DNA of 64,000 nt from Bacteroides stercoris ATCC 43183 (lineage in GTDB: Bacteria; Bacteroidota; Bacteroidia; Bacteroidales; Bacteroidaceae). This document shows, in pieces, positions 1 through 64,000 of the stretch. Each line of letters begins with the position of its first letter. Position 1 is the first letter of the stretch. The stretch spans positions 1,240,001-1,304,000 of the forward strand of contig NZ_CP102262.1 of NCBI RefSeq assembly GCF_025147325.1, read 5' to 3'. The position numbers and the translations under genes are program-made. The notes beneath the pieces are model-generated. The model was not told the DNA's origin, made no database searches, and worked only from the letters and a program-made list of their open reading frames with translations.

Positions 1-2220
1 GTCAAACTCGAATCCTGTGTTGCGCAATGTTCCTACATTGGCATATATGGAACTGTACAAGTTGGGAGGGGTAGGAACATTGTAGTTTCCAAGAAGATCT
101 TCCTGCTTGCGAATGTAATAGTTGAACGAACCGCTGATACGGCTTTTGAATAAAGAAAAATCAAGTCCTATATTTTGGTTGCGTCCTTGTTCCCACCGGA
201 GTTCGGAATTGACATTTTTACTTGGCCCCCATACATGGAAACTGTTTCCGTTGTATTGATACCATCCAAAGGCTTGATAGGTAGCGAGTGATTGGTAATT
301 GCCAATTTCCTGATTACCGGTAATTCCATAGTCATAGCGTATTTTTAAATCGTCAATCCAGGAGATGGATTTCATGAATTTTTCATCCGAAATGCGCCAG
401 CCAAGTGAAAAAGCCGGGAAGTTTCCCCATTTATGGTTTTGCCCAAATCGAGATGATCCTTCGTGGCGTAAAGAGAATGTGAGCATATATCTTTCTTTCC
501 AATCGTAGTTCACTCGTCCGAAGAATGATATCAATTTGTGATCGCTCTTAGATGAGCCCATCATCGTTTTCCCTTCTATGGAGGCATATAATCCTGCTCC
601 TAAATTGTTATATCCCAGAGCGTCTGAATCAAAGTTCCAGTTCTCTGCATCGAATCCCTGACTGACACCATACATGTAGCTATATCCTACCATAGCACGT
701 ATTTGATGTTCTTTTATACGGGTAGAAAAATTGGTAATCCATTCAAGATTGGTATCTGAACTTTTGGCAAAAGAACGTTTTGCTTTTCCATTAACTTCCG
801 CATTTACATTGGGTCCGTATGTCGAGGGGGTAAATGTTCCTATTAATTTGTCAACTTTGTATTGTGATACCGTTATTTGGGATTTTAATACCATGTCGGG
901 GTTTTGGGGTTTGAAAAGCGGAAGTAAATTGATTCCCGCAGAAGCGTTCCATTCCAATATGTCTATTTCGGTATCATCTTGCTCTTCTGTGAGGCGTTCA
1001 ACTATGTTATATAATCCGCTGCCAGAAGGAAAGCGGTAATAGCCGTTTTTCTCTTTTGAATCATACACAGGTATGGTTGGATTATTTTGTATGGCTCCAG
1101 TAAATACATTGGGAGCAAGCTGGCGTTTAATATCACGGGGACTAATATTGGCTGAAAACGTAAAAAGTCCATCCTTGGTAGTGTGGTTGATGCTTGCACG
1201 TGCTCCATATTCCCGACGATCGGAACGGAGATCTACTCCCTCTGCATTACGATAGTCGGCTGTCAATCGGTAGTTGGTACGGGCGTTTCCTCCTGACAAA
1301 GTAATAGTGTGCATGTGTGTGACACCTAAGCGGGTGATTTCATCAAACCAGTCTGTAGAGGATCCTAGGTCATTTAAAGGATTGGATGGTATGCAATATG
1401 CACGATATTGCTCTGCATTCATAATATCAAGTTCATTTTTTACTTTGTTGAAGGTTATGGATGAACTGTATGTTGTATGGATTTGACCGTCTTTCGTTCC
1501 TTTTTTGAGATTGACCAAGATAACACCATTACTACCACGGGTTCCGTAAATGGCAGATGCTGCTCCATCTTTTAAAACGTCGATGGACTCTATGTCTGCA
1601 GGGTTTATGTTGGTTAAGTCTCCTCCCGGAATGCCGTCAATGACAATGAGTGGGCTAAGGCTTGCATTACGGGAGGATATACCACGTATTTGAATACTAC
1701 CTGTACTATTCGGGTTGGCTAAGGCTGTGTTGGAAACAGATACACTTGAGACTTTTCCCTGTAAAAGCATGGAAGCATCTAAACTGGATATTTGATTCAG
1801 TTCTTTTGCACTGACGTGTGAAATAGCGGAAGTCATTTCTCTGCGTTTCATTGTACCATATCCGACAACGACTACTTCATTTAAGACTGTATTTTCTTCT
1901 TTTAGGATAATTCGCAGCTGCTTTTGTTTTCCTACTTTTATTTCTTGTGTTTCATAACCGATATATGTAACGACAATTTGTCCGTTTTGAGGGACTGCAA
2001 TGGTGAATGCACCCTCAAGATTTGTTACAGTTCGTTCATGTGAATTGCTTACTTGAATTGTGGCACCGATGATTGCTTCGCCTTTTTCATCTACGACAAG
2101 ACCTTTTACTTTGGGGTCTTGTTGTATTTGCGCATTTGTTGCATATAGGCCTACTCCGTTCCAAATGGATAGCGTAATAAATAAGATGCAGCCATATAGG
2201 TTATGTAATTTTTGAGTCAT
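1..2220 (-). CDS. SusC-type TonB-dependent outer-membrane receptor, partial
   Basis: Reading leftward from the ATG at 2218-2220 gives 740 residues without a stop, so the C-terminal barrel is cut by the window edge. Residues 1-27 form a signal peptide. Next comes a carboxypeptidase-regulatory-like beta-sandwich (VKGLVVDEKGEAIIGATI), then a plug domain with the SusC-typical stretches VVVGYGTMKR, IQIRGISS and VLKDGAASAIYGTRGSNGV, then beta-barrel strands rich in aromatic residues. The family imports oligosaccharides or other large solutes through the outer membrane with a SusD partner, which would lie beyond the left edge. The start is 31 bp after the upstream phosphodiesterase gene, so the two are probably co-transcribed. 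Family is certain; substrate is not. Confidence 0.95.
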   Translation of the reverse strand, partial: MTQKLHNLYGCILFITLSIWNGVGLYATNAQIQQDPKVKGLVVDEKGEAIIGATIQVSNSHERTVTNLEGAFTIAVPQNGQIVVTYIGYETQEIKVGKQKQLRIILKEENTVLNEVVVVGYGTMKRREMTSAISHVSAKELNQISSLDASMLLQGKVSSVSVSNTALANPNSTGSIQIRGISSRNASLSPLIVIDGIPGGDLTNINPADIESIDVLKDGAASAIYGTRGSNGVILVNLKKGTKDGQIHTTYSSSITFNKVKNELDIMNAEQYRAYCIPSNPLNDLGSSTDWFDEITRLGVTHMHTITLSGGNARTNYRLTADYRNAEGVDLRSDRREYGARASINHTTKDGLFTFSANISPRDIKRQLAPNVFTGAIQNNPTIPVYDSKEKNGYYRFPSGSGLYNIVERLTEEQDDTEIDILEWNASAGINLLPLFKPQNPDMVLKSQITVSQYKVDKLIGTFTPSTYGPNVNAEVNGKAKRSFAKSSDTNLEWITNFSTRIKEHQIRAMVGYSYMYGVSQGFDAENWNFDSDALGYNNLGAGLYASIEGKTMMGSSKSDHKLISFFGRVNYDWKERYMLTFSLRHEGSSRFGQNHKWGNFPAFSLGWRISDEKFMKSISWIDDLKIRYDYGITGNQEIGNYQSLATYQAFGWYQYNGNSFHVWGPSKNVNSELRWEQGRNQNIGLDFSLFKSRISGSFNYYIRKQEDLLGNYNVPTPPNLYSSIYANVGTLRNTGFEFD

Positions 2221-2251
2221 AACTGTGTATTGTTTTGTGTGATACATAGGG

Positions 2252-3427
2252 TTAACGTTTTCCTCGTTGTTTCAAGGCTTTGATAAGTTCTTTAGGAACA
2301 TCGGTCATAATCATTTTTACCTCTGGAAAAACAGATAGTAAATCATCTAAGTATGTTTCGTTTAGTTCATATTCAGAAACTTCACTTCCTGTCCAAGCAA
2401 GCATGCCTATGGAAACTATCATTCCATCTGCTATGCCTTTAGATACATCCGTATTCTTGCCATTTGTTAAATAACTTCCTTGGATAAAATAGGTTCCTGG
2501 TAAACCAACGAGAGGCTTGTGTGATCCAACCCATGGATATGCATGTGCATTTTTGTCTAAATCTAATATTTCTTTTACTTTTTGTTCACTGTTGCAATAG
2601 AAGAATACAGACTCAATCATGTCTAATTTGCTGACTATGTCAAACACTTGTTTACTGGATGCTGTTCGTGGAGAGTAGTCTAAATTAAAATAGATTCTTC
2701 CGCGACCGGCTTTTAAAAAGGCTTCCAATGTTGGAATCTTTTCGTCTGTTAGATTGCCATTTCTATCTTTTAAATTATATTTTTGAATTTCCTCGAATGT
2801 CATTTTCGTTATATCACCGCTTCCATTGGTCGTTGAATTGATGGTTTGATCATGGCAAACAACAACGACACCGTCTTTTGTTACATGGGTATCACATTCG
2901 ATTATTTCTGCTCCTGATTTAATGGCTGCTGATACGGACGAAATCGAGTTTTCCGGAATGCTTAAATCGGTTGTATGTGCTCGGTGAGTCATTACCCATA
3001 CGGTCTTGTAGTCCGGGTCTTTAAATTGTTTCATTGCCTCACTTAACGCTAGCAAGTTATAAATTCTTATTCGCTTCTGGATATTATGTTCTCCTGCTAT
3101 TATATTCATCATGTAATCACCACTCTTGGTGTATTGGTGAGTAATGACATCACTAGCTATGCCTTCTTTTACAGTTCCATCCCCAAAGTCAACATGCACG
3201 GTAATGTTCCTGTCGATATTCAAGATTTTTACTTCTACCACTTCTTTCAACATAGCTCTGGTGCTAGTGGAAAGATAAGGATTCTTTTTCACAGGGTCTT
3301 CATCTGAACATGCTGTAAATATACTACCTATACATAATAGGAGTATCCAACAACAATAATTCATCACGATTTTTTTAATCGTTGTTCCTTTGTCGGTGAA
3401 CAAGGGAGGAAAATGTTTTTTTCTCAT
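2252..3427 (-). CDS. Glycerophosphodiester phosphodiesterase lipoprotein with PKD domain
   Basis: 391 residues. The N-terminal segment ends in a lipobox (IFTAC, Cys about 40), so it is probably a surface or periplasmic lipoprotein. Residues about 70-120 look like a PKD domain (VDFGDGT ... HQYTKSGDY). The rest is a GDPD TIM barrel: HRAHTT with PENS, then GAEIIECDTHVTKDGVVVVCHD, holding the expected metal-binding His, Glu and Asp and the catalytic His residues. The family hydrolyses glycerophosphodiesters to glycerol-3-phosphate and an alcohol. It is immediately upstream of a SusC gene on the same strand, suggesting that the locus takes up a phosphodiester-containing substrate. A start at 3364 is possible, but would leave a signal peptide with no positive charge. 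Confidence 0.88.
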   Translation of the reverse strand: MRKKHFPPLFTDKGTTIKKIVMNYCCWILLLCIGSIFTACSDEDPVKKNPYLSTSTRAMLKEVVEVKILNIDRNITVHVDFGDGTVKEGIASDVITHQYTKSGDYMMNIIAGEHNIQKRIRIYNLLALSEAMKQFKDPDYKTVWVMTHRAHTTDLSIPENSISSVSAAIKSGAEIIECDTHVTKDGVVVVCHDQTINSTTNGSGDITKMTFEEIQKYNLKDRNGNLTDEKIPTLEAFLKAGRGRIYFNLDYSPRTASSKQVFDIVSKLDMIESVFFYCNSEQKVKEILDLDKNAHAYPWVGSHKPLVGLPGTYFIQGSYLTNGKNTDVSKGIADGMIVSIGMLAWTGSEVSEYELNETYLDDLLSVFPEVKMIMTDVPKELIKALKQRGKR

Positions 3428-3452
3428 TAGCGTTATTTTTTATGATTAACTA

Positions 3453-3487
3453 TACTACTGCAAATACTTTTTTCATTTGCAGTAGTA
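3453..3487. promoter_or_regulatory. 13-bp perfect inverted repeat upstream of the phosphodiesterase gene
   Basis: TACTACTGCAAAT (3453-3465) is exactly complementary to ATTTGCAGTAGTA (3475-3487), with a 9-bp T-rich loop. It lies 26 bp before the start of the phosphodiesterase gene, in its presumed leader. It could be an operator for the neighbouring regulator, a leader hairpin or a weak terminator of the upstream gene. No clear TAnnTTTG box was found beside it. Confidence 0.5.
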
Positions 3488-3693
3488 AAATTAATAATAA
3501 TAGATAAGCGTTAAATCGGTGAAATTGAGACAAGTAGATTTTAATAATCTTCAAACAGCATAACTGATTGTTTTTCAGTGTATAATATTACCATTTGGTG
3601 ACTAAAAAAGTAGAAAGCAAATTCCTATGTAGTAGAGTTTCTTTTGCAGAAAAACACCTAATGTCTTGTTGTAATCGAGTTGTAACATTGCTG

Positions 3694-5337
3694 TTATTGA
3701 ATTTGCATTACTTTTTCTTCGAACACATCACGGGATACAGCTTTCTCTCGTAGACGCGTACGGTAATTATAAATCGTAGTAGGTGAGTAATGTAATAATT
3801 CTGCAATCTGCGCACTTTTAACAAACCCTAGACGTATCAAAGCACAGATACGAAGTTCGGTATTTAGCAGTTCTCTTTCTTTGAGAATAAATTGTTCTTC
3901 AGGGAGAAGTAGTTTGTTAACGGAAGTGACAAAATTGGGGAACAGGTGTAAAAATGCTGAGTCAAAGTGAGCGTAGAGTTCCTGCTGTTCCGTGGCAAGT
4001 ACATCACTAGCACATGCTGTCATTTTCATCAAATCTGCATAGTCTTTTTTAAGCAACTTTCTGTTAACTTGTTTACGAAATTGGTACATACGGTCAACAT
4101 AAGTGGAGCATAACTTGAAAAAACGTGAGATATATACTTCTTTGATATTATTACTGTCTATAAGTTCGAGGTTCGTCATTTGTAAGTGGTTGTTGATTTT
4201 CTCTAATTTATTGTTCACTTCAGATAGTTCTCTGTTTAGACTCTGTTGTTTTTCTTTGGCTACTTTTAGTCTTGACATTTGACGGTAAACGTAAATCAGA
4301 GCTACTCCAAGTAGGAAGGTCAGTAATGTAATGAGTAATAAATACGATTGCAGTTTTTCATTTTGCTTGCTGATTATTTCTTTGAAACGACTATTTATCA
4401 TAGAATATGGTATGATATGTCTCCAATTTCTCATGCGAGTATTATATGCCTCTGTCACTCTCCAAGAAAAATTAATATAAGTATTTGCACGATTGATATC
4501 ACCTCTTTCATACATAATTTGTGCCAAAAGCATGATGGATGACTGTTCCTGTATGGCAGAGCGCACGTCTGAAATAGCTGAGAGGATAAGATAATACAAA
4601 GATTCATCATCTTTGCCCATTGTCTTTAAGATGCCAGCACGGTCATAAGCAACCAAGGCATACAATGCTGTTCCGAACGTAGCCGATTTCATACGTTCGT
4701 CATTCCAGTGCATGGCTTTAGAGTAGTCCCTTTTTTCTTTCGATTGAAACATTTTTTCTGATAAATAAGCATCGTCGGTTGGGGGCAATATCTGCAAAAT
4801 GGAATCACGATAAGTCAGTCCTATATTTCTATAATACTTCGATGTGTGTTTATTTCGGGGTAGGCTTACACCTGTTTCAAAAAACAGACGTTTGCTATAC
4901 ATATAATATCTACCTAGGAGAGAAGGGGGGATGGTAGAGCGGTTGATCTTTGATAGCACATCTTTAGCTTCTAAATACATTCCGACACATGTAAGCAGAT
5001 AAACTTCCTCTAATAAGGTTTCTATTTCACATGGATAATTCTGTAATTGTTGAGCTAATGATAAATTCTGGTAAAGATAATGAAATGCAGAATCTGAACT
5101 GTATGTTTTGTATTCGTTGTATATGGATAAGTTTAGATCATAGCGGTCTGTAGATAGAGGGGATACAATGATAGATTTTAAATTTTCTATGCGTTGTTTT
5201 TTCCTATTTTCATACCTGCTGTAATTGCTAAGATCATGGTCTAAGACATGGAGTAAAGAATCTATGTCTCTATTAGCATAGATCAACATAGAAAGTAAAG
5301 AAAATGTGATAGACATAATATAGCGTAATGAATTCAT
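3694..5337 (-). CDS. TPR-like membrane regulator with C-terminal HTH (DUF6377-like)
   Basis: 547 residues from the ATG at 5335-5337, chosen because it starts a clean signal or anchor segment (MNSLRYIMSITFSLLSMLIY); the longer open frame to 5433 adds only an unlikely extension. The N-terminal half is helical and TPR-like. One membrane helix (YLLLITLLTFLLGVALIYVY) follows, then a coiled coil and a C-terminal HTH (ICALIRLGFVKSAQIAELLHYSPTTIYNYR) resembling LuxR-type domains. This layout matches Bacteroides regulators annotated DUF6377, often found beside SusC/SusD loci. It probably senses a signal in the periplasm and controls the adjacent phosphodiesterase-SusC genes. Family name is from memory; the architecture is visible. 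Confidence 0.75.
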   Translation of the reverse strand: MNSLRYIMSITFSLLSMLIYANRDIDSLLHVLDHDLSNYSRYENRKKQRIENLKSIIVSPLSTDRYDLNLSIYNEYKTYSSDSAFHYLYQNLSLAQQLQNYPCEIETLLEEVYLLTCVGMYLEAKDVLSKINRSTIPPSLLGRYYMYSKRLFFETGVSLPRNKHTSKYYRNIGLTYRDSILQILPPTDDAYLSEKMFQSKEKRDYSKAMHWNDERMKSATFGTALYALVAYDRAGILKTMGKDDESLYYLILSAISDVRSAIQEQSSIMLLAQIMYERGDINRANTYINFSWRVTEAYNTRMRNWRHIIPYSMINSRFKEIISKQNEKLQSYLLLITLLTFLLGVALIYVYRQMSRLKVAKEKQQSLNRELSEVNNKLEKINNHLQMTNLELIDSNNIKEVYISRFFKLCSTYVDRMYQFRKQVNRKLLKKDYADLMKMTACASDVLATEQQELYAHFDSAFLHLFPNFVTSVNKLLLPEEQFILKERELLNTELRICALIRLGFVKSAQIAELLHYSPTTIYNYRTRLREKAVSRDVFEEKVMQIQ

Positions 5338-5568
5338 AGTCTTCCATTGCATTTGATTATTCAATACAAAATTAGGCAAATGGCGAGTTATACGCAAGAG
5401 AATGATAAAAACAATCTCGGTTGTATTCAGCAATGTCGCTTGGGCAGTTGATCAAGGGCATATGTGAAGGTTTAGAGGATTACATGATTACTACAGAATA
5501 TTTACAGAAAACTATTTTGATGAAATACATTGCAGCACTCCATCACCTCCCTCTAATGTGGTGAATGC

Positions 5569-6057
5569 TTACCTTCGTGGTAGATTACTTATTGTGTTCA
5601 AAAGATATTTAAAAGTGTGTTCATCCGCAATGTCAGTTTCCTGGCTGGTTGCCGTGATAGTAGCCACATTATCATCCGTGTTATAATCGTACAGCATGAT
5701 AAGCACATTGCTCTTTCCTCCTTCTCCGATTTCTGTTGATGTACTTATATAAGGAGTCAGGACGCGAATCCCGTGTGCTACCGCACTGTCTATCGTGTCA
5801 GCCGAAATTTCCACGAAATGACTCGACAGCAGCTTCCGTATATTCCCCTTGAAATCATCCATGACGACACTTTTACCGGTAGTTGACTTGGCCATAGCGA
5901 TGTGTTTAAATGCTGTCATATCAGCCTTGCCATGGATAAAGCTGTGCGATGTAGAAAACCTGCTATAAGACGGCAGTGGGTCATTGACAACGCTGGTAGT
6001 CGCACAAGACGTTCCCAGCAAAATAGCCGACAGGGCTACCAATACATTCTTTTTCAT
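5569..6057 (-). CDS. Small lipoprotein of unknown function
   Basis: 162 residues. The start at 6055-6057 gives a typical lipoprotein signal (MKKNVLVALSAILLGTSC), so the longer open frame to 6171 is not used. After the Cys come two short stretches of mixed alpha/beta character and no recognised domain. The region SSHFVEISADTIDSAVAHGIRVLTPYIS and the later VLIMLYDYNTDDNVATITATS suggest a small globular domain. It is convergent with, and its upstream region overlaps, the radical-SAM relic on the other strand. Function unknown. Confidence 0.7.
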   Translation of the reverse strand: MKKNVLVALSAILLGTSCATTSVVNDPLPSYSRFSTSHSFIHGKADMTAFKHIAMAKSTTGKSVVMDDFKGNIRKLLSSHFVEISADTIDSAVAHGIRVLTPYISTSTEIGEGGKSNVLIMLYDYNTDDNVATITATSQETDIADEHTFKYLLNTISNLPRR

Positions 6058-6078
6058 AAATCTACAATTAATAAGTAA

Positions 6079-6806
6079 ATAGTAAAATATTATCTCCTGC
6101 TGCAATACAATCAATCCGTATATAATAGAGTTAAAAAATTTCAGTGTAATCAAAATATTAATCCATTTCAAAGAGTCCTTGATAATATTGATCTTCTTAC
6201 GTCAAATAGTATAAATGTGATTATACGGTTAAATGTGGATTTGAGCAATATTTCTGATATAATAAATCTTGTAAAAAATGTCTTGCTGAAAAGGTTTAAC
6301 TCAAATAGATTTATTTCTATATATAGCCATCTGCTTCTAGATTCATTGAGTAAAATCGATATTGAAGATCATAAACATCTATTTATGCAAAAGGAAGTGT
6401 TAGATAATTTGCTATATACGAATGGATTTTCTTGCCATGTTAGAACTGCATCGAAATTTAAATTATATAGGTGTATTGCAGATAATAAGAAGTCAGTTAC
6501 TATATTGCCTAACGGACAAATAGGTCTGTGTGAACACTTTTCAGAAGACCATTTTGTATCAGATATAAACTCTTTTAGTGTTTTTAATATTAACGAAGTT
6601 TCTTTCTTGAGAACAAGACTTCCAAAGTTTAAAATGTGCTCAAACTGTTCATATTATCCGTTTTGTATTCGACTTGAATGCGTCCTGAAGCAGGGACTTG
6701 TTCTTATGAATTGAAGAAACACAATATACGAAATTTGCATCGAGAACTTTTATCTGAATTCGAAATTTATCTAGAAGAAAATAAAATGAAAACTAATAAT
6801 GAATAA
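6079..6806 (+). pseudogene. Radical-SAM/SPASM peptide-maturase relic (5' truncated, frameshifted)
   Basis: The frame is open from 6079, before any start codon, and reads through VKKFQCNQNINPFQRVLDNI and then VIIRLNVDLSNISDI, as in the C-terminal part of a radical-SAM barrel. A SPASM region follows with cysteines in CIADNKK, GLCEHFSEDH and KMCSNCSYYPFCIRLEC. After that Cys (about 6681) the sequence continues sensibly only in the next frame (PEAGTCSYELKKHNIRNLH ... KMKTNNE, stop 6804-6806), implying loss of one base. The CxxxCxxC cluster and the first part of the barrel are absent. The intact GTG-started piece would be 6217-6714. Such enzymes modify ribosomal peptides; this copy is dead. The family call rests on cysteine pattern and barrel motifs. 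Confidence 0.7.
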
Positions 6807-6874
6807 TGGAGTACAAAACTAACACTGGTTATAGAGTGAATGTTTACGAAAATGATACTTCTAAAATAAAATAA
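6806..6874 (+). CDS. Possible 22-residue peptide or gene relic after the radical-SAM pseudogene
   Basis: The ATG at 6806-6808 overlaps the stop codon of the relic by one base (TAATG), a coupling typical of operons, and encodes MEYKTNTGYRVNVYENDTSK-IK. It may be the first codons of the next gene of the lost maturation operon, or a small peptide. No further similarity can be seen and the reading is tentative. Confidence 0.25.
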   Translation: MEYKTNTGYRVNVYENDTSKIK

Positions 6875-6900
6875 ACTATAGGTTTACATGGATATGAATC

Positions 6901-6966
6901 AGCAAGGATTACACCTTATTAATATAGGCATAACCCTTGCTTTTATATCCAAAAACACTATCTTTG
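6901..6966 (+). promoter_or_regulatory. Promoter and 41-bp imperfect palindrome before the serine recombinase gene
   Basis: Arms 6901-6916 and 6926-6941 match at 13 of 16 positions when one is reversed and complemented (AGCAAGG ... CCTTGCT at the ends), around a 9-bp AT spacer. A TATCTTTG -7 box lies at 6959-6966 and a TTG -33 element at 6937-6939, 19 bp apart, so the right arm covers the -33 box. This fits self-repression by the recombinase binding its own site; the palindrome could also be a crossover site. Confidence 0.55.
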
Positions 6967-6990
6967 CAAAATCAAGTCTAATTTGGATAT

Positions 6991-7575
6991 ATGGGAGAAA
7001 AAATAGGATATGCGCGAGTCAGTACGAGAGAGCAGAACCTCTCGTCTCAGGAGGATGCACTCAGCAAGGCCGGATGCATCCGAATCTTCACGGACAAAAT
7101 TTCCGGAAAGGAGTTCAATCGTGAAGGTCTGAAGGCTTGCATGGATTATCTGCGTGCGGAAGATACTTTGGTCATTTTCCGTTTGGATCGTTTGGGTCGT
7201 TCCGTCAAGGAAATGCTCGACCTTTGTGCACAGCTCGAAAGCCGTCACATCAAGCTGGTCTCCCTGCAGGACAATCTCGACACATCCACGGCAGTCGGCA
7301 GATTTACCATGCAGATTCTGGCTTCTTTGGCTGAGTATAACCGCAACCTGATTCTGGAGGGATGCAAGGCAGGCATCGAAGCTGCCCAGAAGCGGGGTGT
7401 GAAGTTTGGCCGTCAGGCTGGAACCAAGATGAAGAAACCCAAGAAGGAAGCAGTCATTACCATGTATAAGGCTGGTACCTCCATCAAGGATATCATGAAT
7501 ATTACCGGCATCAAATCCATTCAGACAATCTACAATTATTTGAAGGAAGAGCATATCACTCCCAGTAGGCGTTGA
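6991..7575 (+). CDS. Serine site-specific recombinase (resolvase/invertase family)
   Basis: 194 residues, the usual length of Hin/Pin/TnpR-type enzymes. The start of the catalytic domain is IGYARVSTREQNLSSQ with the nucleophile Ser at residue 11 and the neighbouring Arg. It goes on with DKISGKEFNREGL, LVIFRLDRLGRSVKEML and the E-helix region FTMQILASLAEYNRNLILE. The C-terminal part (about 145-190) has a resolvase HTH (ITMYKAGTSIKDIMNITGI ... IYNYL). It cuts and rejoins DNA between short inverted or direct sites through a 5'-phosphoserine link. The imperfect palindrome directly upstream is a candidate binding site. It opens a group of accessory genes and is a likely agent, or marker, of the local rearrangement. 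Confidence 0.93.
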   Translation: MGEKIGYARVSTREQNLSSQEDALSKAGCIRIFTDKISGKEFNREGLKACMDYLRAEDTLVIFRLDRLGRSVKEMLDLCAQLESRHIKLVSLQDNLDTSTAVGRFTMQILASLAEYNRNLILEGCKAGIEAAQKRGVKFGRQAGTKMKKPKKEAVITMYKAGTSIKDIMNITGIKSIQTIYNYLKEEHITPSRR

Positions 7576-7650
7576 CATACTTTTTTTGTTTCCTTGTAGT
7601 ATGGTATGAATGCTGTTTGATATGCTTCCATCCCTAAGAAAATGGGAATC

Positions 7651-7670
7651 GGTTGTCACTGGTTGTCACC
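7651..7670. repeat. 10-bp tandem repeat after the recombinase gene
   Basis: GGTTGTCACT (7651-7660) is followed directly by GGTTGTCACC (7661-7670). It lies 76 bp after the recombinase stop codon in the gap before the hip genes. It could be a recombinase half-site pair or chance; no partner copy was seen elsewhere in the window. Confidence 0.3.
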
Positions 7671-7766
7671 TGGCTAAGTAACTTATTCGTTTTTGACTGA
7701 TAATATCACATAGGATGAAATCATACAAAGATGTTTGCTTATAATCTCGTTAATTAGTATATTTGG

Positions 7767-7821
7767 CATATTATAATATGAACTAAGTAGAAAAATATTA
7801 TATATCGCATAATATATTATG
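7767..7821 (+). promoter_or_regulatory. Two 14-bp palindromic operators for the hipBA-like pair
   Basis: CATATTATAATATG (7767-7780) and CATAATATATTATG (7808-7821) are both perfect palindromes and differ at only two symmetric positions. Their centres are 41 bp apart, about four helical turns. The second contains the ATG of the antitoxin gene (7819-7821). This is the arrangement expected for autoregulation by a dimeric HTH antitoxin. The sites are visible; binding is inferred. Confidence 0.65.
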
Positions 7822-8130
7822 AAATATAGTTTTGATATTTTCGATAAAAATCCGGAGCGTTTGGCTAAAATACTAGCCGAGAACGCACGCAAACGCAGAC
7901 TGGATAAGGGACTGAGCAGACGCAGTCTTTCTGAAAGGACAGGTATTCCGGAACCGACACTCGAACGGTTTGAGACCAAGGGAAAGATTTCGCTGGAGGC
8001 ATTTCTGAAACTGGTGGTTGAATTCGATTGGTTTGATGAAATGAGTGCCATCCTAGGCAGAAGCAAGTTCAGCACCGGAGAGGAGCTGGAGACAATCAAC
8101 AAAAACCAAAGAAGACAAAGAGGACGATGA
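7819..8130 (+). CDS. hipB: HipB-like antitoxin, XRE-family HTH
   Basis: 103 residues. Residues 15-75 form an XRE/Cro-type helix-turn-helix (LAENARKRRLDKGLSRRSLSERTGIPEPTLERFETKG), followed by a polar tail ending in a basic stretch (NKNQRRQRGR). Its stop codon overlaps the start of the HipA-like gene by four bases (ATGA), so the two are translationally coupled. HipB proteins bind operators as dimers and hold the HipA kinase inactive. Two near-identical palindromes in and before the start codon are likely operators. Confidence 0.85.
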   Translation: MKYSFDIFDKNPERLAKILAENARKRRLDKGLSRRSLSERTGIPEPTLERFETKGKISLEAFLKLVVEFDWFDEMSAILGRSKFSTGEELETINKNQRRQRGR

Positions 8131-9248
8131 AAGATATTCTAAAAATAACCGTTTCATTAGCGGGACGTACAGTAGGCACTTTGCAGATGACACCGGAGAG
8201 AGACCGATGTGTGTTTGAATACGACAAAGAGTGGATGGCCGATGGTTTCTCGATATCTCCATGGGAATTGCCATTCCAGACCGGATTGATTTACTCCAAA
8301 GAAAGAAGTTTGGGTGGAGGATTTGCAGCGTTTGAGGACAGTATGCCAGATGGCTATGGTCTTTATCTGCTTGACAGAATGCTTCGCCGTGAAGGTAGCT
8401 CATTGGGGGAACTTTCTCCTCTTCAAAGGCTGTCTCTGGTAGGTCAGTCCGGAATGGGAGCACTTTGTTACCAACCGGAAGTTTCCCAAGAACAGACTTC
8501 AAACCTTACAGACATAGACTTCGACGAGCTTCAGCTCAAAGCGCTTGATGTGCTCTCCGAGAAGAGTGATGCGGATGCCTCTTTCCTATACTACAACAGC
8601 CGAAATTCAGGTGGGGCAAGACCCAAGGCGGTGTTTAAGGATGCTGACGGTACAGACTGGATAGTCAAGTTCCGGCATGTCTACGATCCTTTGGATATAG
8701 GCAAGGTTGAATATCATTACATGAAGACCGCACAGAAATGCGGCATCGACATCCCGGAAATCCGTCTGATCCATGACAGCTACTTCTGCATCCAAAGGTT
8801 CGATATCCAAAAAGATCGGCGTATCCATACACTGACAGCGGCAGCCCTCCTGCAGATTGATTTTCGCACCCAGAGCATAGATTATGTAAACCTACTTGCA
8901 CTGACCGGTTACCTGACTCAGGATCCGGTACAGGTGGAGCAGATGTTCCGAAGGATGGTCTTCAACATCGTCTGCATCAACAAAGACGACCATGCCAAAA
9001 ACTTCAGTTTCCTCTGCGAAAACGGTCAGTGGAGACTGGCTCCTGCCTACGATATTACCTACTCCCCGCAGGGAACCAGAGGCGAACATGCAACGTCTGT
9101 CAAGTATTCGGGCCGTCCTTGCCTGGAGGATGTCATCGCGGCCGGCACCGGCATCCGTATAAGCAGAAAGCGCTGTATGGAAATCATTGAAGAAATCGAA
9201 TCAGTATGTTGCACAGAACTTGATAGGGTTGAGTCACTTACATCCTGA
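8127..9248 (+). CDS. hipA: HipA-like serine/threonine kinase toxin
   Basis: 373 residues. The N-terminal part (about 1-110) fits the HipA N1 domain (LAGRTVGTLQMTPERDRCVFEYD, then FAAFEDSMPDGYGLYLLDRML). The kinase core follows: ARPKAVFKDADGTDWIVKF with the ATP-binding Lys, FCIQRFDI, the catalytic-loop motif NKDDHAKNFSF and the metal-binding APAYDITYSP. All key kinase residues look present, so the protein is probably active. HipA toxins phosphorylate targets such as glutamyl-tRNA synthetase and stop growth; the target here is unknown. It is shorter than E. coli HipA (440 residues), mainly at the C-terminal side, which is common in this family. Confidence 0.88.
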   Translation: MKDILKITVSLAGRTVGTLQMTPERDRCVFEYDKEWMADGFSISPWELPFQTGLIYSKERSLGGGFAAFEDSMPDGYGLYLLDRMLRREGSSLGELSPLQRLSLVGQSGMGALCYQPEVSQEQTSNLTDIDFDELQLKALDVLSEKSDADASFLYYNSRNSGGARPKAVFKDADGTDWIVKFRHVYDPLDIGKVEYHYMKTAQKCGIDIPEIRLIHDSYFCIQRFDIQKDRRIHTLTAAALLQIDFRTQSIDYVNLLALTGYLTQDPVQVEQMFRRMVFNIVCINKDDHAKNFSFLCENGQWRLAPAYDITYSPQGTRGEHATSVKYSGRPCLEDVIAAGTGIRISRKRCMEIIEEIESVCCTELDRVESLTS

Positions 9249-9564
9249 AAACATGAGCTGTTTTTGATGAAATACTAGACTTTATCCGATTTCTCGCAAA
9301 TTTAACTATTTCCCGCAAATCTGAGTTAGTCACAACTTTGTTAGTTGCATTGCAATCGGGATGCATCATTCCTATTGAGCAATCTGTCTCGCACGACATC
9401 AATACCAGTGATTGCCAGATTCTTTATCGATTGTAATCGATAAAGAATGGTATATTCTTGCTTATTCTTTATAGATTCTGTATTTTTGCAAAACTTACAG
9501 CTGTAAGACTTACGGCTATAAGTTTTGTATATTGTATTAAAGAATCACCCTATCCGAGCTGCTT
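9249..9564 (+). promoter_or_regulatory. Intergenic region with three dyads and a promoter for the ATPase gene
   Basis: A 30-bp palindrome lies at 9419-9448 (arms ATTCTTTATCGATT and its exact complement, 2-bp centre). A near-copy of one arm (ATTCTTTATAGATT) follows at about 9465-9478. A candidate -7 box TATTTTTG is at 9481-9488, with TTG about 20 bp upstream. Just after it are a perfect 14-bp palindrome CTTACAGCTGTAAG (9494-9507) and a weaker copy ACTTACGGCTATAAGT (9508-9523). Together they look like a promoter covered by operators. No gene is seen in this stretch. Confidence 0.5.
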
Positions 9565-10896
9565 ATGAAATTTTACAATAGAGAAAAGGAACTGGCCTTG
9601 CTGGAGAAGACTCGTCAGATAGCCTTCACCCAGCATTCACAGATGACCGTATTGACCGGTCGTCGCCGTATCGGAAAGACGAAGCTTATCCTGAAAAGCT
9701 GCGAAGAGAGTCCGACGGTCTATCTGTTTGTGAGCCGGAGCAATGAAGCTATGCTTTGCCGTGGCTTCGCTCAGCACATCAATTCGGTTCTATCGAATAT
9801 CTTCATTCCTGAATCCATCGATTCCTTTGCAGATGTCTTCGAGATGCTGATGCGTGCCGGAAAGACGGAAAGGTATAACCTGGTCATCGATGAGTTCCAG
9901 GAGTTCTTCTATATCAATCCCTCTGTTTACAGCAAGATGCAGGATATATGGGATCGCTACAAAGACTCCACGTTTATCAATTTCGTGGCCAGCGGTTCGG
10001 TTTATACGCTGATGAACCAGATTTTTATGGATGCCCGCGAACCGCTATACGGACGGTGTGACAGCATCATCAAGCTGCGTCCGTTCTCTACTTCCGTACT
10101 GAAGGAGATTCTTCATGACCACAAGCCTGACTATACGAATGAAGATCTTCTGGCGCTTTACACCTTCACCGGAGGAGTACCCAAATATATCGACCTCTTC
10201 ATGCAGAAGGGTTGCACGGATATGGAAAGCATGGTGGATTACATCGTGCAATCAGATTCCCCGTTCCTAAATGAGGGCAAGGCATTGCTCATTCAGGAGT
10301 TCGGGAAGAAGTATGGCAATTATTTTGCCATACTGGCTGACATTGCCAACGGACGGAATACGACCGCAGAAATCGAGCAGAACATGGGGGATATGGTCAT
10401 TGCCGGTCATCTCAAGAAGCTCGAAGAAGACTACGAACTCATTGTCAGAAAACGTCCCATTCTGGCTAAGGAAGGCTCGCAGACGGTCCGGTTTGAAATC
10501 TCAGACCTCTTCCTGCGCTTCTGGTTCCGTTATTTCGTCAAGTATCACCGGCTTGTCGAGATGGAGAACTTCGAACAGTTGGGACAGCTCATCAAGAATG
10601 ACTATCCTACCTATTCCGGATCTACACTGGAGCAGTATTTCCGTCAGCAAATGATGGAAAGCTGCAACTTCATGGATATAGGCTCCTGGTGGCAGGCCAA
10701 GAAAGGAAAGGAGGCTTGCGAAATCGATATTGTCGGCCTTTATGTCGAAGACCGAAAAGCTCTGGTGGCAGAAGTCAAACGGCAGCGGAAGAACTTCAAG
10801 CCGGATGATTTTGCCATAAAGGTAGAAACCTTGCGGAACAAGGTTCTTCACAAGTACGACATCCAAACGGAATGTCTAACCCTGGAAGATATGTAA
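9565..10896 (+). CDS. AAA-type ATPase with C-terminal DUF234-like domain
   Basis: 443 residues. Residues 1-230 form a P-loop ATPase: Walker A GRRRIGKTKL (about 32-41), Walker B YNLVIDEFQEF (about 111-121), and the sensor-like VASGSVYTLM. The middle is a winged helix and the last 130 residues resemble DUF234, a PD-(D/E)XK-like fold (CEIDIVGLYVEDRKALVAEVKRQ has the Asp, Glu and Lys of that motif). Such ATPases are scattered by transfer among Bacteroidetes and archaea and their role is unsettled. It sits between the hip genes and a polymerase fragment in an accessory patch, and has its own palindrome-rich promoter. Confidence 0.85.
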   Translation: MKFYNREKELALLEKTRQIAFTQHSQMTVLTGRRRIGKTKLILKSCEESPTVYLFVSRSNEAMLCRGFAQHINSVLSNIFIPESIDSFADVFEMLMRAGKTERYNLVIDEFQEFFYINPSVYSKMQDIWDRYKDSTFINFVASGSVYTLMNQIFMDAREPLYGRCDSIIKLRPFSTSVLKEILHDHKPDYTNEDLLALYTFTGGVPKYIDLFMQKGCTDMESMVDYIVQSDSPFLNEGKALLIQEFGKKYGNYFAILADIANGRNTTAEIEQNMGDMVIAGHLKKLEEDYELIVRKRPILAKEGSQTVRFEISDLFLRFWFRYFVKYHRLVEMENFEQLGQLIKNDYPTYSGSTLEQYFRQQMMESCNFMDIGSWWQAKKGKEACEIDIVGLYVEDRKALVAEVKRQRKNFKPDDFAIKVETLRNKVLHKYDIQTECLTLEDM

Positions 10897-10908
10897 CGTA
10901 ACTGTCTG

Positions 10909-13900
10909 ATGAATCCTACGCAGCGCACCTATATAGCTATCGACCTGAAGTCGTTCTTCGCTTCGGTGGAGTGTGTGGAGAGAGGATTGGATCCGCTCAC
11001 CACCAATCTCGTCGTGGCCGATGCTTCGCGCACGGAGAAGACCATCTGCCTGGCGGTCACACCCTCGCTGAAAGCTTACGGCGTCGGTGGCCGTGCCCGT
11101 CTGTTCGAGGTGGTGCAGCGGGTGCGGGAGGTGAACCGGCAGCGGTGGTACCGCAGTTTTTCACACCGCCTATCCGGCAAGTCCTGCGATGCCCGGGCGT
11201 TGGAACAGCATCCCGACTGGGAGGTGGATTACATCGTGGCTCCGCCCCGGATGGCTTATTACATCGAATACAGCCGGCGGATCTATGAGATTTACCTGAA
11301 GTATATCGCACCGGAGGATATTCATGTGTACAGCATCGACGAGGTCTTCATCGATGTGACTTCGTATCTGCTGACCTACCGCATGACGGCACACGAACTG
11401 GCCATGACGATGATCCGCCATGTCCTGAAGCAGACGGGCATCACGGCCACGGCAGGTATCGGTACCAACCTTTATCTGTGCAAGATTGCCATGGACATCG
11501 TGGCCAAGCATCGGGGCGGATTTTATCGTTTTTCCTATGACATAACTTCTTTGTTGAAATATGGTGCTGCCAATAAGCTGGAAGTACGGGTAAAAAAACA
11601 TTCCGGAAATAAGTCGGTGAATGCGGCCGAACGTAAGGCGGACTGGTGGTTGTTTGGGGGGATTTACCGTCCTGTATGGTTAGAAGCCAAACCTCAGATA
11701 CGTATCGAACATATTGCAGTGGATGCGAAAATGGATGGGGAAATGCAGCTTTATACCGAGCTGAAAGGAGTGAAAGGCAAGGAAAAATTAACGGCAGCTT
11801 TACATCCTTTGGATGGAACGGACGTTTGTTCGGAGGTTCGGATGTGGGAAGTGGGGCATGACAGTGTGTTTGCTCATATTTGGAAAAATGTAGAACCTTG
11901 GACTCCGGAAAAACCTCGGCTTTACAATCTCATTGTTACCTTGCGGAATGAAGAAGGGGAGGCTTTACACCGGACATCTGTCCGCGTCGGATTCCGTACC
12001 GTTGACTTTCGTCCACGCGACGGTGTTTATCTGAATGGTACGAAACTGGTGATGAAAGGCATAAACCGTCATTCTTTTCACCCCGATGGCGGGCGTACCA
12101 CCAATAAGGAACTCAGCATTCAAGATGCTCTGCTCATTAAAGAAATGAATATGAATGCCGTGCGTTCCCATTATCCACCCGATGAGCATTTTCTGGATGC
12201 TTGTGATTCGTTGGGATTGCTCTATATTGATGAACTTGCGGGCTGGCAGAATGCTTACGACACTGTTACAGGCAGCAAGTTGGTAAAAGAAATGATAGCA
12301 AGGGATGTAAATCATCCATGTATCGTACTTTGGAGCAATGGAAATGAAGGCGGGTGGAATATAGCTACGGACAAACTGTTCTACCGTTATGATCCGCAAC
12401 GCCGTCATGTCATTCATCCTTGGGCGGACTTTGATGAATTGGATACACACCATTACCCGGCTTACCTGACCGGTGTAGGCCGTTTCACCAACGGATATAA
12501 GGTTTTCATGCCGACAGAGTTTATGCATGGTCTGTACGACCAGGGACATGGAGCCGGACTGGAGGATTTCTGGGCGCGATATACGGCACACCCTTTGTTT
12601 GCCGGAGGTTTTTTATGGGCATATAGCGATGAAGCTGTACGCCGGACAGACTGTAACGGCATTTTGGACAGTGAAGATTATAATGCGCCTGACGGTATTG
12701 TAGGTCCTTATCGGGAGAAAGAAGGCAGTTTCTATTCCGTACGGGAAATATGGTCGCCTATAAAGATAAAGCCTCTCCAGCTAACGCCTTCTTTCAATGG
12801 TCGTTTTTTAGTGGAGAACCGTTATCTGTTTACTAATTTGAAGGAGTGTTCCATGCGCTATCGCGTCCTTTCCTATCCTTCCCCGCTACAGAGCCGGGCA
12901 GAGGGATGCACAGTAGACAGCGGCCGGGTGAATTTGCCTGCTTTGGAACCGGGTGAAACCGGATATGCCTGTATAGCTGCATGGGAGAATCCGGAAATCC
13001 GGGAAAAATTCTTCTCTAAGGGAGATGTTTTGGAATTGGAGGCTATAGGACTGGATGGAAAGAGCGTGTGTACACGTACGTATCCCATCAGTTTTGCGAA
13101 AAGCTATTTTGAAGGGCAACTGGCTTCTTTGAAAAGAACAGGAAAAGGTTGTTGTGTGAACGAGGCTGATTCTTTAATAACGTTGTGTTCCGATTGGGTG
13201 GACATATCCTTTCGCCGAAACGATGCTACCATATATTCTGTATTGCGGAAGAAAGACAACCGGATAATTCCGTTGAAAGACGGTCCGCTGCCTGTAGGAA
13301 TGCAAATGAAACTGGTGTCTCTTTCCGCTCGTATGGAGCAGAGAGGTGATGCTGTCCTTTGTGCCCGTTATCGGGGCGGAGCGGATTCCGTTGTGTGGCG
13401 TTTGCGTCCGGACGGGCTGTTGAAGATGGATGCCGTATTGCTGAACCGGGCATCGGGCGGTGGTGGCTTTGATGATGCTTTTACGGATAATGCCATACTT
13501 AACTTCGGGTTTACCTTCTCTTATCCTGAAAGCGAATGTACAGGTATGCGTTGGTTGGGGCGCGGTCCTTACCGTGTGTGGAAGAACCGTATTCCGGGCA
13601 CGAATTACGGTATCTGGCAGAAAGACTTTAATAATACTGTTACCGGAGAGAGTGCGGACAAACTGGTCTATCCGGAATTTAAAGGGTATCACGCCAATCT
13701 TTATTGGGCCACAATTCAAGGCAAGCAGAATGCTTTTACCGTCTATGCGGCTACGGACGGAGTGTTCTTTCGTGTATTCACTCCGGATGAACCTCGTGGG
13801 CGTCAGGATGGTATCCATACAATGCCGGACTTTCCGGCCGGGGATCTTTCTTTCTTATTGGATATTCCCGCCATTCGCTCTTTCAAGCCGATAAGTCAGC

Positions 13901-13986
13901 ACGGGCCGCAGAGTCAGCCTGGAACTATCCGTATCAAAAAAGGGGATGAGGGATTGAAACTGGAGTTGGCATTTGACTTTCTGTGA
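10909..13986 (+). CDS. Chimeric ORF: Y-family DNA polymerase N-terminus fused to GH2 beta-galactosidase-like C-terminus
   Basis: 1025 residues in one frame. Residues 1 to about 200 are a Y-family (UmuC/DinB-like) polymerase: AIDLKSFFASVECVERGLDP, HVYSIDEVFIDVT with the catalytic Asp-Glu, and TATAGIGTNLYLCKIAMDI. At about 11508-11520, after IVAKH, the sequence becomes a GH2 enzyme: GFYRFSYDITSLLKYG, ADWWLFGGIYRPVWLEA, the acid/base site LWSNGNEGGWN and the nucleophile site MPTEFMHGLYDQGHGA, ending in a beta-galactosidase small-chain-like domain (MRWLGRGPYRVWKNR). The polymerase lacks its little-finger part; the GH2 lacks its signal peptide and most of the sugar-binding domain. Probably not functional as either enzyme, although the GH2 catalytic barrel is intact. 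A natural fusion with this order is not known to me. Confidence 0.85.
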   Translation: MNPTQRTYIAIDLKSFFASVECVERGLDPLTTNLVVADASRTEKTICLAVTPSLKAYGVGGRARLFEVVQRVREVNRQRWYRSFSHRLSGKSCDARALEQHPDWEVDYIVAPPRMAYYIEYSRRIYEIYLKYIAPEDIHVYSIDEVFIDVTSYLLTYRMTAHELAMTMIRHVLKQTGITATAGIGTNLYLCKIAMDIVAKHRGGFYRFSYDITSLLKYGAANKLEVRVKKHSGNKSVNAAERKADWWLFGGIYRPVWLEAKPQIRIEHIAVDAKMDGEMQLYTELKGVKGKEKLTAALHPLDGTDVCSEVRMWEVGHDSVFAHIWKNVEPWTPEKPRLYNLIVTLRNEEGEALHRTSVRVGFRTVDFRPRDGVYLNGTKLVMKGINRHSFHPDGGRTTNKELSIQDALLIKEMNMNAVRSHYPPDEHFLDACDSLGLLYIDELAGWQNAYDTVTGSKLVKEMIARDVNHPCIVLWSNGNEGGWNIATDKLFYRYDPQRRHVIHPWADFDELDTHHYPAYLTGVGRFTNGYKVFMPTEFMHGLYDQGHGAGLEDFWARYTAHPLFAGGFLWAYSDEAVRRTDCNGILDSEDYNAPDGIVGPYREKEGSFYSVREIWSPIKIKPLQLTPSFNGRFLVENRYLFTNLKECSMRYRVLSYPSPLQSRAEGCTVDSGRVNLPALEPGETGYACIAAWENPEIREKFFSKGDVLELEAIGLDGKSVCTRTYPISFAKSYFEGQLASLKRTGKGCCVNEADSLITLCSDWVDISFRRNDATIYSVLRKKDNRIIPLKDGPLPVGMQMKLVSLSARMEQRGDAVLCARYRGGADSVVWRLRPDGLLKMDAVLLNRASGGGGFDDAFTDNAILNFGFTFSYPESECTGMRWLGRGPYRVWKNRIPGTNYGIWQKDFNNTVTGESADKLVYPEFKGYHANLYWATIQGKQNAFTVYAATDGVFFRVFTPDEPRGRQDGIHTMPDFPAGDLSFLLDIPAIRSFKPISQHGPQSQPGTIRIKKGDEGLKLELAFDFL

Positions 13987-14024
13987 CAGCTTGGGCAGTG
14001 TATGCCCGATAATCATTTCTCTTA

Positions 14025-14066
14025 GCATTTCCGCCAAACCGGACAGAATCGGTTTGGCGGAAATGC
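14025..14066. terminator. 17-bp perfect hairpin after the GH2 ORF
   Basis: GCATTTCCGCCAAACCG (14025-14041) pairs exactly with 14050-14066 across an 8-base loop, 38 bp after the stop of the GH2 ORF. There is no T-run directly after it. It may end transcription or protect the mRNA 3' end. A promoter box for the next gene begins 3 bp later. Confidence 0.6.
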
Positions 14067-14068
14067 GT

Positions 14069-14076
14069 TATCTTTG
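14069..14076 (+). promoter_or_regulatory. Bacteroides -7 promoter box TATCTTTG
   Basis: TATCTTTG matches the TAnnTTTG consensus and lies 44 bp before the chosen start of the glycosidase-like lipoprotein gene. The expected -33 position falls inside the preceding hairpin and has no clear TTTG at the right spacing. Confidence 0.5.
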
Positions 14077-14120
14077 CTTCGTTCACAACTATGAGATATA
14101 TTACTTACACTAAAAATACC

Positions 14121-16268
14121 ATGAAAAAACTGTTTTATTCTCTACTTGCAGTCGTCTTGGCAGCTTGCGGTTCGGAAAAGCAAGCGCCGATAGATCGTGA
14201 GGCGCTGGTTGCCCGTAACAACCCTCAGGTATCTTCGTTTGATTCGTTGGCGTCGTTGTCGGTCGGCAACGGTGAGTTTGCCTTTACTGTGGATGCTACC
14301 GGTCTACAGACTTTTCCTTCAGTATATAAGAAAGGCGTGCCATTGGGTACGCAAAGTCAATGGGGCTGGCATAGTTTCGGTAATCCCAATAAATACAAAC
14401 CGGAAGAATACTTGAAAGAACACGATTTCGGTCGTGGACATAAAGAAATATACGCTTGTCAGTTTAAAGAAGACGGACGTCAGAAAGAAGCTTCCAATTG
14501 GTATCGCATGAACCCTCATCGCCTGCATTTGGGTATCGTGGGACTGGAGTTGGGCGATGATGTGAAGACTTCTGACATTACCGATATTGCCCAGACATTG
14601 GATATGTGGAACGGTGTCATCAACAGTCACTTCACACTGAAAGGTAACGCCTTTGATGTACAGACCGTATGTCATCCGCAAATGGACATGATTTCAGCCA
14701 GTATCACCAGTCCGGCACGTGCTGGGGTGAAACTGCATTTTCCATACCCTACGGGCGCTCATGCCGATGATGCCTGCAATTGGGATGCCAACAACAAACA
14801 CACTACAGATATAGTCTTTGAGAATGCGCAAAGTGCAGTTCTCAAACGTACACTCGATTCTACCGTTTATTATGTATCTCTGCGTTGGGAAGGAAAAGCT
14901 TCCCTCAAGGAGAAGTCTGCAAACTATTTTGTACTGACACCGGCGGAAGATAAACTCGCTTTTTCTTGCAAGTTTACGTCTGCTTTTCCCGGAACTGTAT
15001 TCGAGAGTGAACCGGCTGTCTATACATCTGCCGATACTCTGCCTACTTTCGCCGAAACTCTGGCAGCCGGCAACAGCTATTGGAACAATTTCTGGAAGAA
15101 CGGTGCGGCTGTAGACTTCTCACATTGTACCGACCCGCGTGCCAAAGAACTGGAACGCCGTGTCGTATTGAGCCAATACCTGCTCGCCATTCAGTCGGCA
15201 GGCAGTGTTCCGCCGCAGGAAACAGGACTGACCTACAATTCATGGTTTGGCAAGTTCCACCTCGAAATGATATGGTGGCATCAGGCTTGGCAGGCACTTT
15301 GGGGGCATCCCGAATTGCTGGACCGCACACTCGGCTGGTACGAAACGGTAGAACCTGTTGCCCGTGAGATAGCCCGCCGTCAGGGATTCGACGGAGTGCG
15401 TTGGATGAAAATGACCGATCCCAGCGGAACGGAAGCTCCGTCTAATGTAGGCAGTTTCCTGATTTGGCAGCAACCGCATTTTATCTATTTGGCCGAACTC
15501 GTTTACCGTGCCAATCCTTCGGATGAGGTGATTAAGAAATACAATCATCTGGTGCAGGAAACTGCAAAGTTCATGTATTCTTTCGCCACTTACGATGAAT
15601 TCCATGGACGTTTTATCCTGAAAGGCGCTATTCCCGCACAAGAAACATTGCGTGCGGCTACTACCATCAATCCGCCGTTCGAACTCTCTTACTGGCATTA
15701 TGCCATGAATGTGGCTCAGCAGTGGCGTGAACGTGCCGGTGAAAAGCGTAATCTGGAATGGGATGAGATGATAGACAAACTCTCTCCGCTGGCCTATAAT
15801 GAAGACTGCCTTTATCTGGCTGCCGAAAATGCAGTGGATACTTACAAGGATATCCGTTTCACCAGCGACCACATGGCAGTGCTTGGCTCTGTGGGTATCC
15901 TGCCGATGAACAAGCTGATACGTGCTGACTATATGAAGAATACGCTTCATTGGGTGTGGGACAACTGGAACTGGGGCAAGACATGGGGCTGGGATTACCC
16001 GATGACCGCTATGAATGCCACTCGGTTGGGTGAGCCCGAAAAGGCTGTAGGTGCCTTGCTGATGGATAAGCGCACCAATACTTACTTGTTGAACGGACAC
16101 AATTATCAGGACGGACGTCTGCGTTGCTACCTGCCGGGCAATGGCGGCTTGCTGACTGCCGTAGCGCTGATGTGTGCCGGTTGGGATGGGTGTGAGATGA
16201 AGAATCCCGGTTTCCCGCAAGACGGTACATGGGATGTGCGTTGGGAAGGATTGAAGCCGATGCCATAA
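14121..16268 (+). CDS. Six-hairpin glycosidase-like lipoprotein
   Basis: 715 residues from the ATG at 14121, which starts directly with a lipoprotein signal (MKKLFYSLLAVVLAACGSEK; Cys 16); the ATG at 14091 adds ten unneeded residues. The N-terminal beta-rich part contains LSVGNGEFAFTVDATGLQTF. The C-terminal half has aromatic helical repeats such as WWHQAWQALWGHPELLDR and WNWGKTWGWDYPMTAMNA, typical of (alpha/alpha)6 barrels of the GH65/GH95 type. It is probably a surface or periplasmic enzyme acting on a plant or host glycan. It lies between a GH2 remnant and a second large glycosidase-like gene on the same strand. The family number cannot be assigned by eye. Confidence 0.72.
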   Translation: MKKLFYSLLAVVLAACGSEKQAPIDREALVARNNPQVSSFDSLASLSVGNGEFAFTVDATGLQTFPSVYKKGVPLGTQSQWGWHSFGNPNKYKPEEYLKEHDFGRGHKEIYACQFKEDGRQKEASNWYRMNPHRLHLGIVGLELGDDVKTSDITDIAQTLDMWNGVINSHFTLKGNAFDVQTVCHPQMDMISASITSPARAGVKLHFPYPTGAHADDACNWDANNKHTTDIVFENAQSAVLKRTLDSTVYYVSLRWEGKASLKEKSANYFVLTPAEDKLAFSCKFTSAFPGTVFESEPAVYTSADTLPTFAETLAAGNSYWNNFWKNGAAVDFSHCTDPRAKELERRVVLSQYLLAIQSAGSVPPQETGLTYNSWFGKFHLEMIWWHQAWQALWGHPELLDRTLGWYETVEPVAREIARRQGFDGVRWMKMTDPSGTEAPSNVGSFLIWQQPHFIYLAELVYRANPSDEVIKKYNHLVQETAKFMYSFATYDEFHGRFILKGAIPAQETLRAATTINPPFELSYWHYAMNVAQQWRERAGEKRNLEWDEMIDKLSPLAYNEDCLYLAAENAVDTYKDIRFTSDHMAVLGSVGILPMNKLIRADYMKNTLHWVWDNWNWGKTWGWDYPMTAMNATRLGEPEKAVGALLMDKRTNTYLLNGHNYQDGRLRCYLPGNGGLLTAVALMCAGWDGCEMKNPGFPQDGTWDVRWEGLKPMP

Positions 16269-16359
16269 TTGCCTCTTTGTATATAAATATTATTATATAT
16301 AACTAATCTGGGACTACTCCGTACTACCCCTTTTCTGAATAGCTTGCAGAAGGGGTGCA

Positions 16360-16447
16360 TTCAGTATACGACTGATATAGGTTCAGTCGTATACTGAATG
16401 TATTTCAATCGTATAGTGAATGGCTTTCAGTTATGCCTTCATCCTTT
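16360..16447. repeat. 22-bp-period array of short palindromes (array 1)
   Basis: Units start at 16360, 16382, 16404 and 16426, each with TTCA. Units 1 and 2 hold TTCAGT-N5-ACTGA; unit 3 has TTCAAT-N5-AGTGAA; unit 4 is degenerate. Units 1 and 2 together make an exact 18-bp stem (16358-16375 with 16383-16400, 7-base loop). The array ends 18 bp before the DUF4450-type gene, so it lies in its promoter or leader. A second hairpin-like stretch (CCCCTTTTCTG ... CAGAAGGGG, 16327-16355) precedes it. Confidence 0.65.
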
Positions 16448-16464
16448 GAATTAAATAAAACCTT

Positions 16465-19400
16465 ATGAACCGTATTTCTGTTTTTGCAATTATTTTTACT
16501 CTGTTTATCCCTTTGGGGGCTTACGCGCAATATGCTTCTTCGTCTAAAACTCCGAAGAAAGCAGGTGATTTGATAGAATCCACTTCCTACAATGACCATA
16601 AGCGGGGAGCTCCCCGTATGTTGCAATACTTGCCGTCCGGTGAAGAGTTTGTCTGCGTCAACGGCAAGAACCGCTACACACGTGCTTTGTATGGCGGACA
16701 TACGGCATGGCGCCTGGAAACCGGCGACCGTCCGATATTTGCCACGTATGTCAAGAACGACTGCCGTAATATCCGTTTTCGCTTGCATCTGCCGGACGGT
16801 ACGGTTACACCGTTGGAAGAAACCGATTGGTGCGAGGCGCGTTATAATCCGGGTACGCGTACGTATGCCTTGAAAGACAAGGCATGGGGAGAAAATTGCA
16901 GCCTGAAAGTTTCCGTATTGGCAAGTCTTACGGAAGAGATGGCCGTTTGGGAGCTTTCCGGTGAGTTGCCTGCCGGCTGCGAGCTGGAAGTGTTGAATTC
17001 GCCCATCCGCCGGAAGAAGCTTTCCCGTAGCGGAGATATGGGGGCAGACCCTCCGGGATGTTTTGAGCCGGCAGAAGACGGCACAGTGCTGCAAACACTG
17101 AAATGCCGCTTTCCGGCCGACGGGCATTTGTATGTGGGCATTTCCGGTAATGAACTGAAGGAAATACGGGATGGTGGTGTACAGTATCTTGCCCTTCAAA
17201 AGGCTTGCCGTGAACTGGCCGAACGCATCAGAATCACTACTCCCGATCCTTATTTCAATACGCTTGGCGGTGCACTTGCTGTTGCTGCCGACGGTATCTG
17301 GGGGGAAGAGGGCGTGTGGCTGCATGGAGCTGTCGGCTGGCGTATGCCGTTGAGCGGCTGGCGTGCCGCATACGTAGGCGATGTGTTGGGCTGGCACGAC
17401 CGCGCACGCACTCATTTTGACAACTATGCTGCCAGTCAGGTGACCGAAGTTCCCAATACGATTTCGCATCCGGCACAGGATTCTGCCCTTGCGCTTGCAC
17501 GTTCGGCCAAGATATGGGGAACGCCGCAATACAGCAACGGATATATCTGCCGCAATCCTCGCCGTAACAATCAGATGCACCATTATGACATGAATCTCTG
17601 TTACATAGACGAACTGTTGTGGCACTTCAACTGGACGGGCGACCTTGAGTATGCCCGCCGCATGTGGCCGTTGCTGACACTGCATCTTGCTTGGGAAAAA
17701 CGCAACTTCGACCCGGACAACGACGGCTTGTACGATGCCTACGCCTGCATTTGGGCAAGCGATGCGCTGTATTATAACAGTGGCGCCGTTACGCACAGCT
17801 CTGCCTATAACTATCGCGGCAATAAACTGGCTGCACTGATTGCTGAGAAGATAGGCGAAGACCCCACACCCTATCGGGAAGAGGCCGATAAGATATTGAA
17901 AGCGCTCAACACCCGTCTCTGGTTGCCGGAGAGAGGACATTGGGCGGAATTCCAAGATTTCATGGGCCATCGCCGTCTGCATGAAGATGCTGCCGTATGG
18001 ACCGTCTATCACGCTCTCGACAGCGATGTGGCCGATTCGTTTCAGGCATATCTTGCCACAAGTTACATAGACCGTGAAATTCCTCATATTCCTGTCGTGA
18101 CTTCGGATGACGTGCTTGCCGCCGATGCTGCTTTGCCTGTCAATGCAGGCCCGTACGCTCATTGGCAGGAACAGTTGAAGGCAGCGGGTGCTGTCGTCAA
18201 TGCCGGAAAGTATGCCACTGTGGCCACTACCGACTGGATGCCGTATTTATGGAGCATTAACAATGTGGCCTTTGCCGAAGTGATGCACACGTCGCTCGCT
18301 TATTTTCAGGCAGGACGCAGAGAGGCAGGCTTCAAATTGCTGAAAAGTTCTGTTCTGGACGGCATGTACCTGGGCGATAGTCCGGGCAATTTCGGGCAGA
18401 TAAGTTTCTATGATGCTGCCCGGGGCGAATGTTACCGCGACTTCGGCGACCCTATCGGAGTGGCTTCCCGCGCATTGATTCAGGGGCTTTACGGAATCTT
18501 GCCCGATGCTTTGAACGGTCGTCTGCTGATAAAACCCGGTTTCCCGGAAGAGTGGGAGTATGCTTCACTGCATACGCCGGATATAGACTTTGACTTTAAA
18601 GCGGGCGAAGTGGCTACCGGTAAGTATTCTTCCCGCGACTGTTCGCTTTATACCGTTACACACCGTTTGCCTGCCGTACGGAATCTGGAATTGCAATTCC
18701 CAGCACGTCGTTCGGCTGTGGCGCGTTTGACAGTAAACGGCCAGAATGCAGCGTGGAGACTGGTTGAAAATTCAGTTGGACGGCCCATGCTTTCCGTTTC
18801 CGTTCCTGCTGCTTCCGATGAGGAGGTAACAATCAATGTCGCTTGGGAAGGAGAGTTGCTTGAAGCTCCTGCTTCTGTCGATGCTTATCCTGCAACTCGC
18901 GTCCGTAAGGCGGGACCCGTCAGTTTCATTGCTATGGAACAGGGACAGATGAAATGGTGGGCGCCGGTAGAGCACCCGGTATCCGATAAGGGTAAGAAAC
19001 CTGTTCCGGCAGGTGATTTTAAAGCAGTCGATTCAGCCCGATGCACTCCTGTCGATATGCAGAAAGTGTTCAATGCGAATGTAACGGATATTTTCCGCAA
19101 TGAATACCTGTCGCCGCGTTCTCCGTACACCACGTTGCAGTTGCCCAAACAGGGAATAGGCGAGTGGTGTCATCCGCTGAAGACAGCAGATATAGATGAT
19201 TCGGGTTTGCGTGCCGCTGTGCGTAAAGGCTTGTTGGAGACAAAGCTCGGGATACCTTTCCGTACTCCTGCCGAAGGGCATAACATTGCTTTCACCTCTC
19301 TTTGGGACAATTATCCGGACAGTCTGCAAATTCCCCTGCAAGGCAAGGCTTCCCGTGCCTATTTACTAATGGCAGGCAGTACTAACCACATGCAGTGCCA

Positions 19401-19749
19401 TATCGACAATGGCGTAATCCGTGTGTATTATGAAGACGGTACTTGCGACACCTTGTCTTTGGTGAATCCGGACAACTGGCCGCCCATCGAACAGATATTC
19501 TTTGAAGATGGAAAGTCTTTTAACCGTCATGCACCGTCTCTCTATCGCCTGCGTCTGAAGACCGGTGAACTGAGCAATAATTTCGGTGAGGAACTTGGCT
19601 TTACCGGAGTGTCTCGCGAGGTGGACGGTGGTGCCGCCGTACTGTTGGAAATGCCGTTGAATGCAGGAAAAAAGCTTTCGCACCTTGTACTGGAGACACT
19701 CTCCAATGAGGTGGTGATAGGAATAATGGGCATTACGCTTCAACGATGA
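16465..19749 (+). CDS. Large secreted glycosidase-like protein (DUF4450-like)
   Basis: 1094 residues with a cleavable signal peptide (MNRISVFAIIFTLFIPLGAYAQ). The first 260 residues are beta-rich. Residues about 270-700 form a helical toroid resembling alpha-L-rhamnosidase or GH65-type (alpha/alpha)6 barrels, with GVWLHGAVGWRMPLSGWR, WHFNWTGDLEYARRMWPLL, the acidic FDPDNDGLYDAY and TTDWMPYLWSINNVAFAEV. A beta domain follows, and about 250 C-terminal residues look like an added carbohydrate-binding module. The architecture matches Bacteroides proteins annotated DUF4450, which occur in polysaccharide-utilisation loci; that name is from memory. It is probably periplasmic and works with the preceding lipoprotein. 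Confidence 0.72.
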   Translation: MNRISVFAIIFTLFIPLGAYAQYASSSKTPKKAGDLIESTSYNDHKRGAPRMLQYLPSGEEFVCVNGKNRYTRALYGGHTAWRLETGDRPIFATYVKNDCRNIRFRLHLPDGTVTPLEETDWCEARYNPGTRTYALKDKAWGENCSLKVSVLASLTEEMAVWELSGELPAGCELEVLNSPIRRKKLSRSGDMGADPPGCFEPAEDGTVLQTLKCRFPADGHLYVGISGNELKEIRDGGVQYLALQKACRELAERIRITTPDPYFNTLGGALAVAADGIWGEEGVWLHGAVGWRMPLSGWRAAYVGDVLGWHDRARTHFDNYAASQVTEVPNTISHPAQDSALALARSAKIWGTPQYSNGYICRNPRRNNQMHHYDMNLCYIDELLWHFNWTGDLEYARRMWPLLTLHLAWEKRNFDPDNDGLYDAYACIWASDALYYNSGAVTHSSAYNYRGNKLAALIAEKIGEDPTPYREEADKILKALNTRLWLPERGHWAEFQDFMGHRRLHEDAAVWTVYHALDSDVADSFQAYLATSYIDREIPHIPVVTSDDVLAADAALPVNAGPYAHWQEQLKAAGAVVNAGKYATVATTDWMPYLWSINNVAFAEVMHTSLAYFQAGRREAGFKLLKSSVLDGMYLGDSPGNFGQISFYDAARGECYRDFGDPIGVASRALIQGLYGILPDALNGRLLIKPGFPEEWEYASLHTPDIDFDFKAGEVATGKYSSRDCSLYTVTHRLPAVRNLELQFPARRSAVARLTVNGQNAAWRLVENSVGRPMLSVSVPAASDEEVTINVAWEGELLEAPASVDAYPATRVRKAGPVSFIAMEQGQMKWWAPVEHPVSDKGKKPVPAGDFKAVDSARCTPVDMQKVFNANVTDIFRNEYLSPRSPYTTLQLPKQGIGEWCHPLKTADIDDSGLRAAVRKGLLETKLGIPFRTPAEGHNIAFTSLWDNYPDSLQIPLQGKASRAYLLMAGSTNHMQCHIDNGVIRVYYEDGTCDTLSLVNPDNWPPIEQIFFEDGKSFNRHAPSLYRLRLKTGELSNNFGEELGFTGVSREVDGGAAVLLEMPLNAGKKLSHLVLETLSNEVVIGIMGITLQR

Positions 19750-19772
19750 AACCGTATTTTAAATAAAAGATT

Positions 19773-19940
19773 ATGGAACATTTCAAGAGACTTGCCTTTT
19801 GCATGCTTTACCTCTTCACCTTTATCTGGCAGCTTAGTGCACAAGTTAAGAAGATTCCGCAGTGGGGAGCGGTTCGAGATAGTGTTGCAAGGTACTGCCA
19901 AAGGAACCTTATATCTGATGTTGCGGGTGATAATATAAAT
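19773..19940 (+). pseudogene. Stub of a DUF5060-type glycosidase gene with compensating frameshifts
   Basis: The ATG at 19773 starts a signal peptide (MEHFKRLAFCMLYLFTFIWQ ... LSAQVKKIPQWG). One extra base near 19869 shifts the sensible reading to RFEIVLQGTAKG in another frame; near 19906 the first frame again makes sense (NLISDVAGD). This recreates the start of a DUF5060 domain (W-x-x-FEI-x-L-x-G ... N-P-F-x-D-V). The gene then stops at a terminator hairpin, so nearly all of it is gone. It follows the DUF4450-like gene by 23 bp and was probably the last gene of that operon. The open frame running on past 20,000 crosses attL and is not a real gene. Confidence 0.6.
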
Positions 19941-19970
19941 AAAAAACCACTGCTTTTACAGTGGTTTTTT
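19941..19970. terminator. Bidirectional terminator, original terminator of the tRNA operon
   Basis: AAAAAACCACTG and CAGTGGTTTTTT form a perfect 12-bp stem with a 6-base loop (CTTTTA), working on either strand. It lies 2 bp from attL. Before the element inserted, this hairpin stood directly after the tRNA-Pro 3' end (minus-strand transcription), so it most likely ended the tRNA operon as well as the glycosidase operon. Confidence 0.85.
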
Positions 19971-19972
19971 CA

Positions 19973-19990
19973 TGTCGGAATGAGGCGACT
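19973..19990. repeat. attL: 18-bp copy of the tRNA-Pro 3' end
   Basis: TGTCGGAATGAGGCGACT is identical to 36651-36668, where it overlaps the 3' end of the intact tRNA-Pro gene. The bases beyond differ on both sides (A versus G before, T versus C after). It marks the left junction of the integrated element. Confidence 0.9.
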
Positions 19991-20117
19991 TGTAACCTGT
20001 TTTTCTTCTTTTTCTTCTATTTTGTTTTTGTTTGTGTAAATTGTATGTTTATCAATGTCTTATGAAAATGCTATCAACAAAGAGAAACAAAGATAAAACA
20101 AATAAAATAAAGAATTT

Positions 20118-20171
20118 GCGGAACAAAAACGGAACAAATATAGGAATTGTTCCGCTAATCATGTATCTTTG
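20118..20171 (+). promoter_or_regulatory. Left integrase arm-type site and integrase promoter box
   Basis: Bases 20118-20138 (GCGGAACAA ... CGGAACAAA) recur with one mismatch at 36597-36617 near the other end of the element. GCGGAACAA (20118-20126) is also inverted as TTGTTCCGC at 20147-20155. A -7 box TATCTTTG lies at 20164-20171, 25 bp before the integrase start. These are candidate arm-type binding sites for the integrase or its directionality factor, placed to couple recombination with its own expression. Confidence 0.6.
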
Positions 20172-20195
20172 CTTTTGGATTTAAAAGTGAAGAAT

Positions 20196-21461
20196 ATGGC
20201 AAATATAAAATTTCTCATCCGTGATATGAATGCCGACAATGAGCAAACCATATACATAACTTCCCGCTTTGGTAGAAATGAAAAGCTCATGTATGCCACA
20301 CCATTGAAAATTGAACCTTTGTTTTGGGATGAAAAGAAAGAGTGTGTTAAAAATTCAAAGTATTGTGTCAATAAGGACGAGATTAATGTAGCCCTTAAAA
20401 GTATTGAAGGGAAAATAAACTCTTTCATTGCAGAAGCAACAACAAAAGGTGAACCAATTACTAAAGACAGTCTTAGAAATTTTCTTGATATTCACTTCGG
20501 AAAGAAAGTGGCGGCTGCACATGATTTTCATTCGTTCTTTGAGGAGTTTATCCGGTTATGTGATACAAGAGTAAGCCCACGTAGAGGCGGTCAGACTATC
20601 GACTATAAAACGAAACGTGAGTATGCACGCACTTACTATTATATTCAAGAATACGAGAAGAAAAGGAAAATACGACTGGAATTCCGAAGTATAAATCAAT
20701 CTTTCTTTAGTGATTTTGTTGCTTTCTTGCAAGAACTGGGATTGAGCACTAATACTATTTGGCACAAAACAGTAAGCCTTAAGGCTGTAATGAAAGCAGC
20801 TAATGAGCAGGAACTAACGGATAACACTAAATATCAACTATTCAAAAATGTATCAGAGGAGAGCCAGGCTGTTGCTTTGAGTGAGGATGAACTTGATACG
20901 CTTGCATCTTTTGATTTTTCGCATTCTCCCCGATTGGAACGAACACGGGATTTGTTTCTCGTAGGTTGTTGGACTGGATTACGGTTCTCTGATTTTACAC
21001 GTATTAGAGAAGAAAATATAAAAGACGGGATGATAACCATTCAACAACAGAAAACGAATGAGTTTGTAACCATTCCTTTGCATCCGGTATTCTTACGTAT
21101 TTGGGAGAAGTATAACGGCAATCTTCCAGGTAATATAAGCAATCAGAAATTCAACGATAATTTGAAAGATGTATGTAGGGAAGCCGGGTTAACGGAACAT
21201 GTGATGAAATCAATAACCAAAGGTGGTAAGAAGCAAACTACTATTTATGAAAAGTGGCAACTCGTTTCTTCACATACAGCCCGGAGAAGTTTTGCAACCA
21301 ATCTATATAAATCCGGTTTCCCAAGTATTAGCATTATGCAGATAACCGGACATAAGACAGAAAATAGCTTTCTGAAATATATCAAAGTGACTAAAGAAGA
21401 ACATGCTAAGATGCTGATGGTGCATTGGCAAAAGAAAGGTAGTTTATTAAAAACTGTATAA
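20196..21461 (+). CDS. int: Tyrosine recombinase integrase
   Basis: 421 residues from the ATG at 20196, chosen because the usual Bacteroidetes N-terminal arm domain (MANIKFLIRDMNADNEQTIY) starts there; upstream codons precede the promoter spacing. A SAM-like core-binding domain spans about 95-195, and the catalytic domain about 215-400. Catalytic residues are visible: Arg in CWTGLRFSDF, Lys in IQQQKTNEFV, HTARRSFATNLY (His and Arg), GHKTENSFLKYI (His and the nucleophile Tyr). It integrates the element into the 3' end of tRNA-Pro. It is 205 bp from attL and reads into the element, the standard position. Confidence 0.95.
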   Translation: MANIKFLIRDMNADNEQTIYITSRFGRNEKLMYATPLKIEPLFWDEKKECVKNSKYCVNKDEINVALKSIEGKINSFIAEATTKGEPITKDSLRNFLDIHFGKKVAAAHDFHSFFEEFIRLCDTRVSPRRGGQTIDYKTKREYARTYYYIQEYEKKRKIRLEFRSINQSFFSDFVAFLQELGLSTNTIWHKTVSLKAVMKAANEQELTDNTKYQLFKNVSEESQAVALSEDELDTLASFDFSHSPRLERTRDLFLVGCWTGLRFSDFTRIREENIKDGMITIQQQKTNEFVTIPLHPVFLRIWEKYNGNLPGNISNQKFNDNLKDVCREAGLTEHVMKSITKGGKKQTTIYEKWQLVSSHTARRSFATNLYKSGFPSISIMQITGHKTENSFLKYIKVTKEEHAKMLMVHWQKKGSLLKTV

Positions 21462-21462
21462 T

Positions 21463-22260
21463 ATGGAAAATGCAAGAGCTTTTTTTGATTATGTACGTGA
21501 TTACATGATAGAAGAAATCAAAAAAGGAGAGACGTATAAAGTAAAAGAAGAACTTTATCCATCTTTAGGAAATGTTGACTATTATAGGCTTACTGAATAT
21601 GTTGAAAAAGTTGCTAATAAATTATTTTCAATGTGTAAAGAAGACCGACCGATTTATGCAAAACTAATGATAGAGTGTATAAATATTTATTATGGTATTT
21701 GCTATGATAGTGTGGAAATGGTTACGACTGACGTTATAAATAAGAAGACAGGTAAATCCCGAAAAGAAAAGGAGTATGTTTATATTTATGAATTTAAGGG
21801 GGAGAAATTTGATATGTCTGCTGCTATGTCAGATATTGATGATTTTGTGGAAGCTGTATTTGGGTTATTCTTAGATTTTGGGGTAGATGTCTATTCTATA
21901 ATAAAAAAATTAGAAGAAAAAGCCGCTCGTTCCGATTGTTATGATGAGTTAGAGGACATATTAGCTTTTGCTGCTAACGGTCCAGTTTTTAATTTGAATA
22001 AAGGAATACGTAAAAAGCTGCCAAGAGCAAAAACAACGGAACAAGTGGATGTTATTAGAACTTTTATCAAAAGTGCTGGTGTAAAGTATAAGGACGATAC
22101 AGCCTTAGCGGAGTTTATATCGTGGCTTTGTGGCGGCACGGAGGATTCTGTTAGAAAGAATGGAATAGTGCCTAATACCGGTTACGGAAATGAAAAGGAA
22201 TTGAAGAAGCAATTTGCCAATATTGGAATAGATTATGATAAAGGCACTATAAAACATTGA
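21463..22260 (+). CDS. Unknown protein following the integrase
   Basis: 265 residues, starting one base after the integrase stop, so likely co-transcribed. The sequence is helical and charged with no signal peptide or membrane helix. The N-terminal region (MENARAFFDYVRDYMIEEIK) is acidic; the C-terminal region ends in TGYGNEKELKKQFANIGID, where a phospho- or DNA-related motif cannot be identified. No family is recognised. Position next to the integrase suggests an accessory role in maintenance or recombination, but that is a guess. Confidence 0.7.
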   Translation: MENARAFFDYVRDYMIEEIKKGETYKVKEELYPSLGNVDYYRLTEYVEKVANKLFSMCKEDRPIYAKLMIECINIYYGICYDSVEMVTTDVINKKTGKSRKEKEYVYIYEFKGEKFDMSAAMSDIDDFVEAVFGLFLDFGVDVYSIIKKLEEKAARSDCYDELEDILAFAANGPVFNLNKGIRKKLPRAKTTEQVDVIRTFIKSAGVKYKDDTALAEFISWLCGGTEDSVRKNGIVPNTGYGNEKELKKQFANIGIDYDKGTIKH

Positions 22261-22272
22261 TGTGATATAAAA

Positions 22273-22321
22273 ATTGTCATATGACAATGAATGTGACACC
22301 ATAAAAATCACTATATTTTTG
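22273..22321 (+). promoter_or_regulatory. 16-bp palindromic operator and -7 box before the excisionase-like gene
   Basis: ATTGTCATATGACAAT (22273-22288) is a perfect palindrome. A TATTTTTG box at 22314-22321 fits TAnnTTTG and lies 26 bp before the ATG at 22348. The palindrome sits at about the -33 region, which suits a repressor site controlling the replication module. Confidence 0.6.
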
Positions 22322-22347
22322 CATCCATAGAGTTAAAATAATAGCTT

Positions 22348-22656
22348 ATGGATGCAAATTTTTTATCCCCCAATGCAATGTTAATTCAAGGCGCAACAAT
22401 GAGTGACCTTGAGAATATGATGAGCCGCATTCTTGATAAGAAGCTGGCTAATATAATAGAATCTACTCCCAAAGTAGAGGACTTTCCGAAAGACATACTG
22501 TATAAACGCAAAGACGCAGCTATACGGTTGCAAATTTCCTTACCTACCTTAGACGCATGGACGAGAGCTGGCATTATTAATGGCCGCCGGATAGGTACAC
22601 GCATTTACTACACAGAGAAGGATATTAACAATGCTTTGAAAAAGGCGTGTAAATAA
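22348..22656 (+). CDS. Excisionase-like MerR/HTH_17 DNA-binding protein
   Basis: 102 residues. The C-terminal half is a winged-helix of the HTH_17/excisionase type: LYKRKDAAIRLQISLPTLDAW followed by TRAGIINGRRIGTRIYYTEKDI. Such proteins act as recombination directionality factors or as small regulators in Bacteroides elements. The stop codon overlaps the next gene's leader, starting a tightly packed run of four genes. It may help excision together with the integrase, or control the replication genes downstream. Confidence 0.75.
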   Translation: MDANFLSPNAMLIQGATMSDLENMMSRILDKKLANIIESTPKVEDFPKDILYKRKDAAIRLQISLPTLDAWTRAGIINGRRIGTRIYYTEKDINNALKKACK

Positions 22657-22670
22657 TGGAGGGCGTGACT

Positions 22671-22949
22671 ATGAAAGAAAAGAAAAAGGTAGCCTCATCG
22701 ACTACCAATCTCCCCAACTACGAGGGCAAAGATACTAATTCTTCCCGAAATATCAGGGCTGTCAGAAAACTATTTTTATCAGGCGATAAATTTACAGCCA
22801 GGCGGATTAATGAACTGGTAGGCTTTAATGATGCCCGTAAGGCTATTTCTGAATTACGCCATAAGGAAGGCATGAACATCCAGGATATTCGGTTGTCAAA
22901 CGGTTGCAAATTATACTGGCTGGCAGAGAAAGGGGGACACAATGAATGA
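22671..22949 (+). CDS. Small winged-helix DNA-binding protein
   Basis: 92 residues from the ATG at 22671, preferred over 22656 because GGAGGG (22658-22663) is then at proper Shine-Dalgarno distance. After a basic, disordered N-terminus (MKEKKKVASSTTNLPN), residues about 35-88 look like a small winged helix (FLSGDKFTARRINELVGFND, then ELRHKEGMNIQDIRLSNGCK). It overlaps the next gene by 8 bp. This kind of protein is frequent in Bacteroidetes prophages next to replication genes; the specific role is unknown. Confidence 0.7.
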   Translation: MKEKKKVASSTTNLPNYEGKDTNSSRNIRAVRKLFLSGDKFTARRINELVGFNDARKAISELRHKEGMNIQDIRLSNGCKLYWLAEKGGHNE

Positions 22950-23232
22950 AGAAAGTAAAATCTCCCAAATAAAACTGTTATCAGAGTGTTTTGCGGAATC
23001 CCCTAAAACCATGTATCAGGCCGAGCGGGAAACAGGTGTAAGGATTGCCAATATTTGTCGTTTTATAGACAAGATGAAGAAAAGCGGCAATATCCGTAAG
23101 GTATCATCCGGCAAATGTCCCATATCACACAGGAAAGCCGGATTCTATACGAGCAACCGGGAATACTTCAAAGACGATAAACAGCCTTCACTTTTTTGTG
23201 ATTTCTGGAACGGTATAAAATTAAAGCCATGA
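22942..23232 (+). CDS. Second small winged-helix protein
   Basis: 96 residues with a good Shine-Dalgarno (AGGGGG) before the ATG. The core ISQIKLLSECFAESPKTMYQ plus AERETGVRIANICRFIDKMK and the following basic wing (GNIRKVSSGKCPISHRKAGF) resemble a winged helix that reads out a replication or regulatory site. Its stop overlaps the start of the helicase-like gene by four bases (ATGA), so it is translationally coupled to it. It may load or regulate the DUF3987-like protein; this is inferred only from position. Confidence 0.7.
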   Translation: MNEESKISQIKLLSECFAESPKTMYQAERETGVRIANICRFIDKMKKSGNIRKVSSGKCPISHRKAGFYTSNREYFKDDKQPSLFCDFWNGIKLKP

Positions 23233-24551
23233 ACATAAGTGTAAATAACAAAACTTTGTCCGATGTGCTTGTATTACCTATTGACGGGCTTTCAGCAAAT
23301 ACACAAGAGATAATTAGAGAAGTGTCGGAAGTGTATCAGTGCAGCCGTGATATAGTACTGGCTGCAATGTTTAGTGCGGTCGGTGTAGCAGTCGGCAAAA
23401 AAATAAGGATTTCCGATAGCAAGTATTTTAACTATCCGTGTCTTTGGGCGTGTGCAGTCGCCCCGTCCGGTTCTAACAAGTCCACCCCTGTACGCTTCAT
23501 TCTGCAACCTTTAAAGGATAGGGACGCAAACGAATACAAGGCATACAGGGAAGAGCTGAAGGTTTTCAAGGATTCAAAGGATGAGCATAAGGAAAGACCG
23601 ATATTCAGGCAGTTGCTTTTAAGCGATTCCACACCCGAAGCGAGGAACCAGGTATTATCTACCAGCCACAACGGAATATTGCTTTACAGGGACGAAATAA
23701 AGGGCTTTCTTGACGATATAGGACGATATAACAAGAGTGGCGAGGTAAGCCAATTATTATCGGTCTTTGATTCTGATAACATTGTAATAAACCGAAAGTC
23801 AGATGATACGCTATTAGTCGAAGAGCCATTTATGGGTGTTTTAGGAACAATTCAGCCTGACGTACTTGCGGACACATTCGGTAACGACCTGCTTATGAAC
23901 AACGGCTTTAATCAAAGGTGGCTATTCGTTTACCCGGATGAAAATCCGTCTGCAATGTATTCGGAGAAGTCTATCAGCAAAGAGGTACGGGAAGCATGGA
24001 GCAGTTACATTAATGCTTTATTGGATGCAGATTTCAAGGCTGGTGGATGCGATACGGTCTATATCATTGATGAGGCAAAACGTCTCTATATCGAATACTA
24101 TAACGAATTACAGGTAAAGAAGCAAAGTACGGATGATAGCTACATGTGTGCCGTATATTCAAAACTGCAAATCATAGTGGAACGCTGGGCTTTGATAACA
24201 CACCTGTTAGGAGATAATACGGGTATGAGCCGTATTTTGCCGAAAGAAATGGAGTATTCAATCAGATGTATGGGTTACTTCGAGAGATGTGCGGAAAAGG
24301 TGTATATGAAGCTGACGGAAAACAGAAAACAGCCGGAAGCGAAAACAATGGGTAAAGAGGAAATGATAGCTAATGTTTACCATTTGACTAACCCGGTCAG
24401 TCAAAGCGCTGTTGCTGATGCGATTGGGGTTTCAAAGCAATACATATCAAAATGCCTAAAGAAATACCCTAAGTTGACAGGTTGTCGGTTGACAGATACT
24501 GAAAGTGTTGATATACAACAAGATATAAACAAAACTGCGTCAACCTTGTAA
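23229..24551 (+). CDS. DUF3987-like helicase/replication protein
   Basis: 440 residues. A P-loop-like segment lies at about 75-85 (AVAPSGSNKST), and an acidic LLYRDEIKGFLDDIGRY fits Walker B of DUF3987 proteins, found in primase-helicase pairs of Bacteroides prophages and islands. The ending carries an HTH (SQSAVADAIGVSKQYISKCLKKY). The usual Lys-Thr/Ser of Walker A is present as NKST. The gene is coupled to the winged-helix gene before it, and the VirE-type primase-like gene follows after 125 bp. The two probably replicate the excised element. Its last 80 bp contain the GTTGAC repeats. Confidence 0.8.
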   Translation: MNISVNNKTLSDVLVLPIDGLSANTQEIIREVSEVYQCSRDIVLAAMFSAVGVAVGKKIRISDSKYFNYPCLWACAVAPSGSNKSTPVRFILQPLKDRDANEYKAYREELKVFKDSKDEHKERPIFRQLLLSDSTPEARNQVLSTSHNGILLYRDEIKGFLDDIGRYNKSGEVSQLLSVFDSDNIVINRKSDDTLLVEEPFMGVLGTIQPDVLADTFGNDLLMNNGFNQRWLFVYPDENPSAMYSEKSISKEVREAWSSYINALLDADFKAGGCDTVYIIDEAKRLYIEYYNELQVKKQSTDDSYMCAVYSKLQIIVERWALITHLLGDNTGMSRILPKEMEYSIRCMGYFERCAEKVYMKLTENRKQPEAKTMGKEEMIANVYHLTNPVSQSAVADAIGVSKQYISKCLKKYPKLTGCRLTDTESVDIQQDINKTASTL

Positions 24552-24660
24552 CTTGTGGTTTTTCAAAAGCTTAAGCATAGAGATAGACTGATAAAATTGC
24601 ATAAACACCTATAAATTAAAAGTTTAATAGTAACAATCCGACAACCGGTCAACCGTCTAC
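24471..24660. repeat. GTTGAC/GTCAACC repeat cluster between the replication genes
   Basis: Two direct copies of GTTGACAG (24473-24480 and 24488-24495) lie at the end of the helicase-like gene. About 150 bp later the inverted form GACAACCGGTCAACCGTC occurs at 24640-24657, just before the primase-like gene. The same motif recurs in two other gaps of this element. An origin or a binding site for an element protein is possible. Confidence 0.5.
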
Positions 24661-24676
24661 TAATTTTTATAAGATT

Positions 24677-25558
24677 ATGAAGAAAGATATTTTTGATGTA
24701 GAGATTTCCGTTTATAACGGTGTGAAAGATGTGTACGGCACAACGTGCAAACTCCGTGATTTCCTTTTCAGCAAGAAGCACGTTTCGGAGATTGAACGCC
24801 TGCGTTCTTTGCCGACAAAGGAAGAAAAGAACGAGGTAAAGAAGCGTTTGCCTATGGCTTGCATAAGTGGGTTATTCCAGCCGACACGGAAAGCGGAAAA
24901 CCTTGTAAGACATTCCGGGCTTATCTGCGTGGATATTGACCGAAAGGATAATTTACATATAGATAACTGGGACGAAATAAAGCAGGAGCTTTGCAAGTTG
25001 AAAGAAATAGCCTATATCAGTCTTTCGGTAAGCGGCAACGGCTATTTTGTCATTATTCCGTTGAAATACCCCCACGCACATAAAGGGCAATTCGAGAAGC
25101 TGAAACAGGACTTTGCACGGATAGGTATCATTATAGATCCTGCTTGCGGTGATGTAACCCGGATGCGCTGTTTGTCCTATGATGCGGAACCTTATATCAA
25201 TGTTGAGGCAATCCCCTACGATGGATATTACAAAGAGCCACGTCCGACAAACAGTTATCAATATTCAGGCGGTGATAACGTATTGGATAAGGTGGCAAAG
25301 TGCTGTGAGAAGATAGAAGCCAACGGAATAGACATCACAGGCGATTACAAGGACTGGTTTACGGTCGGTTGTGCGTTGGCTTCATTGGGTGAAAGCGGCC
25401 GTTCCTTCTTCCATATATGCAGCAGACAGAACACAAAGTATAAATACGCTGAAACCGACAAGAAGTTTTCCAACCTATTGCGTACTGGGAAGCGTATCGG
25501 AATCGGCTCTTTCTTCGAGATATGCAAGGATTACGGGATAACCTACAAAGATGCTTAG
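24677..25558 (+). CDS. VirE N-terminal/PriCT-2-like primase-associated protein
   Basis: 293 residues. The first 150 residues match the VirE-N (BT4734/BF3469) type: VEISVYNGVKDVYGTTCKL, HSGLICVDIDRKDN with paired Asp residues, and YISLSVSGNGYFVIIPLKYP. The last 75 residues resemble PriCT-2 (GDYKDWFTVGCALASLGESG). The two domains occur together in archaeo-eukaryotic-like primases of Bacteroides islands, where they prime DNA synthesis with a DUF3987 helicase. Here the primase-like and helicase-like parts are separate genes in the order helicase-primase. Replication of the element is the likely role. Confidence 0.82.
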   Translation: MKKDIFDVEISVYNGVKDVYGTTCKLRDFLFSKKHVSEIERLRSLPTKEEKNEVKKRLPMACISGLFQPTRKAENLVRHSGLICVDIDRKDNLHIDNWDEIKQELCKLKEIAYISLSVSGNGYFVIIPLKYPHAHKGQFEKLKQDFARIGIIIDPACGDVTRMRCLSYDAEPYINVEAIPYDGYYKEPRPTNSYQYSGGDNVLDKVAKCCEKIEANGIDITGDYKDWFTVGCALASLGESGRSFFHICSRQNTKYKYAETDKKFSNLLRTGKRIGIGSFFEICKDYGITYKDA

Positions 25559-25560
25559 GA

Positions 25561-25752
25561 ATGGAAGTAGAAATCATACACGGTCAAATTGTTGCCAAAG
25601 CCAACGGTTATGAGTCAGTAGAAGATATGGCGGAAAAGACTATCGGTCAGGCAAAGTTCAATGAGATGTTCGGGGGCGTGCCGGAATGGATTAGAACCGA
25701 TGCAGAGGGAAATTTCATATTCGTAGGGATGAATCCTATGTTATTTAACTAA
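25561..25752 (+). CDS. Small unknown protein
   Basis: 63 residues from the ATG at 25561, two bases after the previous stop codon, with GGA close by. Residues are mostly polar (MEVEIIHGQIVAKANGYESV ... then an aromatic end GMNPMLFN). No domain is recognised. Tight spacing suggests co-translation with the primase-like gene. Confidence 0.6.
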   Translation: MEVEIIHGQIVAKANGYESVEDMAEKTIGQAKFNEMFGGVPEWIRTDAEGNFIFVGMNPMLFN

Positions 25753-25785
25753 ATACTTATTTATTAATAATTTAAATTTTATTTC

Positions 25786-26391
25786 ATGGAAAAGATTAGA
25801 AAAAACGGACTGGAGAAAGTAATCAACCGTCATAAGGCGGAATGCAGCAAAATTCAGCCTATTGTAAACACGATGCTTGAAACCGGTTTCTGTTTTACGA
25901 CCGATGAGCTGAAAGATTTGGCATCCGTATGTTCCAAATTGTACAAACAGGCTGAAAATATGGCTAAGGAAGAAGCGGCACGCTCGAAGGTCAAATTTCG
26001 GAGTAATGCAGATTATACCGAAACTCTGGAATATCTAAATGATGCTGTCTCACGGAATGCAGACGCATTGAGAAAAGCGTTGCTTTACCACACGCAGAAC
26101 CCGTTGGAAATTAAGGCATACGAGGTCACGGACGGAGTTGTACAGGTCTCTTCCCGTTGGATTGAGGAGAAAGATGCGGAATATACCATCTTGCCGACAG
26201 AGAACAGAGAACAGGCGAAACTGCTTGTGGATAATGTCCGGCAGGCAATTGACGAACTTAACGCACTTGTCAGTCACAACCGTTTCTTCGGTAAGGGTAT
26301 CAGTACATCACTGGATTCTCGGAGATGTCTTTGCTGGCTCGATGGAGACGGCAATTTCCACGAGGAAAAAGAAAACTATGAATTTATTTAA
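25786..26391 (+). CDS. Unknown soluble protein
   Basis: 201 residues, helical, charged, without signal or membrane segment. Features include a long amphipathic helix at about 50-70 (YKQAENMAKEEAARSKVKF) and a C-terminal GISTSLDSRRCLCWLDGDGN. It lies between the replication and tail-like genes with short gaps on both sides. No family is recognised; a head-tail or scaffolding role would be a guess. Confidence 0.65.
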   Translation: MEKIRKNGLEKVINRHKAECSKIQPIVNTMLETGFCFTTDELKDLASVCSKLYKQAENMAKEEAARSKVKFRSNADYTETLEYLNDAVSRNADALRKALLYHTQNPLEIKAYEVTDGVVQVSSRWIEEKDAEYTILPTENREQAKLLVDNVRQAIDELNALVSHNRFFGKGISTSLDSRRCLCWLDGDGNFHEEKENYEFI

Positions 26392-26403
26392 AACCAACAA
26401 AAA

Positions 26404-26667
26404 ATGACACAAGAAGAACGGAAAAAATTCGATGCCTTTCAACGGCAATTGAATGAAAGCCCGGTTAATAGAATCAACTTCTTTGCCGGGATGGATGAAA
26501 AGTGTGCGATTGCAAACACCCCCTATGAACAATGGGCTTTGCAGTCGGAATATGAGAACAAAGCCATTTGCAAACATCTGGGCATTGAATATCGAAAGGA
26601 AGATTTTGCGGTATCGGCAGAAGGGCTTGCAAAGCAATGGGCGGGCGGATTACCCGACATGGAATAG
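26404..26667 (+). CDS. Small unknown protein
   Basis: 87 residues, beginning 12 bp after the previous gene. The sequence is polar (MTQEERKKFDAFQRQLNESP ... AEGLAKQWAGGLPDME) with no recognised domain. A hairpin follows its stop codon. Confidence 0.6.
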   Translation: MTQEERKKFDAFQRQLNESPVNRINFFAGMDEKCAIANTPYEQWALQSEYENKAICKHLGIEYRKEDFAVSAEGLAKQWAGGLPDME

Positions 26668-26722
26668 CAAGATAGAGATGTTGGTTTATGTCTATTGTCC
26701 CGACAAAGCCAACATCTCTTGC
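26668..26722. terminator. Hairpin between small element genes
   Basis: GAGATGTTGG (26675-26684) pairs exactly with CCAACATCTC (26709-26718), extended by GCAA/TTGC with a small bulge, around a 24-base loop. No T-run follows, so it may be a processing or attenuation site and not a strong terminator. Confidence 0.45.
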
Positions 26723-26777
26723 CAACCATATTTAAACGGGACATTTACGGATTGTAGAATAAAACAATTGAACAATA

Positions 26778-27113
26778 ATGAATAATACAATAATTATCGC
26801 ACAACGGGCATACGATTGTACGTCTGTTTCAGTAAACAACATAAGTAAGGCATGTAAGGAAATACAAGAACTTTCTTTGCACTGTAACAACATTACGGAA
26901 TTATGTAACAGCATGGACACACCGACAATATGCAATGCATTGTCTCTTCTGCTTGCCGGGAACCTCTCTTTGGCGAAAGACTTTTCTTTAGGTCAAAGAA
27001 CCGAACTTGAAGATGCCTTTCAAATCTTATTTTCAGACATCTTGCTCAATGCCCAAAAATACGGAATTATGGCACAGAAGATATGTGAAATGACAGCAAC
27101 GGCGAAAAAATGA
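26778..27113 (+). CDS. Unknown helical protein before the gp10-like gene
   Basis: 111 residues, nearly all helix (NNISKACKEIQELSLHCNNI and AGNLSLAKDFSLGQRTELED). Its stop overlaps the next start by four bases (ATGA). The position directly before a gp10-like gene and a tape-measure-like gene would fit a tail-assembly chaperone or connector protein, but the sequence gives no direct support. Confidence 0.6.
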   Translation: MNNTIIIAQRAYDCTSVSVNNISKACKEIQELSLHCNNITELCNSMDTPTICNALSLLLAGNLSLAKDFSLGQRTELEDAFQILFSDILLNAQKYGIMAQKICEMTATAKK

Positions 27114-27508
27114 AAGTAGAAGTTGATTTTTCCGGCTTAGATGAGTTCTTGGAAGATGCAGAGAACGAAATCAAACAAGGTATGATAGAAGTAGCCCATG
27201 CCGGCGTGGACTACTCAAAAGAAACGGGGGACTACCAAAACCATACCCACAACCTACGTAGTGCACCCGGTTCGGCAGTCGTGATAAATGGTGAAATCGT
27301 AGATATGTATGTACCGGCAGAACCCGGACATGAGGACGCCAAAAGCAAGACGGAGAATCTATTGATTTACGGTAAGCGTCCCCAAAACGGAATTATCATT
27401 GCCGATGGTATGGAATACGCATCTTACGTTGAGGGCAAGGGACGTGAGGTCATTTCTCAGGGCGCTTTACATATCGTTACGGAAGTCGGTAAGAAATTTA
27501 GTAAATAA
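27110..27508 (+). CDS. HK97 gp10-like tail/neck protein
   Basis: 132 residues. The start KVEVDFSGLDEFLEDAENEI, the middle VDYSKETGDYQNHTHNLRSA (the NLR-S pattern after a T-G-x-Y-Q-N stretch) and GMEYASYVEGKGREVISQ fit the HK97-gp10/minor tail family seen in Bacteroidetes phages. In siphophages these proteins sit at the head-tail joint and help tail completion. It is coupled to the previous gene and 18 bp before the tape-measure-like gene. The family assignment rests on these motifs. Confidence 0.68.
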   Translation: MKVEVDFSGLDEFLEDAENEIKQGMIEVAHAGVDYSKETGDYQNHTHNLRSAPGSAVVINGEIVDMYVPAEPGHEDAKSKTENLLIYGKRPQNGIIIADGMEYASYVEGKGREVISQGALHIVTEVGKKFSK

Positions 27509-27526
27509 CCATTATTTTTATCAGTT

Positions 27527-30500
27527 ATGGCAGGATTGAGATTTAATATAGACGCAGATATTGCAAGATTTACGCAGTTGGTAAAACGCATACAGGAAGT
27601 GCGTAAGGAGATGGATAAGTTAGCAAAGTTCTCTCCGAAATACGATAAACTGTATGAAGAGTTTAGAAAAATAAAGACGGAGCTTGACACCATGCAAAAG
27701 AAGTTTGCGGAAATCCAAACAGCTTTGGCGCAAGTGGATATAGCCAAAGGGGTTGTTGACAGTTCCCAAAAGATACGGAAAGAAACAGATGAAACGAGCG
27801 ATAGTATAAAACATTATGCGGATTCCTTGAGGGGAGTTAAAGAACAGCTTAAATCTGTAACTGACGAAATAGATATGATGTCGGCGGCTCAGAGAAGCTC
27901 GGTTTCCGGGGCAAACGCTGTAAAACAGTATGCCGGGCTGAAAGCACAGTTGAAGGTTGCGGCTGACGAAATGCGTTCGTTTGCCAAAGAGCAGGAGAAT
28001 ATTATAAAAGTCCAAAAGGCGGCTGATGGTTCCATTGCCCAGCTTCGCAGACAACTCTCATTGCTGACGTTCCAATATGACAATCTATCACGTGGTTTGC
28101 GTAACGGTGCCACCGGCAAGGAACTGATTATACAAATTCAGTCGGTGACAAAGGAACTTAACGAAGCGGAACAGGCATCTATGAGATTTTACCGAAATGT
28201 AGGCAACTATGCTTCAGGTTGGAACGGTCTTAATGTACAGGTGCAACAACTGGCTCGTGAACTTCCGTCTTTAGCAGTTTCCATGAATACTTTTTTCCTT
28301 GCTATTTCAAATAACCTTCCGATGTTGATTGATGAAATCAAGTTAGCGCAAGACCGTCTAAAAGCACTAAAGGATGAAGGGAAACAAGGCACTCCGGTAT
28401 GGAAACAGCTTGCAAAATCATTATTAGGATGGCAGACGGCTTTGGTTGTCGGCATTACTCTCCTGTCCTCTTATGGTAACGAACTTGCAGACTGGGTGAA
28501 AGGATTATTCAAGGCTAAAGAGAATATAGATGTACTTAAAGAGGCGTTAACTGCATATAACGATGCAAGTTTAGAAGGACGTAAAGAAGCGCAGGAACAA
28601 CTAACAAGGTTGAGACTATTGTACAATGCAGCCGTAGACGCTTCTAAAGGGACGGAATCGCAGACTAAAGCGGTCAAAGCATTAAAAGAAGAATTTGCCT
28701 CTTCTTTTGAGAGTATGAGCAACCAAACTATTATGCTAGGAAAGGCTAAAGCTGCTTATGATAGTCTGACACAATCTATAATAAATAACGCCAAAGCGAG
28801 GGCTTATGTTAGTAAAATTACTGAAAAACAAGAAGAACGCATAGAACTGGAAGAACAGTTGCTACAAGCAAAGAAGAACCTTGAAGAAACAAAAAGTTTA
28901 CAAGATTTACAGGAAGCGGGCAATGTAAGGAATACGGCGGGCGCTGCATTTGCCCCGATTACTGCTGGTTCTAAAGAGCTTGCTGATGCAGCTGGGGATG
29001 TAAGTAAATTCTCTAAAGAAGTCGATGTTTTAACGACAAAAATTGCAAGCATTGATGAAACGATTAAGAGGCTGGAAGATTCAATAAATATTTCTGACCT
29101 TCTTTTTGACCCAGCAAAAACACCTGAAAAGGACAAGGAGGTCAAATATCTTGATTCCTATTTGCAGCAGAAAGCCATAAAGAAATCCGAGCAGGACATT
29201 TTAGACACCATTACCCAAAGCCAACTGAATGCGCAAAAAATGGTAGCGGATTTGATGCAAGACGGGAATGTGAAAGAGTTGGCACAAATAAACGCTAACT
29301 ATGACACCAAAATAGTGGAAATTCAAAAAAGGGAAAGAGAACTTTTGCAGACTTTACAGGATGCGGAATATGAACAGTGGAAACAGGCAAACCCTGATTA
29401 TCAGAAGAAAGGATTACAGTTCACATCCACTGTTACGGAGTTGCCACAAGATAAACGGACAGAATTGGATGCAGAATATTCAGCAGCATATCAGCTACAA
29501 CAGAGTGCCACCGCAAAGCTACTATCCAATACTCTTGCAAAATACCGTGATTTTGCGGCTCAAAGGACTGCCATTGAGAAACAGATGAATGATGATATAT
29601 TTTTCTTAAGGAGACAGCGTACAGAAAGCAATGCAGAAGAAATAGACCGTGCCATACAAGTAGCCAAAGACAAGGCAAAAGAAAGCATTCAGGCAGTGAC
29701 AGATGAGGAGAACAAAGCTTTGGCTAACCAAGATAATGATTTTTTAAGGATGCTCTTCGGGGATGTCTCACAAATGGCGTTTTCCGATTTGTCCGAATTA
29801 CTGAAACAGGCACGGCAGCTAAGGAGCTATCTTTCAGGGAAAGATAATAAGGAAGGTATTACGTTCATATCCCCCGAACAACTCAAAGCCATAGAAGAAA
29901 GTCCGGAAGAATTGGATAAACTTAAAAAGGCACTTGATAAACTGTTAGGGGCTGGGAAGAAGCAAAACAAATGGAGCAATATTTTCGAGACATTCAAAAC
30001 GGGTTTTGCCGACTTAAAAAGCGCACAAGGTTTTAAGGAAATTTCCGGTGCTATTGGTATGATTTCCGGTGCGGCAGGGCAAGCGGCCGGAGAGATAGCC
30101 ACAATGTTTGAAGCTATGGGCAAGGACAGTGCCGCCAATGTTATAGGAAGTTTGGGAGAAGTCTTGAGCTCGATTTCCAATATCGGCCAGGCTTTTGCAA
30201 CGGGCGGCCCGGTAGCCGGGGCTTTTGCGGCTGTCGGTGAAATATTCTCTTTGATAGGGAAAGGAGCACAAGAAACAGCTAAGCACAGGCAAGTCCTTGA
30301 AGATGTAATGAATGATACAATAGCGCAACAAAGGGAATATAACCTGCTTTTGCTGGAACAAAATCTCTTGTATGAGAAAGCCAGTACGATATTTGGCGTT
30401 GATTCTTATGCCAAAGCAGAAAATGCGGTTCGTGTATTAAAGGATGCCATATCAGATTTAAACAAGGAATTGGCAGGAACTACGGAACAGCAAAAGAAAT

Positions 30501-31549
30501 TTGCATATAGGAAAACCGGCAGTGTAGCTCTTGATAAAGTTTTTAATAGGAATTATTCCCAATCGAAAGACCGTTATTCCGGTCTTGCCGATATTGAAAT
30601 TAAGACCGGAAGCTATACTACTGGTGCATGGTTCTGGAAAAAACAGCATGATGTCTATACTTCCGTTCTTGATGTCTATCCTGAATTAATAGATGCCAAC
30701 GGAGAATTCAATAAAGAATTGGCGGAATCTATCATAAATACCCGTGAAATGTCTGACGAGGATAAAGCCGCCTTGCAAGGAATGATAGACCTTGCAGAAC
30801 AGGCAGAAGCCGCATTCGATTCTTTGAATGATTACATGACGGATATTTTCGGAGAACTGGGAGGCAGCATGAGCCATGCGCTCGTAGACGCATTCAAGAA
30901 TGGCACAGATGCGGCTGAATCATTTACACAATCTGTTTCTGAAATGTTGGAGACATTAGCAGAGCAGATGATTTATTCCGTTACGCTTGGCCCGTTACTC
31001 GAAGAAGCACAAAAAGAAATGATGACCGTGATGAAAAATCAAAATCTTACGGACGAGCAAAGGTTCTCCCAGTGGACTAATATACTTAAGGGACTGACGA
31101 ATGATGCAGTCGCCAAACAAGATGAGGCCAAACAGCTATACGAAGCTTTCCGTCAATCGGCGGGAGATATGGGATTTGATGTGTTCTCTCCTGATTCCAC
31201 CCGTGAGGCTTCACAGAAAACGGGAATTACAGCATCGCAAGATAGTGTAGACAAAATAGACGGAATGGCTACAACAATGATGGGGCATACATACTCCATC
31301 AACGAAAATGTCAACCGTATGGCTAATGGCATTGACAGTCTTTTGAACTATGCCTCTTCCGGTCTTTCATTAACTACGGATATAGAAAGAACGGCTAAAG
31401 CAATTGAAAGCCAAAGCAGGGATGCTCTTAACCACTTGGCAAACATTGATAACTATACGTCTAATCTTGTAGAAATGAGGGAATACATGTATGCCGTGAA
31501 AAACGGTATTGACACATTAAACACTAAAGGGTTAACACTTAAACGATGA
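27527..31549 (+). CDS. Phage tail tape-measure-like protein
   Basis: 1340 residues, the longest gene of the element. The N-terminal 230 residues are coiled coil (KRIQEVRKEMDKLAKFSPKY and similar). Hydrophobic segments follow (LLGWQTALVVGITLLSSYG at about 300 and the small-residue stretch SGAIGMISGAAGQAAGEIA at about 850). Long helices fill the rest. This alternation is typical of tape-measure proteins that set the tail length of siphophages and myophages. By the usual scaling of about 1.5 angstrom per residue it would set a tail near 200 nm; this is inference only. It is unusual because no other major structural gene accompanies it. Confidence 0.82.
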   Translation: MAGLRFNIDADIARFTQLVKRIQEVRKEMDKLAKFSPKYDKLYEEFRKIKTELDTMQKKFAEIQTALAQVDIAKGVVDSSQKIRKETDETSDSIKHYADSLRGVKEQLKSVTDEIDMMSAAQRSSVSGANAVKQYAGLKAQLKVAADEMRSFAKEQENIIKVQKAADGSIAQLRRQLSLLTFQYDNLSRGLRNGATGKELIIQIQSVTKELNEAEQASMRFYRNVGNYASGWNGLNVQVQQLARELPSLAVSMNTFFLAISNNLPMLIDEIKLAQDRLKALKDEGKQGTPVWKQLAKSLLGWQTALVVGITLLSSYGNELADWVKGLFKAKENIDVLKEALTAYNDASLEGRKEAQEQLTRLRLLYNAAVDASKGTESQTKAVKALKEEFASSFESMSNQTIMLGKAKAAYDSLTQSIINNAKARAYVSKITEKQEERIELEEQLLQAKKNLEETKSLQDLQEAGNVRNTAGAAFAPITAGSKELADAAGDVSKFSKEVDVLTTKIASIDETIKRLEDSINISDLLFDPAKTPEKDKEVKYLDSYLQQKAIKKSEQDILDTITQSQLNAQKMVADLMQDGNVKELAQINANYDTKIVEIQKRERELLQTLQDAEYEQWKQANPDYQKKGLQFTSTVTELPQDKRTELDAEYSAAYQLQQSATAKLLSNTLAKYRDFAAQRTAIEKQMNDDIFFLRRQRTESNAEEIDRAIQVAKDKAKESIQAVTDEENKALANQDNDFLRMLFGDVSQMAFSDLSELLKQARQLRSYLSGKDNKEGITFISPEQLKAIEESPEELDKLKKALDKLLGAGKKQNKWSNIFETFKTGFADLKSAQGFKEISGAIGMISGAAGQAAGEIATMFEAMGKDSAANVIGSLGEVLSSISNIGQAFATGGPVAGAFAAVGEIFSLIGKGAQETAKHRQVLEDVMNDTIAQQREYNLLLLEQNLLYEKASTIFGVDSYAKAENAVRVLKDAISDLNKELAGTTEQQKKFAYRKTGSVALDKVFNRNYSQSKDRYSGLADIEIKTGSYTTGAWFWKKQHDVYTSVLDVYPELIDANGEFNKELAESIINTREMSDEDKAALQGMIDLAEQAEAAFDSLNDYMTDIFGELGGSMSHALVDAFKNGTDAAESFTQSVSEMLETLAEQMIYSVTLGPLLEEAQKEMMTVMKNQNLTDEQRFSQWTNILKGLTNDAVAKQDEAKQLYEAFRQSAGDMGFDVFSPDSTREASQKTGITASQDSVDKIDGMATTMMGHTYSINENVNRMANGIDSLLNYASSGLSLTTDIERTAKAIESQSRDALNHLANIDNYTSNLVEMREYMYAVKNGIDTLNTKGLTLKR

Positions 31550-31697
31550 AAGGATAAAATCCCTATCAGTAATTTATTGTCTTTCGGGTGGGTTTTCTAT
31601 AATAGGGAAGTCTGCCCGAACCATTGGTTAGGGTATTTATGTATATGTACATGAAGAAAACGGATATTCGCTAAGTATTTAGGCAGAAATTTGAGAT
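31550..31697 (+). other. Gap after the tape-measure gene
   Basis: Noncoding. TTCGGG (at about 31593) and CCCGAA (at about 31615) form a short dyad around an interrupted stem; no T-run or promoter consensus is clear. Nothing else seen. Confidence 0.3.
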
Positions 31698-32252
31698 ATG
31701 GCAACATTTATAGATTACATACCAAGAATTACATTATCAAACTTAAAGGAGTTGATAAAACGGCAATCAGAAACGGATGCAACGTTGTGTGCACGTTTCA
31801 CTCTCAAAGGCATTCAATATACCGCCGTTGTTTTCTTGAATAAGAATGAAATGCTTTTTTATTGGGACTATGAAGGAGAGCACAGAAAGGTAACTGTTTC
31901 TCTCTGTTCAGAACCGAGCAATTTAGGGAAAGGGCAGGTTTGGTATTTCCTTTGCCCCTATACCGGGCGTAAATGCCGGACACTATTCCTTAACGGCAAG
32001 GTGATAGCCAGCAGATATGCTTTCTGTCATGTTTACAGCTATCAAAACGAGAGCAGAATAAACCGGCTTCTTTCCAGCTTTGGTAAAAACGATAGTCCAG
32101 AACGCAAGTACGGCAAGAAAACGTACAAAGGAAAAGTAACCCCTTACGGTAAGAGAGTTAGTAAGTACTACTCCAAGCTACACCGTTTTAATGTCATGCT
32201 GGAGAACTGGATGCTTTCCCGAAAACAGCTTGAAATCAAGTTGAAGGAGTAA
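31698..32252 (+). CDS. Unknown basic protein with Cys pair
   Basis: 184 residues. The first 100 look like a beta-rich domain with a CPYTGRKCRTLFLNGKVIAS stretch, where two Cys could bind a metal or form a disulfide. The C-terminal 80 residues are very basic (ERKYGKKTYKGKVTPYGKR), suggesting nucleic-acid binding. No family is recognised. It follows the tape-measure-like gene and is followed by another small gene after 14 bp. Confidence 0.65.
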   Translation: MATFIDYIPRITLSNLKELIKRQSETDATLCARFTLKGIQYTAVVFLNKNEMLFYWDYEGEHRKVTVSLCSEPSNLGKGQVWYFLCPYTGRKCRTLFLNGKVIASRYAFCHVYSYQNESRINRLLSSFGKNDSPERKYGKKTYKGKVTPYGKRVSKYYSKLHRFNVMLENWMLSRKQLEIKLKE

Positions 32253-32266
32253 AAAGATGTAGCGAA

Positions 32267-32584
32267 ATGGGGAGAAAGCAGAAAAACATAATCGAAACGA
32301 ACAAGCCTTTTTCGCTCCGTGTCATTTATGCAGGTGGCGGAATGTATGAAGTCGTTTTCGCTTATCAAGAAATAAAGCTTTATCAGCCACTTTCAAACGA
32401 ACAATATAGGGAATACCGAAAACTGTGTTACCTGTACCCTGTAAGGGCTAAAAACTACCTTCTTGACTTTATAAACTTTGAGGGTACACCATACAAAAGG
32501 AGTGACTTTGAGTTTTTAGGCAAGGACAAGGAACCGACAAAGGAAATGATAACACTTTGGCAGGAGATAGAAAAAGGGTTATAG
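32267..32584 (+). CDS. Small unknown protein
   Basis: 105 residues. It begins MGRKQKNIIETNKPFSLRVI and has a mixed alpha/beta pattern (VFAYQEIKLYQPLSNEQYRE). No recognised family. It ends the rightward run of genes; a 217-bp gap with the HicA promoter follows. Confidence 0.6.
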   Translation: MGRKQKNIIETNKPFSLRVIYAGGGMYEVVFAYQEIKLYQPLSNEQYREYRKLCYLYPVRAKNYLLDFINFEGTPYKRSDFEFLGKDKEPTKEMITLWQEIEKGL

Positions 32585-32736
32585 GCTGATTTACATGCCC
32601 TAAAACAGAATGAGGGCGGGTTACTTTGCCGGTTGCATTTTCGTAAGTCGTTGAAACAAAAGCTAAACGTATTTTTGCGTTGAGTGATTAATAAAGGCAT
32701 GTTTTTCACAAATGTAGCAAAATAGTTATGTTTTTA

Positions 32737-32768
32737 TTTGGTGAATTATAGCAAAAACGCTATCTTTG
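32737..32768 (+). promoter_or_regulatory. Bacteroides promoter for hicAB
   Basis: TTTG at 32737-32740, a 20-bp spacer and TATCTTTG at 32761-32768 match the Bacteroides sigma-factor consensus well. The start codon of hicA is 33 bp downstream. It gives the toxin-antitoxin pair its own promoter, separate from the tail-like operon. Confidence 0.75.
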
Positions 32769-32801
32769 TATTGTCTTAATAAATAAACGGTCTTTTACAT
32801 T

Positions 32802-32987
32802 ATGAAGTACAATCAGTTTTTTGCGGAACTTACCGCAGCAGGTTGTTACGTTCTCAGGCATGGGGCAAACCATGATATTTGGTATAGCCCTAAAACGGGA
32901 AACAAATTTGCTTTGTCAAGGCACGGTAAACAAGAAGTACCTACCGGAATGGAACGTAAAGCAAGAAAGGTTCTTTTGGGGGAGTAA
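32802..32987 (+). CDS. hicA: HicA-type toxin
   Basis: 61 residues, the usual size. A compact double-stranded-RNA-binding-like fold with the catalytic His region: FFAELTAAGCYVLRHGANHD, then IWYSPKTGNKFALSRHGKQE and VPTGMERKARKVLLGE. HicA toxins cleave mRNA. The antitoxin gene follows at 33081. In an integrated element the pair may stabilise inheritance or act against other phages. Confidence 0.9.
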   Translation: MKYNQFFAELTAAGCYVLRHGANHDIWYSPKTGNKFALSRHGKQEVPTGMERKARKVLLGE

Positions 32988-33080
32988 TCCCCCGCCTTTG
33001 TGCTTCATACCTAAAAGGCTGTAAATGTTGAGGCAATGGGGTCGGCGTATTGCCGTCCCCTTTTACTAAAAAGAGGAAGT

Positions 33081-33476
33081 ATGAAAGTAACTGTAATCAT
33101 GGAAAAGGCGAGCGATGGGTATTACTCATGCTTTGTAGAGGAAGATTTGCCCGGCTTTGGTTTGGCTGGATATGGAGATACGGCAGAAGCGGCCAAAGAG
33201 GATATGATGAAAGCGTATGAGGAAATAAAAGAGATGCAGGCAGAAGAAGGTAAGGAAGTGCCGGAACTGGAGTTTACCTACAAGTATGATATGCAATCTT
33301 TTTTTAACTATTTCTCATTCCTGAATGTTACTAAGGTAGCAGAGTTAGCAGGTATCAACGCTTCATTGATGCGGCAATACACATCAGGTGTAACCAATGC
33401 CGGACAAAAACAGTATGACAAGATACGTGTAGCGGTGGAAAGGATTTCAAAGGAGCTTTCCGCAGCCACATTCTAA
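33081..33476 (+). CDS. hicB: HicB-type antitoxin
   Basis: 131 residues from the ATG at 33081, which follows AGAGGAAG at proper distance; the upstream ATG at 33036 is not used. The N-terminal half is the degraded RNase-H-like HicB fold (MKVTVIMEKASDGYYSCFVE ... GDTAEAAKEDMMKAYEEIKE). The C-terminal part is an HTH (TKVAELAGINASLMRQYTSG) that would bind the operator near the promoter. It neutralises HicA and represses the pair. Confidence 0.88.
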   Translation: MKVTVIMEKASDGYYSCFVEEDLPGFGLAGYGDTAEAAKEDMMKAYEEIKEMQAEEGKEVPELEFTYKYDMQSFFNYFSFLNVTKVAELAGINASLMRQYTSGVTNAGQKQYDKIRVAVERISKELSAATF

Positions 33477-33522
33477 AGATAGTGTACCGCCGTGAGGCGA
33501 GACCGTTTATTAAGACAATGAA

Positions 33523-33556
33523 GCCCCGTTCCGGTTATTTCGGTTCGGGGTTTTTC
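33523..33556 (+). terminator. Terminator after hicB
   Basis: A GC-rich hairpin (CCCCGTTCCG with CGGTTCGGGG, eight of ten pairs, 7-base loop) is followed by TTTTT. It lies 48 bp after the hicB stop codon. Confidence 0.75.
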
Positions 33557-33576
33557 CTTGCGACCATAAATTAAGA

Positions 33577-33660
33577 GGTTGACGTATATCCCTATGTAAT
33601 TGTTTGTATATCAGTAGTTCTGACGATTATCAACCGTCAACCTGTCAACCAATACTATAA
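33577..33660. repeat. GTCAACC iteron block, copy 1 of a 31-bp repeat
   Basis: Bases 33630-33660 are identical to 36305-36335 and hold three TCAACC steps (33630, 33637, 33645) followed by AATACTATAA. A GGTTGACG in opposite orientation lies at 33577-33584. It is in the noncoding gap between hicB and the convergent minus-strand gene. Confidence 0.65.
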
Positions 33661-33723
33661 ATTAGATAATTGCAGTATTTGTTGATTATAAAATCTTGCA
33701 ACCACAATTCTGTAGCCTCGGTA

Positions 33724-34122
33724 TCATTTTCTAATGATTAATTGTTCCACTTTATCAAAGGTGTCATAAACACTAAAATCTATAGAGTTATCAAAATTTT
33801 GCAAACGTCTGGTGAAAAAGCGCACAATTTTAGCATAATGTTCAGTCCAATATTCTTTTTTCCTTTCTGAACCATCGGTTAAAGTCTTATTATATAAATC
33901 GGAAACAAACATAAAAAATGCTTGCCGGTATAAATCTAAGGCCTTCTCTGATTCGTTCTTTAAAAGGCATATTTGAGCTTCTTCTATTCGTTTGTTATCA
34001 AGAAAAGAAAGTTGTTTTGAACTTATTTTCTTTACGTTATTAGCCATCCCCCATAATTTGAAAAACAAAATGATTTGCAGGAATGCAAATACAAGGATTG
34101 TAATAGAAATCAGGTTGTTCAT
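33724..34122 (-). CDS. Small membrane-anchored protein of unknown function
   Basis: 132 residues from the ATG at 34120-34122; the longer frame to 34146 adds eight residues. The N-terminus is a single membrane helix (LISITILVFAFLQIILFFKLW), with the rest cytoplasmic and helical (KNESEKALDLYRQAFFMFVS). Minus strand, next to the repressor block, so probably expressed in the integrated state. Such small membrane proteins of prophages often block superinfection; here this is a guess. Confidence 0.65.
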   Translation of the reverse strand: MNNLISITILVFAFLQIILFFKLWGMANNVKKISSKQLSFLDNKRIEEAQICLLKNESEKALDLYRQAFFMFVSDLYNKTLTDGSERKKEYWTEHYAKIVRFFTRRLQNFDNSIDFSVYDTFDKVEQLIIRK

Positions 34123-34216
34123 AAGTATTATATTTAGTATTAGCAATACGCAAATATAGTGGAAAAGTTGAAAACAAGAAATTCTCCGACCTTACTATTC
34201 TGATGAAAACCTCAAA

Positions 34217-34255
34217 AAACGCTCACATTGGGAGATAAACAGAATGTGAGCGTTT
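34217..34255 (-). terminator. Terminator of the minus-strand repressor block
   Basis: AAACGCTCACATT (34217-34229) pairs exactly with AATGTGAGCGTTT (34243-34255), a 13-bp stem with a 13-base loop. On the minus strand it is followed by TTTTTTG. It is 34 bp beyond the stop of the last gene of the block (34290). Confidence 0.85.
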
Positions 34256-34289
34256 GGCAGTTATGAGAAATAAATTATTCTGATTCTAT

Positions 34290-34493
34290 CTATATGAAAA
34301 TCTCCATTATTGTAACAGGGGGAAATTCATTTTGTAATATGCAATTTTCTGCTTCCTCTTTTGAATCAAAGAATTTGATTTTATCTGCATCACTGTATAT
34401 GTCCGAAGTAGGTATTAGGCTATATGTTCCATAAGAATTTAAAAATAACACAGAGGAATTTAAAACTCCTTTTATAATATATTTCTTTTTCAT
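34290..34493 (-). CDS. Small unknown protein
   Basis: 67 residues (MKKKYIIKGVLNSSVLFLNS ... ending FPPVTIMEIFI). Starts 3 bp after the preceding gene's stop codon and shares its transcript. No domain recognised. Confidence 0.55.
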   Translation of the reverse strand: MKKKYIIKGVLNSSVLFLNSYGTYSLIPTSDIYSDADKIKFFDSKEEAENCILQNEFPPVTIMEIFI

Positions 34494-34496
34494 ATT

Positions 34497-34706
34497 TTAT
34501 TTCTTTAGTTCTAAAATGTCAATAGGGAATCTATTATAATTTGGCAGATTATCATCCAAATTATTAGGACGGCATTCAGCATATCCCGTAGGAACTGAAT
34601 GTTTTAAATCTGCATCATACACTTTTTCTATCCGAGTAATATAATATTCCTTCCCATTTTGTGTATTTATTACTACGTCAGATTCTTTGAATTTTTTTTC
34701 GCTCAT
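34497..34706 (-). CDS. Small unknown protein
   Basis: 69 residues (MSEKKFKESDVVINTQNGKE ... RFPIDILELKK). A beta-rich pattern with alternating charges; YITRIEKVYDADLKHSVP suggests a small barrel-like fold. It has a good AGGAGG-like Shine-Dalgarno (reverse of ACCTCCTT at about 34711). Part of the block after the repressor. Function unknown. Confidence 0.6.
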   Translation of the reverse strand: MSEKKFKESDVVINTQNGKEYYITRIEKVYDADLKHSVPTGYAECRPNNLDDNLPNYNRFPIDILELKK

Positions 34707-34737
34707 AGTATTACCTCCTTATTTTATTAAGTTAAGT

Positions 34738-35010
34738 TTATAAATTCTCCGCTAACTTCTTAATATCATCCTTACTCGTAACCTTGTGGATAGTTCCGTC
34801 TAATTCAATGTAGCCGTTTATGTTGGTTGGTTCCTCGAACAGTTCGGTTATTCTCACATTTAGGGCACTGGCGATTTTCTCCAAAGTATCTTTGGTAGGA
34901 TTACCATTGATTGCCTTAGATAACCCCACAGCTGATAATCCTATTCTTTCTGCTAACTCTTTTTGGGTTATTCCTGCTTGTTTGCAGATTCCCAATATTC
35001 GTAACTTCAT
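34738..35010 (-). CDS. XRE-family repressor
   Basis: 90 residues. Residues 1-55 form an XRE/Cro-type helix-turn-helix (CKQAGITQKELAERIGLSAV, GLSKAINGNPTKDTLEKIA). The last 30 residues form a short tail (GYIELDGTIHKVTSKDDIKK) with no protease or dimerisation domain. It is divergent from the small plus-strand genes at 35205 and is probably the element's regulator, repressing from the shared AT-rich region with repeated AATTATAGT words. Confidence 0.85.
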   Translation of the reverse strand: MKLRILGICKQAGITQKELAERIGLSAVGLSKAINGNPTKDTLEKIASALNVRITELFEEPTNINGYIELDGTIHKVTSKDDIKKLAENL

Positions 35011-35204
35011 AATTATACTTATAGTTTATTTCTTGCAAATATATAAAATTATAGTATTAGTTGCTATTCTTTGGATAAAAATATACTATGTGTATATTGA
35101 ATTAGTTTTTATTAACTGTATAATGTTTGTTTGCGTTATAATTATAGTTATGTTTGCATCGTAATAATAAAACTAAATGTTTAACGATTAGCATACATAC
35201 AATT
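35011..35204 (+). promoter_or_regulatory. Divergent control region with repeated AATTATA words
   Basis: Three AATTATA words occur at about 35010, 35046 and 35139, with flanks resembling each other (AATTATACTTATAG, AATTATAGTATT, AATTATAGTTAT). For the plus strand TTTG at 35126-35129 and TATGTTTG at 35149-35156 are 19 bp apart. For the minus strand CAAATATA (35036-35043) is a -7 box. The words are candidate repressor sites that overlap both promoters. Confidence 0.55.
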
Positions 35205-35504
35205 ATGAAACGCTACAACTTAAGCAAGATAATGAAAGAAGCTCATCAGATTAAGAAGTACATGAAGCTGTATTCCCTCACTCATGAAGTAAAGAATTGG
35301 GCGGACTGTCTAAAACTTGCTTGGGTTAACGAAAAGAAGCGTGTGTCTAATGAAGAGGCGATAAACGCAGAAAAAGAAGCAATGGAAGCTTATTTAGCCG
35401 AACCTGCAAGACGCAGCGTTTATGATGATTTATCAATCCCGACATCCGCTTACTATACCAATAACAACAAAGGGCGTTTCGGTTCTCATTACGTAGGTGA
35501 TTAA
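35205..35504 (+). CDS. Small basic protein of unknown function
   Basis: 99 residues from the ATG at 35205; the ATG at 35154 lies inside the promoter and is not used. Basic N-terminal helix (MKRYNLSKIMKEAHQIKKYM), then KNWADCLKLAWVNEKKRVSN, a pattern seen in small regulatory proteins of Bacteroides mobile elements. Divergent from the XRE repressor, thus possibly its antagonist or an early gene. No catalytic motif. Confidence 0.65.
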   Translation: MKRYNLSKIMKEAHQIKKYMKLYSLTHEVKNWADCLKLAWVNEKKRVSNEEAINAEKEAMEAYLAEPARRSVYDDLSIPTSAYYTNNNKGRFGSHYVGD

Positions 35505-35520
35505 CTTAATACATTATATC

Positions 35521-35703
35521 ATGGAAGAAAACAGACAACTTGTAGGCAATATTTGCGCCTCTATTGAAGAACTTGGTAATGTGATAGTAGATAATGTAGC
35601 TGCATCACACAAAGATTATGAAATAATGATTGCTTCTTTGGATAATTCGATAGCTGAAATAAAGAAGAGATTAGGAAATGTATTGCCACGTAAACAAGCA
35701 TAG
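35521..35703 (+). CDS. Small coiled-coil-like protein
   Basis: 60 residues from the ATG at 35521 (MEENRQLVGNICASIEELGN ... RLGNVLPRKQA), 16 bp after the previous stop codon. Mostly helical; heptad spacing is suggested in the last half. No domain recognised. Confidence 0.55.
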   Translation: MEENRQLVGNICASIEELGNVIVDNVAASHKDYEIMIASLDNSIAEIKKRLGNVLPRKQA

Positions 35704-35744
35704 ATGCACGTTGAGGTTCAACCAGCGAAATCACGTTATGACGT

Positions 35745-35768
35745 CCCGCCAGCAATACGGCTGGCGGG
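35745..35768. terminator. GC-rich hairpin between small genes
   Basis: CCCGCCAG (35745-35752) and CTGGCGGG (35761-35768) form a stem with a short loop, just after a stop codon. No T-run follows, so it may be a partial terminator or attenuator. Confidence 0.5.
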
Positions 35769-35809
35769 CAGATGGCAGAAATAACGACTAAAACAAATAT
35801 TCATCTATT

Positions 35810-35989
35810 ATGGAAATCAGCACAGCAATGATGCAACACATCCTCCGATTGACGGAAGGATATACGGATTTATTGAACGAACTTAAGGAAGTCAAGGCGG
35901 AACTTGCAGAACTCAAAGGAGCAAAGCCCAAGAAACCGACGATTCATGAAACCAAATACCCGCACATGAGTATAATAATGAAGAAATGA
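35810..35989 (+). CDS. 59-residue coiled-coil protein
   Basis: ATG at 35810-35812, stop at 35987-35989. MEISTAMMQHILRLTEGYTD is followed by LLNELKEVKAELAELKGAKP, a clear heptad helix, and a basic end. It lies in the same direction as the two small genes before it, and has a length typical of anti-repressors or phage accessory proteins. No family is recognised. Confidence 0.5.
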   Translation: MEISTAMMQHILRLTEGYTDLLNELKEVKAELAELKGAKPKKPTIHETKYPHMSIIMKK

Positions 35990-36304
35990 TTGTATAAGGT
36001 AGGGCAACACCTTGCAAGATACGAAGGAATTAGACACACAAGAATAACACTTTACCTATTTCCCTATAGACGGACTGAACGGCACCAGGTAGCTAGAACC
36101 TGGTAGGGAGCAAAGCACACTTACCCAATACCTTTGCATAATCGGAGGCGAGATACAGAACATAAGCAGATGCACACAAAAATGTGTTGGAAGCGGTTCT
36201 TTCGTTTGTATGGTAGTAAAAGAGAGGTTATAACAATACCATAAATTAGATAGTTGACGTAGTTTTTGATGCAAACATCTATAATACAAAGTATTACAAT
36301 ACAG

Positions 36305-36335
36305 TCAACCGTCAACCTGTCAACCAATACTATAA
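36305..36335. repeat. GTCAACC iteron block, copy 2 of the 31-bp repeat
   Basis: Identical over 31 bases to 33630-33660, with the three TCAACC steps at 36305, 36312 and 36320. An inverted GTTGACG is 50 bp upstream (36253-36259), and ACCATAAATTA precedes it as in copy 1. Confidence 0.65.
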
Positions 36336-36596
36336 TTTTATGTGTTGCGCTTTGTTTTGGTTTAATACATTGTGTATCTGTTTTAAGTGCGACCGCAACC
36401 CGGCAACCTGGGGGACTTATTTAGATATTCTTTTTTTACCCACCGTTGAAGATAAAAAAGGGGCATCTTTATCCGGATGTCCCTAATTGGATTTAAAAGC
36501 TATATCGGACACTTCCGAAAGCATTTGTTGCAAAGATAGGGAGAAAGAGGTAAACCCAGACAGAAATACCTATTATTTTTATTTATTGCAGATTTA

Positions 36597-36617
36597 GCGG
36601 AACAATAACGGAACAAA
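36597..36617. repeat. Right integrase arm-type site
   Basis: GCGGAACAATAACGGAACAA (plus one A) matches 20118-20138 at 20 of 21 bases in the same orientation. It lies 33 bp from attR, while the left copy is 127 bp from attL. This is the layout of arm sites flanking a phage attachment core. Confidence 0.6.
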
Positions 36618-36620
36618 AAA

Positions 36621-36645
36621 GGTCTAACTCGTTGAGAGTTAGACC
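36621..36645 (-). terminator. Element-encoded terminator behind the tRNA genes
   Basis: GGTCTAACTC and GAGTTAGACC pair over 10 bp with a 5-base loop; on the minus strand TTTTTTG follows. It is 5 bp beyond attR, directly after the tRNA-Pro 3' end. It replaces the original terminator at 19941-19970 which the insertion moved 16.7 kb away. Confidence 0.85.
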
Positions 36646-36650
36646 CTATG

Positions 36651-36668
36651 TGTCGGAATGAGGCGACT
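36651..36668. repeat. attR: 18-bp copy overlapping the tRNA-Pro 3' end
   Basis: Identical to attL. The copy lies within the intact tRNA-Pro gene (36653-36725), covering the acceptor stem and part of the T arm, so integration left the tRNA functional. Confidence 0.9.
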
Positions 36669-36725
36669 CGAACGCCCGACCCCTACGTCCCGAACGTAGT
36701 GCGCTACCAACTGCGCTACATTCCG
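36653..36725 (-). tRNA. tRNA-Pro(CGG)
   Basis: 73 bases on the minus strand. The acceptor stem CGGAATG/CATTCCG, the D arm GCGC-AGTTGGTA-GCGC, the anticodon arm CTACG-TTCGGGA-CGTAG (anticodon CGG) and the T arm GGGCG-TTCGAGT-CGCCT all form. Discriminator A. The 3' CCA is not encoded. The 3' end is the element's attachment site. Confidence 0.93.
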
Positions 36726-36742
36726 ATACCTTTTTCGAAAAG

Positions 36743-36815
36743 TGGTGCCACCAGGAATCGAACCGGGGACACAAGGATTTTCAGTCCTTTGCTCTACCAA
36801 CTGAGCTATGGCACC
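36743..36815 (-). tRNA. tRNA-Phe(GAA)
   Basis: 73 bases on the minus strand, 17 bp before tRNA-Pro in the same operon. The acceptor stem GGTGCCA/TGGCACC, the D arm, an anticodon arm with loop CTGAAAA (anticodon GAA) and the T arm CCCGG-TTCGATT-CCTGG are intact. Confidence 0.93.
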
Positions 36816-36832
36816 TTTTCCGTTTGCGGGTG

Positions 36833-36862
36833 CAAAGATAAAGATATTTTTTTATACTACAA
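36833..36862 (-). promoter_or_regulatory. Promoter of the tRNA-Phe/tRNA-Pro operon
   Basis: On the minus strand TATCTTTG (36833-36840) and TTG (36860-36862) are 19 bp apart, matching the Bacteroides promoter pattern. The first tRNA starts 17 bp downstream. Confidence 0.7.
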
Positions 36863-36966
36863 GGCTTTTTGAGGAAAAATATTAGAAAAATCCCCTTTGT
36901 AGCTTTTAAAACAAGAACAAAGGGGATATTTGTATTATTTATGAGTATAGATTTCTACGTAGTTGT

Positions 36967-37968
36967 TTAATCTATATTCGGATTGATACTGTGCCAGTCT
37001 TTAATGGGCGGCAATACGCCCATTCCTATAACTTCGTCGCGTAGTTTACAGAGGTGGGCGTAACTTTCTTTCAGTTTAGCCTCTTCTTCGGGAGTACCTT
37101 TCAGCTCTTTGTAGTGCACACCGTCCTTATTGATTTCGGTTTCCATAGCCATCATGATATGGTCGAAACCATGACTGTGTACATATGTGCCTGCCGGCCA
37201 GCGGAAAGGCTTTCCACCCATGGCGGCAGCAATCATTTCTATGGAAATATACGCAGGGCTTTGGAAAGAAGAACGACCGCGTAAAGCGATAATGTTAGCG
37301 CCGCCTTTGGTAACTTTGGTCTGTATTTCTGCCCATTCTTCCTTTGTCAGGGCAGGAGTGCCGATGATATCCAGCAACGGTTTCCCATCTACTTTGGTGG
37401 TAGAAGCATATACAGCCATTTGTTCGCCATGTCCGCCATATGTACGGCAGTTCTCTATCTTATCGGGAGCAATGCCGAAATGTTTGGAAAGTTCGCTACG
37501 CAGGCGGGTACTGTCAAGGGCTGCCAGTGTTGTAACCTGAGATGGCTTCAATCCTGAGTACAATAATGTAATCAGGCCGGTAATATCGGCCGGGTTAAAG
37601 ATGACAACCACGTGCTTCACATCCGGGCAGTAAGCTTTCACGTTCTTACCGAATTCTTCGGCAATGGCGGCATTGCCTTTTAGCAAATCCTCACGGGTCA
37701 TACCTGCTTTACGGGCTGCACCACCGGAAGACACTACATATTTGGCATTGGTCAGAGCCTCTTTAATGTCGGATGTGAATGTCAGGTTCAGGCCTTCGAA
37801 TCCGCAGTGGAACATTTCTTCCGCCACACCTTCCAGACCGGGAGCATAAGGGTCGTATAAACAGATGTTCGGGGTGAGGTGCATCATGATTGCAGTCTGT
37901 GCCATGTTGGAGCCGATCATACCGGCTGCACCTACAATGGTCAGCTTTTCGTTTGTAATAAATTCCAT
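36967..37968 (-). CDS. mdh: Malate dehydrogenase
   Basis: 333 residues, the usual size. The N-terminal Rossmann fold has TIVGAAGMIGSNMAQTAIMM; the substrate-binding loop with RKAGMTREDLLKGN, the catalytic region FNPADITGLITLLYSGLKPS and TYGGHGEQMAVYASTTKVDG (active-site His) follow. It oxidises malate to oxaloacetate with NAD, and in Bacteroides mainly runs in the reductive direction towards fumarate and succinate. A single gene with its own promoter (CAAAGATA at 38021-38028, read on the minus strand as TATCTTTG). Start chosen at the MEFITNEKL methionine, which precedes the Rossmann fold. Confidence 0.95.
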   Translation of the reverse strand: MEFITNEKLTIVGAAGMIGSNMAQTAIMMHLTPNICLYDPYAPGLEGVAEEMFHCGFEGLNLTFTSDIKEALTNAKYVVSSGGAARKAGMTREDLLKGNAAIAEEFGKNVKAYCPDVKHVVVIFNPADITGLITLLYSGLKPSQVTTLAALDSTRLRSELSKHFGIAPDKIENCRTYGGHGEQMAVYASTTKVDGKPLLDIIGTPALTKEEWAEIQTKVTKGGANIIALRGRSSFQSPAYISIEMIAAAMGGKPFRWPAGTYVHSHGFDHIMMAMETEINKDGVHYKELKGTPEEEAKLKESYAHLCKLRDEVIGMGVLPPIKDWHSINPNID

Positions 37969-38020
37969 AATTATATTATTTAAAGGTGAATAATAAACGC
38001 TTTTGTCTATTGTTACGTTA

Positions 38021-38028
38021 CAAAGATA
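38021..38028 (-). promoter_or_regulatory. -7 box of the mdh promoter
   Basis: TATCTTTG on the minus strand, 53 bp before the mdh start. No clear -33 TTTG at the expected distance. Confidence 0.5.
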
Positions 38029-38150
38029 ACCGTTTTCCGGAAGAGTTGTTTATATAAAAAAGTTATCTTTTAGAGCGAAAAGTTATTCCTTATTTTTATC
38101 AAGGTAGGATGCGGCTCGGCAGTACCCGCGCTCAAAAGCGAGCTTTTGGC

Positions 38151-38181
38151 TTGGTATTGCGCTCACCTTTCGCTATCTTTG
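38151..38181 (+). promoter_or_regulatory. Promoter of the CvfB-like gene
   Basis: TTG (38151-38153), a 20-bp spacer and TATCTTTG (38174-38181) on the plus strand, 73 bp before the start. The dyad GCTCAAAAGC/GCTTTTGGC lies just upstream. Confidence 0.65.
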
Positions 38182-38253
38182 CGCAGGATGCCGGAATAGG
38201 CTGTGTTCTATTGCGTATCGTTCTTGTTATAAATATTACGAAATATAATTTGT

Positions 38254-39096
38254 ATGAGTATAGAGTTAGGAAAGTTCAATACCTTGAGGGTGGTGAAAGA
38301 GGTTGATTTCGGCATGTATCTGGATGGTGGTGAAGAAGGAGAAATTCTGCTTCCGTCGCGTTATGTGCCCGAAAACTGCAAGCCGGGAGATGAACTGACT
38401 GTGTTTATCTACCTGGATAACGAGGAACGGTTGGTAGCTACCACACTGACACCATTAGTACAGGTCGGTGAGTTTGCCTGTTTGGAAGTGGCATGGATAA
38501 ATCAATACGGCGCTTTCCTCAACTGGGGGTTGATGAAAGATTTGTTTGTTCCTTTCCGTGAACAGAAAATGAAGATGCAGGTTGGGAAGCAATATGTAAT
38601 CCATGCTCATCTGGATGATGAGAGTTACCGGATTGTAGCCTCTGCCAAAGTGGACCGTTATCTTTCGAAAGAAAAAGCGCCTTATGAACCCGGTCAGGAA
38701 GTCAGCATACTTATCTGGCAGAAGACTGATTTAGGTTTTAAGGCTATTATTGAGAACCGATATAGCGGTTTGCTGTATGAAAGCGAGATATTTCAACCTC
38801 TGCATACAGGCATGACATTGAAGGCTTATGTAAAGCAGGTTCGCGAGGATGGAAAGATTGACCTGATACTTCAGAAACCGGGGCAGGGCAAGGTGGAAGA
38901 CTTTGCTGCTACCTTATTGGATTATATCCGTGAGCAGGGCGGACACATCACTTTGCATGACAAGAGCCCTGCCGAAGAGATTTACGATACATTCGGTGTC
39001 AGCAAGAAAACCTTTAAAAAAGCAGTTGGCGATTTATACAAAAAACATCTGGTATCGCTGCAGGAAAATGGGATTGAACTGGCAAAAAAACTCTAA
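38254..39096 (+). CDS. CvfB-like RNA-binding protein with S1 domains and winged helix
   Basis: 280 residues, typical length. Successive S1-like OB folds (LGKFNTLRVVKEVDFGMYLD, then LEVAWINQYGAFLNWGLMKD and YVIHAHLDDESYRIVASAKV) and a C-terminal winged helix (YDTFGVSKKTFKKAVGDLYK). This is the CvfB/YitL family, RNA-binding proteins linked to virulence gene expression in staphylococci; in Bacteroides the role is not defined. It is cytoplasmic. Single gene with its own promoter, between mdh and a secreted-protein gene. Confidence 0.88.
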   Translation: MSIELGKFNTLRVVKEVDFGMYLDGGEEGEILLPSRYVPENCKPGDELTVFIYLDNEERLVATTLTPLVQVGEFACLEVAWINQYGAFLNWGLMKDLFVPFREQKMKMQVGKQYVIHAHLDDESYRIVASAKVDRYLSKEKAPYEPGQEVSILIWQKTDLGFKAIIENRYSGLLYESEIFQPLHTGMTLKAYVKQVREDGKIDLILQKPGQGKVEDFAATLLDYIREQGGHITLHDKSPAEEIYDTFGVSKKTFKKAVGDLYKKHLVSLQENGIELAKKL

Positions 39097-39219
39097 TCCC
39101 TACCTGCAATAGGGTTTTCCCTATAACATATTAGAGAGAAACAGAAGGATGGGGGAAAATATTCCCCTATTTTTGTTTTTACTAAAATGATGGAATATAA
39201 ACTTGTAAAGAACGCTGCC

Positions 39220-40047
39220 ATGAAACGAATATTATTTATGTTGTTTGCCGTGATAATGAGTACTGCTGTCTGCCATGCGGCCATGAGCAATAGTAAAGTG
39301 CGTAAAGAAACACGCTTTCTTACGGATAAGATGGCTTATGAACTGAATCTGAATACGGCTCAGTATAATGATGTATATGAAATTAATTATGACTTTATTT
39401 CAGGTGTACGTTATCTGATGGATGATGTGCTGAGGGGTGAAGAATGGGCGTTGAATCGGTATTACGATTATCTGGATATACGCAATGACGATTTACGTTG
39501 GGTATTGAGCCGCAGACAGTATTCCCGTTTCATGCAGGCTGCCTACTTCTTCCGTCCGATTTATGTGAGTGGCGGGCATTGGTCTTTCCGGATTTATGTT
39601 ACTTATACCAATCCGAATCATTTCTACTATCCGCGTCCTTATCATTATCGTACTTACTGTGGCGGACATAACCGTGTTCATTATCATAATGTAAGCTATT
39701 ACCGGGGCAGACATAACTATCCTACCTATAACGGCTCTTTCCGTATCCGTGATAATAAATCGTACCATACAAGCCGGCGTTCGGATTTCGGTTCGGTTCA
39801 TATCCGTCCCAATTCCGGTACGCGCCCTAATAACGTGGAACAGTCCAATCGCCGTCCTGCTACCAACAGTCCGGTACGCCGTTCCGATACTAAGAAGGAA
39901 GTAAATGCTCCTAAACGCGGGCAGAGTATTCAGAAGGAAAACGAAAGCGTAAGACGACGCAGCAACTCTTCTTCATCCTCTACGCGTACAACACGTTCTT
40001 CTTCCCGTTCGTCAGAAAGAAGTAAAGAAGCGTCAAGACGAAATTAA
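39220..40047 (+). CDS. Secreted protein with basic, low-complexity tail
   Basis: 275 residues from the ATG at 39220, chosen because a signal peptide (MKRILFMLFAVIMSTAVCHA) begins there; the ATG at 39187 adds eleven residues. Residues 25-110 are helical (KMAYELNLNTAQYNDVYEIN and SRRQYSRFMQAAYFFRPIYV). A Tyr/His-rich stretch (about 110-180) follows and then a long basic, Ser- and Arg-rich tail (SSSSSTRTTRSSSRSSERSK), likely disordered. No family is known to me. It may be a periplasmic or surface protein that binds an anionic partner. Confidence 0.75.
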   Translation: MKRILFMLFAVIMSTAVCHAAMSNSKVRKETRFLTDKMAYELNLNTAQYNDVYEINYDFISGVRYLMDDVLRGEEWALNRYYDYLDIRNDDLRWVLSRRQYSRFMQAAYFFRPIYVSGGHWSFRIYVTYTNPNHFYYPRPYHYRTYCGGHNRVHYHNVSYYRGRHNYPTYNGSFRIRDNKSYHTSRRSDFGSVHIRPNSGTRPNNVEQSNRRPATNSPVRRSDTKKEVNAPKRGQSIQKENESVRRRSNSSSSSTRTTRSSSRSSERSKEASRRN

Positions 40048-40110
40048 ACGCTTATCCATGTGTATTTATAACTGATAAACGGGGGATACTTCAATATACC
40101 TGATGATTTC

Positions 40111-40180
40111 TTTCAGGCACGGAATTCACGGAAAAAGAAGTAAAGAAAATCTGTGTTTTCCGTGTAGTCCGTGCCTGAAA
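40111..40180. terminator. Bidirectional terminator between convergent genes
   Basis: TTTCAGGCACGG (40111-40122) pairs exactly with CCGTGCCTGAAA (40169-40180), with an inner CACGGAAAA/TTTTCCGTG pairing as well. It lies between a plus-strand gene and the tolC-like gene on the minus strand. Confidence 0.75.
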
Positions 40181-40237
40181 AGAAAATAAATAAAAAGTGT
40201 TCATCTCCTTACAAACACACAACAACTAAAATTATAT

Positions 40238-41566
40238 TTATTCGATAGGCTCTCCTTTATAAAAGTCCAGTATCTTGGTACGGAACAGGTACTCGTATTT
40301 GGCTTGTAGTTCATCGGATTGTGCTTTCATCAGGTTCTGCTTGGCCTCATTGTATTCTACGGTGTTCGCTTTCCCGTTTTCGTATTTCTCGCTCATCAGC
40401 TTAAACGATGCTTCGCTTGCCGAGGCTGCCGCGCTGCTGCTTGTGTACTTGCTTTCGGATGCTGCCGCATTGTACCATGCCTGCTGAATTTCTTTGTAGA
40501 GGTCCTTCTTGGCATTATCCAGTTGCAAGGAGTAGTTTTCACGTTGCAGGCGGGCTGTACGTACCCGGTTGCGTGTAGCCAGTCTGTTAAAGATGGGAAC
40601 ACTCAGATTAAAACCGATGTATTTGTTGAAATTATCACTCATTTGCCGGCTGAAAGTGCGATTGATTGTCGAATAATAATTCGTACCGAGACTCCCGCTG
40701 AGAGTCAGTTGCGGATAGTAACCGCTTTGGGCGATTCGGATACTGTGTTTACTTCCTTCCAGACGATACTGTGCAGCTTGTATTGAGGCCTTGCAACCTA
40801 ATGCTAACTGATATATTTCGTCCGGAGAAGCCAATGGGATAAGTTCTATTGTTGCGGCAGGATTTTCCAAGAGGAAACCTTCCGGTGTTTCCAGTTCGAT
40901 AAGCTGGCTGAGGTCGAGCAATGCCAGTTGATAGTTATTGCCCGTCTGTACCGCATTCATCTCATCCTGCGCTACACGTGCTTTGGCTTCGGCAACTTCT
41001 GCCGGAGAGGCTTTCCCTACTTCTGCCAGCCGCTCTATGCGGTTGCATTGTTCTTTGCTCAGCTCTACTTGTCCTAAAGAAACCCGGTGCAGTTCTTCGT
41101 TGAACAGTACCTGTAAGTAGGCTGAGGCTATATTGATGGAGATATCTTCTTTGGCTTTCTCCAAGTCGGCAAGAGCGGCTTTTAGGTTTAATTTGGCCAA
41201 AGCATACTGGTTGGGTATCTCGAGTCCGGTAAACAGTGGAATACTGGTGGAAACGGACATATTTGTACCGTGACTGCCTGTGTTGACATATACGGTGGAG
41301 TAATCACCGGTACTCTCGTCCTTGATAGCGGTCTGCGTGCGTCCCCAGTTCCAGTTTTGTCCGGCACTGGCATTAAGGTTCGGCAGTCGTGCCCATTTGG
41401 CGGTATTCACTTCAACACTGCTTTGTTCGGCTGCATTGGCTGTCCGGCGGATGTCGATATTATGCTCGATGGCGTAGTCTATACATTGCCGTAGCGACCA
41501 GCGGTCTTGCGCCTGAACTTGTATGCAAGCCAGAACGGCCATATATATAAGTATCTTTTTCTTCAT
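40238..41566 (-). CDS. TolC-family outer-membrane efflux protein
   Basis: 442 residues with signal peptide (MKKKILIYMAVLACIQVQAQ). Two OEP repeats follow, with the typical first helix (WSLRQCIDYAIEHNIDIRRT) and the second repeat (APDEIYQLALGCKASIQAAQ-type) each leading into a beta hairpin and long coiled-coil helix. It forms a trimeric outer-membrane channel for the adjacent exporter. It is last of five genes on the minus strand: ATPase, permease, permease, adaptor, TolC. A conserved ending RTKILDFYKGEPIE is seen. Confidence 0.9.
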   Translation of the reverse strand: MKKKILIYMAVLACIQVQAQDRWSLRQCIDYAIEHNIDIRRTANAAEQSSVEVNTAKWARLPNLNASAGQNWNWGRTQTAIKDESTGDYSTVYVNTGSHGTNMSVSTSIPLFTGLEIPNQYALAKLNLKAALADLEKAKEDISINIASAYLQVLFNEELHRVSLGQVELSKEQCNRIERLAEVGKASPAEVAEAKARVAQDEMNAVQTGNNYQLALLDLSQLIELETPEGFLLENPAATIELIPLASPDEIYQLALGCKASIQAAQYRLEGSKHSIRIAQSGYYPQLTLSGSLGTNYYSTINRTFSRQMSDNFNKYIGFNLSVPIFNRLATRNRVRTARLQRENYSLQLDNAKKDLYKEIQQAWYNAAASESKYTSSSAAASASEASFKLMSEKYENGKANTVEYNEAKQNLMKAQSDELQAKYEYLFRTKILDFYKGEPIE

Positions 41567-41595
41567 GGCGTTTTTGCTTCTTCTAAGTATAACGG

Positions 41596-42702
41596 TTATT
41601 TATCTTTTTTCTCGGCGCCACGCACTTTGTCTTTGGCAGTCAGGCCGCTTTTGACGGCAATTTTGATACCGTCGCTCATGCCTACTTCTATCTGTTGGCG
41701 TTTGAACTTCTGTTGAGGTACACTGTCGGTCAGTACATATACAAAGGTGCTGTCTCCACTGAACTCAACCGTACTTTCCGGCAGGGCGAGCGTCTTGAGG
41801 GCACGTTCCAGCACAATTTCCGCATTGGCGGAATAGCCGGAACGGATTTGTACGCTGTCCGGCGCCTGGATGGCCGCTTTGATTTCGAATTGGTTGGCTC
41901 CGTTTTCTTCTACGCCTTTCGGAGATATGTATTCCAGTACGGCGTTGAACGAGAGGTTTTGCAATGCACCGATAGTCAGCTTTACCGGCATGCCTTCGTG
42001 TACGCGGCCTACCTCGGTCTCATCCAGGTTGCCCCGGAAGATGAGGTCATTCATATTGGCAACCGTGGCGATTGTTGTTCCGTCGTTGAACGTATTGCTC
42101 ATGATAACGGAGTTGCCGACTTTGATAGGTACGTCCAGAATCAGTCCGGTAATGGTGGAACGAATCAATGTGCTGCTGAATGAAGCGCTGTTCTTGGTGA
42201 TACCTTCCTTTACGATTTCCAGATTGTCTTTGGCTGTTTGCAATTCCTCCCGTGCCTGTTTTACGTTCACTTCCCCCTTTTCGTATTCTTCGTTGCTGAT
42301 GAGTTTGTCATTAAACAACTTCTCGACACGGGCAAAGTCCGTTTCGGCTTGTTTGGCATTGATTTCTGCCAGACGGACGCGGCTTTCGGCAGAGTTCAGC
42401 GTGCCCAGTTCGGGGATAACCTTTACTTTGGCAATCACTTCGCCTTGCTTGACGCTTTGTCCGGCTTCTTTATATACTTCGGAAATGATACCGGATATTT
42501 GCGGCTTGATAAGCACTTCATCTCTGGGCTCCACTTTTCCGGTGGCTACGGTTGTCTTTTCCAAATCGGCTGTTTCCGGAACGATGGTCTCATATACCTT
42601 TACAGTGGGCTGGGATTTCCGGTACAAAAACACGAATGTCCAGATAAATATGGCAGCTACTACCGCCAGTGATGCGATTTTCAGATACTTCTTTGTTTTC
42701 AT
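41596..42702 (-). CDS. Periplasmic adaptor (membrane fusion protein) of a MacAB-type exporter
   Basis: 368 residues. An N-terminal anchor (LKIASLAVVAAIFIWTFVFLY), a lipoyl-like half (VATGKVEPRDEVLIKPQISG), an alpha-helical hairpin (about 105-180) and beta-barrel parts (GNSVIMSNTFNDGTTIATVA). The HlyD/MacA-type adaptor bridges the inner-membrane permeases and the TolC channel. It is 29 bp upstream of the tolC-like gene. The substrate of the exporter is not predictable. Confidence 0.9.
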   Translation of the reverse strand: MKTKKYLKIASLAVVAAIFIWTFVFLYRKSQPTVKVYETIVPETADLEKTTVATGKVEPRDEVLIKPQISGIISEVYKEAGQSVKQGEVIAKVKVIPELGTLNSAESRVRLAEINAKQAETDFARVEKLFNDKLISNEEYEKGEVNVKQAREELQTAKDNLEIVKEGITKNSASFSSTLIRSTITGLILDVPIKVGNSVIMSNTFNDGTTIATVANMNDLIFRGNLDETEVGRVHEGMPVKLTIGALQNLSFNAVLEYISPKGVEENGANQFEIKAAIQAPDSVQIRSGYSANAEIVLERALKTLALPESTVEFSGDSTFVYVLTDSVPQQKFKRQQIEVGMSDGIKIAVKSGLTAKDKVRGAEKKDK

Positions 42703-42762
42703 CTTTATTGTATTATTGTTTTATTTTTCTATCGTTTTATCAGTCTGTTACCTTGCCGTTTT

Positions 42763-44004
42763 TTACTCATCCCTTATCGCTTCGATAGGTTTGATGGCCA
42801 TTGCGCGGTAAGCAGGTGCCAGTCCTGCCAGCATCCCTAATGCAATGAGAAGGGCGCAAGTGCCGATAGCCAGTCCGAAGGAGACTTGATAATGGGTCTT
42901 GATGACTCCGGGATCATTCGCTGCGCTTTCCAGTATTTGCAGTATAAGTACGGCAAAAGAGATACCTGCCATGCCGGCTACGGTAGTCAGTACCATACTT
43001 TCCGAAAGGATTTGTTGCAGAATATCTTTGGGACGGGCACCGATGGCACGCCGTATGCCTATTTCCGTAGTGCGTTCCTTTACCGTTACCATCATGATAT
43101 TGGATACGCCGATAGCTCCGGCAAACAAGGTTCCCAAGCCCACCATCCAGATAAGGATGCGGGTACCTGTCATCAGTGTGTCCATCATGGAAAACATGGC
43201 TTCTGCATTGAGGAACATGATTGCCTGTTTGTCGTCCGGCGAGATGTAATGGGCGGCTTTGATGCGATGTTCTATTTCCGGTTCTACGTCCTTAACCTTC
43301 ACTCCCGGTTTCATGATAAAACAGACTACATCTATTCTTTGTCCCAGATTATATGTCTGCTGCATCGTTGTGAAGGGTAGGGTAACCGCTTCCGAAGCCT
43401 GTCCCTGTATGTTCACATTGCCCTCGGAAGAGCACATGCCGATAACACGGTAATAAATGCCGTTTACCCTGATATATTTTCCGCAAGGGTCCTCGCCCGG
43501 CTTGAAGAGGCTTTCGTACACGCGTTTGCCAATGACGCATACCTTGCGCGCCTCACGTATATCCACGTCATTGATAAAGCGGCCGTACGTCATTTCCTGA
43601 TGTTCTATCTGCTCATATTCGGGGTATAGACCTTTGACGCTGCATTCGTATTTGTTTTCTCCGTAAACGGCTGTCTGTCCCCATAAGGCAAATGAAGGAG
43701 TGGCCGTTTTTATTCCGTCGATGCTGCGTACCCGTTCCACATCTTCCATTTCCAGATCCCACCAGCGTCCTTTACGAAATCCTTTGTAGGCCTCGCTTGT
43801 CTTTTGCGCTGCAATAAATCCGGAGTTTGTAGCGAAACCTTCAAATTGCGCTTTCATTTGTTCCTGCATGCCTTGTCCGCCGCCAATAAGTGCCACAAGC
43901 ATGAAGATGCCCCAGAATACACCGAACGCCGTCAGTAGACTGCGTGTCTTGTTTCTTGTTATCGTAACGAGGATTTCCTCGCATGTATCCATGTCTATTC
44001 TCAT
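42763..44004 (-). CDS. MacB-type ABC permease (second)
   Basis: 413 residues. A short cytoplasmic start with EEILVTITRNKTRSLLTAFG, a first membrane helix (GVFWGIFMLVALIGGGQGMQ), a periplasmic MacB_PCD domain (about 60-280) and a C-terminal FtsX part with three helices (GLGTLFAGAIGVSNIMMVTV ...). It ends in IKPIEAIRDE, the conserved end of the family. It follows its paralogue by only six bp; the pair probably forms a heterodimer. Confidence 0.9.
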   Translation of the reverse strand: MRIDMDTCEEILVTITRNKTRSLLTAFGVFWGIFMLVALIGGGQGMQEQMKAQFEGFATNSGFIAAQKTSEAYKGFRKGRWWDLEMEDVERVRSIDGIKTATPSFALWGQTAVYGENKYECSVKGLYPEYEQIEHQEMTYGRFINDVDIREARKVCVIGKRVYESLFKPGEDPCGKYIRVNGIYYRVIGMCSSEGNVNIQGQASEAVTLPFTTMQQTYNLGQRIDVVCFIMKPGVKVKDVEPEIEHRIKAAHYISPDDKQAIMFLNAEAMFSMMDTLMTGTRILIWMVGLGTLFAGAIGVSNIMMVTVKERTTEIGIRRAIGARPKDILQQILSESMVLTTVAGMAGISFAVLILQILESAANDPGVIKTHYQVSFGLAIGTCALLIALGMLAGLAPAYRAMAIKPIEAIRDE

Positions 44005-44010
44005 AATCGT

Positions 44011-45267
44011 TTAATCTGCTCTAAGTGCTTCGATGGGACTGATGCTTACCGCCTTTTTAGCCGGGAAGAATCCGGCAAGCGTACCTGCGACAATCAGAGT
44101 CAATGTAGCCTGTATGGCAATGCCGATATCCACTGTGGGGTCCGAGAACATCCTGGCTTGAAACATACCCGCATCCGCTGTTTGTGTGCCGAAGGCGGAA
44201 TTCATCCATTCCGTTACTCCGATGCCTGCCACCATGCCGATGTAGCCGAAAAAAGTGGTAATCGTAACGCTTTCCACAATAATCAGCCGAAGGATGGAAA
44301 AAGGCTTTGCACCCAGCGCTTTGCGTATGCCGAACTCGCGTGTGCGTTCCTTGACGGTAATCAGCATGATGTTCGATACGCCTACGATGCCGCTCAGCAG
44401 GGTAAAAATACCTATCACCCAAATGGCGGTACGCAACAAGCCGGCTACGTTCTGTGTCTGTATGTATTGTGTAAAGCGGTTCCATATCCATATTGCGCCT
44501 TCATCTTCCGGGTTGAAACGGTGGTTGGCGGCAATGACTTTACGGTACTCTTTCTCAAAGGTTTCGTTGGCCGCTTCGCTCGTCAGGTTTTTGGTGGTGA
44601 AGATGATGTTGTTGAGTTTATCGCCTTTGTTATAGATGGTTTGCATGGTGGAGAAGGGGATAAAGGCCAGGCTGCTTTGGTCTCCCTGGTCTTCGTACAA
44701 TCCGACTACCCGGTAGGCTACACCGCCTGCATTGACAAACCGGCCGACAGGTTCCGTACGTGACTTTCCGAAAAGAATTTCTGCCGACTTTTTATGAAGA
44801 ATGATAACTTTCCGCCGTTCTTTCACATCGTTCCGGTTGATAAAGCGTCCGCTTGCGGTCTTGATGGCTTCGGACTCTACGTAGTTCGGGTGTACGCCCA
44901 TCAGCGAGATATTGATGTATTCTTGTCCGAAGCTGATGTTTACATCTCCCTGCCGCAGGGTGGCGCCGGCAGTGATGATATTGTCGGGAAAGTATTTTTC
45001 GGTTGCGGCGAGGTCTTTGTTTTCCAGTTGGATACGCCGTCCTTCTTTCAAGCCTTCGTACGATTGGGTGGTCCAGCCACCGCCCAGGCGGATGGAGTTC
45101 AATGCGCGTTCGGATGCGTTTTGTTCGAAAGCATGGATGATGCCGTTGCCTGCTCCCAGCAGTACGATAAGCATAAAGATGCCCCACGCCACTGCAAAAC
45201 CGGTGAGGAACGTGCGCAACTTGTTACGCTTGATTGTACCGTATATTTCTTGCCAAAGGTCTATCAT
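44011..45267 (-). CDS. MacB-type ABC permease (first)
   Basis: 418 residues with the same layout as the next gene: first helix AVAWGIFMLIVLLGAGNGII, periplasmic domain, three C-terminal helices beginning GIFTLLSGIVGVSNIMLITV, and the end motif VSISPIEALRAD. It is clearly a paralogue of the downstream permease, so the exporter uses two different transmembrane subunits with one ATPase. It starts 61 bp after the ATPase gene. Confidence 0.9.
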   Translation of the reverse strand: MIDLWQEIYGTIKRNKLRTFLTGFAVAWGIFMLIVLLGAGNGIIHAFEQNASERALNSIRLGGGWTTQSYEGLKEGRRIQLENKDLAATEKYFPDNIITAGATLRQGDVNISFGQEYINISLMGVHPNYVESEAIKTASGRFINRNDVKERRKVIILHKKSAEILFGKSRTEPVGRFVNAGGVAYRVVGLYEDQGDQSSLAFIPFSTMQTIYNKGDKLNNIIFTTKNLTSEAANETFEKEYRKVIAANHRFNPEDEGAIWIWNRFTQYIQTQNVAGLLRTAIWVIGIFTLLSGIVGVSNIMLITVKERTREFGIRKALGAKPFSILRLIIVESVTITTFFGYIGMVAGIGVTEWMNSAFGTQTADAGMFQARMFSDPTVDIGIAIQATLTLIVAGTLAGFFPAKKAVSISPIEALRAD

Positions 45268-45328
45268 GATTACTGTAAGTGATGTTATAAAGCGATAGGA
45301 GATTAATGTAATGACGCGGCAGTGTCCG

Positions 45329-46045
45329 TTATTTCATGAAACCGTCCTTGCCGAATGGCGATGCGTCGTGATTCAGGTTCTCTTCAATGCTTCCTATCAC
45401 ACCGTCTTTAATGTGGATAATCTTGTCTGTCTGATTGGCAACGCCGCTCTCGTGGGTTACGACCACGATGGTCATGCCCGTTTCATGCAAGTCTTTCAGA
45501 ATTTGCATGACCTCTACGGAAGTCTTGCTGTCGAGAGCACCGGTCGGTTCGTCGGCAAGGATAATCTGGGGGCGGGTAATCAATGCACGGGCAATGGCTA
45601 CACGCTGCTTCTGTCCGCCGGACATTTCGTTGGGCATGTGGTGAGCCCACTCTTTCAGCCCCAGGCGTTCCAGATATTCCAACGCCATAGCGTTACGCTT
45701 CCGGCGGCTTACTCCTTGATAGAAGAGAGGAAGAGCCACATTCTCTACCGCATCCTTGAAGGAAATCAGATTGAATGACTGGAAGATAAAGCCAATCATA
45801 CGGTTGCGGTATTCGGCGGCTTTGTTTTCGCTCAGGTTCTTGATAAGCGTACCGTTCAGGTAATATTCTCCTGTATCGTAGTTGTCCAGAATGCCTAAGA
45901 TGTTGAGGAGCGTGGATTTTCCGGAGCCTGACGCTCCCATAATAGAGACGAACTCTCCTTTTCGGATATCAAGGTCGATGCCTTTGAGTACGTGTAGCGG
46001 TGCTCCGTTATTATAGGTCTTGTTGATGTCTTTCAGTTGTATCAC
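45329..46045 (-). CDS. MacB/LolD-type ABC transporter ATPase
   Basis: 238 residues from the GTG at 46043-46045, preferred because AGGAAA stands before it and the family begins at [20 protein letters not shown]; the ATG-started frame to 46117 has an unusual leading extension. Walker [13 protein letters not shown], signature [15 protein letters not shown], Walker [13 protein letters not shown] and the switch His in VVVTHESG are intact. It hydrolyses ATP for the two following permeases and is the first gene of the exporter operon. The antibiotic, peptide or lipoprotein specificity is open. Confidence 0.92.
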
Positions 46046-46222
46046 GTTTTTCCTGTTTATAGCTTTGTTCTTATTGATTTTAACTATTAGACGCAGCAAT
46101 GTGACGAAAAGTTGCAATTGACGTGAAGTTTTTTAAAAAAAGATTTTGCAGTGTCGTTTTTCTTTGTGTAATTTGTAACCATTAATGTTATAACTAACCC
46201 TTTAAACAAAAAAGTAAATATC

Positions 46223-47203
46223 ATGAATTCAAACATGGAAAAACCCTATGTAGTGGGGATTGACATAGGCGGAACGAACACCGTCTTTGGTATCGTAGAT
46301 GCACGTGGCACTATTCTTGCAAGTGGTTCCATCAAGACGGGAGCTTATGATGAGGCAGACAATTACGTAGACGAAGTATGCAAGAATCTTCTTCCGCTGA
46401 TTATCGCGAATGGCGGTGTTGATAAAATAAAAGGTATCGGTATCGGTGCTCCTAACGGCAACTATTATAGCGGTACAATCGAGTTTGCCCCGAATCTTCC
46501 GTGGAAAGGAGTAATTCCTTTGGCAGCCATGTTTGAAGAACGTTTGGGCATCCCTACGGCACTGACCAATGACGCCAATGCCGCCGCTATCGGTGAAATG
46601 ACCTACGGTGCTGCACGCGGTATGAAAGATTTCATCATGATAACGCTGGGTACGGGTGTAGGCAGCGGTATCGTTATCAACGGACAAATGGTATACGGAC
46701 ACGACGGTTTTGCCGGAGAGTTGGGACACACTATCATACGTCGCGAAAACGGTCGTCTCTGCGGATGCGGTCGCCACGGCTGTCTGGAAACTTACTGTTC
46801 GGCTACCGGTGTGGCGCGTACTGCACGTGAGTTCCTTACTGCACGTACCGAACCGAGTTTGTTGCGTTCCATTCCGGCCGAAAACATCACCTCTAAGGAT
46901 GTGTACGATGCAGCCGTTCAAGGTGACAAGCTGGCACAGGATATTTTTGACTTTACCGGTACTATTCTGGGAGAGGCTATTGCAGACTTCATTGCTTTCT
47001 CCAGTCCCGAAGCAATTATTCTGTTCGGTGGGTTGGCTAAGTCCGGAGATTACATCTTCAAGCCTATCCAGAAAGCTATTGATGACAATATCCTGATGAT
47101 TTACAAGGGCAAGGCCAAATTGATGATGTCCGAACTGAAAGACTCTGATGCTGCTGTGCTGGGAGCCAGTGCGTTGGGCTGGGAGTTGAGAGATATTAAA
47201 TAA
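46223..47203 (+). CDS. glk: ROK-family glucokinase
   Basis: 326 residues. ATP-binding motif VVGIDIGGTNTVFGIVDARG at the N-terminus, sugar-binding GHDGFAGELGHTIIR and the zinc site CGCGRHGCLETYCSATG of ROK proteins, and the catalytic Asp in LTNDANAAAIGEMTYG. It phosphorylates glucose with ATP at the entry of glycolysis in the cytoplasm. Single gene, divergent from the exporter operon, closed by an imperfect hairpin. Glucose specificity is inferred from family; other hexoses are possible. Confidence 0.9.
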   Translation: MNSNMEKPYVVGIDIGGTNTVFGIVDARGTILASGSIKTGAYDEADNYVDEVCKNLLPLIIANGGVDKIKGIGIGAPNGNYYSGTIEFAPNLPWKGVIPLAAMFEERLGIPTALTNDANAAAIGEMTYGAARGMKDFIMITLGTGVGSGIVINGQMVYGHDGFAGELGHTIIRRENGRLCGCGRHGCLETYCSATGVARTAREFLTARTEPSLLRSIPAENITSKDVYDAAVQGDKLAQDIFDFTGTILGEAIADFIAFSSPEAIILFGGLAKSGDYIFKPIQKAIDDNILMIYKGKAKLMMSELKDSDAAVLGASALGWELRDIK

Positions 47204-47559
47204 GCTCAGTCTTTGATTGAAAATATAGCCACCCTGCCGGAATATGATTTCACGGCTGGGCGGTATTTTTTTGGGATATACACTAAATAAAGTTTTCAAC
47301 CGTATCAAACTTTTTTTCACTATAATGAAAAATCTTTGTTAATCCCACGAAAAAAGAAAATGCTTGTAGAAAATGCAGGTTTGTTTGTACTCCTTTTGCT
47401 TTTCGCATTTTTTATTCATATGGGATAGCGGGCGAAGGGACATTTGTCCGTTCCGTAAGACGAATAATTCCATTCCGTGGGATGAGGTATTTGAGACATT
47501 AAAAAAGGGAAACCGAATCAATCGGCTTCCCTTTTTTATTTAGAAATAGGAGTTTGGGA
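47204..47559. terminator. Intergenic region with two terminators
   Basis: For glk, an imperfect 11-bp stem (47229-47239 with 47253-47263) is followed by TATTTTTTTG. For the minus-strand rplS, AAAAAAGGGAA ... TTCCCTTTTTT (47501-47537) forms a stem with T-runs at both sides, probably bidirectional. Between them TTCCGT occurs at 47451 and 47473 (22 bp apart), which may be a very weak trace of the 22-bp pattern. No gene seen. Confidence 0.55.
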
Positions 47560-47913
47560 TTAACCGTTAACTCTTTTTTCTTTAATTCTTGCTTTCTTAC
47601 CGGTAAGAGCACGCAGGTAGTACAATTTAGCGCGACGAACTTTACCCACTTTGTTCACTTCGATGCTGTCGATAGCCGGTGATTCAATCGGGAAAATACG
47701 TTCTACACCTACAGTACCAGACATCTTACGTACAGTAAAACGCTTCTTCTCTCCATGTCCGGCAATCTTGATAACAACGCCACGGTACAACTGTACACGT
47801 TCTTTGTTACCTTCGACGATACGATATGCTACTGTAACAGTGTCACCTGCCTTGAAGCTCGGGTGTTGTTTGCCGGTAGCAAATGCTTCTTCTGCAATTT
47901 TAATTAAATCCAT
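47560..47913 (-). CDS. rplS: 50S ribosomal protein L19
   Basis: 117 residues, the normal length. The core [40 protein letters not shown] and the ending [20 protein letters not shown] are characteristic of L19, which lies at the 30S-50S interface. Single gene with its own promoter (48003-48033) and terminator. Confidence 0.97.
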
Positions 47914-48002
47914 TGTTCTTATTATTAAATTGTTTGATCGTTACAACGCAACATACCAGGCTTCTCACTCGGTGTCCTGACAGCGATTGCGCGAAAGCGG
48001 TG

Positions 48003-48033
48003 CAAAGGTAGAGTTTTTCTTTTGATTGACAAA
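48003..48033 (-). promoter_or_regulatory. Promoter of rplS
   Basis: On the minus strand TTTG (48030-48033), a 19-bp spacer and TACCTTTG (48003-48010) match the Bacteroides consensus. It stands 90 bp before the rplS start. Confidence 0.7.
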
Positions 48034-48083
48034 GAGATGTACTCTTTTTCTTTTTTGCCGGATGGAAAGAAATGCCGTTCCTC

Positions 48084-48115
48084 TTTGGGATTACAGCAAA
48101 AGAAAAGTATATTTG
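48084..48115 (+). promoter_or_regulatory. Promoter of the 5'-nucleotidase operon
   Basis: TTTG (48084-48087), a 20-bp spacer and TATATTTG (48108-48115) on the plus strand, 17 bp before the first start codon. Confidence 0.75.
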
Positions 48116-48132
48116 TAGCAATTTAAAAATGG

Positions 48133-48909
48133 ATGAATATGAAGAAATGTTATTTGAAAATCGTCTCAGGAACAGCGTTGGCAGTGATGTTTTTGTTTGC
48201 ATCTTGCCATTCGGCCTACGAAGTGACAAAAGCCGAAGGGCGCATGCAGCCGATAGACTCTACCTATGATGTTGCTCCCGATGCGGAAGCCATGGCGTTG
48301 CTTGCCCCCTACAAGGCGAAGATAGACAGTATGATGTACCGGGTAGTGGGCACTGCCGAGATGTCTATGGATAAAGGAGCTCCCGAAAGCCTCCTTTCCA
48401 ATCTGGTGGCCGATGTGCTGCGCGGAGCGGCTGCGCAGGTGCTTGGAAAACCTGCCGATATGGGGCTTGTGAATATGGGTGGATTGCGGAACGTGCTGAC
48501 GGAAGGCCCCATTACTTGCGGCAACATCTACGAAATACTGCCGTTCGAGAACTCACTTTGTGTCGTGACTTTGAAAGGTGTTTATCTGAAGCAACTGTTT
48601 GAGAGCATTGCGGCACGTGGCGGCGAAGGAGTCAGCGGCGTGAAGTTGCGGATTACCAAAAGCGGAAAGTTGCTGGGGGCTACTGTAGCCGGCAAGCCGG
48701 TTGTCGACGACAAACTGTACACGGTTGCCACTATCGATTATCTGGCCGACGGCAATAGCGATATGACCGCCCTGATTCAGGCCGAAAAGAGAGATTGTCC
48801 GCCGGGTGCGACCTTGCGCGGTCTGTTTATGGACTATGTAGAGCAACAGACGGCAGCAGGCAAGAAGATTACTTCGCGCATGGAAGGACGAATCACCGTG
48901 GAAGATTAA
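48133..48909 (+). CDS. 5'-nucleotidase C-terminal-domain lipoprotein
   Basis: 258 residues. A lipoprotein signal (LAVMFLFASCHS), then a domain like the C-terminal part of UshA-type 5'-nucleotidases: SLLSNLVADVLRGAAAQ, DMGLVNMGGLRNVLTEGPIT, GNIYEILPFENSLCVVTLKG. The N-terminal metallophosphatase part is absent; it is encoded by the next gene, 27 bp downstream. So the enzyme is split into two proteins with the order reversed compared to the usual fusion. The C-terminal domain binds the nucleotide and needs the partner for catalysis. An ATG at 48139 is an alternative start. Confidence 0.88.
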   Translation: MNMKKCYLKIVSGTALAVMFLFASCHSAYEVTKAEGRMQPIDSTYDVAPDAEAMALLAPYKAKIDSMMYRVVGTAEMSMDKGAPESLLSNLVADVLRGAAAQVLGKPADMGLVNMGGLRNVLTEGPITCGNIYEILPFENSLCVVTLKGVYLKQLFESIAARGGEGVSGVKLRITKSGKLLGATVAGKPVVDDKLYTVATIDYLADGNSDMTALIQAEKRDCPPGATLRGLFMDYVEQQTAAGKKITSRMEGRITVED

Positions 48910-48936
48910 GAACAGAAAACTAAAAAAGAGAATTCG

Positions 48937-49782
48937 ATGAAACGTATATCTATATATTGCCTGCTGATGTTCTGTGCATTGCTGACAGCATCGGCACAGC
49001 AGACCAAGCAATTGGTCATTCTGCACACAAGTGACACTCACAGCCGTATCGAACCGATTGACCTGCACGCTGCCGACCCGTATGCAGGGGCGGGCGGTGT
49101 GGTACGCCGCGCTACTTTTCTGAAAGATTTCCGTACCAAGAATCCGGATGTCCTGCTCTTTGACTGCGGCGACATTTCGCAAGGTACTCCCTATTACAAT
49201 CTTTTCCGGGGCGAGGTGGAAGTCCGGATGATGAACCTTATGGGCTATGATGCCATGACTATCGGTAATCATGAGTTTGACTTCGGGCTGGATAATATGG
49301 CGCGTTTGTTCCGTATGGCCCACTTCCCGGTGGTATGTGCCAATTACGATGTCACCGGAACCGTTCTTGAGGGACTGGTGAAACCTTATGTAGTCCTGGA
49401 ACGCGGAGATATGAAAATCGGAGTGTTCGGGGTGAGTCCCAAGATGGAAGGGCTGGTACAGGCCGATAAGTGTGAAGGCATTGTATACAACGATCCTATT
49501 GTTGCGGCGCAGGAAGTAACCGACCTTTTGCGGACCAAGGAAGGGTGTGATGTCGTTATCTGTCTTTCCCATCTCGGCTTCCGTCTTAAAAATGAAGTCT
49601 GCGATGAGAAGCTGGCGGCGGCAACCAGGGGAATTGATGTAATATTGGGCGGCCATTCCCATACTTTTATGGAGAAACCGGCTTTCTGCCTGAATGCGGA
49701 GGGGAAGAGTATTCCGGTATTGCACACCGGGAGAAGCGGCATTTTTGTAGGAGAATTGGATTTGACACTGACGAAGGAATAG
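48937..49782 (+). CDS. 5'-nucleotidase N-terminal metallophosphatase protein
   Basis: 281 residues with a signal peptide (MKRISIYCLLMFCALLTASA). The calcineurin-like metal site is complete: LHTSDTHSRIEP, FDCGDISQG, TIGNHEFDFG and GGHSHTF. It is the catalytic half of a UshA-like 5'-nucleotidase which hydrolyses nucleotides in the periplasm. The substrate-binding half is the preceding gene. The order and separate secretion suggest the two associate after export. Three bp separate it from the next gene. Confidence 0.9.
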   Translation: MKRISIYCLLMFCALLTASAQQTKQLVILHTSDTHSRIEPIDLHAADPYAGAGGVVRRATFLKDFRTKNPDVLLFDCGDISQGTPYYNLFRGEVEVRMMNLMGYDAMTIGNHEFDFGLDNMARLFRMAHFPVVCANYDVTGTVLEGLVKPYVVLERGDMKIGVFGVSPKMEGLVQADKCEGIVYNDPIVAAQEVTDLLRTKEGCDVVICLSHLGFRLKNEVCDEKLAAATRGIDVILGGHSHTFMEKPAFCLNAEGKSIPVLHTGRSGIFVGELDLTLTKE

Positions 49783-49785
49783 CGG

Positions 49786-52700
49786 ATGAAAAGGCTGTTA
49801 CTGTTTATACTGGTTATAATGGGATGTTGCGGGCGTTTTGCTTCGGATGCGAAACGTTGTCCGGCGACACCTGCCGTTGTTTCCCCCGTGGAGCCATTGC
49901 TGGTGAGGTCGGCAGTGGATGATGTGCGATGCAGGCAGTGGGTGGATTCGGTTTTGGGCACACTCAGCCTGAAAGAGCGGATAGGACAGCTTTTTATCTA
50001 TACAATCGCCCCCTATCAGGACAAGGGCAACAAGGAGTTGCTGCGCAAGGTTGTCGAGGATTATAAAGTCGGCGGTTTGCTGTTTTCCGGCGGACTGATG
50101 CAAAACCAGGCTATGCTGACGAATGAAGCGCAACGCATGGCGGATATTCCTCTGCTGATTACGTTCGACGGTGAGTGGGGGCTTTCCATGCGTCTGCGGG
50201 GTACACCCGTCTTTCCGAAGAATATGGTACTGGGATGTATACAGAACGATACCCTGCTCTATGAGTATGGCAGGGAAATGGCAAGGCAGTGCCGGGAACT
50301 CGGCGTACAGGTGAATTTTGCTCCGGTGGCGGATGTTAACATCAATCCGAAAAATCCGGTTATCAACACCCGCTCTTTCGGTGAAAATCCGGTGAACGTT
50401 GCCAATAAGGTTATCGCCTATGCCAGGGGGCTGGAAGACGGCGGAGTACTCTCGGTATCCAAACATTTTCCGGGGCATGGAGATACGGACGTGGATTCGC
50501 ATAAATCGCTTCCGGTTTTACCGTTCACGCGCGAGCGTTTGGACAGTGTGGAGTTGTATCCTTTTAGAAAAGCCGTTCAGGCAGGGGTAGGCGGCATTAT
50601 GGTGGGGCATTTGGAAGTGCCTGCTTTTGAGGCGCAGCGCGGATTGCCTTCTTCCCTTTCCCGCAATGTGGTTTATGACTTGCTGACACGCGAATTGCAG
50701 TTCCGGGGACTTGTCTTCACAGATGCTTTGGCTATGAAGGGAGTTTCCAAACATGAGTCGCTCTGCTTGAAAGCATTGCAGGCGGGGCATGACTTACTGC
50801 TCGTTCCCCGGCGTATAAAAGAAGAAGTGGATGCCATACTGGCTGCCGTAAAGCGCGGTGAGTTGACGGAGCAGGCGGTGGAGGAGAAATGCAGAAAGGT
50901 ATTGACTTATAAATATGCACTTGGGCTGAATAAGAAGCCTCTTATTCGTCTTTCCGGATTGGGAACCCGAATTAATACGCCCTATACGCGGGATTTGATT
51001 CGTCGTTTGAATCTGGCGGCTGTTACCGTGCTGGGCAATGCGGCGAAAGTGCTGCCACTGGATCCGGCGATTAAAGATGTTGCGGTGTTGAATGTCGGGG
51101 AAGCAGCGGAGATGCGGCCTTTTATCAAGCAGCTTTCCGAATATACGCATCCGGTAGAGTTCCAATTGGGAAAAGATTTACCGGCGGCAGGACGTAAGGC
51201 TTTGAGAGATAAACTGTCCGGATATAAACGTATTCTGGTATGTGTTACCGAGCATCGTCTGGCGGCTTATCAGTCTTTCTTTGCGGAGTTTGCTCCGGAC
51301 GTTCCGGTGGTGTATGTGTGCTTTATTCCCGACAAGCAACTGCCACAGATACGTCAGGGCATATCGGCAGCCGAAGCGGTGGTATTGGCGCATTCTTCGA
51401 ATGATGACGTACAGCGGCAGGTGGCCGGGATACTTTATGCGGATGCCGTGGCTGACGGCCGGCTTTCGGCAAGTATCGGCAGTTTGTTTGCCGCCGGAGA
51501 AGGGATAACCTTAAGTCCGCAGACAAAGTCTCATTTCATTCCCGAAGAGCATGGCCTGGATTCCCGCTTATTGGCACGGATTGATACGATTGCCCGGGAA
51601 GGCATACGGGAAAGAGCCTATCCGGGATGTCAGGTAGTGGTTTTGAAGGACGGGAAAGAGATGTATAATAAGGCTTTCGGTACTTATACATATACAACCG
51701 GAAATAAGGAAGCGGTTCCGGTGACACCGGCATCCGTATATGACGTTGCATCTTTGACGAAGACGACAGCTACCTTATTGGCCGTAATGAAGCTTTATGA
51801 TAAAGGCCGTTTAAGCCTGACAGACCGTGTGTCTGATTATCTTCCCTACCTGCAGGATACGGATAAACGCAATATAACGGTCAGGGAACTGCTGTTCCAC
51901 CAGTCGGGATTGCCTTCCACCTTGCTGTTCTATCAGGATGCCATTGATGAGGATAGTTACGAGGGTACATTATTTAAGGCACGGCCGGATAAACTGCATC
52001 CTGCCCGTATCGGGCGGCAGACGTGGGCTAACCCGAATTTCCGTTTCCGTCCGGGGCTGACGTCGAAAGTACGTACAGCCGAATGTACTTTACAGGTCTG
52101 TGACAGTCTTTGGTTGAATAAGTCTTTCAAAAAGGAGTATCTCCAAAAGATAGCGGATGCGCCTTTGAGGGATAAACGGTATCGTTATAGCTGTGTGGGC
52201 TTCATTCTGCTGCAGCAGGTGGTTGAGGCACGTGCAGGAATGCCTATGGATGAGTTTCTTGCTCAAGAGTTTTATACTCCGATGGGGCTGAAGCGTACCG
52301 GGTATCTTCCGTTACGGTTCTTGTCTAAAGAGGAAATTGTGCCTTCGTCCGTTGACCCTTTCCTGCGGAAAACAGTTTTGCAAGGATTTGCACACGATGA
52401 ATCGGCCGCTTTTCAAGGCGGTGTTTCCGGCAATGCGGGATTGTTCTCCACGGCTGAGGAAGTGGCGCAGATTTATCAGATGCTGCTGAATGGCGGTGAG
52501 TTGAACGGAAAACGTTATTTAAGCAAGGAGACGTGCAGGCTCTTTACCACTACGGTTGCCAAGGGATGCCGCCGTGGTTTGGGCTTCGATAAGCCGGATG
52601 TGCAGAATCCTGCGAAAAGTCCCTGCGCCCTTTCCGCTCCGGCATCGGTGTACGGACATACGGGCTTTACCGGAACTTGTGCATGGGTAGACCCGGATAA

Positions 52701-52821
52701 CGGCTTGGTGTATGTATTCCTCAGCAATCGTATTTATCCGGAGGTGTGGAATGCGAAATTGCTGAAATCGGATATTCGGGAAAGAATACAGGAAGCGATG
52801 TATCGGGCTGTGTTGAAGTAA
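49786..52821 (+). CDS. GH3 beta-N-acetylhexosaminidase fused to a serine beta-lactamase-like domain
   Basis: 1011 residues. N-terminal signal and then a GH3 barrel (about 55-380) with the NagZ-type motif KHFPGHGDTDVDSHKSLPVL, carrying the His of the catalytic dyad, and FTDALAMKGV. A linker domain follows (about 400-590). From about 610 there is a serine hydrolase of the beta-lactamase class C type: SLTK (the S-x-x-K motif), YSC and HTG. In Bacteroidetes such fusions are linked to peptidoglycan recycling or cell-wall amidation. It is translated right after the 5'-nucleotidase halves, so the three genes form one operon, though the chemical link is unclear. Confidence 0.88.
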   Translation: MKRLLLFILVIMGCCGRFASDAKRCPATPAVVSPVEPLLVRSAVDDVRCRQWVDSVLGTLSLKERIGQLFIYTIAPYQDKGNKELLRKVVEDYKVGGLLFSGGLMQNQAMLTNEAQRMADIPLLITFDGEWGLSMRLRGTPVFPKNMVLGCIQNDTLLYEYGREMARQCRELGVQVNFAPVADVNINPKNPVINTRSFGENPVNVANKVIAYARGLEDGGVLSVSKHFPGHGDTDVDSHKSLPVLPFTRERLDSVELYPFRKAVQAGVGGIMVGHLEVPAFEAQRGLPSSLSRNVVYDLLTRELQFRGLVFTDALAMKGVSKHESLCLKALQAGHDLLLVPRRIKEEVDAILAAVKRGELTEQAVEEKCRKVLTYKYALGLNKKPLIRLSGLGTRINTPYTRDLIRRLNLAAVTVLGNAAKVLPLDPAIKDVAVLNVGEAAEMRPFIKQLSEYTHPVEFQLGKDLPAAGRKALRDKLSGYKRILVCVTEHRLAAYQSFFAEFAPDVPVVYVCFIPDKQLPQIRQGISAAEAVVLAHSSNDDVQRQVAGILYADAVADGRLSASIGSLFAAGEGITLSPQTKSHFIPEEHGLDSRLLARIDTIAREGIRERAYPGCQVVVLKDGKEMYNKAFGTYTYTTGNKEAVPVTPASVYDVASLTKTTATLLAVMKLYDKGRLSLTDRVSDYLPYLQDTDKRNITVRELLFHQSGLPSTLLFYQDAIDEDSYEGTLFKARPDKLHPARIGRQTWANPNFRFRPGLTSKVRTAECTLQVCDSLWLNKSFKKEYLQKIADAPLRDKRYRYSCVGFILLQQVVEARAGMPMDEFLAQEFYTPMGLKRTGYLPLRFLSKEEIVPSSVDPFLRKTVLQGFAHDESAAFQGGVSGNAGLFSTAEEVAQIYQMLLNGGELNGKRYLSKETCRLFTTTVAKGCRRGLGFDKPDVQNPAKSPCALSAPASVYGHTGFTGTCAWVDPDNGLVYVFLSNRIYPEVWNAKLLKSDIRERIQEAMYRAVLK

Positions 52822-52840
52822 GGCAATCGCATCAGAATAA

Positions 52841-52892
52841 AAAAAGGAGATGCCGGCTAACTTGAAATCGTTAGGCAGCATCTCTTTTTTTT
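52841..52892. terminator. Bidirectional terminator between convergent genes
   Basis: A-run, GAGATGC (52847-52853) and GCATCTC (52878-52884) with an inner GCTAAC/GTTAG pairing, then eight T. It separates the plus-strand GH3 fusion from the minus-strand beta-barrel gene. Confidence 0.8.
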
Positions 52893-52932
52893 GAAACAAT
52901 TAATTTATTCTGTTAAGTTTTAGGTGTGTATG

Positions 52933-53562
52933 TCAGAATGCAATACCGATACGCAGACCTAAGTTGTTCATACCGTCCACACTGTAAGTGAAGAGGTCGC
53001 CTTTGTTGGTCCCGTAGCTGTAATAGGCTGCGAAGTGCAGGCCCGGACCGTAAGCCCACGGGTAAACGTTGAAACCGATTTCTGGAGATACGTAGAATCC
53101 CCATGTATCTTTATTGGTTTCAAATACATTGAAAGTGGACTTCAACTGTGCATATTGTGTACCGAGTTTTACGCCCACATACGGTTGGAATGCACCGCCA
53201 CGGTTCCACGCATAACGTGTGGCAAGACCGAAAGGCAACTGGAATACGGTATGCTGCTGGTCGGTATTCAAACTGCCGCTCGTACCGACCGGCAAGGTCT
53301 GACGGCTGAAATATTCATGGTTGCTATGATAAGCCAGGAAGCCTCCCAAAGCAAAGTTGGACGTCAGGAAGTAACCGCCTTCAAAGTTCATCCCCCATCC
53401 GCTGCCTTTGTCGGCAAAGTGGTTGTTTAAGGGGAAATTGAACTGCCAGTCGATGTTGGCATAACCGTTATCGGTCATCTGTGCCTTTGCCGGCATGGCG
53501 AAGACAAGGGCGAGGGCGGCGATTGCGAATGCCCTCAAGGATATATATTTCAATGTTTTCAT
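52933..53562 (-). CDS. Outer-membrane beta-barrel protein
   Basis: 209 residues with a signal peptide (LRAFAIAALALVFAMPAKAQ). Amphipathic beta strands with many aromatic and glycine residues fill the rest (GSGWGMNFEGGYFLTSNFAL, LPFGLATRYAWNRGGAFQPY, VGVKLGTQYAQLKSTFNVFE). It ends in GLRIGIAF with a C-terminal Phe as expected for outer-membrane insertion. It is probably an eight-stranded OmpA/OmpW-like barrel. Function unknown. It is the second gene after the DUF4136-type lipoprotein on the same strand. Confidence 0.85.
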   Translation of the reverse strand: MKTLKYISLRAFAIAALALVFAMPAKAQMTDNGYANIDWQFNFPLNNHFADKGSGWGMNFEGGYFLTSNFALGGFLAYHSNHEYFSRQTLPVGTSGSLNTDQQHTVFQLPFGLATRYAWNRGGAFQPYVGVKLGTQYAQLKSTFNVFETNKDTWGFYVSPEIGFNVYPWAYGPGLHFAAYYSYGTNKGDLFTYSVDGMNNLGLRIGIAF

Positions 53563-53623
53563 ACTTGTTCTTGTTTTATAAATTCAACAATAGCTTTCTA
53601 TCAGGATAGAAGAAGTCGGTAGT

Positions 53624-54277
53624 TTATCTCGGCTGGGCACTCATTCTGTTAAGATAGGCAGATTGTGTAAAAGCCTGGTTCACGCCTTCCACTGCCATTT
53701 TGGTGTTGAAAGATGTCGAGCCGCTCAATAACCCGCTCATGTAGCTGGTCCACAGTACGGGAAGTTTTTCCTTTTCGCCTTGGGGAGCGTCGAGGTTCAG
53801 CAATTCGGTGATGAAGGAACCGGTACTATAAGCATAGTTTACGGCATACGGATAGTACCATCCGCCCCAGTTACCCCAGTAAGGAGCATCCCAATAGCCC
53901 GGGTAGTTCCACCACCATTCGGGGCGTCCGTAGTCCGTAAAGTAGTAAGTGCTCTTTACGTAACTCACTTGCAAACCGAGGTCGGCGTTTTCGCGATTGT
54001 CTGTACGGACATAACCGCGGTTGTTCATATTGGCAACGTATGCGCTGAGAATTTCCTGTGCACTTTCGTCTTTCCAATATTCGGCGTCTTTACTGTTGCC
54101 GATAACAAGGATGCTATCCGGTAAGTAATAAGTTTCGAAAGCTTTGAAGTCTGCTTTCGTGTCATAATTGGTATAAACCAGATACTTGCTGTCCAGCTTA
54201 TCCATGTCGGGGTCTTTTTCGCAAGATACGAATGCTATTGCGAAGACCGCTAATAATAAGGGAATAAATTTCTTCAT
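53624..54277 (-). CDS. DUF4136-like lipoprotein
   Basis: 217 residues. The signal peptide ends in a lipobox (IAFVSCEK, Cys about 19). The following domain with TNYDTKADFKAFETYYLPDS, RGYVRTDNRENADLGLQVSY and SGSTSFNTKMAVEGVNQAFT matches the DUF4136 pattern of lipoproteins. The middle is rich in Trp and Tyr (WWWNYPGYWDAPYWGNWGGW). Co-oriented with the beta-barrel gene 61 bp downstream; together they may form an envelope unit. Function unknown. Confidence 0.82.
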   Translation of the reverse strand: MKKFIPLLLAVFAIAFVSCEKDPDMDKLDSKYLVYTNYDTKADFKAFETYYLPDSILVIGNSKDAEYWKDESAQEILSAYVANMNNRGYVRTDNRENADLGLQVSYVKSTYYFTDYGRPEWWWNYPGYWDAPYWGNWGGWYYPYAVNYAYSTGSFITELLNLDAPQGEKEKLPVLWTSYMSGLLSGSTSFNTKMAVEGVNQAFTQSAYLNRMSAQPR

Positions 54278-54450
54278 ACTTCTATAATGTTTAGGTTAAA
54301 TATAAATTCCTGCCCTATTGGTACCTTAGGCTTTTGGAGAAAGAACAAGATAAAAAATAAAAGGTTCAAAAATAGATGTGTTAAATGTGCGGTGGACTAT
54401 AAAGAAACTGGTATGTTTTCTTTTTATTCAGATGGGTATGAATGGCTTTT
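54278..54450. other. Leader region between DUF4136 gene and 22-bp array
   Basis: No gene or clear promoter box is seen. The frame open at 54287-54493 on the plus strand is low quality and overlaps the array; it is not listed as a gene. This stretch probably holds the promoter of the DUF4136-type gene. Confidence 0.35.
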
Positions 54451-54560
54451 CAGACTATCATTGCCAGTTCGTTGGCATAATCGTGCCATATAAGTGGCAT
54501 AGTTGTGCCAATAAATAGGCATTGTTGTGCCAACAAAGTGGCACAATAATAATTCAAGGC
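54451..54560. repeat. 22-bp-period array of TGGCA-N6-TGCCA palindromes (array 2)
   Basis: TGGCA or a near-match starts at 54473, 54495, 54517 and 54539, exactly 22 bp apart. TGCCA follows at 54484, 54506 and 54528, and an earlier TGCCA at 54462 fits the same register. So each unit is an inverted repeat TGGCA-N6-TGCCA followed by a 6-bp AT-rich linker. It lies 174-283 bp upstream of the DUF4136-like gene and 54 bp after the aldo/keto reductase terminator. Confidence 0.7.
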
Positions 54561-54613
54561 GGTGGAATTAGCTGGTTTTAAATAGTTGTTACCGCTTTGG
54601 GACTGGTTATATC

Positions 54614-54650
54614 AAAAAGACTATCTCAATTTTCATTTTGAGATAGTCTC
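54614..54650 (-). terminator. Terminator of the aldo/keto reductase gene
   Basis: GACTATCTCAA (54619-54629) and TTGAGATAGTC (54638-54648), an exact 11-bp stem; on the minus strand TTTTTG follows. It is 30 bp beyond the stop codon at 54678. Confidence 0.85.
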
Positions 54651-54677
54651 TTTCATAGCATACGAGGGTATTGGCGA

Positions 54678-55679
54678 CTATTTTACAATCTGATAAATGT
54701 TTTTTAATTCTTCTGCAGAGAAAGCGGTATTATCAATCGCTTTCAGATTATCTGCCAATTGTCCAACAGAACTGGCTCCGATAATAACCGAGGTCACCAA
54801 GTCGTCTTTCAGTATCCATGCAAGCGCCATTTCGGCAAGTGTCTGACCGCGACGGATGGCGAGTTCATTCAGTGCTTTTATCTTTTTCAAGACTTCATCT
54901 GTCAGCGCTTCTTTTTTAAGGAAGCCGCCTTTGGCGATGCGTGAATCATCGGGAATACCGTTCAGGTAGCGGTTGGTAAGCAATCCTTGTGCCAAAGGGG
55001 AGAAAGCGATGAATCCTGTACCGTTTTCTTTGGCTTGCCTCAGGATACCTTCTTCTTCCGGTTCGCGGTTAAACAGATTGTATTTACCTTGATGGAGTAG
55101 GCAGTGCACATCCCGCTCTTCCAAGTATTTATATGCTAATTCTGCTTTGTCTTTAGGGTATTTGGAAATGCCGATGTATAGCGCTTTACCTTGCCGTACG
55201 ATGTCAACGAGTGTTTGAAGTGTCTCTTCAAGCGGGGTGTTGGGATCGTAACGGTGGGTATAGAAGATGTCTACATATTCGAGGTTCATCCGCTTTAAAC
55301 TTTGGTTGAGGCTGCTCATCAGTGATTTTCGGGAACCCCAATCACCGTAAGGACCCGGCCACATTTCATGTCCTGCTTTGGTAGAAATGAATAATTCATC
55401 CCGGTAGGGCATAAATGATTTCTTCATAATCATACCGAATGTTTCTTCTGCAGAGCCGCAGGAAGGGCCGTAATTGTTGGCGAGGTCAAAATGGGTGATA
55501 CCCTTGTCGAATGCATAATGTGCCATTGATAGCGAGTTGGCGAAAGTATTGACATCGCCGAAGTTGTGCCATAGCCCTAAAGATATTTCAGGTAGAAGGA
55601 TGCCGCTCTTTCCGCAACGGCGGTATTTCATACCGTTTTCGTATCTGCCGGGGGCGGGAGAATAGATGGGAGTTATCAT
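54678..55679 (-). CDS. Aldo/keto reductase
   Basis: 333 residues. TIM barrel with the AKR tetrad: Asp in THFDLANNYGPS, Tyr in that same region, Lys in ELFISTKAGHEMWPGPYGDW and His in DIFYTHRYDPNTPLEETLQT. The nucleotide end VTSVIIGASSVGQLADNLKA fits NADP binding. It is closest in layout to YghZ/GPR-type reductases acting on methylglyoxal or glyceraldehyde-3-phosphate, but substrate cannot be read from sequence. Single gene on the minus strand with its own terminator. Confidence 0.92.
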   Translation of the reverse strand: MITPIYSPAPGRYENGMKYRRCGKSGILLPEISLGLWHNFGDVNTFANSLSMAHYAFDKGITHFDLANNYGPSCGSAEETFGMIMKKSFMPYRDELFISTKAGHEMWPGPYGDWGSRKSLMSSLNQSLKRMNLEYVDIFYTHRYDPNTPLEETLQTLVDIVRQGKALYIGISKYPKDKAELAYKYLEERDVHCLLHQGKYNLFNREPEEEGILRQAKENGTGFIAFSPLAQGLLTNRYLNGIPDDSRIAKGGFLKKEALTDEVLKKIKALNELAIRRGQTLAEMALAWILKDDLVTSVIIGASSVGQLADNLKAIDNTAFSAEELKNIYQIVK

Positions 55680-55794
55680 ATCTGTTGGTTTTAGTTAGAC
55701 TTTATATTATATAAGGTTGTAAAAACAATGAAAGCAAAAATACGGAAATTCTTTGAAAGTATCTGTTTATTGGCTCCATAGATTGAACTTTTAT

Positions 55795-57132
55795 TTACTT
55801 TACAATTTTATCCGTCTCCGGCTCGAAAAGTCTATTGCTGAGTGCCTGCAAAGCCCTTTTCTTGTCTTCCGTCTTAATGACGAATGCCACGTCACTGTCA
55901 TTGCTGCCATACGAAATCATACGTAGCGGGATATCTGCCAGAGCTTCTATAATCTGTGCTTCGACACCGGCATACTGCCAACGCATGTTTCCCACCACGG
56001 ATACAATGGACATGCGGTCTTCCATCAGAATTTTTGCATATTGTTCCAGCTCCGCAAGGATTTTGCATAGATGTTCGCTGTTGTCTATGGCGACGGATAC
56101 ATCCTGATTGGATGAAACCAACAGACAAAGCGGCGTTCTGTATTTGGCAAACGTATCAAAAATCTTACTGATAAACTGATAAGGACATAAGTTATGTTTC
56201 GACTCGAACTTCACGTAGAAGATGTTGTCTTTGGCGGCTATGGCTTTAATGATATTGTCGTCCTGCAAATCCGAAATCAATGTCCCCTCTGCCTGAGGAT
56301 TCATTGAGTTGAGCAATCGTACCGGGATATTGCGCTTGCGTGCCGGGGCGATGCAGAACGGGTGTAATATTTTTGCTCCGTAAAAGGCCAGCTGCTCGGC
56401 TTCGTTGAAACTGAGATGCTTTACGGAGCGGGTTCCCGTTACTTCACGCGGGTCATTATTGTGCATCCCGTCAATGTCCGTCCATATCTGTATTTCCTCT
56501 GCGCGGATGGCAGCGCCGATGAGCGATGCCGTATAGTCGCTGCCGCCCCGTTTCAGGTTATCCGTTTCATTATAAGCATTTTTGCAGATGTACCCTTGAG
56601 TAATAAAAAGGTTGATGCCGGGATACTGTGCCAATTGCACCTGTAGTTTTTCCTCTATATATTTCAAGTCCGGTTCTCCTTCCGGCCCGGTACGCATAAA
56701 GTCGAAGGCGGAGAGCAGGATATTGGCAATCTTCCGTTCCCGCAGGTAGAAGTGCAGCAGGGCTGTACTGATAAGTTCCCCTTGTGCCAAAACCTCTTTT
56801 TCTTCAACCGAGGTGAATTCATCATTGATAAATTGCCAGAGTCGCTGGAAGCGGTCGAGAATATAATCTATCGCTTCCCGCTTTGTGGACTCGTCTGTCA
56901 ACAGTTCGTTGGCAAAGTCTATGAACTGGAATTCCAGCCGGGTGATTTTCTCGTGTGCCTGTTCTATGTCGCGGTTGAACAGGCTGGCTGCAATTTCTTC
57001 CAGATGATTGGTAGTGCCTGCCGTTGCGGACAGGGCTACAATCTTCGGTGTGGACTCTGAAATGAGCTCCGCTACGTGTTTCATTCTCTCTACTGTGCCG
57101 ACGGAAGTACCGCCAAATTTGCAAACTTTCAT
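55795..57132 (-). CDS. lysC: Aspartate kinase, monofunctional with ACT domains
   Basis: 445 residues. The kinase start VCKFGGTSVGTVERMKHVAE, the middle EIQIWTDIDGMHNNDPREVT with the family motif, and YGAKILHPFCIAPARKRNIP are present. The last 130 residues hold two ACT repeats (ISKIFDTFAKYRTPLCLLVS ... and MSIVSVVGNMRWQYAGVEAQ) for feedback by lysine or threonine. It phosphorylates aspartate as the first step to lysine, threonine and methionine. Single gene, divergent from the response regulator. Whether it is LysC or a threonine-controlled isoform cannot be decided here. Confidence 0.93.
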   Translation of the reverse strand: MKVCKFGGTSVGTVERMKHVAELISESTPKIVALSATAGTTNHLEEIAASLFNRDIEQAHEKITRLEFQFIDFANELLTDESTKREAIDYILDRFQRLWQFINDEFTSVEEKEVLAQGELISTALLHFYLRERKIANILLSAFDFMRTGPEGEPDLKYIEEKLQVQLAQYPGINLFITQGYICKNAYNETDNLKRGGSDYTASLIGAAIRAEEIQIWTDIDGMHNNDPREVTGTRSVKHLSFNEAEQLAFYGAKILHPFCIAPARKRNIPVRLLNSMNPQAEGTLISDLQDDNIIKAIAAKDNIFYVKFESKHNLCPYQFISKIFDTFAKYRTPLCLLVSSNQDVSVAIDNSEHLCKILAELEQYAKILMEDRMSIVSVVGNMRWQYAGVEAQIIEALADIPLRMISYGSNDSDVAFVIKTEDKKRALQALSNRLFEPETDKIVK

Positions 57133-57245
57133 TTTTAAATCTTTTTTAGTTATTCTTTTTTTACTGTCGGATGAAGCCTCTGTATTCCTTTTCGTTTTAG
57201 AAGGCTCATTTCCGAAATGGAAGGGCGAGTTTCTTTTTCAGTTCT

Positions 57246-57275
57246 CTTACAATGCCTCTGAGGATACATTGTAAG
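57246..57275. promoter_or_regulatory. 9-bp exact inverted repeat between divergent genes
   Basis: CTTACAATG (57246-57254) pairs exactly with CATTGTAAG (57267-57275) around 12 bp. It lies between lysC and the response regulator gene, 114 bp before the lysC start. It may be an operator or a leader hairpin of lysC. Confidence 0.4.
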
Positions 57276-57363
57276 GTGTTTTTTTACTTTTTCGTAGTCT
57301 TATGTGCGCTCCCTTCACTTATAAAAGTTCAAAAGACATGCCGTTTGTTTCCCGGAAAACGTT

Positions 57364-57371
57364 TATATTTG
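57364..57371 (+). promoter_or_regulatory. -7 box before the response regulator gene
   Basis: TATATTTG on the plus strand, 48 bp before the start at 57420. TTTG at 57344-57347 is only 16 bp upstream, shorter than usual spacing. Confidence 0.5.
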
Positions 57372-57419
57372 CACATCCCCTGTTTTTACCATTTATTACT
57401 TTAAACTTATCCGAAAAAT

Positions 57420-58763
57420 ATGAGCAAGATTTTAGTCGTTGACGATGAAGTACAGCTCCGTACCCTTTTGTCGCGTATGTTGGAGTTGGAAGGATATGAA
57501 GTATGCCAGGCCGGTGATTGCAGGACTGCTTTGAAGCAGTTGGAATTTCAGAGCCCGGATGTAGTCTTGTGCGATGTGTTTCTTCCTGACGGTAACGGGG
57601 TAGACCTTGTGTCGTCTGTCAAGAAAACAGCCCCTAACGTAGAGATAATCCTGTTGACGGCGCACGGTAATATCCCGGACGGGGTGCAGGCCATTAAGAA
57701 CGGCGCTTTCGATTATATCACCAAAGGTGATGATAACAATAAGATTATACCGCTTGTTAGCCGTGCCGTAGAGAAGGCGCGCATGAACGTCCGCTTGGAG
57801 AAACTGGAAAAGAAAGTGGGGCATACGTATTCTTTCGATTCTGTTTTGGGTGATTCGAAAGCATTGAAAGATGCCGTTTCACTGGCACAGAAAGTATCGG
57901 GAACGGATGTTCCCGTATTACTGACGGGTGAAACGGGTACGGGAAAGGAGGTCTTTGCGCAAGCCATACATTATAATAGTAAGCGTGCTAAGCAGAATTT
58001 CGTAGCGGTAAACTGCTCCTCTTTCAGTAAGGAACTGTTGGAAAGCGAGATGTTCGGTCATAAAGCCGGTTCGTTTACAGGAGCATTGAAAGATAAGAAA
58101 GGATTGTTTGAGGAGGCCGACAATGGCACTATCTTCTTGGATGAAATCGGTGAAATGGCATTTGAACTGCAAGCCAAACTGCTGCGCATTCTCGAAACAG
58201 GCGAATATATAAAGATTGGCGATACCAAACCCACCCGTGTGAATGTGCGTGTTGTTGCCGCAACCAACCGCAATCTGCCGGAAGAGATTACCGCAGGACG
58301 TTTTCGCGAAGATTTATTCTACAGACTCTCCGTATTCCAAATTCATCTGCCGCCCTTGCGTGAACGGGCGGGCGATGTACGTATTCTGGCAAAAGCCTTT
58401 GTAAAGGACTTCTCCGTTCGGTTGGCACGTCCCGTTACGGAAATAACACCCGCTTTTCTCGAAGCCCTCGAACAACAACCTTGGAAAGGTAATATTCGGG
58501 AATTGCGTAATGTGATAGAGCGCAGTCTGATTGTTTGCGAGAGTGAACGGCTGGATGTTGCCGACTTGCCGCTCGATATACAGAACACACATTACGAACA
58601 ATCCGATGAAACCACTCCCGGCAGTTTTGAACTTTCTGCCATGGAGCGTCGCCACATCGCCCGTGTGTTGGAATATACAAAAGGTAATAAGACCGAAGCA
58701 GCCCGCCTGCTCAAAATCGGATTGACCACACTCTACCGCAAAATCGAAGAATACGGAATATAA
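57420..58763 (+). CDS. NtrC-family sigma-54 response regulator
   Basis: 447 residues. A receiver domain (ILVVDDEVQLRTLLSRMLEL; phospho-acceptor Asp about 55 in VLCDVFLPDGNG; Lys in ITKGDDNN). AAA+ domain with Walker A TGETGTGKEVF, the sigma-54 contact loop AGSFTGA (variant of GAFTGA), Walker B TIFLDEIGEM and the arginine-finger region. C-terminal Fis-type HTH (GNKTEAARLLKIGLTTLYRK). It activates sigma-54 promoters by ATP hydrolysis after phosphorylation. The kdp operon with a -24/-12 promoter lies directly downstream; the histidine kinase is not in the window. A repeat array at 58791-58922 may be its enhancer. Confidence 0.93.
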   Translation: MSKILVVDDEVQLRTLLSRMLELEGYEVCQAGDCRTALKQLEFQSPDVVLCDVFLPDGNGVDLVSSVKKTAPNVEIILLTAHGNIPDGVQAIKNGAFDYITKGDDNNKIIPLVSRAVEKARMNVRLEKLEKKVGHTYSFDSVLGDSKALKDAVSLAQKVSGTDVPVLLTGETGTGKEVFAQAIHYNSKRAKQNFVAVNCSSFSKELLESEMFGHKAGSFTGALKDKKGLFEEADNGTIFLDEIGEMAFELQAKLLRILETGEYIKIGDTKPTRVNVRVVAATNRNLPEEITAGRFREDLFYRLSVFQIHLPPLRERAGDVRILAKAFVKDFSVRLARPVTEITPAFLEALEQQPWKGNIRELRNVIERSLIVCESERLDVADLPLDIQNTHYEQSDETTPGSFELSAMERRHIARVLEYTKGNKTEAARLLKIGLTTLYRKIEEYGI

Positions 58764-58790
58764 TCTGTTCTTTTCCGTAACTTGCCGAAA

Positions 58791-58922
58791 GTTTCCCGGC
58801 GTGGAACGAAGTGTTCCATGTCGGGAAACAAAGTGTACCATGCCGGGGTACTCTTTGTTTCACCCCGTGGAACTTCCGGTTTCTCCTAAGGAAATAAATG
58901 GTTTCGCCAGATGAACCTCGAA
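58791..58922. repeat. Six-unit 22-bp-period palindrome array (array 3)
   Basis: Units start at 58791, 58813, 58835, 58857, 58879 and 58901. Positions 1-5 are GTTTC, GTTCC, GTACC, GTTTC, GTTTC, GTTTC. Positions 13-17 are GGAAC, GAAAC, GGTAC, GGAAC, GAAAT, GAACC. Thus each unit is a 5-7-5 inverted repeat plus a 5-bp linker. In unit 3 both arms changed together (GTACC/GGTAC). It lies 27 bp after the regulator's stop codon and about 130 bp upstream of the kdp promoter. Confidence 0.8.
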
Positions 58923-58952
58923 GCATGCAATGTACCTTTTCTATTTTGATAG

Positions 58953-58990
58953 ACACCCTTTCATTTTGAAAGGGTGTTTTCTTTTTCTGT
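58953..58990 (+). terminator. Terminator of the response regulator gene
   Basis: ACACCCTTTCA (58953-58963) and TGAAAGGGTGT (58967-58977) form an exact 11-bp stem with a 3-base loop, followed by TTTTCTTTTT. Confidence 0.88.
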
Positions 58991-59051
58991 AACTCCTTTA
59001 TTGTGTTTTATTTATTTGTAAATCAGTATTTTATCTTTCAGACTCCTATTT

Positions 59052-59068
59052 TGGCACGCATTTGGCAA
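59052..59068 (+). promoter_or_regulatory. Sigma-54 type -24/-12 promoter of the kdp operon
   Basis: TTGGCACGCATTTGGCAAT contains GG (59053-59054), ten bp and GC (59065-59066), with the TGGCACG half of the consensus (TGGCACG-N4-TTGC) exact and TTGGC at the -12 side. It is 47 bp before the first small gene of the kdp operon. It fits activation by the neighbouring NtrC-type regulator. Confidence 0.75.
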
Positions 59069-59114
59069 TTATGAGGACGGTAAAACATGAATATTAATTT
59101 AACAACGTAAAAAC

Positions 59115-59210
59115 ATGGGAATAACGATTTCATTTATTTTCTGCCTGTTGAGCGGATTTCTCGCTTTCTGGCTATTCTGGAAATGTGTGGATTGGTTTGA
59201 GAAGATTTAA
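59115..59210 (+). CDS. 31-residue hydrophobic microprotein before kdpF
   Basis: ATG at 59115, stop at 59208-59210. One membrane helix (ITISFIFCLLSGFLAFWLFW) followed by KCVDWFEKI. The ATG at 59228 of kdpF follows its stop after 17 bases with a strong AGAGGAGAG site between. Same strand and promoter as kdp. Too short for gene finders. It may be an accessory subunit of the potassium pump. Confidence 0.65.
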   Translation: MGITISFIFCLLSGFLAFWLFWKCVDWFEKI

Positions 59211-59227
59211 AGAGGAGAGAAAAGATT

Positions 59228-59308
59228 ATGTACACAGTATTATTTGTATTAGGTGTTGCAGTGTTCGGGTACTTAATGTATGTTCTGGTGAAACCCGAAA
59301 GGTTCTAA
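59228..59308 (+). CDS. kdpF: KdpF, small membrane subunit of the potassium pump
   Basis: 26 residues: one membrane helix (LFVLGVAVFGYLMYVLVKPE) ending in the conserved KPERF-type tail. The Shine-Dalgarno AGAGGAGAG is well placed. KdpF stabilises the KdpABC complex in the inner membrane. 12 bp separate it from kdpA. Confidence 0.9.
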   Translation: MYTVLFVLGVAVFGYLMYVLVKPERF

Positions 59309-59320
59309 AAGATTAAAGAA

Positions 59321-61027
59321 ATGAATACGGAAATTTTAGGTGTAGTTTTACAGATTTTCCTGTTGGTGGCGATTTCTTATCCGCTGGGAAAATATATTGC
59401 GAAGGTTTATAAAGGAGAGAAGACATGGTCGGACTTTATGAAACCGCTAGAGAGACTGATATTTAAGGTAGCGGGCGTTAATCCCAATGAAGAAATGAAC
59501 TGGAAGCAGTTCCTCAAGGCGTTGCTGATATTGAATGCTTTCTGGTTTGTCTGGGGAATGGTGCTGTTGGTCAGTCAAGGATGGCTGCCGCTGAATCCTG
59601 ACGGTAATGGCCCGCAAACTCCCGACCAGGCATTCAATACCTGCATCAGTTTTATGGTAAACTGTAACTTGCAGCATTATTCCGGTGAGAGCGGACTGAC
59701 GTATTTTACCCAGTTGTTCGTCATCATGCTCTTCCAGTTTATTACCGCAGCGACAGGTATGGCGGCTATGGCGGGCATTATGAAGTCCATCAGCCGTAAA
59801 ACAACGAATACAATCGGTAACTTCTGGAACTTTCTTGTATTGAGTTGCACGCGTATTCTTTTGCCGCTTTCCCTGATTGTCGGCTTTATCCTTATTACAC
59901 AAGGTACTCCGATGGGTTTTGACGGTAAGATGGAGGTGACTACGCTTGAAGGACAGGAACAAACGGTGTCACAAGGGCCGGTGGCTGCCATCGTTCCTAT
60001 CAAGCAGTTGGGTACGAACGGCGGTGGTTACTTCGGCGTAAATTCGTCTCATCCGTTGGAAAATCCTACCTACCTGTCCAATATCGTAGAATGCTGGTCT
60101 ATCCTGATTATACCTATGGCTATGGTTTTTGCGTTGGGTTTTTATACAAAACGGATGAAACTGGCTTATAGTATTTACGGCGTAATGCTCTGTGCCTATT
60201 TGGCGGGTGTCGGCATCAATGTTTATCAGGAGATGAACGGTAATCCTCGCATTGACGATATGGGCATTGCACAGGACAATGGGGCTATGGAAGGCAAGGA
60301 AGTCCGTCTGGGAGCAGGTGCTACCGCATTATGGAGCATTACAACTACGGTTACTTCCAACGGTTCCGTCAATGGCATGCACGATTCTACGATGCCCCTG
60401 TCCGGTATGATGGAGATGCTGAACATGCAGATAAACACTTGGTTCGGCGGTGTCGGTGTAGGGTGGATGAACTATTATACATTTATCATTATCGCAGTCT
60501 TTATCAGCGGACTGATGGTGGGACGTACACCGGAGTTTCTCGGAAAGAAAGTGGAAGCCCGGGAGATGAAAATAGCAACAATCGTTGCGCTGCTTCATCC
60601 GTTTGTGATATTGGTAGGCACGGCTCTGTCTTGTTACCTCCTTGCGCACCATCCGGAGTTTGTAGAGAGTGAGGGCGGCTGGCTGAACAATCCCGGTTTT
60701 CACGGGCTGAGCGAGCAATTCTATGAATTTACTTCGTGCGCTGCCAACAACGGCTCCGGTTTCGAAGGCTTGGGCGACAATACTTATTTCTGGAACTATG
60801 CCTGCGGTTGGGTACTTATTCTGAGCCGTTTTCTTCCTATTGTAGGGCAGGTTGCCATTGCTGGTCTGTTGGCGCAGAAGAGATTTATTCCCGAAAGTGC
60901 CGGTACGCTGAAAACCGATACGTTCACCTTTGCCGTAATGACTTTTGCCGTAATCTTTATCGTGGCAGCTTTGTCTTTCTTCCCGGCACATGCGTTGAGT
61001 ACTATTGCCGAACACTTCAGTTTGTAA
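59321..61027 (+). CDS. kdpA: KdpA, potassium-channel-like subunit
   Basis: 568 residues, the normal length. Ten membrane helices and four pore-loop motifs: VNCNLQHYSGESG, GTNGGGYFGVNSSHP, VTSNGSVNGMHDSTM and TSCAANNGSGFEG (selectivity filters). It binds and passes potassium ions with very high affinity in the P-type ATPase complex KdpFABC in the inner membrane. Runs into kdpB after 20 bp. Confidence 0.97.
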   Translation: MNTEILGVVLQIFLLVAISYPLGKYIAKVYKGEKTWSDFMKPLERLIFKVAGVNPNEEMNWKQFLKALLILNAFWFVWGMVLLVSQGWLPLNPDGNGPQTPDQAFNTCISFMVNCNLQHYSGESGLTYFTQLFVIMLFQFITAATGMAAMAGIMKSISRKTTNTIGNFWNFLVLSCTRILLPLSLIVGFILITQGTPMGFDGKMEVTTLEGQEQTVSQGPVAAIVPIKQLGTNGGGYFGVNSSHPLENPTYLSNIVECWSILIIPMAMVFALGFYTKRMKLAYSIYGVMLCAYLAGVGINVYQEMNGNPRIDDMGIAQDNGAMEGKEVRLGAGATALWSITTTVTSNGSVNGMHDSTMPLSGMMEMLNMQINTWFGGVGVGWMNYYTFIIIAVFISGLMVGRTPEFLGKKVEAREMKIATIVALLHPFVILVGTALSCYLLAHHPEFVESEGGWLNNPGFHGLSEQFYEFTSCAANNGSGFEGLGDNTYFWNYACGWVLILSRFLPIVGQVAIAGLLAQKRFIPESAGTLKTDTFTFAVMTFAVIFIVAALSFFPAHALSTIAEHFSL

Positions 61028-61047
61028 CGAGATAAGAATAATCAGAT

Positions 61048-63102
61048 ATGTTTATGAAGGATAAAAAATCAGCTTCTTTGTTTCAAAAGGAGCAAGTAAT
61101 GGAAAGTTTGAAACAGTCATTCGTGAAGTTGAATCCGCGGGTGATGATAAAGAATCCGATCATGTTCACTGTGGAGCTGGTGACATTGGTGATGCTGGTA
61201 GTCTGCATCCTCTCTTTGGGAACATCGGAATACGGGACGTTCGGTTATAACTTCCTGGTGTTTGTGATATTGTTTGTCACTTTGTTGTTTGCCAACTTTG
61301 CCGAGGCCATTGCCGAAGCCCGTGGCAAGGCACAGGCGGACAGCCTGCGTAAAACGCGTGAAGAAACGCCCGCAAAGGTTTTGGTGGAAGGCAAGTTACG
61401 CACTGTAAGCAGCGCACGTCTCAAGAAGGGAGACTTCTTTGTTTGCGAAGCCGGCGATACGATTCCTGCCGATGGCGAGATTGTGGAAGGGTTGGCTTCT
61501 ATTGACGAGAGTGCCATTACCGGTGAATCCGCTCCGGTAATCCGTGAGGCGGGCGGTGATAAAAGCTCCGTTACCGGCGGTACGAAAGTGCTGTCGGATA
61601 AGATAAAGGTGTTGGTTACGCAGCAACCGGGCGAGAGTTTCCTCGACAAGATGATTGCGCTGGTAGAGGGTGCCACCCGGAAGAAAACACCGAACGAAAT
61701 AGCGCTGACTATCTTATTGGCCGGTTTTACGTTAGTGTTCGTAATCGTATGTATTACGTTGATTCCGATGGCGGACTATACCAATATCGACCATCCGGGT
61801 ACGTATATCTCTATTGCGGCTATTCTTTCATTGTTTGTCTGCCTGATACCGACAACCATCGGCGGCTTGCTTTCGGCAATCGGTATTGCCGGTATGGATC
61901 GTGCTCTGCGTGCCAATGTAATTACAAAATCGGGCAAAGCCGTTGAAACTGCCGGTGACATTGATACGTTGCTGTTGGACAAGACCGGTACAATTACTAT
62001 CGGTAATCGTAAGGCTACCAAGTTTCATCCGGCTCCGGGCATTGATGAAAAGGTGTTTGTAGAGGCTTGCCTATTGTCCTCGCTTTCCGATGAAACCCCG
62101 GAAGGAAAGTCCGTCATCGAGTTGGGGCGTGAGAACGGACATCGTATGCGCGACCTCAATACTGCGGGAGCCCACATGATTAAGTTTACGGCCGAAACCA
62201 AATGTTCCGGTGTCGACCTGCAAGACGGTACTCAAATCCGCAAAGGTGCGTTCGATGCGATTCGTCGGATTGTGGAAAGCGCGGGGAATAAATTCCCGAA
62301 AGAAGTGGAAGAAGCGATTGCCGTCATTTCGGGCAATGGCGGTACCCCGCTGGTAGTGTGTGTCAATAAAGCGGTATTGGGAGTCATAGAATTGCAGGAC
62401 ATTATCAAGCCGGGCATCCAGGAACGCTTTGAACGTCTTCGTAAAATGGGGGTGAAGACGGTCATGGTGACCGGTGACAACCCGTTGACCGCCAAATATA
62501 TTGCCGAAAAAGCCGGTGTGGATGATTTCATTGCCGAAGCAAAGCCGGAGGATAAAATGGAGTATATCAAGAAAGAACAGCAGGCCGGCAAACTGGTTGC
62601 CATGATGGGAGACGGAACCAATGATGCCCCCGCGCTGGCGCAGGCAAATGTGGGGGTTGCCATGAATAGCGGTACGCAGGCTGCAAAGGAAGCCGGCAAT
62701 ATGGTAGACCTTGACAATGACCCGACCAAGCTGATTGAAATAGTAGAGATAGGCAAGCAGTTGCTGATGACGCGCGGTACGCTTACGACTTTCTCCATTG
62801 CGAATGATGTGGCCAAATACTTTGCTATTATTCCCGCACTGTTCATGGTTGCTATCCCTCAATTGGCCCCATTGAATATCATGGGGTTGCATAGCCCTGA
62901 AACGGCCATTCTTTCGGCTATCATCTTTAATGCTGTCATCATTCCCATACTGATACCGTTGGCTTTGAGAGGCGTCCGGTACAAACCGATCGGCGCAAGC
63001 GCGTTACTGCGCCGCAACTTGCTGATTTATGGTTTGGGTGGTGTCATAGCGCCGTTCATAGGTATTAAGTTAATAGATATGTTTGTCAGTTTGTTTTTTT
63101 AA
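61048..63102 (+). CDS. kdpB: KdpB, P-type ATPase catalytic subunit
   Basis: 684 residues. Catalytic motifs in order: actuator loop [14 protein letters not shown], phosphorylation site [20 protein letters not shown] (Asp of DKTGT), nucleotide-binding KGAFDAI, hinge [12 protein letters not shown] and [20 protein letters not shown]. Ends in membrane helices. It hydrolyses ATP to drive potassium uptake by KdpA. An internal start at 61054 (MKDKK) is possible; the listed start MFMKDKK follows ATCAGAT without a strong site. Confidence 0.97.
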
Positions 63103-63119
63103 TTTAAAATAAAAAGAAA

Positions 63120-63695
63120 ATGAAAACTCTTTGGAAATCAGTTAGAATAACCGTCGCTTTCTGCATATTCTTTTCCGTGTTCTATATCCTTGTATTGTGG
63201 ATATTCGCACAATTTGCAGGGCCGAATAAAGGAAATGCCGAGGTATTGACCCTGAACGGCAAGGCAGTGGGCGCTGCCAACGTGGGGCAGATGTTTACGG
63301 AAGACATTTATTTTTGGGGACGGCCTTCCTGTGCCGGTGACGGTTATGATGCAAGCAGCTCGGCAGGTAGCAATAAAGGCCCTGCAAATGAAGAATACCT
63401 TGCGGAAGTGGAAGCGCGTATAGATACATTCTTGCTGCATCATCCTTATTTGCAGCGTAAAGAAGTTCCTGCCGAAATGGTAACGGCCAGCGCTTCGGGG
63501 CTTGATCCCGATATTACGCCTGCCAGTGCTTATGTACAGGTAAAGCGTGTGGCTGAGGCAAGGGGAATGGATGAGGCTACTGTCCGGGGCATCGTTGACA
63601 AGGCTGTTGAAAAACCGTTGCTGGGATTGTTCGGTACGGCGAAAGTGAATGTGCTGAAACTGAATATTGCATTGGAAAAAGCAAATGGAAAATAA
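63120..63695 (+). CDS. kdpC: KdpC, potassium-pump accessory subunit
   Basis: 191 residues. One N-terminal membrane helix (ITVAFCIFFSVFYILVLWIF) and a periplasmic domain with the typical FTEDIYFWGRPSCAGDGYDA, SSAGSNKGPANEEYLAEVEA and MVTASASGLDPDITPASAYV motifs. It assembles KdpB with KdpA and raises nucleotide affinity. It follows kdpB after 17 bp. Confidence 0.96.
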   Translation: MKTLWKSVRITVAFCIFFSVFYILVLWIFAQFAGPNKGNAEVLTLNGKAVGAANVGQMFTEDIYFWGRPSCAGDGYDASSSAGSNKGPANEEYLAEVEARIDTFLLHHPYLQRKEVPAEMVTASASGLDPDITPASAYVQVKRVAEARGMDEATVRGIVDKAVEKPLLGLFGTAKVNVLKLNIALEKANGK

Positions 63696-63702
63696 GAAAA
63701 TA

Positions 63703-64000
63703 ATGAAAGATATGAATCGGGTAAAAGTAACGGTAATAGGCGTTATTGCCGCTTTGGCAGTAAATTTTATGGGAGTGGATAAAGTGCAGGCGCAGGAATT
63801 TAAGATACAGGGTGATTTGATCAGTTCCTATGTATGGCGCGGCTTTTATCAAACCGGAGTTAGTTTCCAGCCGACTTTAGGCTTTGGGATAGGCGGCTTT
63901 GCGTTGACGGCATGGGGCTCTACCGATTTCGATGGAACAAGTTCCTCGGACGGTGAGGCTGCCAAAGAAATAGATTTGACGGCAGCTTATACGTTCGGTG
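63703..64000 (+). CDS. Outer-membrane protein after kdpC, partial (TorF-like)
   Basis: ATG at 63703, seven bases after the kdpC stop; 99 residues before the window ends. A signal peptide (VTVIGVIAALAVNFMGVDKV ... QAQ) is followed by strands (IQGDLISSYVWRGFYQTGVS, FGIGGFALTAWGSTDFDG) of a barrel, as in the TorF-type outer-membrane proteins that often sit by kdp in Bacteroidetes. It may aid potassium entry through the outer membrane. The family name is from memory. Confidence 0.7.
   Translation, partial: MKDMNRVKVTVIGVIAALAVNFMGVDKVQAQEFKIQGDLISSYVWRGFYQTGVSFQPTLGFGIGGFALTAWGSTDFDGTSSSDGEAAKEIDLTAAYTFG

Follow-up and report, generated by a model that had tools for sequence, protein, structure and literature searches.

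The six-unit palindromic array at positions 58791..58917 of the Bacteroides stercoris ATCC 43183 sequence analysed here (64 kb in full, hereafter the window) looks, from its sequence, like a member of a repeat family that is dispersed between the genes of Bacteroides. The building block of this family appears to be a half-site of 4-5 bp that recurs at 11-bp intervals with alternating orientation and would thereby generate 17-bp dyads at a 22-bp period. We consider the chances about even (a probability of roughly 0.5) that these arrays are elements copied between intergenic sites, with half-sites recognised on duplex DNA by a putative protein that binds side by side. Arrays of this kind would spread through copying and turn over between species, while selection would act on double-stranded DNA to maintain the half-site together with its helical phase. 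The likeliest reason for such selection would be a putative sequence-specific DNA-binding protein that aligns side by side and whose specificity differs per class; since one period is shared by many unrelated half-sites, a single protein would not explain it. The focal array, which lies between the stop codon of a regulator gene and its terminator, would ride in the 3′ UTR and take no part in kdp activation.

Structure and location of the focal array

The units of the focal array (no strand assigned) start at 58791, 58813, 58835, 58857, 58879 and 58901, with 22-bp spacing throughout and no slippage, and each consists of 17 bp followed by a 5-bp linker, exactly as had been reported in a preliminary description made from the sequence alone. 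The 5-7-5 consensus given there, GTTYC-N7-GRAAC, captures the 17+5 layout but is not followed throughout: units 5 (GTTTC..GAAAT) and 6 (GTTTC..GAACC) deviate from it, and by hand count 25 of the 30 arm pairs are Watson-Crick, five of five in unit 3 and four of five in each remaining unit. Unit 3 does carry the paired change described in both arms, reading GTACC..GGTAC. The dyads had also been proposed to share one face of the DNA; neighbouring dyads are indeed roughly co-facial, but because 22 bp correspond to 2.1 turns at 10.5 bp per turn, the shared face shifts gradually from unit to unit. In the predicted fold of the array (z score -6.4 as RNA and -5.9 as DNA), units 1 and 2 (58791..58829) together form a stem of 17 paired positions, wobbles counted, around a 5-nt loop.

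The array begins 27 nt past the stop codon of a gene for an NtrC-type response regulator (57420..58763, plus strand), in which domain matches place a receiver, a sigma-54 interaction domain and a Fis-type helix-turn-helix. It ends upstream of the predicted intrinsic terminator hairpin of the regulator mRNA (58953..58977, plus strand; fold and sequence), which is followed by a T-rich run. Further downstream is the sequence TGGCAC-N4-TTGGCA (59052..59067, plus strand), recognised by eye, which by the sigma-54 consensus we take to be a -24/-12 promoter 5′ of kdp. Next come kdpA (59321..61027, plus strand), kdpB (61048-63102) and kdpC (63120-63695). This map agrees with the original placement of the array between an NtrC-type regulator and a -24/-12 kdp promoter.

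Period-22 arrays across the chromosome and in relatives

The preliminary description had suggested, as one of two readings, that the focal array belongs to a family of structured arrays with members at two other loci of the window. Both are real 22-bp arrays, neither assigned to a strand. The first, at 16360..16420, has half-sites of the TTCAGTCGTATACTGAA class, and the same class is found at the matching site of the relative G056. The other, at 54473..54547, is of the TGGCA-N6-TGCCA class, has a 16+6 geometry instead of 17+5 and is absent at the matching site of both B. clarus (G031) and G018.

The family reaches far beyond the window. A dyad scan of 2.06 Mb (51% of the 4.008-Mb chromosome) found 25 intergenic arrays at period 22, compared with 0-2 at each of the remaining periods between 14 and 40, and one first-order Markov control gave 0 arrays at the same dyad and lag-identity thresholds. 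An array was called where three 17-bp dyads at a given period had 12 or more of 15 arm pairs and a lag identity of 0.5 or higher, and where open reading frames of at least 90 codons covered no more than half of it. The focal array is therefore more than chance and is one member of a period-22 set. Intergenic 22-bp arrays had been expected elsewhere in Bacteroides as well, and tens of matches per genome occur in several species.

Exact 8-mer direct repeats, counted in 520 intergenic regions of 1.26 Mb of the same genome, recur at lag 22 in 22 regions, at lag 44 in 14 and at lag 23 in 4; lag 21 is found in 26 regions, lag 14 in 20 and lag 11 in 19. By eye, the regions at lags 21 and 14 consist mostly of 7-bp-type repeats (such as TATAAAG and CAATTCT), which are apparently unrelated. 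In five near relatives (346 kb), lag 22 ranks highest with 10 regions, followed by lag 44 with 9 and all others with at most 5. In G060 (200 kb) lag 22 occurs in 8 regions and other lags in at most 3; in G021 (220 kb) the signal is weak, with 5 regions each at lags 22 and 44 and 4 each at lags 11 and 21. The dyad test at period 22 counted 4 in the five relatives, 1 in G060, whose 200 kb show no period-22 excess by this test alone, and 3 in G021, a slight excess over the at most 2 at other periods in the same 220 kb. An apparent separate period of 33 was rejected, its top matches being period-22 arrays at half phase. In other Bacteroidota, 48 kb of intergenic sequence, a sample biased to the kdp locus, showed no excess of dyads at period 22, and the signal at lags 20 to 23 in them seems, by eye, to come from the kdp terminator palindromes.

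Half-site classes and genomic distribution

The arrays sort by half-site into class A (TACC/GGTA), class B (GTTTA/TAAAC), class C (GTTYC/GRAAC), to which the focal array belongs, and smaller classes. The class A pattern TACC-N7-GGTA-N7-TACC-N7-GGTA, in which half-sites alternate every 11 bp, has 65 exact matches at 18 loci in the B. stercoris genome, and its reversed control has 0. Within the genus it is matched in 10 of 149 genomes including this one, with 47 matches in G031, 40 in G286, 25 each in G293 and G289 and at most 7 in the remaining five; among 157 other Bacteroidales genomes, G150 alone has a match. Class C is more widespread, occurring in 57 of the 149 genomes with a maximum of 83 matches (G241) and 8 in B. 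stercoris, and its reversed control is zero except in G015 (3), G069 (9), G253 (1), G280 (5) and G290 (4).

As in a phased protein-binding array, the half-sites of class A hold a constant helical phase. Across 12 arrays, neighbouring opposite half-sites lie 11 bp apart in 118 of 130 cases (61/67 inward and 57/63 outward), and 12 of 20 same-direction neighbours are 11 bp (4) or 22 bp (8) apart.

Three of the 25 arrays are located between divergent genes. The 15 same-strand arrays lie closer to the stop than to the start codon (median 49 versus 165 nt, Wilcoxon p = 0.04). The 30 of 56 flanking genes scanned with Pfam have unrelated functions, such as gyrase A, Clp ATPase, MutS family, trigger factor and SusD, and no recurrent candidate for a binding protein was found among them. 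Regulators are scarce in this set, comprising an AraC-type regulator (L016), a second sigma-54-type response regulator (L055, 12882-14225, in the B. stercoris genome), which adjoins a class A array, and the focal regulator. The GC skew switches near 2.8 Mb, the probable terminus, and 9 of the 18 class A loci fall no more than 0.5 Mb from that point; clustering of class A at ter was unconvincing in a circular test of the 18 zero-mismatch loci (p = 0.28).

Arm pairing

The proposed covariation of the two arms did not hold up in general. Among the plus-strand class C matches listed for seven genomes (G286 left out), which comprise 103 units, the variable arm pair is T-A in 69, T.G in 15, C.A in 16 and C-G in 3 (Fisher p = 1.0), so that the compensatory change characteristic of structured RNA was not found at this pair. 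Inner pair 6 of the same units is paired in 59 of 103, compared with 49.3 after shuffling (maximum 64). In class A, 26 of 65 units have a complementary outer pair, versus 30.6 in shuffles. Inner pairs 6, 7 and 8 are paired in 40, 30 and 30 of the 65 versus 32.7, 20.1 and 19.8 (shuffle maxima for pairs 7 and 8: 33 and 32), an excess that is partly explained by the recurrence of some units. Some dyad pairing remains in that class A inner pairs 7 and 8 are above shuffles, and arm conservation is in part built into the selection of units, since most arm positions are already specified by the patterns used for classes A and C.

Mismatches on the sense strand numbered 31 G.T and 27 A.C in 10 same-direction arrays of the 17 examined, a comparison that excluded arrays with a lag identity below 0.45 and those at 1526970 and 1450101; the focal array alone has 7 G.T and 3 A.C. 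Between B. stercoris and B. clarus, unit 3 differs as GTACC/GGTAC against GTTCC/GAAAC, with one pair swapped and one broken. Because the variable arm pair does not covary, it seems to be the half-site on DNA, and not a hairpin, that is conserved. Together with the near equality of G.T and A.C, this disfavours arm pairing in RNA or in a cruciform as the selected property.

A candidate enhancer at the kdp locus

NtrC-type upstream activating sequences are dyad symmetric and lie near a -24/-12 promoter. The focal array shares the dyad symmetry and has such a promoter nearby, but it is not conserved with that promoter, whereas another palindrome is. Motif comparison identified two candidate enhancer copies (no strand), CTATTTTGA at 58941..58949 and TCATTTTGA at 58961..58969, the latter within the terminator stem-loop. 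The two palindromes are 20 bp apart, precede the -24 element by about 90 bp and form the sole such pair in the 64-kb window.

Palindromes of the TCATTTTGA type were found at all 20 Bacteroides loci with kdpA next to the regulator and at 2 of the 6 other loci of the genus set. They are paired at 20-22 bp in 8 of the 20, and they lie 345-388 nt from the kdpA match in 15, 260-261 nt in 4 and 427 nt in 1. The focal-class array was present at only 3 of the 20 (G000, G031 and G018), with a weak array in G042, as judged by a detector that is blind to direct-repeat arrays such as that of G056; it is thus missing from most orthologous loci. In the wider Bacteroidota, 80 loci were found by the regulator protein and 75 used, the other five ending too near the gene. 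Three of the 75 were undecided, and a TCATTTTGA/TCAAAACGA-type palindrome occurs at 41 of 47 regulator-kdpA loci versus 5 of 25 with another gene next (p = 2e-8, which is somewhat flattering because the pattern was loosened after the first loci were inspected), with 34/750 in the shuffled control.

The other reading of the preliminary description, that the regulator binds the array as an enhancer, consequently finds no support. With the array at 3 of 20 loci and the palindrome at 20 of 20, the focal array is unlikely as an enhancer and is probably not the kdp control switch. The neighbouring CTATTTTGA/TCATTTTGA pair at 58941-58969 is the better enhancer candidate on sequence grounds and likely represents a sigma-54 activator site, which provides a concrete and testable candidate kdp enhancer motif for Bacteroidota.

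Spread and turnover of the arrays

Judged by regulator identity (96%), B. clarus is the closest named relative, and there the focal array has 6 units; by eye, it has about 13 in G018. Since the array is common to these two, it was probably gained in the common ancestor of B. stercoris, B. clarus and G018. At the kdp site, further species have different 22-23 bp repeats, or none. The kdp intergenic region of G056 (L149) contains direct 22-bp CGTTAGRCC repeats and, after them, roughly two units in inverted copy, an arrangement resembling a fold-back, and that of L069 contains direct GGCTACACC-like half-sites every 22 bp with one inverted GGTGTAGCC at the end.

Loop words recur across class C, with 65 distinct words in 103 units against a null mean of 96 (minimum 86), and the two most frequent have 10 and 9 copies, each in 5 genomes and in both orientations. 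In G019, a 74%-complete draft, closely similar class A 37-mers are found on 7 contigs, two of them identical, and several class A arrays have, by eye, a common leader sequence. Copying by itself could account for both the recurrent loop words and the similar copies.

The Y1 transposase profile (PF01797) had 0 matches in the B. stercoris genome, although it may not cover the Bacteroidetes subclass 2.6 described in PMC6006769. Matches were present in 7 of 15 array-rich genomes (B. stercoris included) and 3 of 9 array-poor ones, which is no clear association among 24 genomes chosen and grouped by hand from class A and class C counts. An origin from a RAYT/REP system was rejected on both counts. 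A plasmid search with one class A array returned no match, and a phage search with the focal array only one 35-base match (E 0.4).

Comparison with known repeat systems

Cooperative operator arrays and plasmid iterons have half-sites about one helical turn apart and a two-turn period near 22 bp. The arrays described here resemble them in both respects and differ in being chromosome-wide; the 30 flanking genes scanned include neither rep nor par. REP/BIME elements are likewise short intergenic palindromic units in many copies, clustered and in alternating orientation. Unlike these, the present arrays have a rigid 22-bp period, several sequence classes per genome and a variable arm pair without covariation, and the cognate RAYT (Y1) transposase was not found in their genome. 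REP/BIME units have a GT[AG]G or CGTC foot (PMC3733652, PMC6006769); by eye, neither foot is apparent in class C units.

The BrickBuilt MITE of Porphyromonas gingivalis is also from the Bacteroidales, intergenic and present in genome-wide copies with internal tandem units (PMC4596501). In that report it consists of 23-nt direct tandem 'bricks' with IS5-type terminal repeats, has matches solely in P. gingivalis and P. gulae, and is accompanied by a mention of 22-nt tandem repeats in strain W83. The present arrays differ from BrickBuilt as so described in having a 22-bp period, palindromic units with alternating half-sites and several classes, and GAGACCNTTGCA is absent from the 64-kb window as an exact match. 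The near-palindromic PM2 promoter motif, whose elements lie at -10 and -30 (PMC7366714), was considered and rejected because it does not appear to resemble the arrays. A literature search, judged by titles and abstract openings, found no description of the arrays examined here.

Alternative explanations

The main rival of the protein-bound-array reading is a REP/MITE-like repeat of a passive or selfish kind, which a transposase or recombination would copy and which would have no binding function; we regard this as a real if tentative possibility. It would accommodate the insertion-like presence and absence of arrays at matching sites, the common leaders, the similar copies in G019, the recurring loop words and the proximity of arrays to stop codons. 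Copying alone, however, would not keep the 11-bp half-site spacing while loops and linkers diverge, and the Y1 results speak against the usual agent of such copying. Fold-back copying combined with tandem slippage could yield 22-bp repeats without selection, as the G056 kdp site might suggest; since it leaves unexplained both the dispersal of an identical half-site class at many unrelated loci and the free loops next to fixed arms, we regard it as very improbable. If no protein binds the arrays, they are a repeat family without its usual transposase; if one does, dominant gut bacteria would possess a layer of DNA organisation or regulation that has so far gone unrecognised. The stronger proposal of a genus-wide chromosome-organising or silencing system, in which proteins of fast-changing specificity polymerise on dispersed arrays of 11-bp-phased half-sites and the class of arrays and protein shifts jointly between clades, seems to us unlikely.

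Two further explanations concern the focal locus more directly. That the array is the upstream activating sequence through which the NtrC-type regulator controls kdp is suggested by its site, its dyad symmetry and the second sigma-54-type response regulator that adjoins an array, in that case of class A. This is very improbable given that the TCATTTTGA-type palindrome, not the array, accompanies kdpA and keeps its distance from it, and that class C arrays also adjoin mutS and other unrelated genes. An RNA element, that is, a 3′ UTR hairpin array which stabilises the mRNA or yields an sRNA, would fit the position between stop codon and terminator, the strong predicted fold, the G.T excess of the focal array and the pairing at class A inner pairs 7 and 8. 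It appears improbable in view of the variable arm pair without covariation, the lack of an overall G.T excess and the three arrays between divergent genes, and no array was matched at the Rfam gathering score, either in the window or in the seven 20-kb stretches that were selected for their class A arrays. Two Rfam families were observed outside the arrays, namely DUF2693-FD RNA (RF02926) at 36061-36109 of the window, close to two tRNAs, and the FopS paralogous sRNA (RF04319) at L212 11893-11964, close to an rRNA operon.
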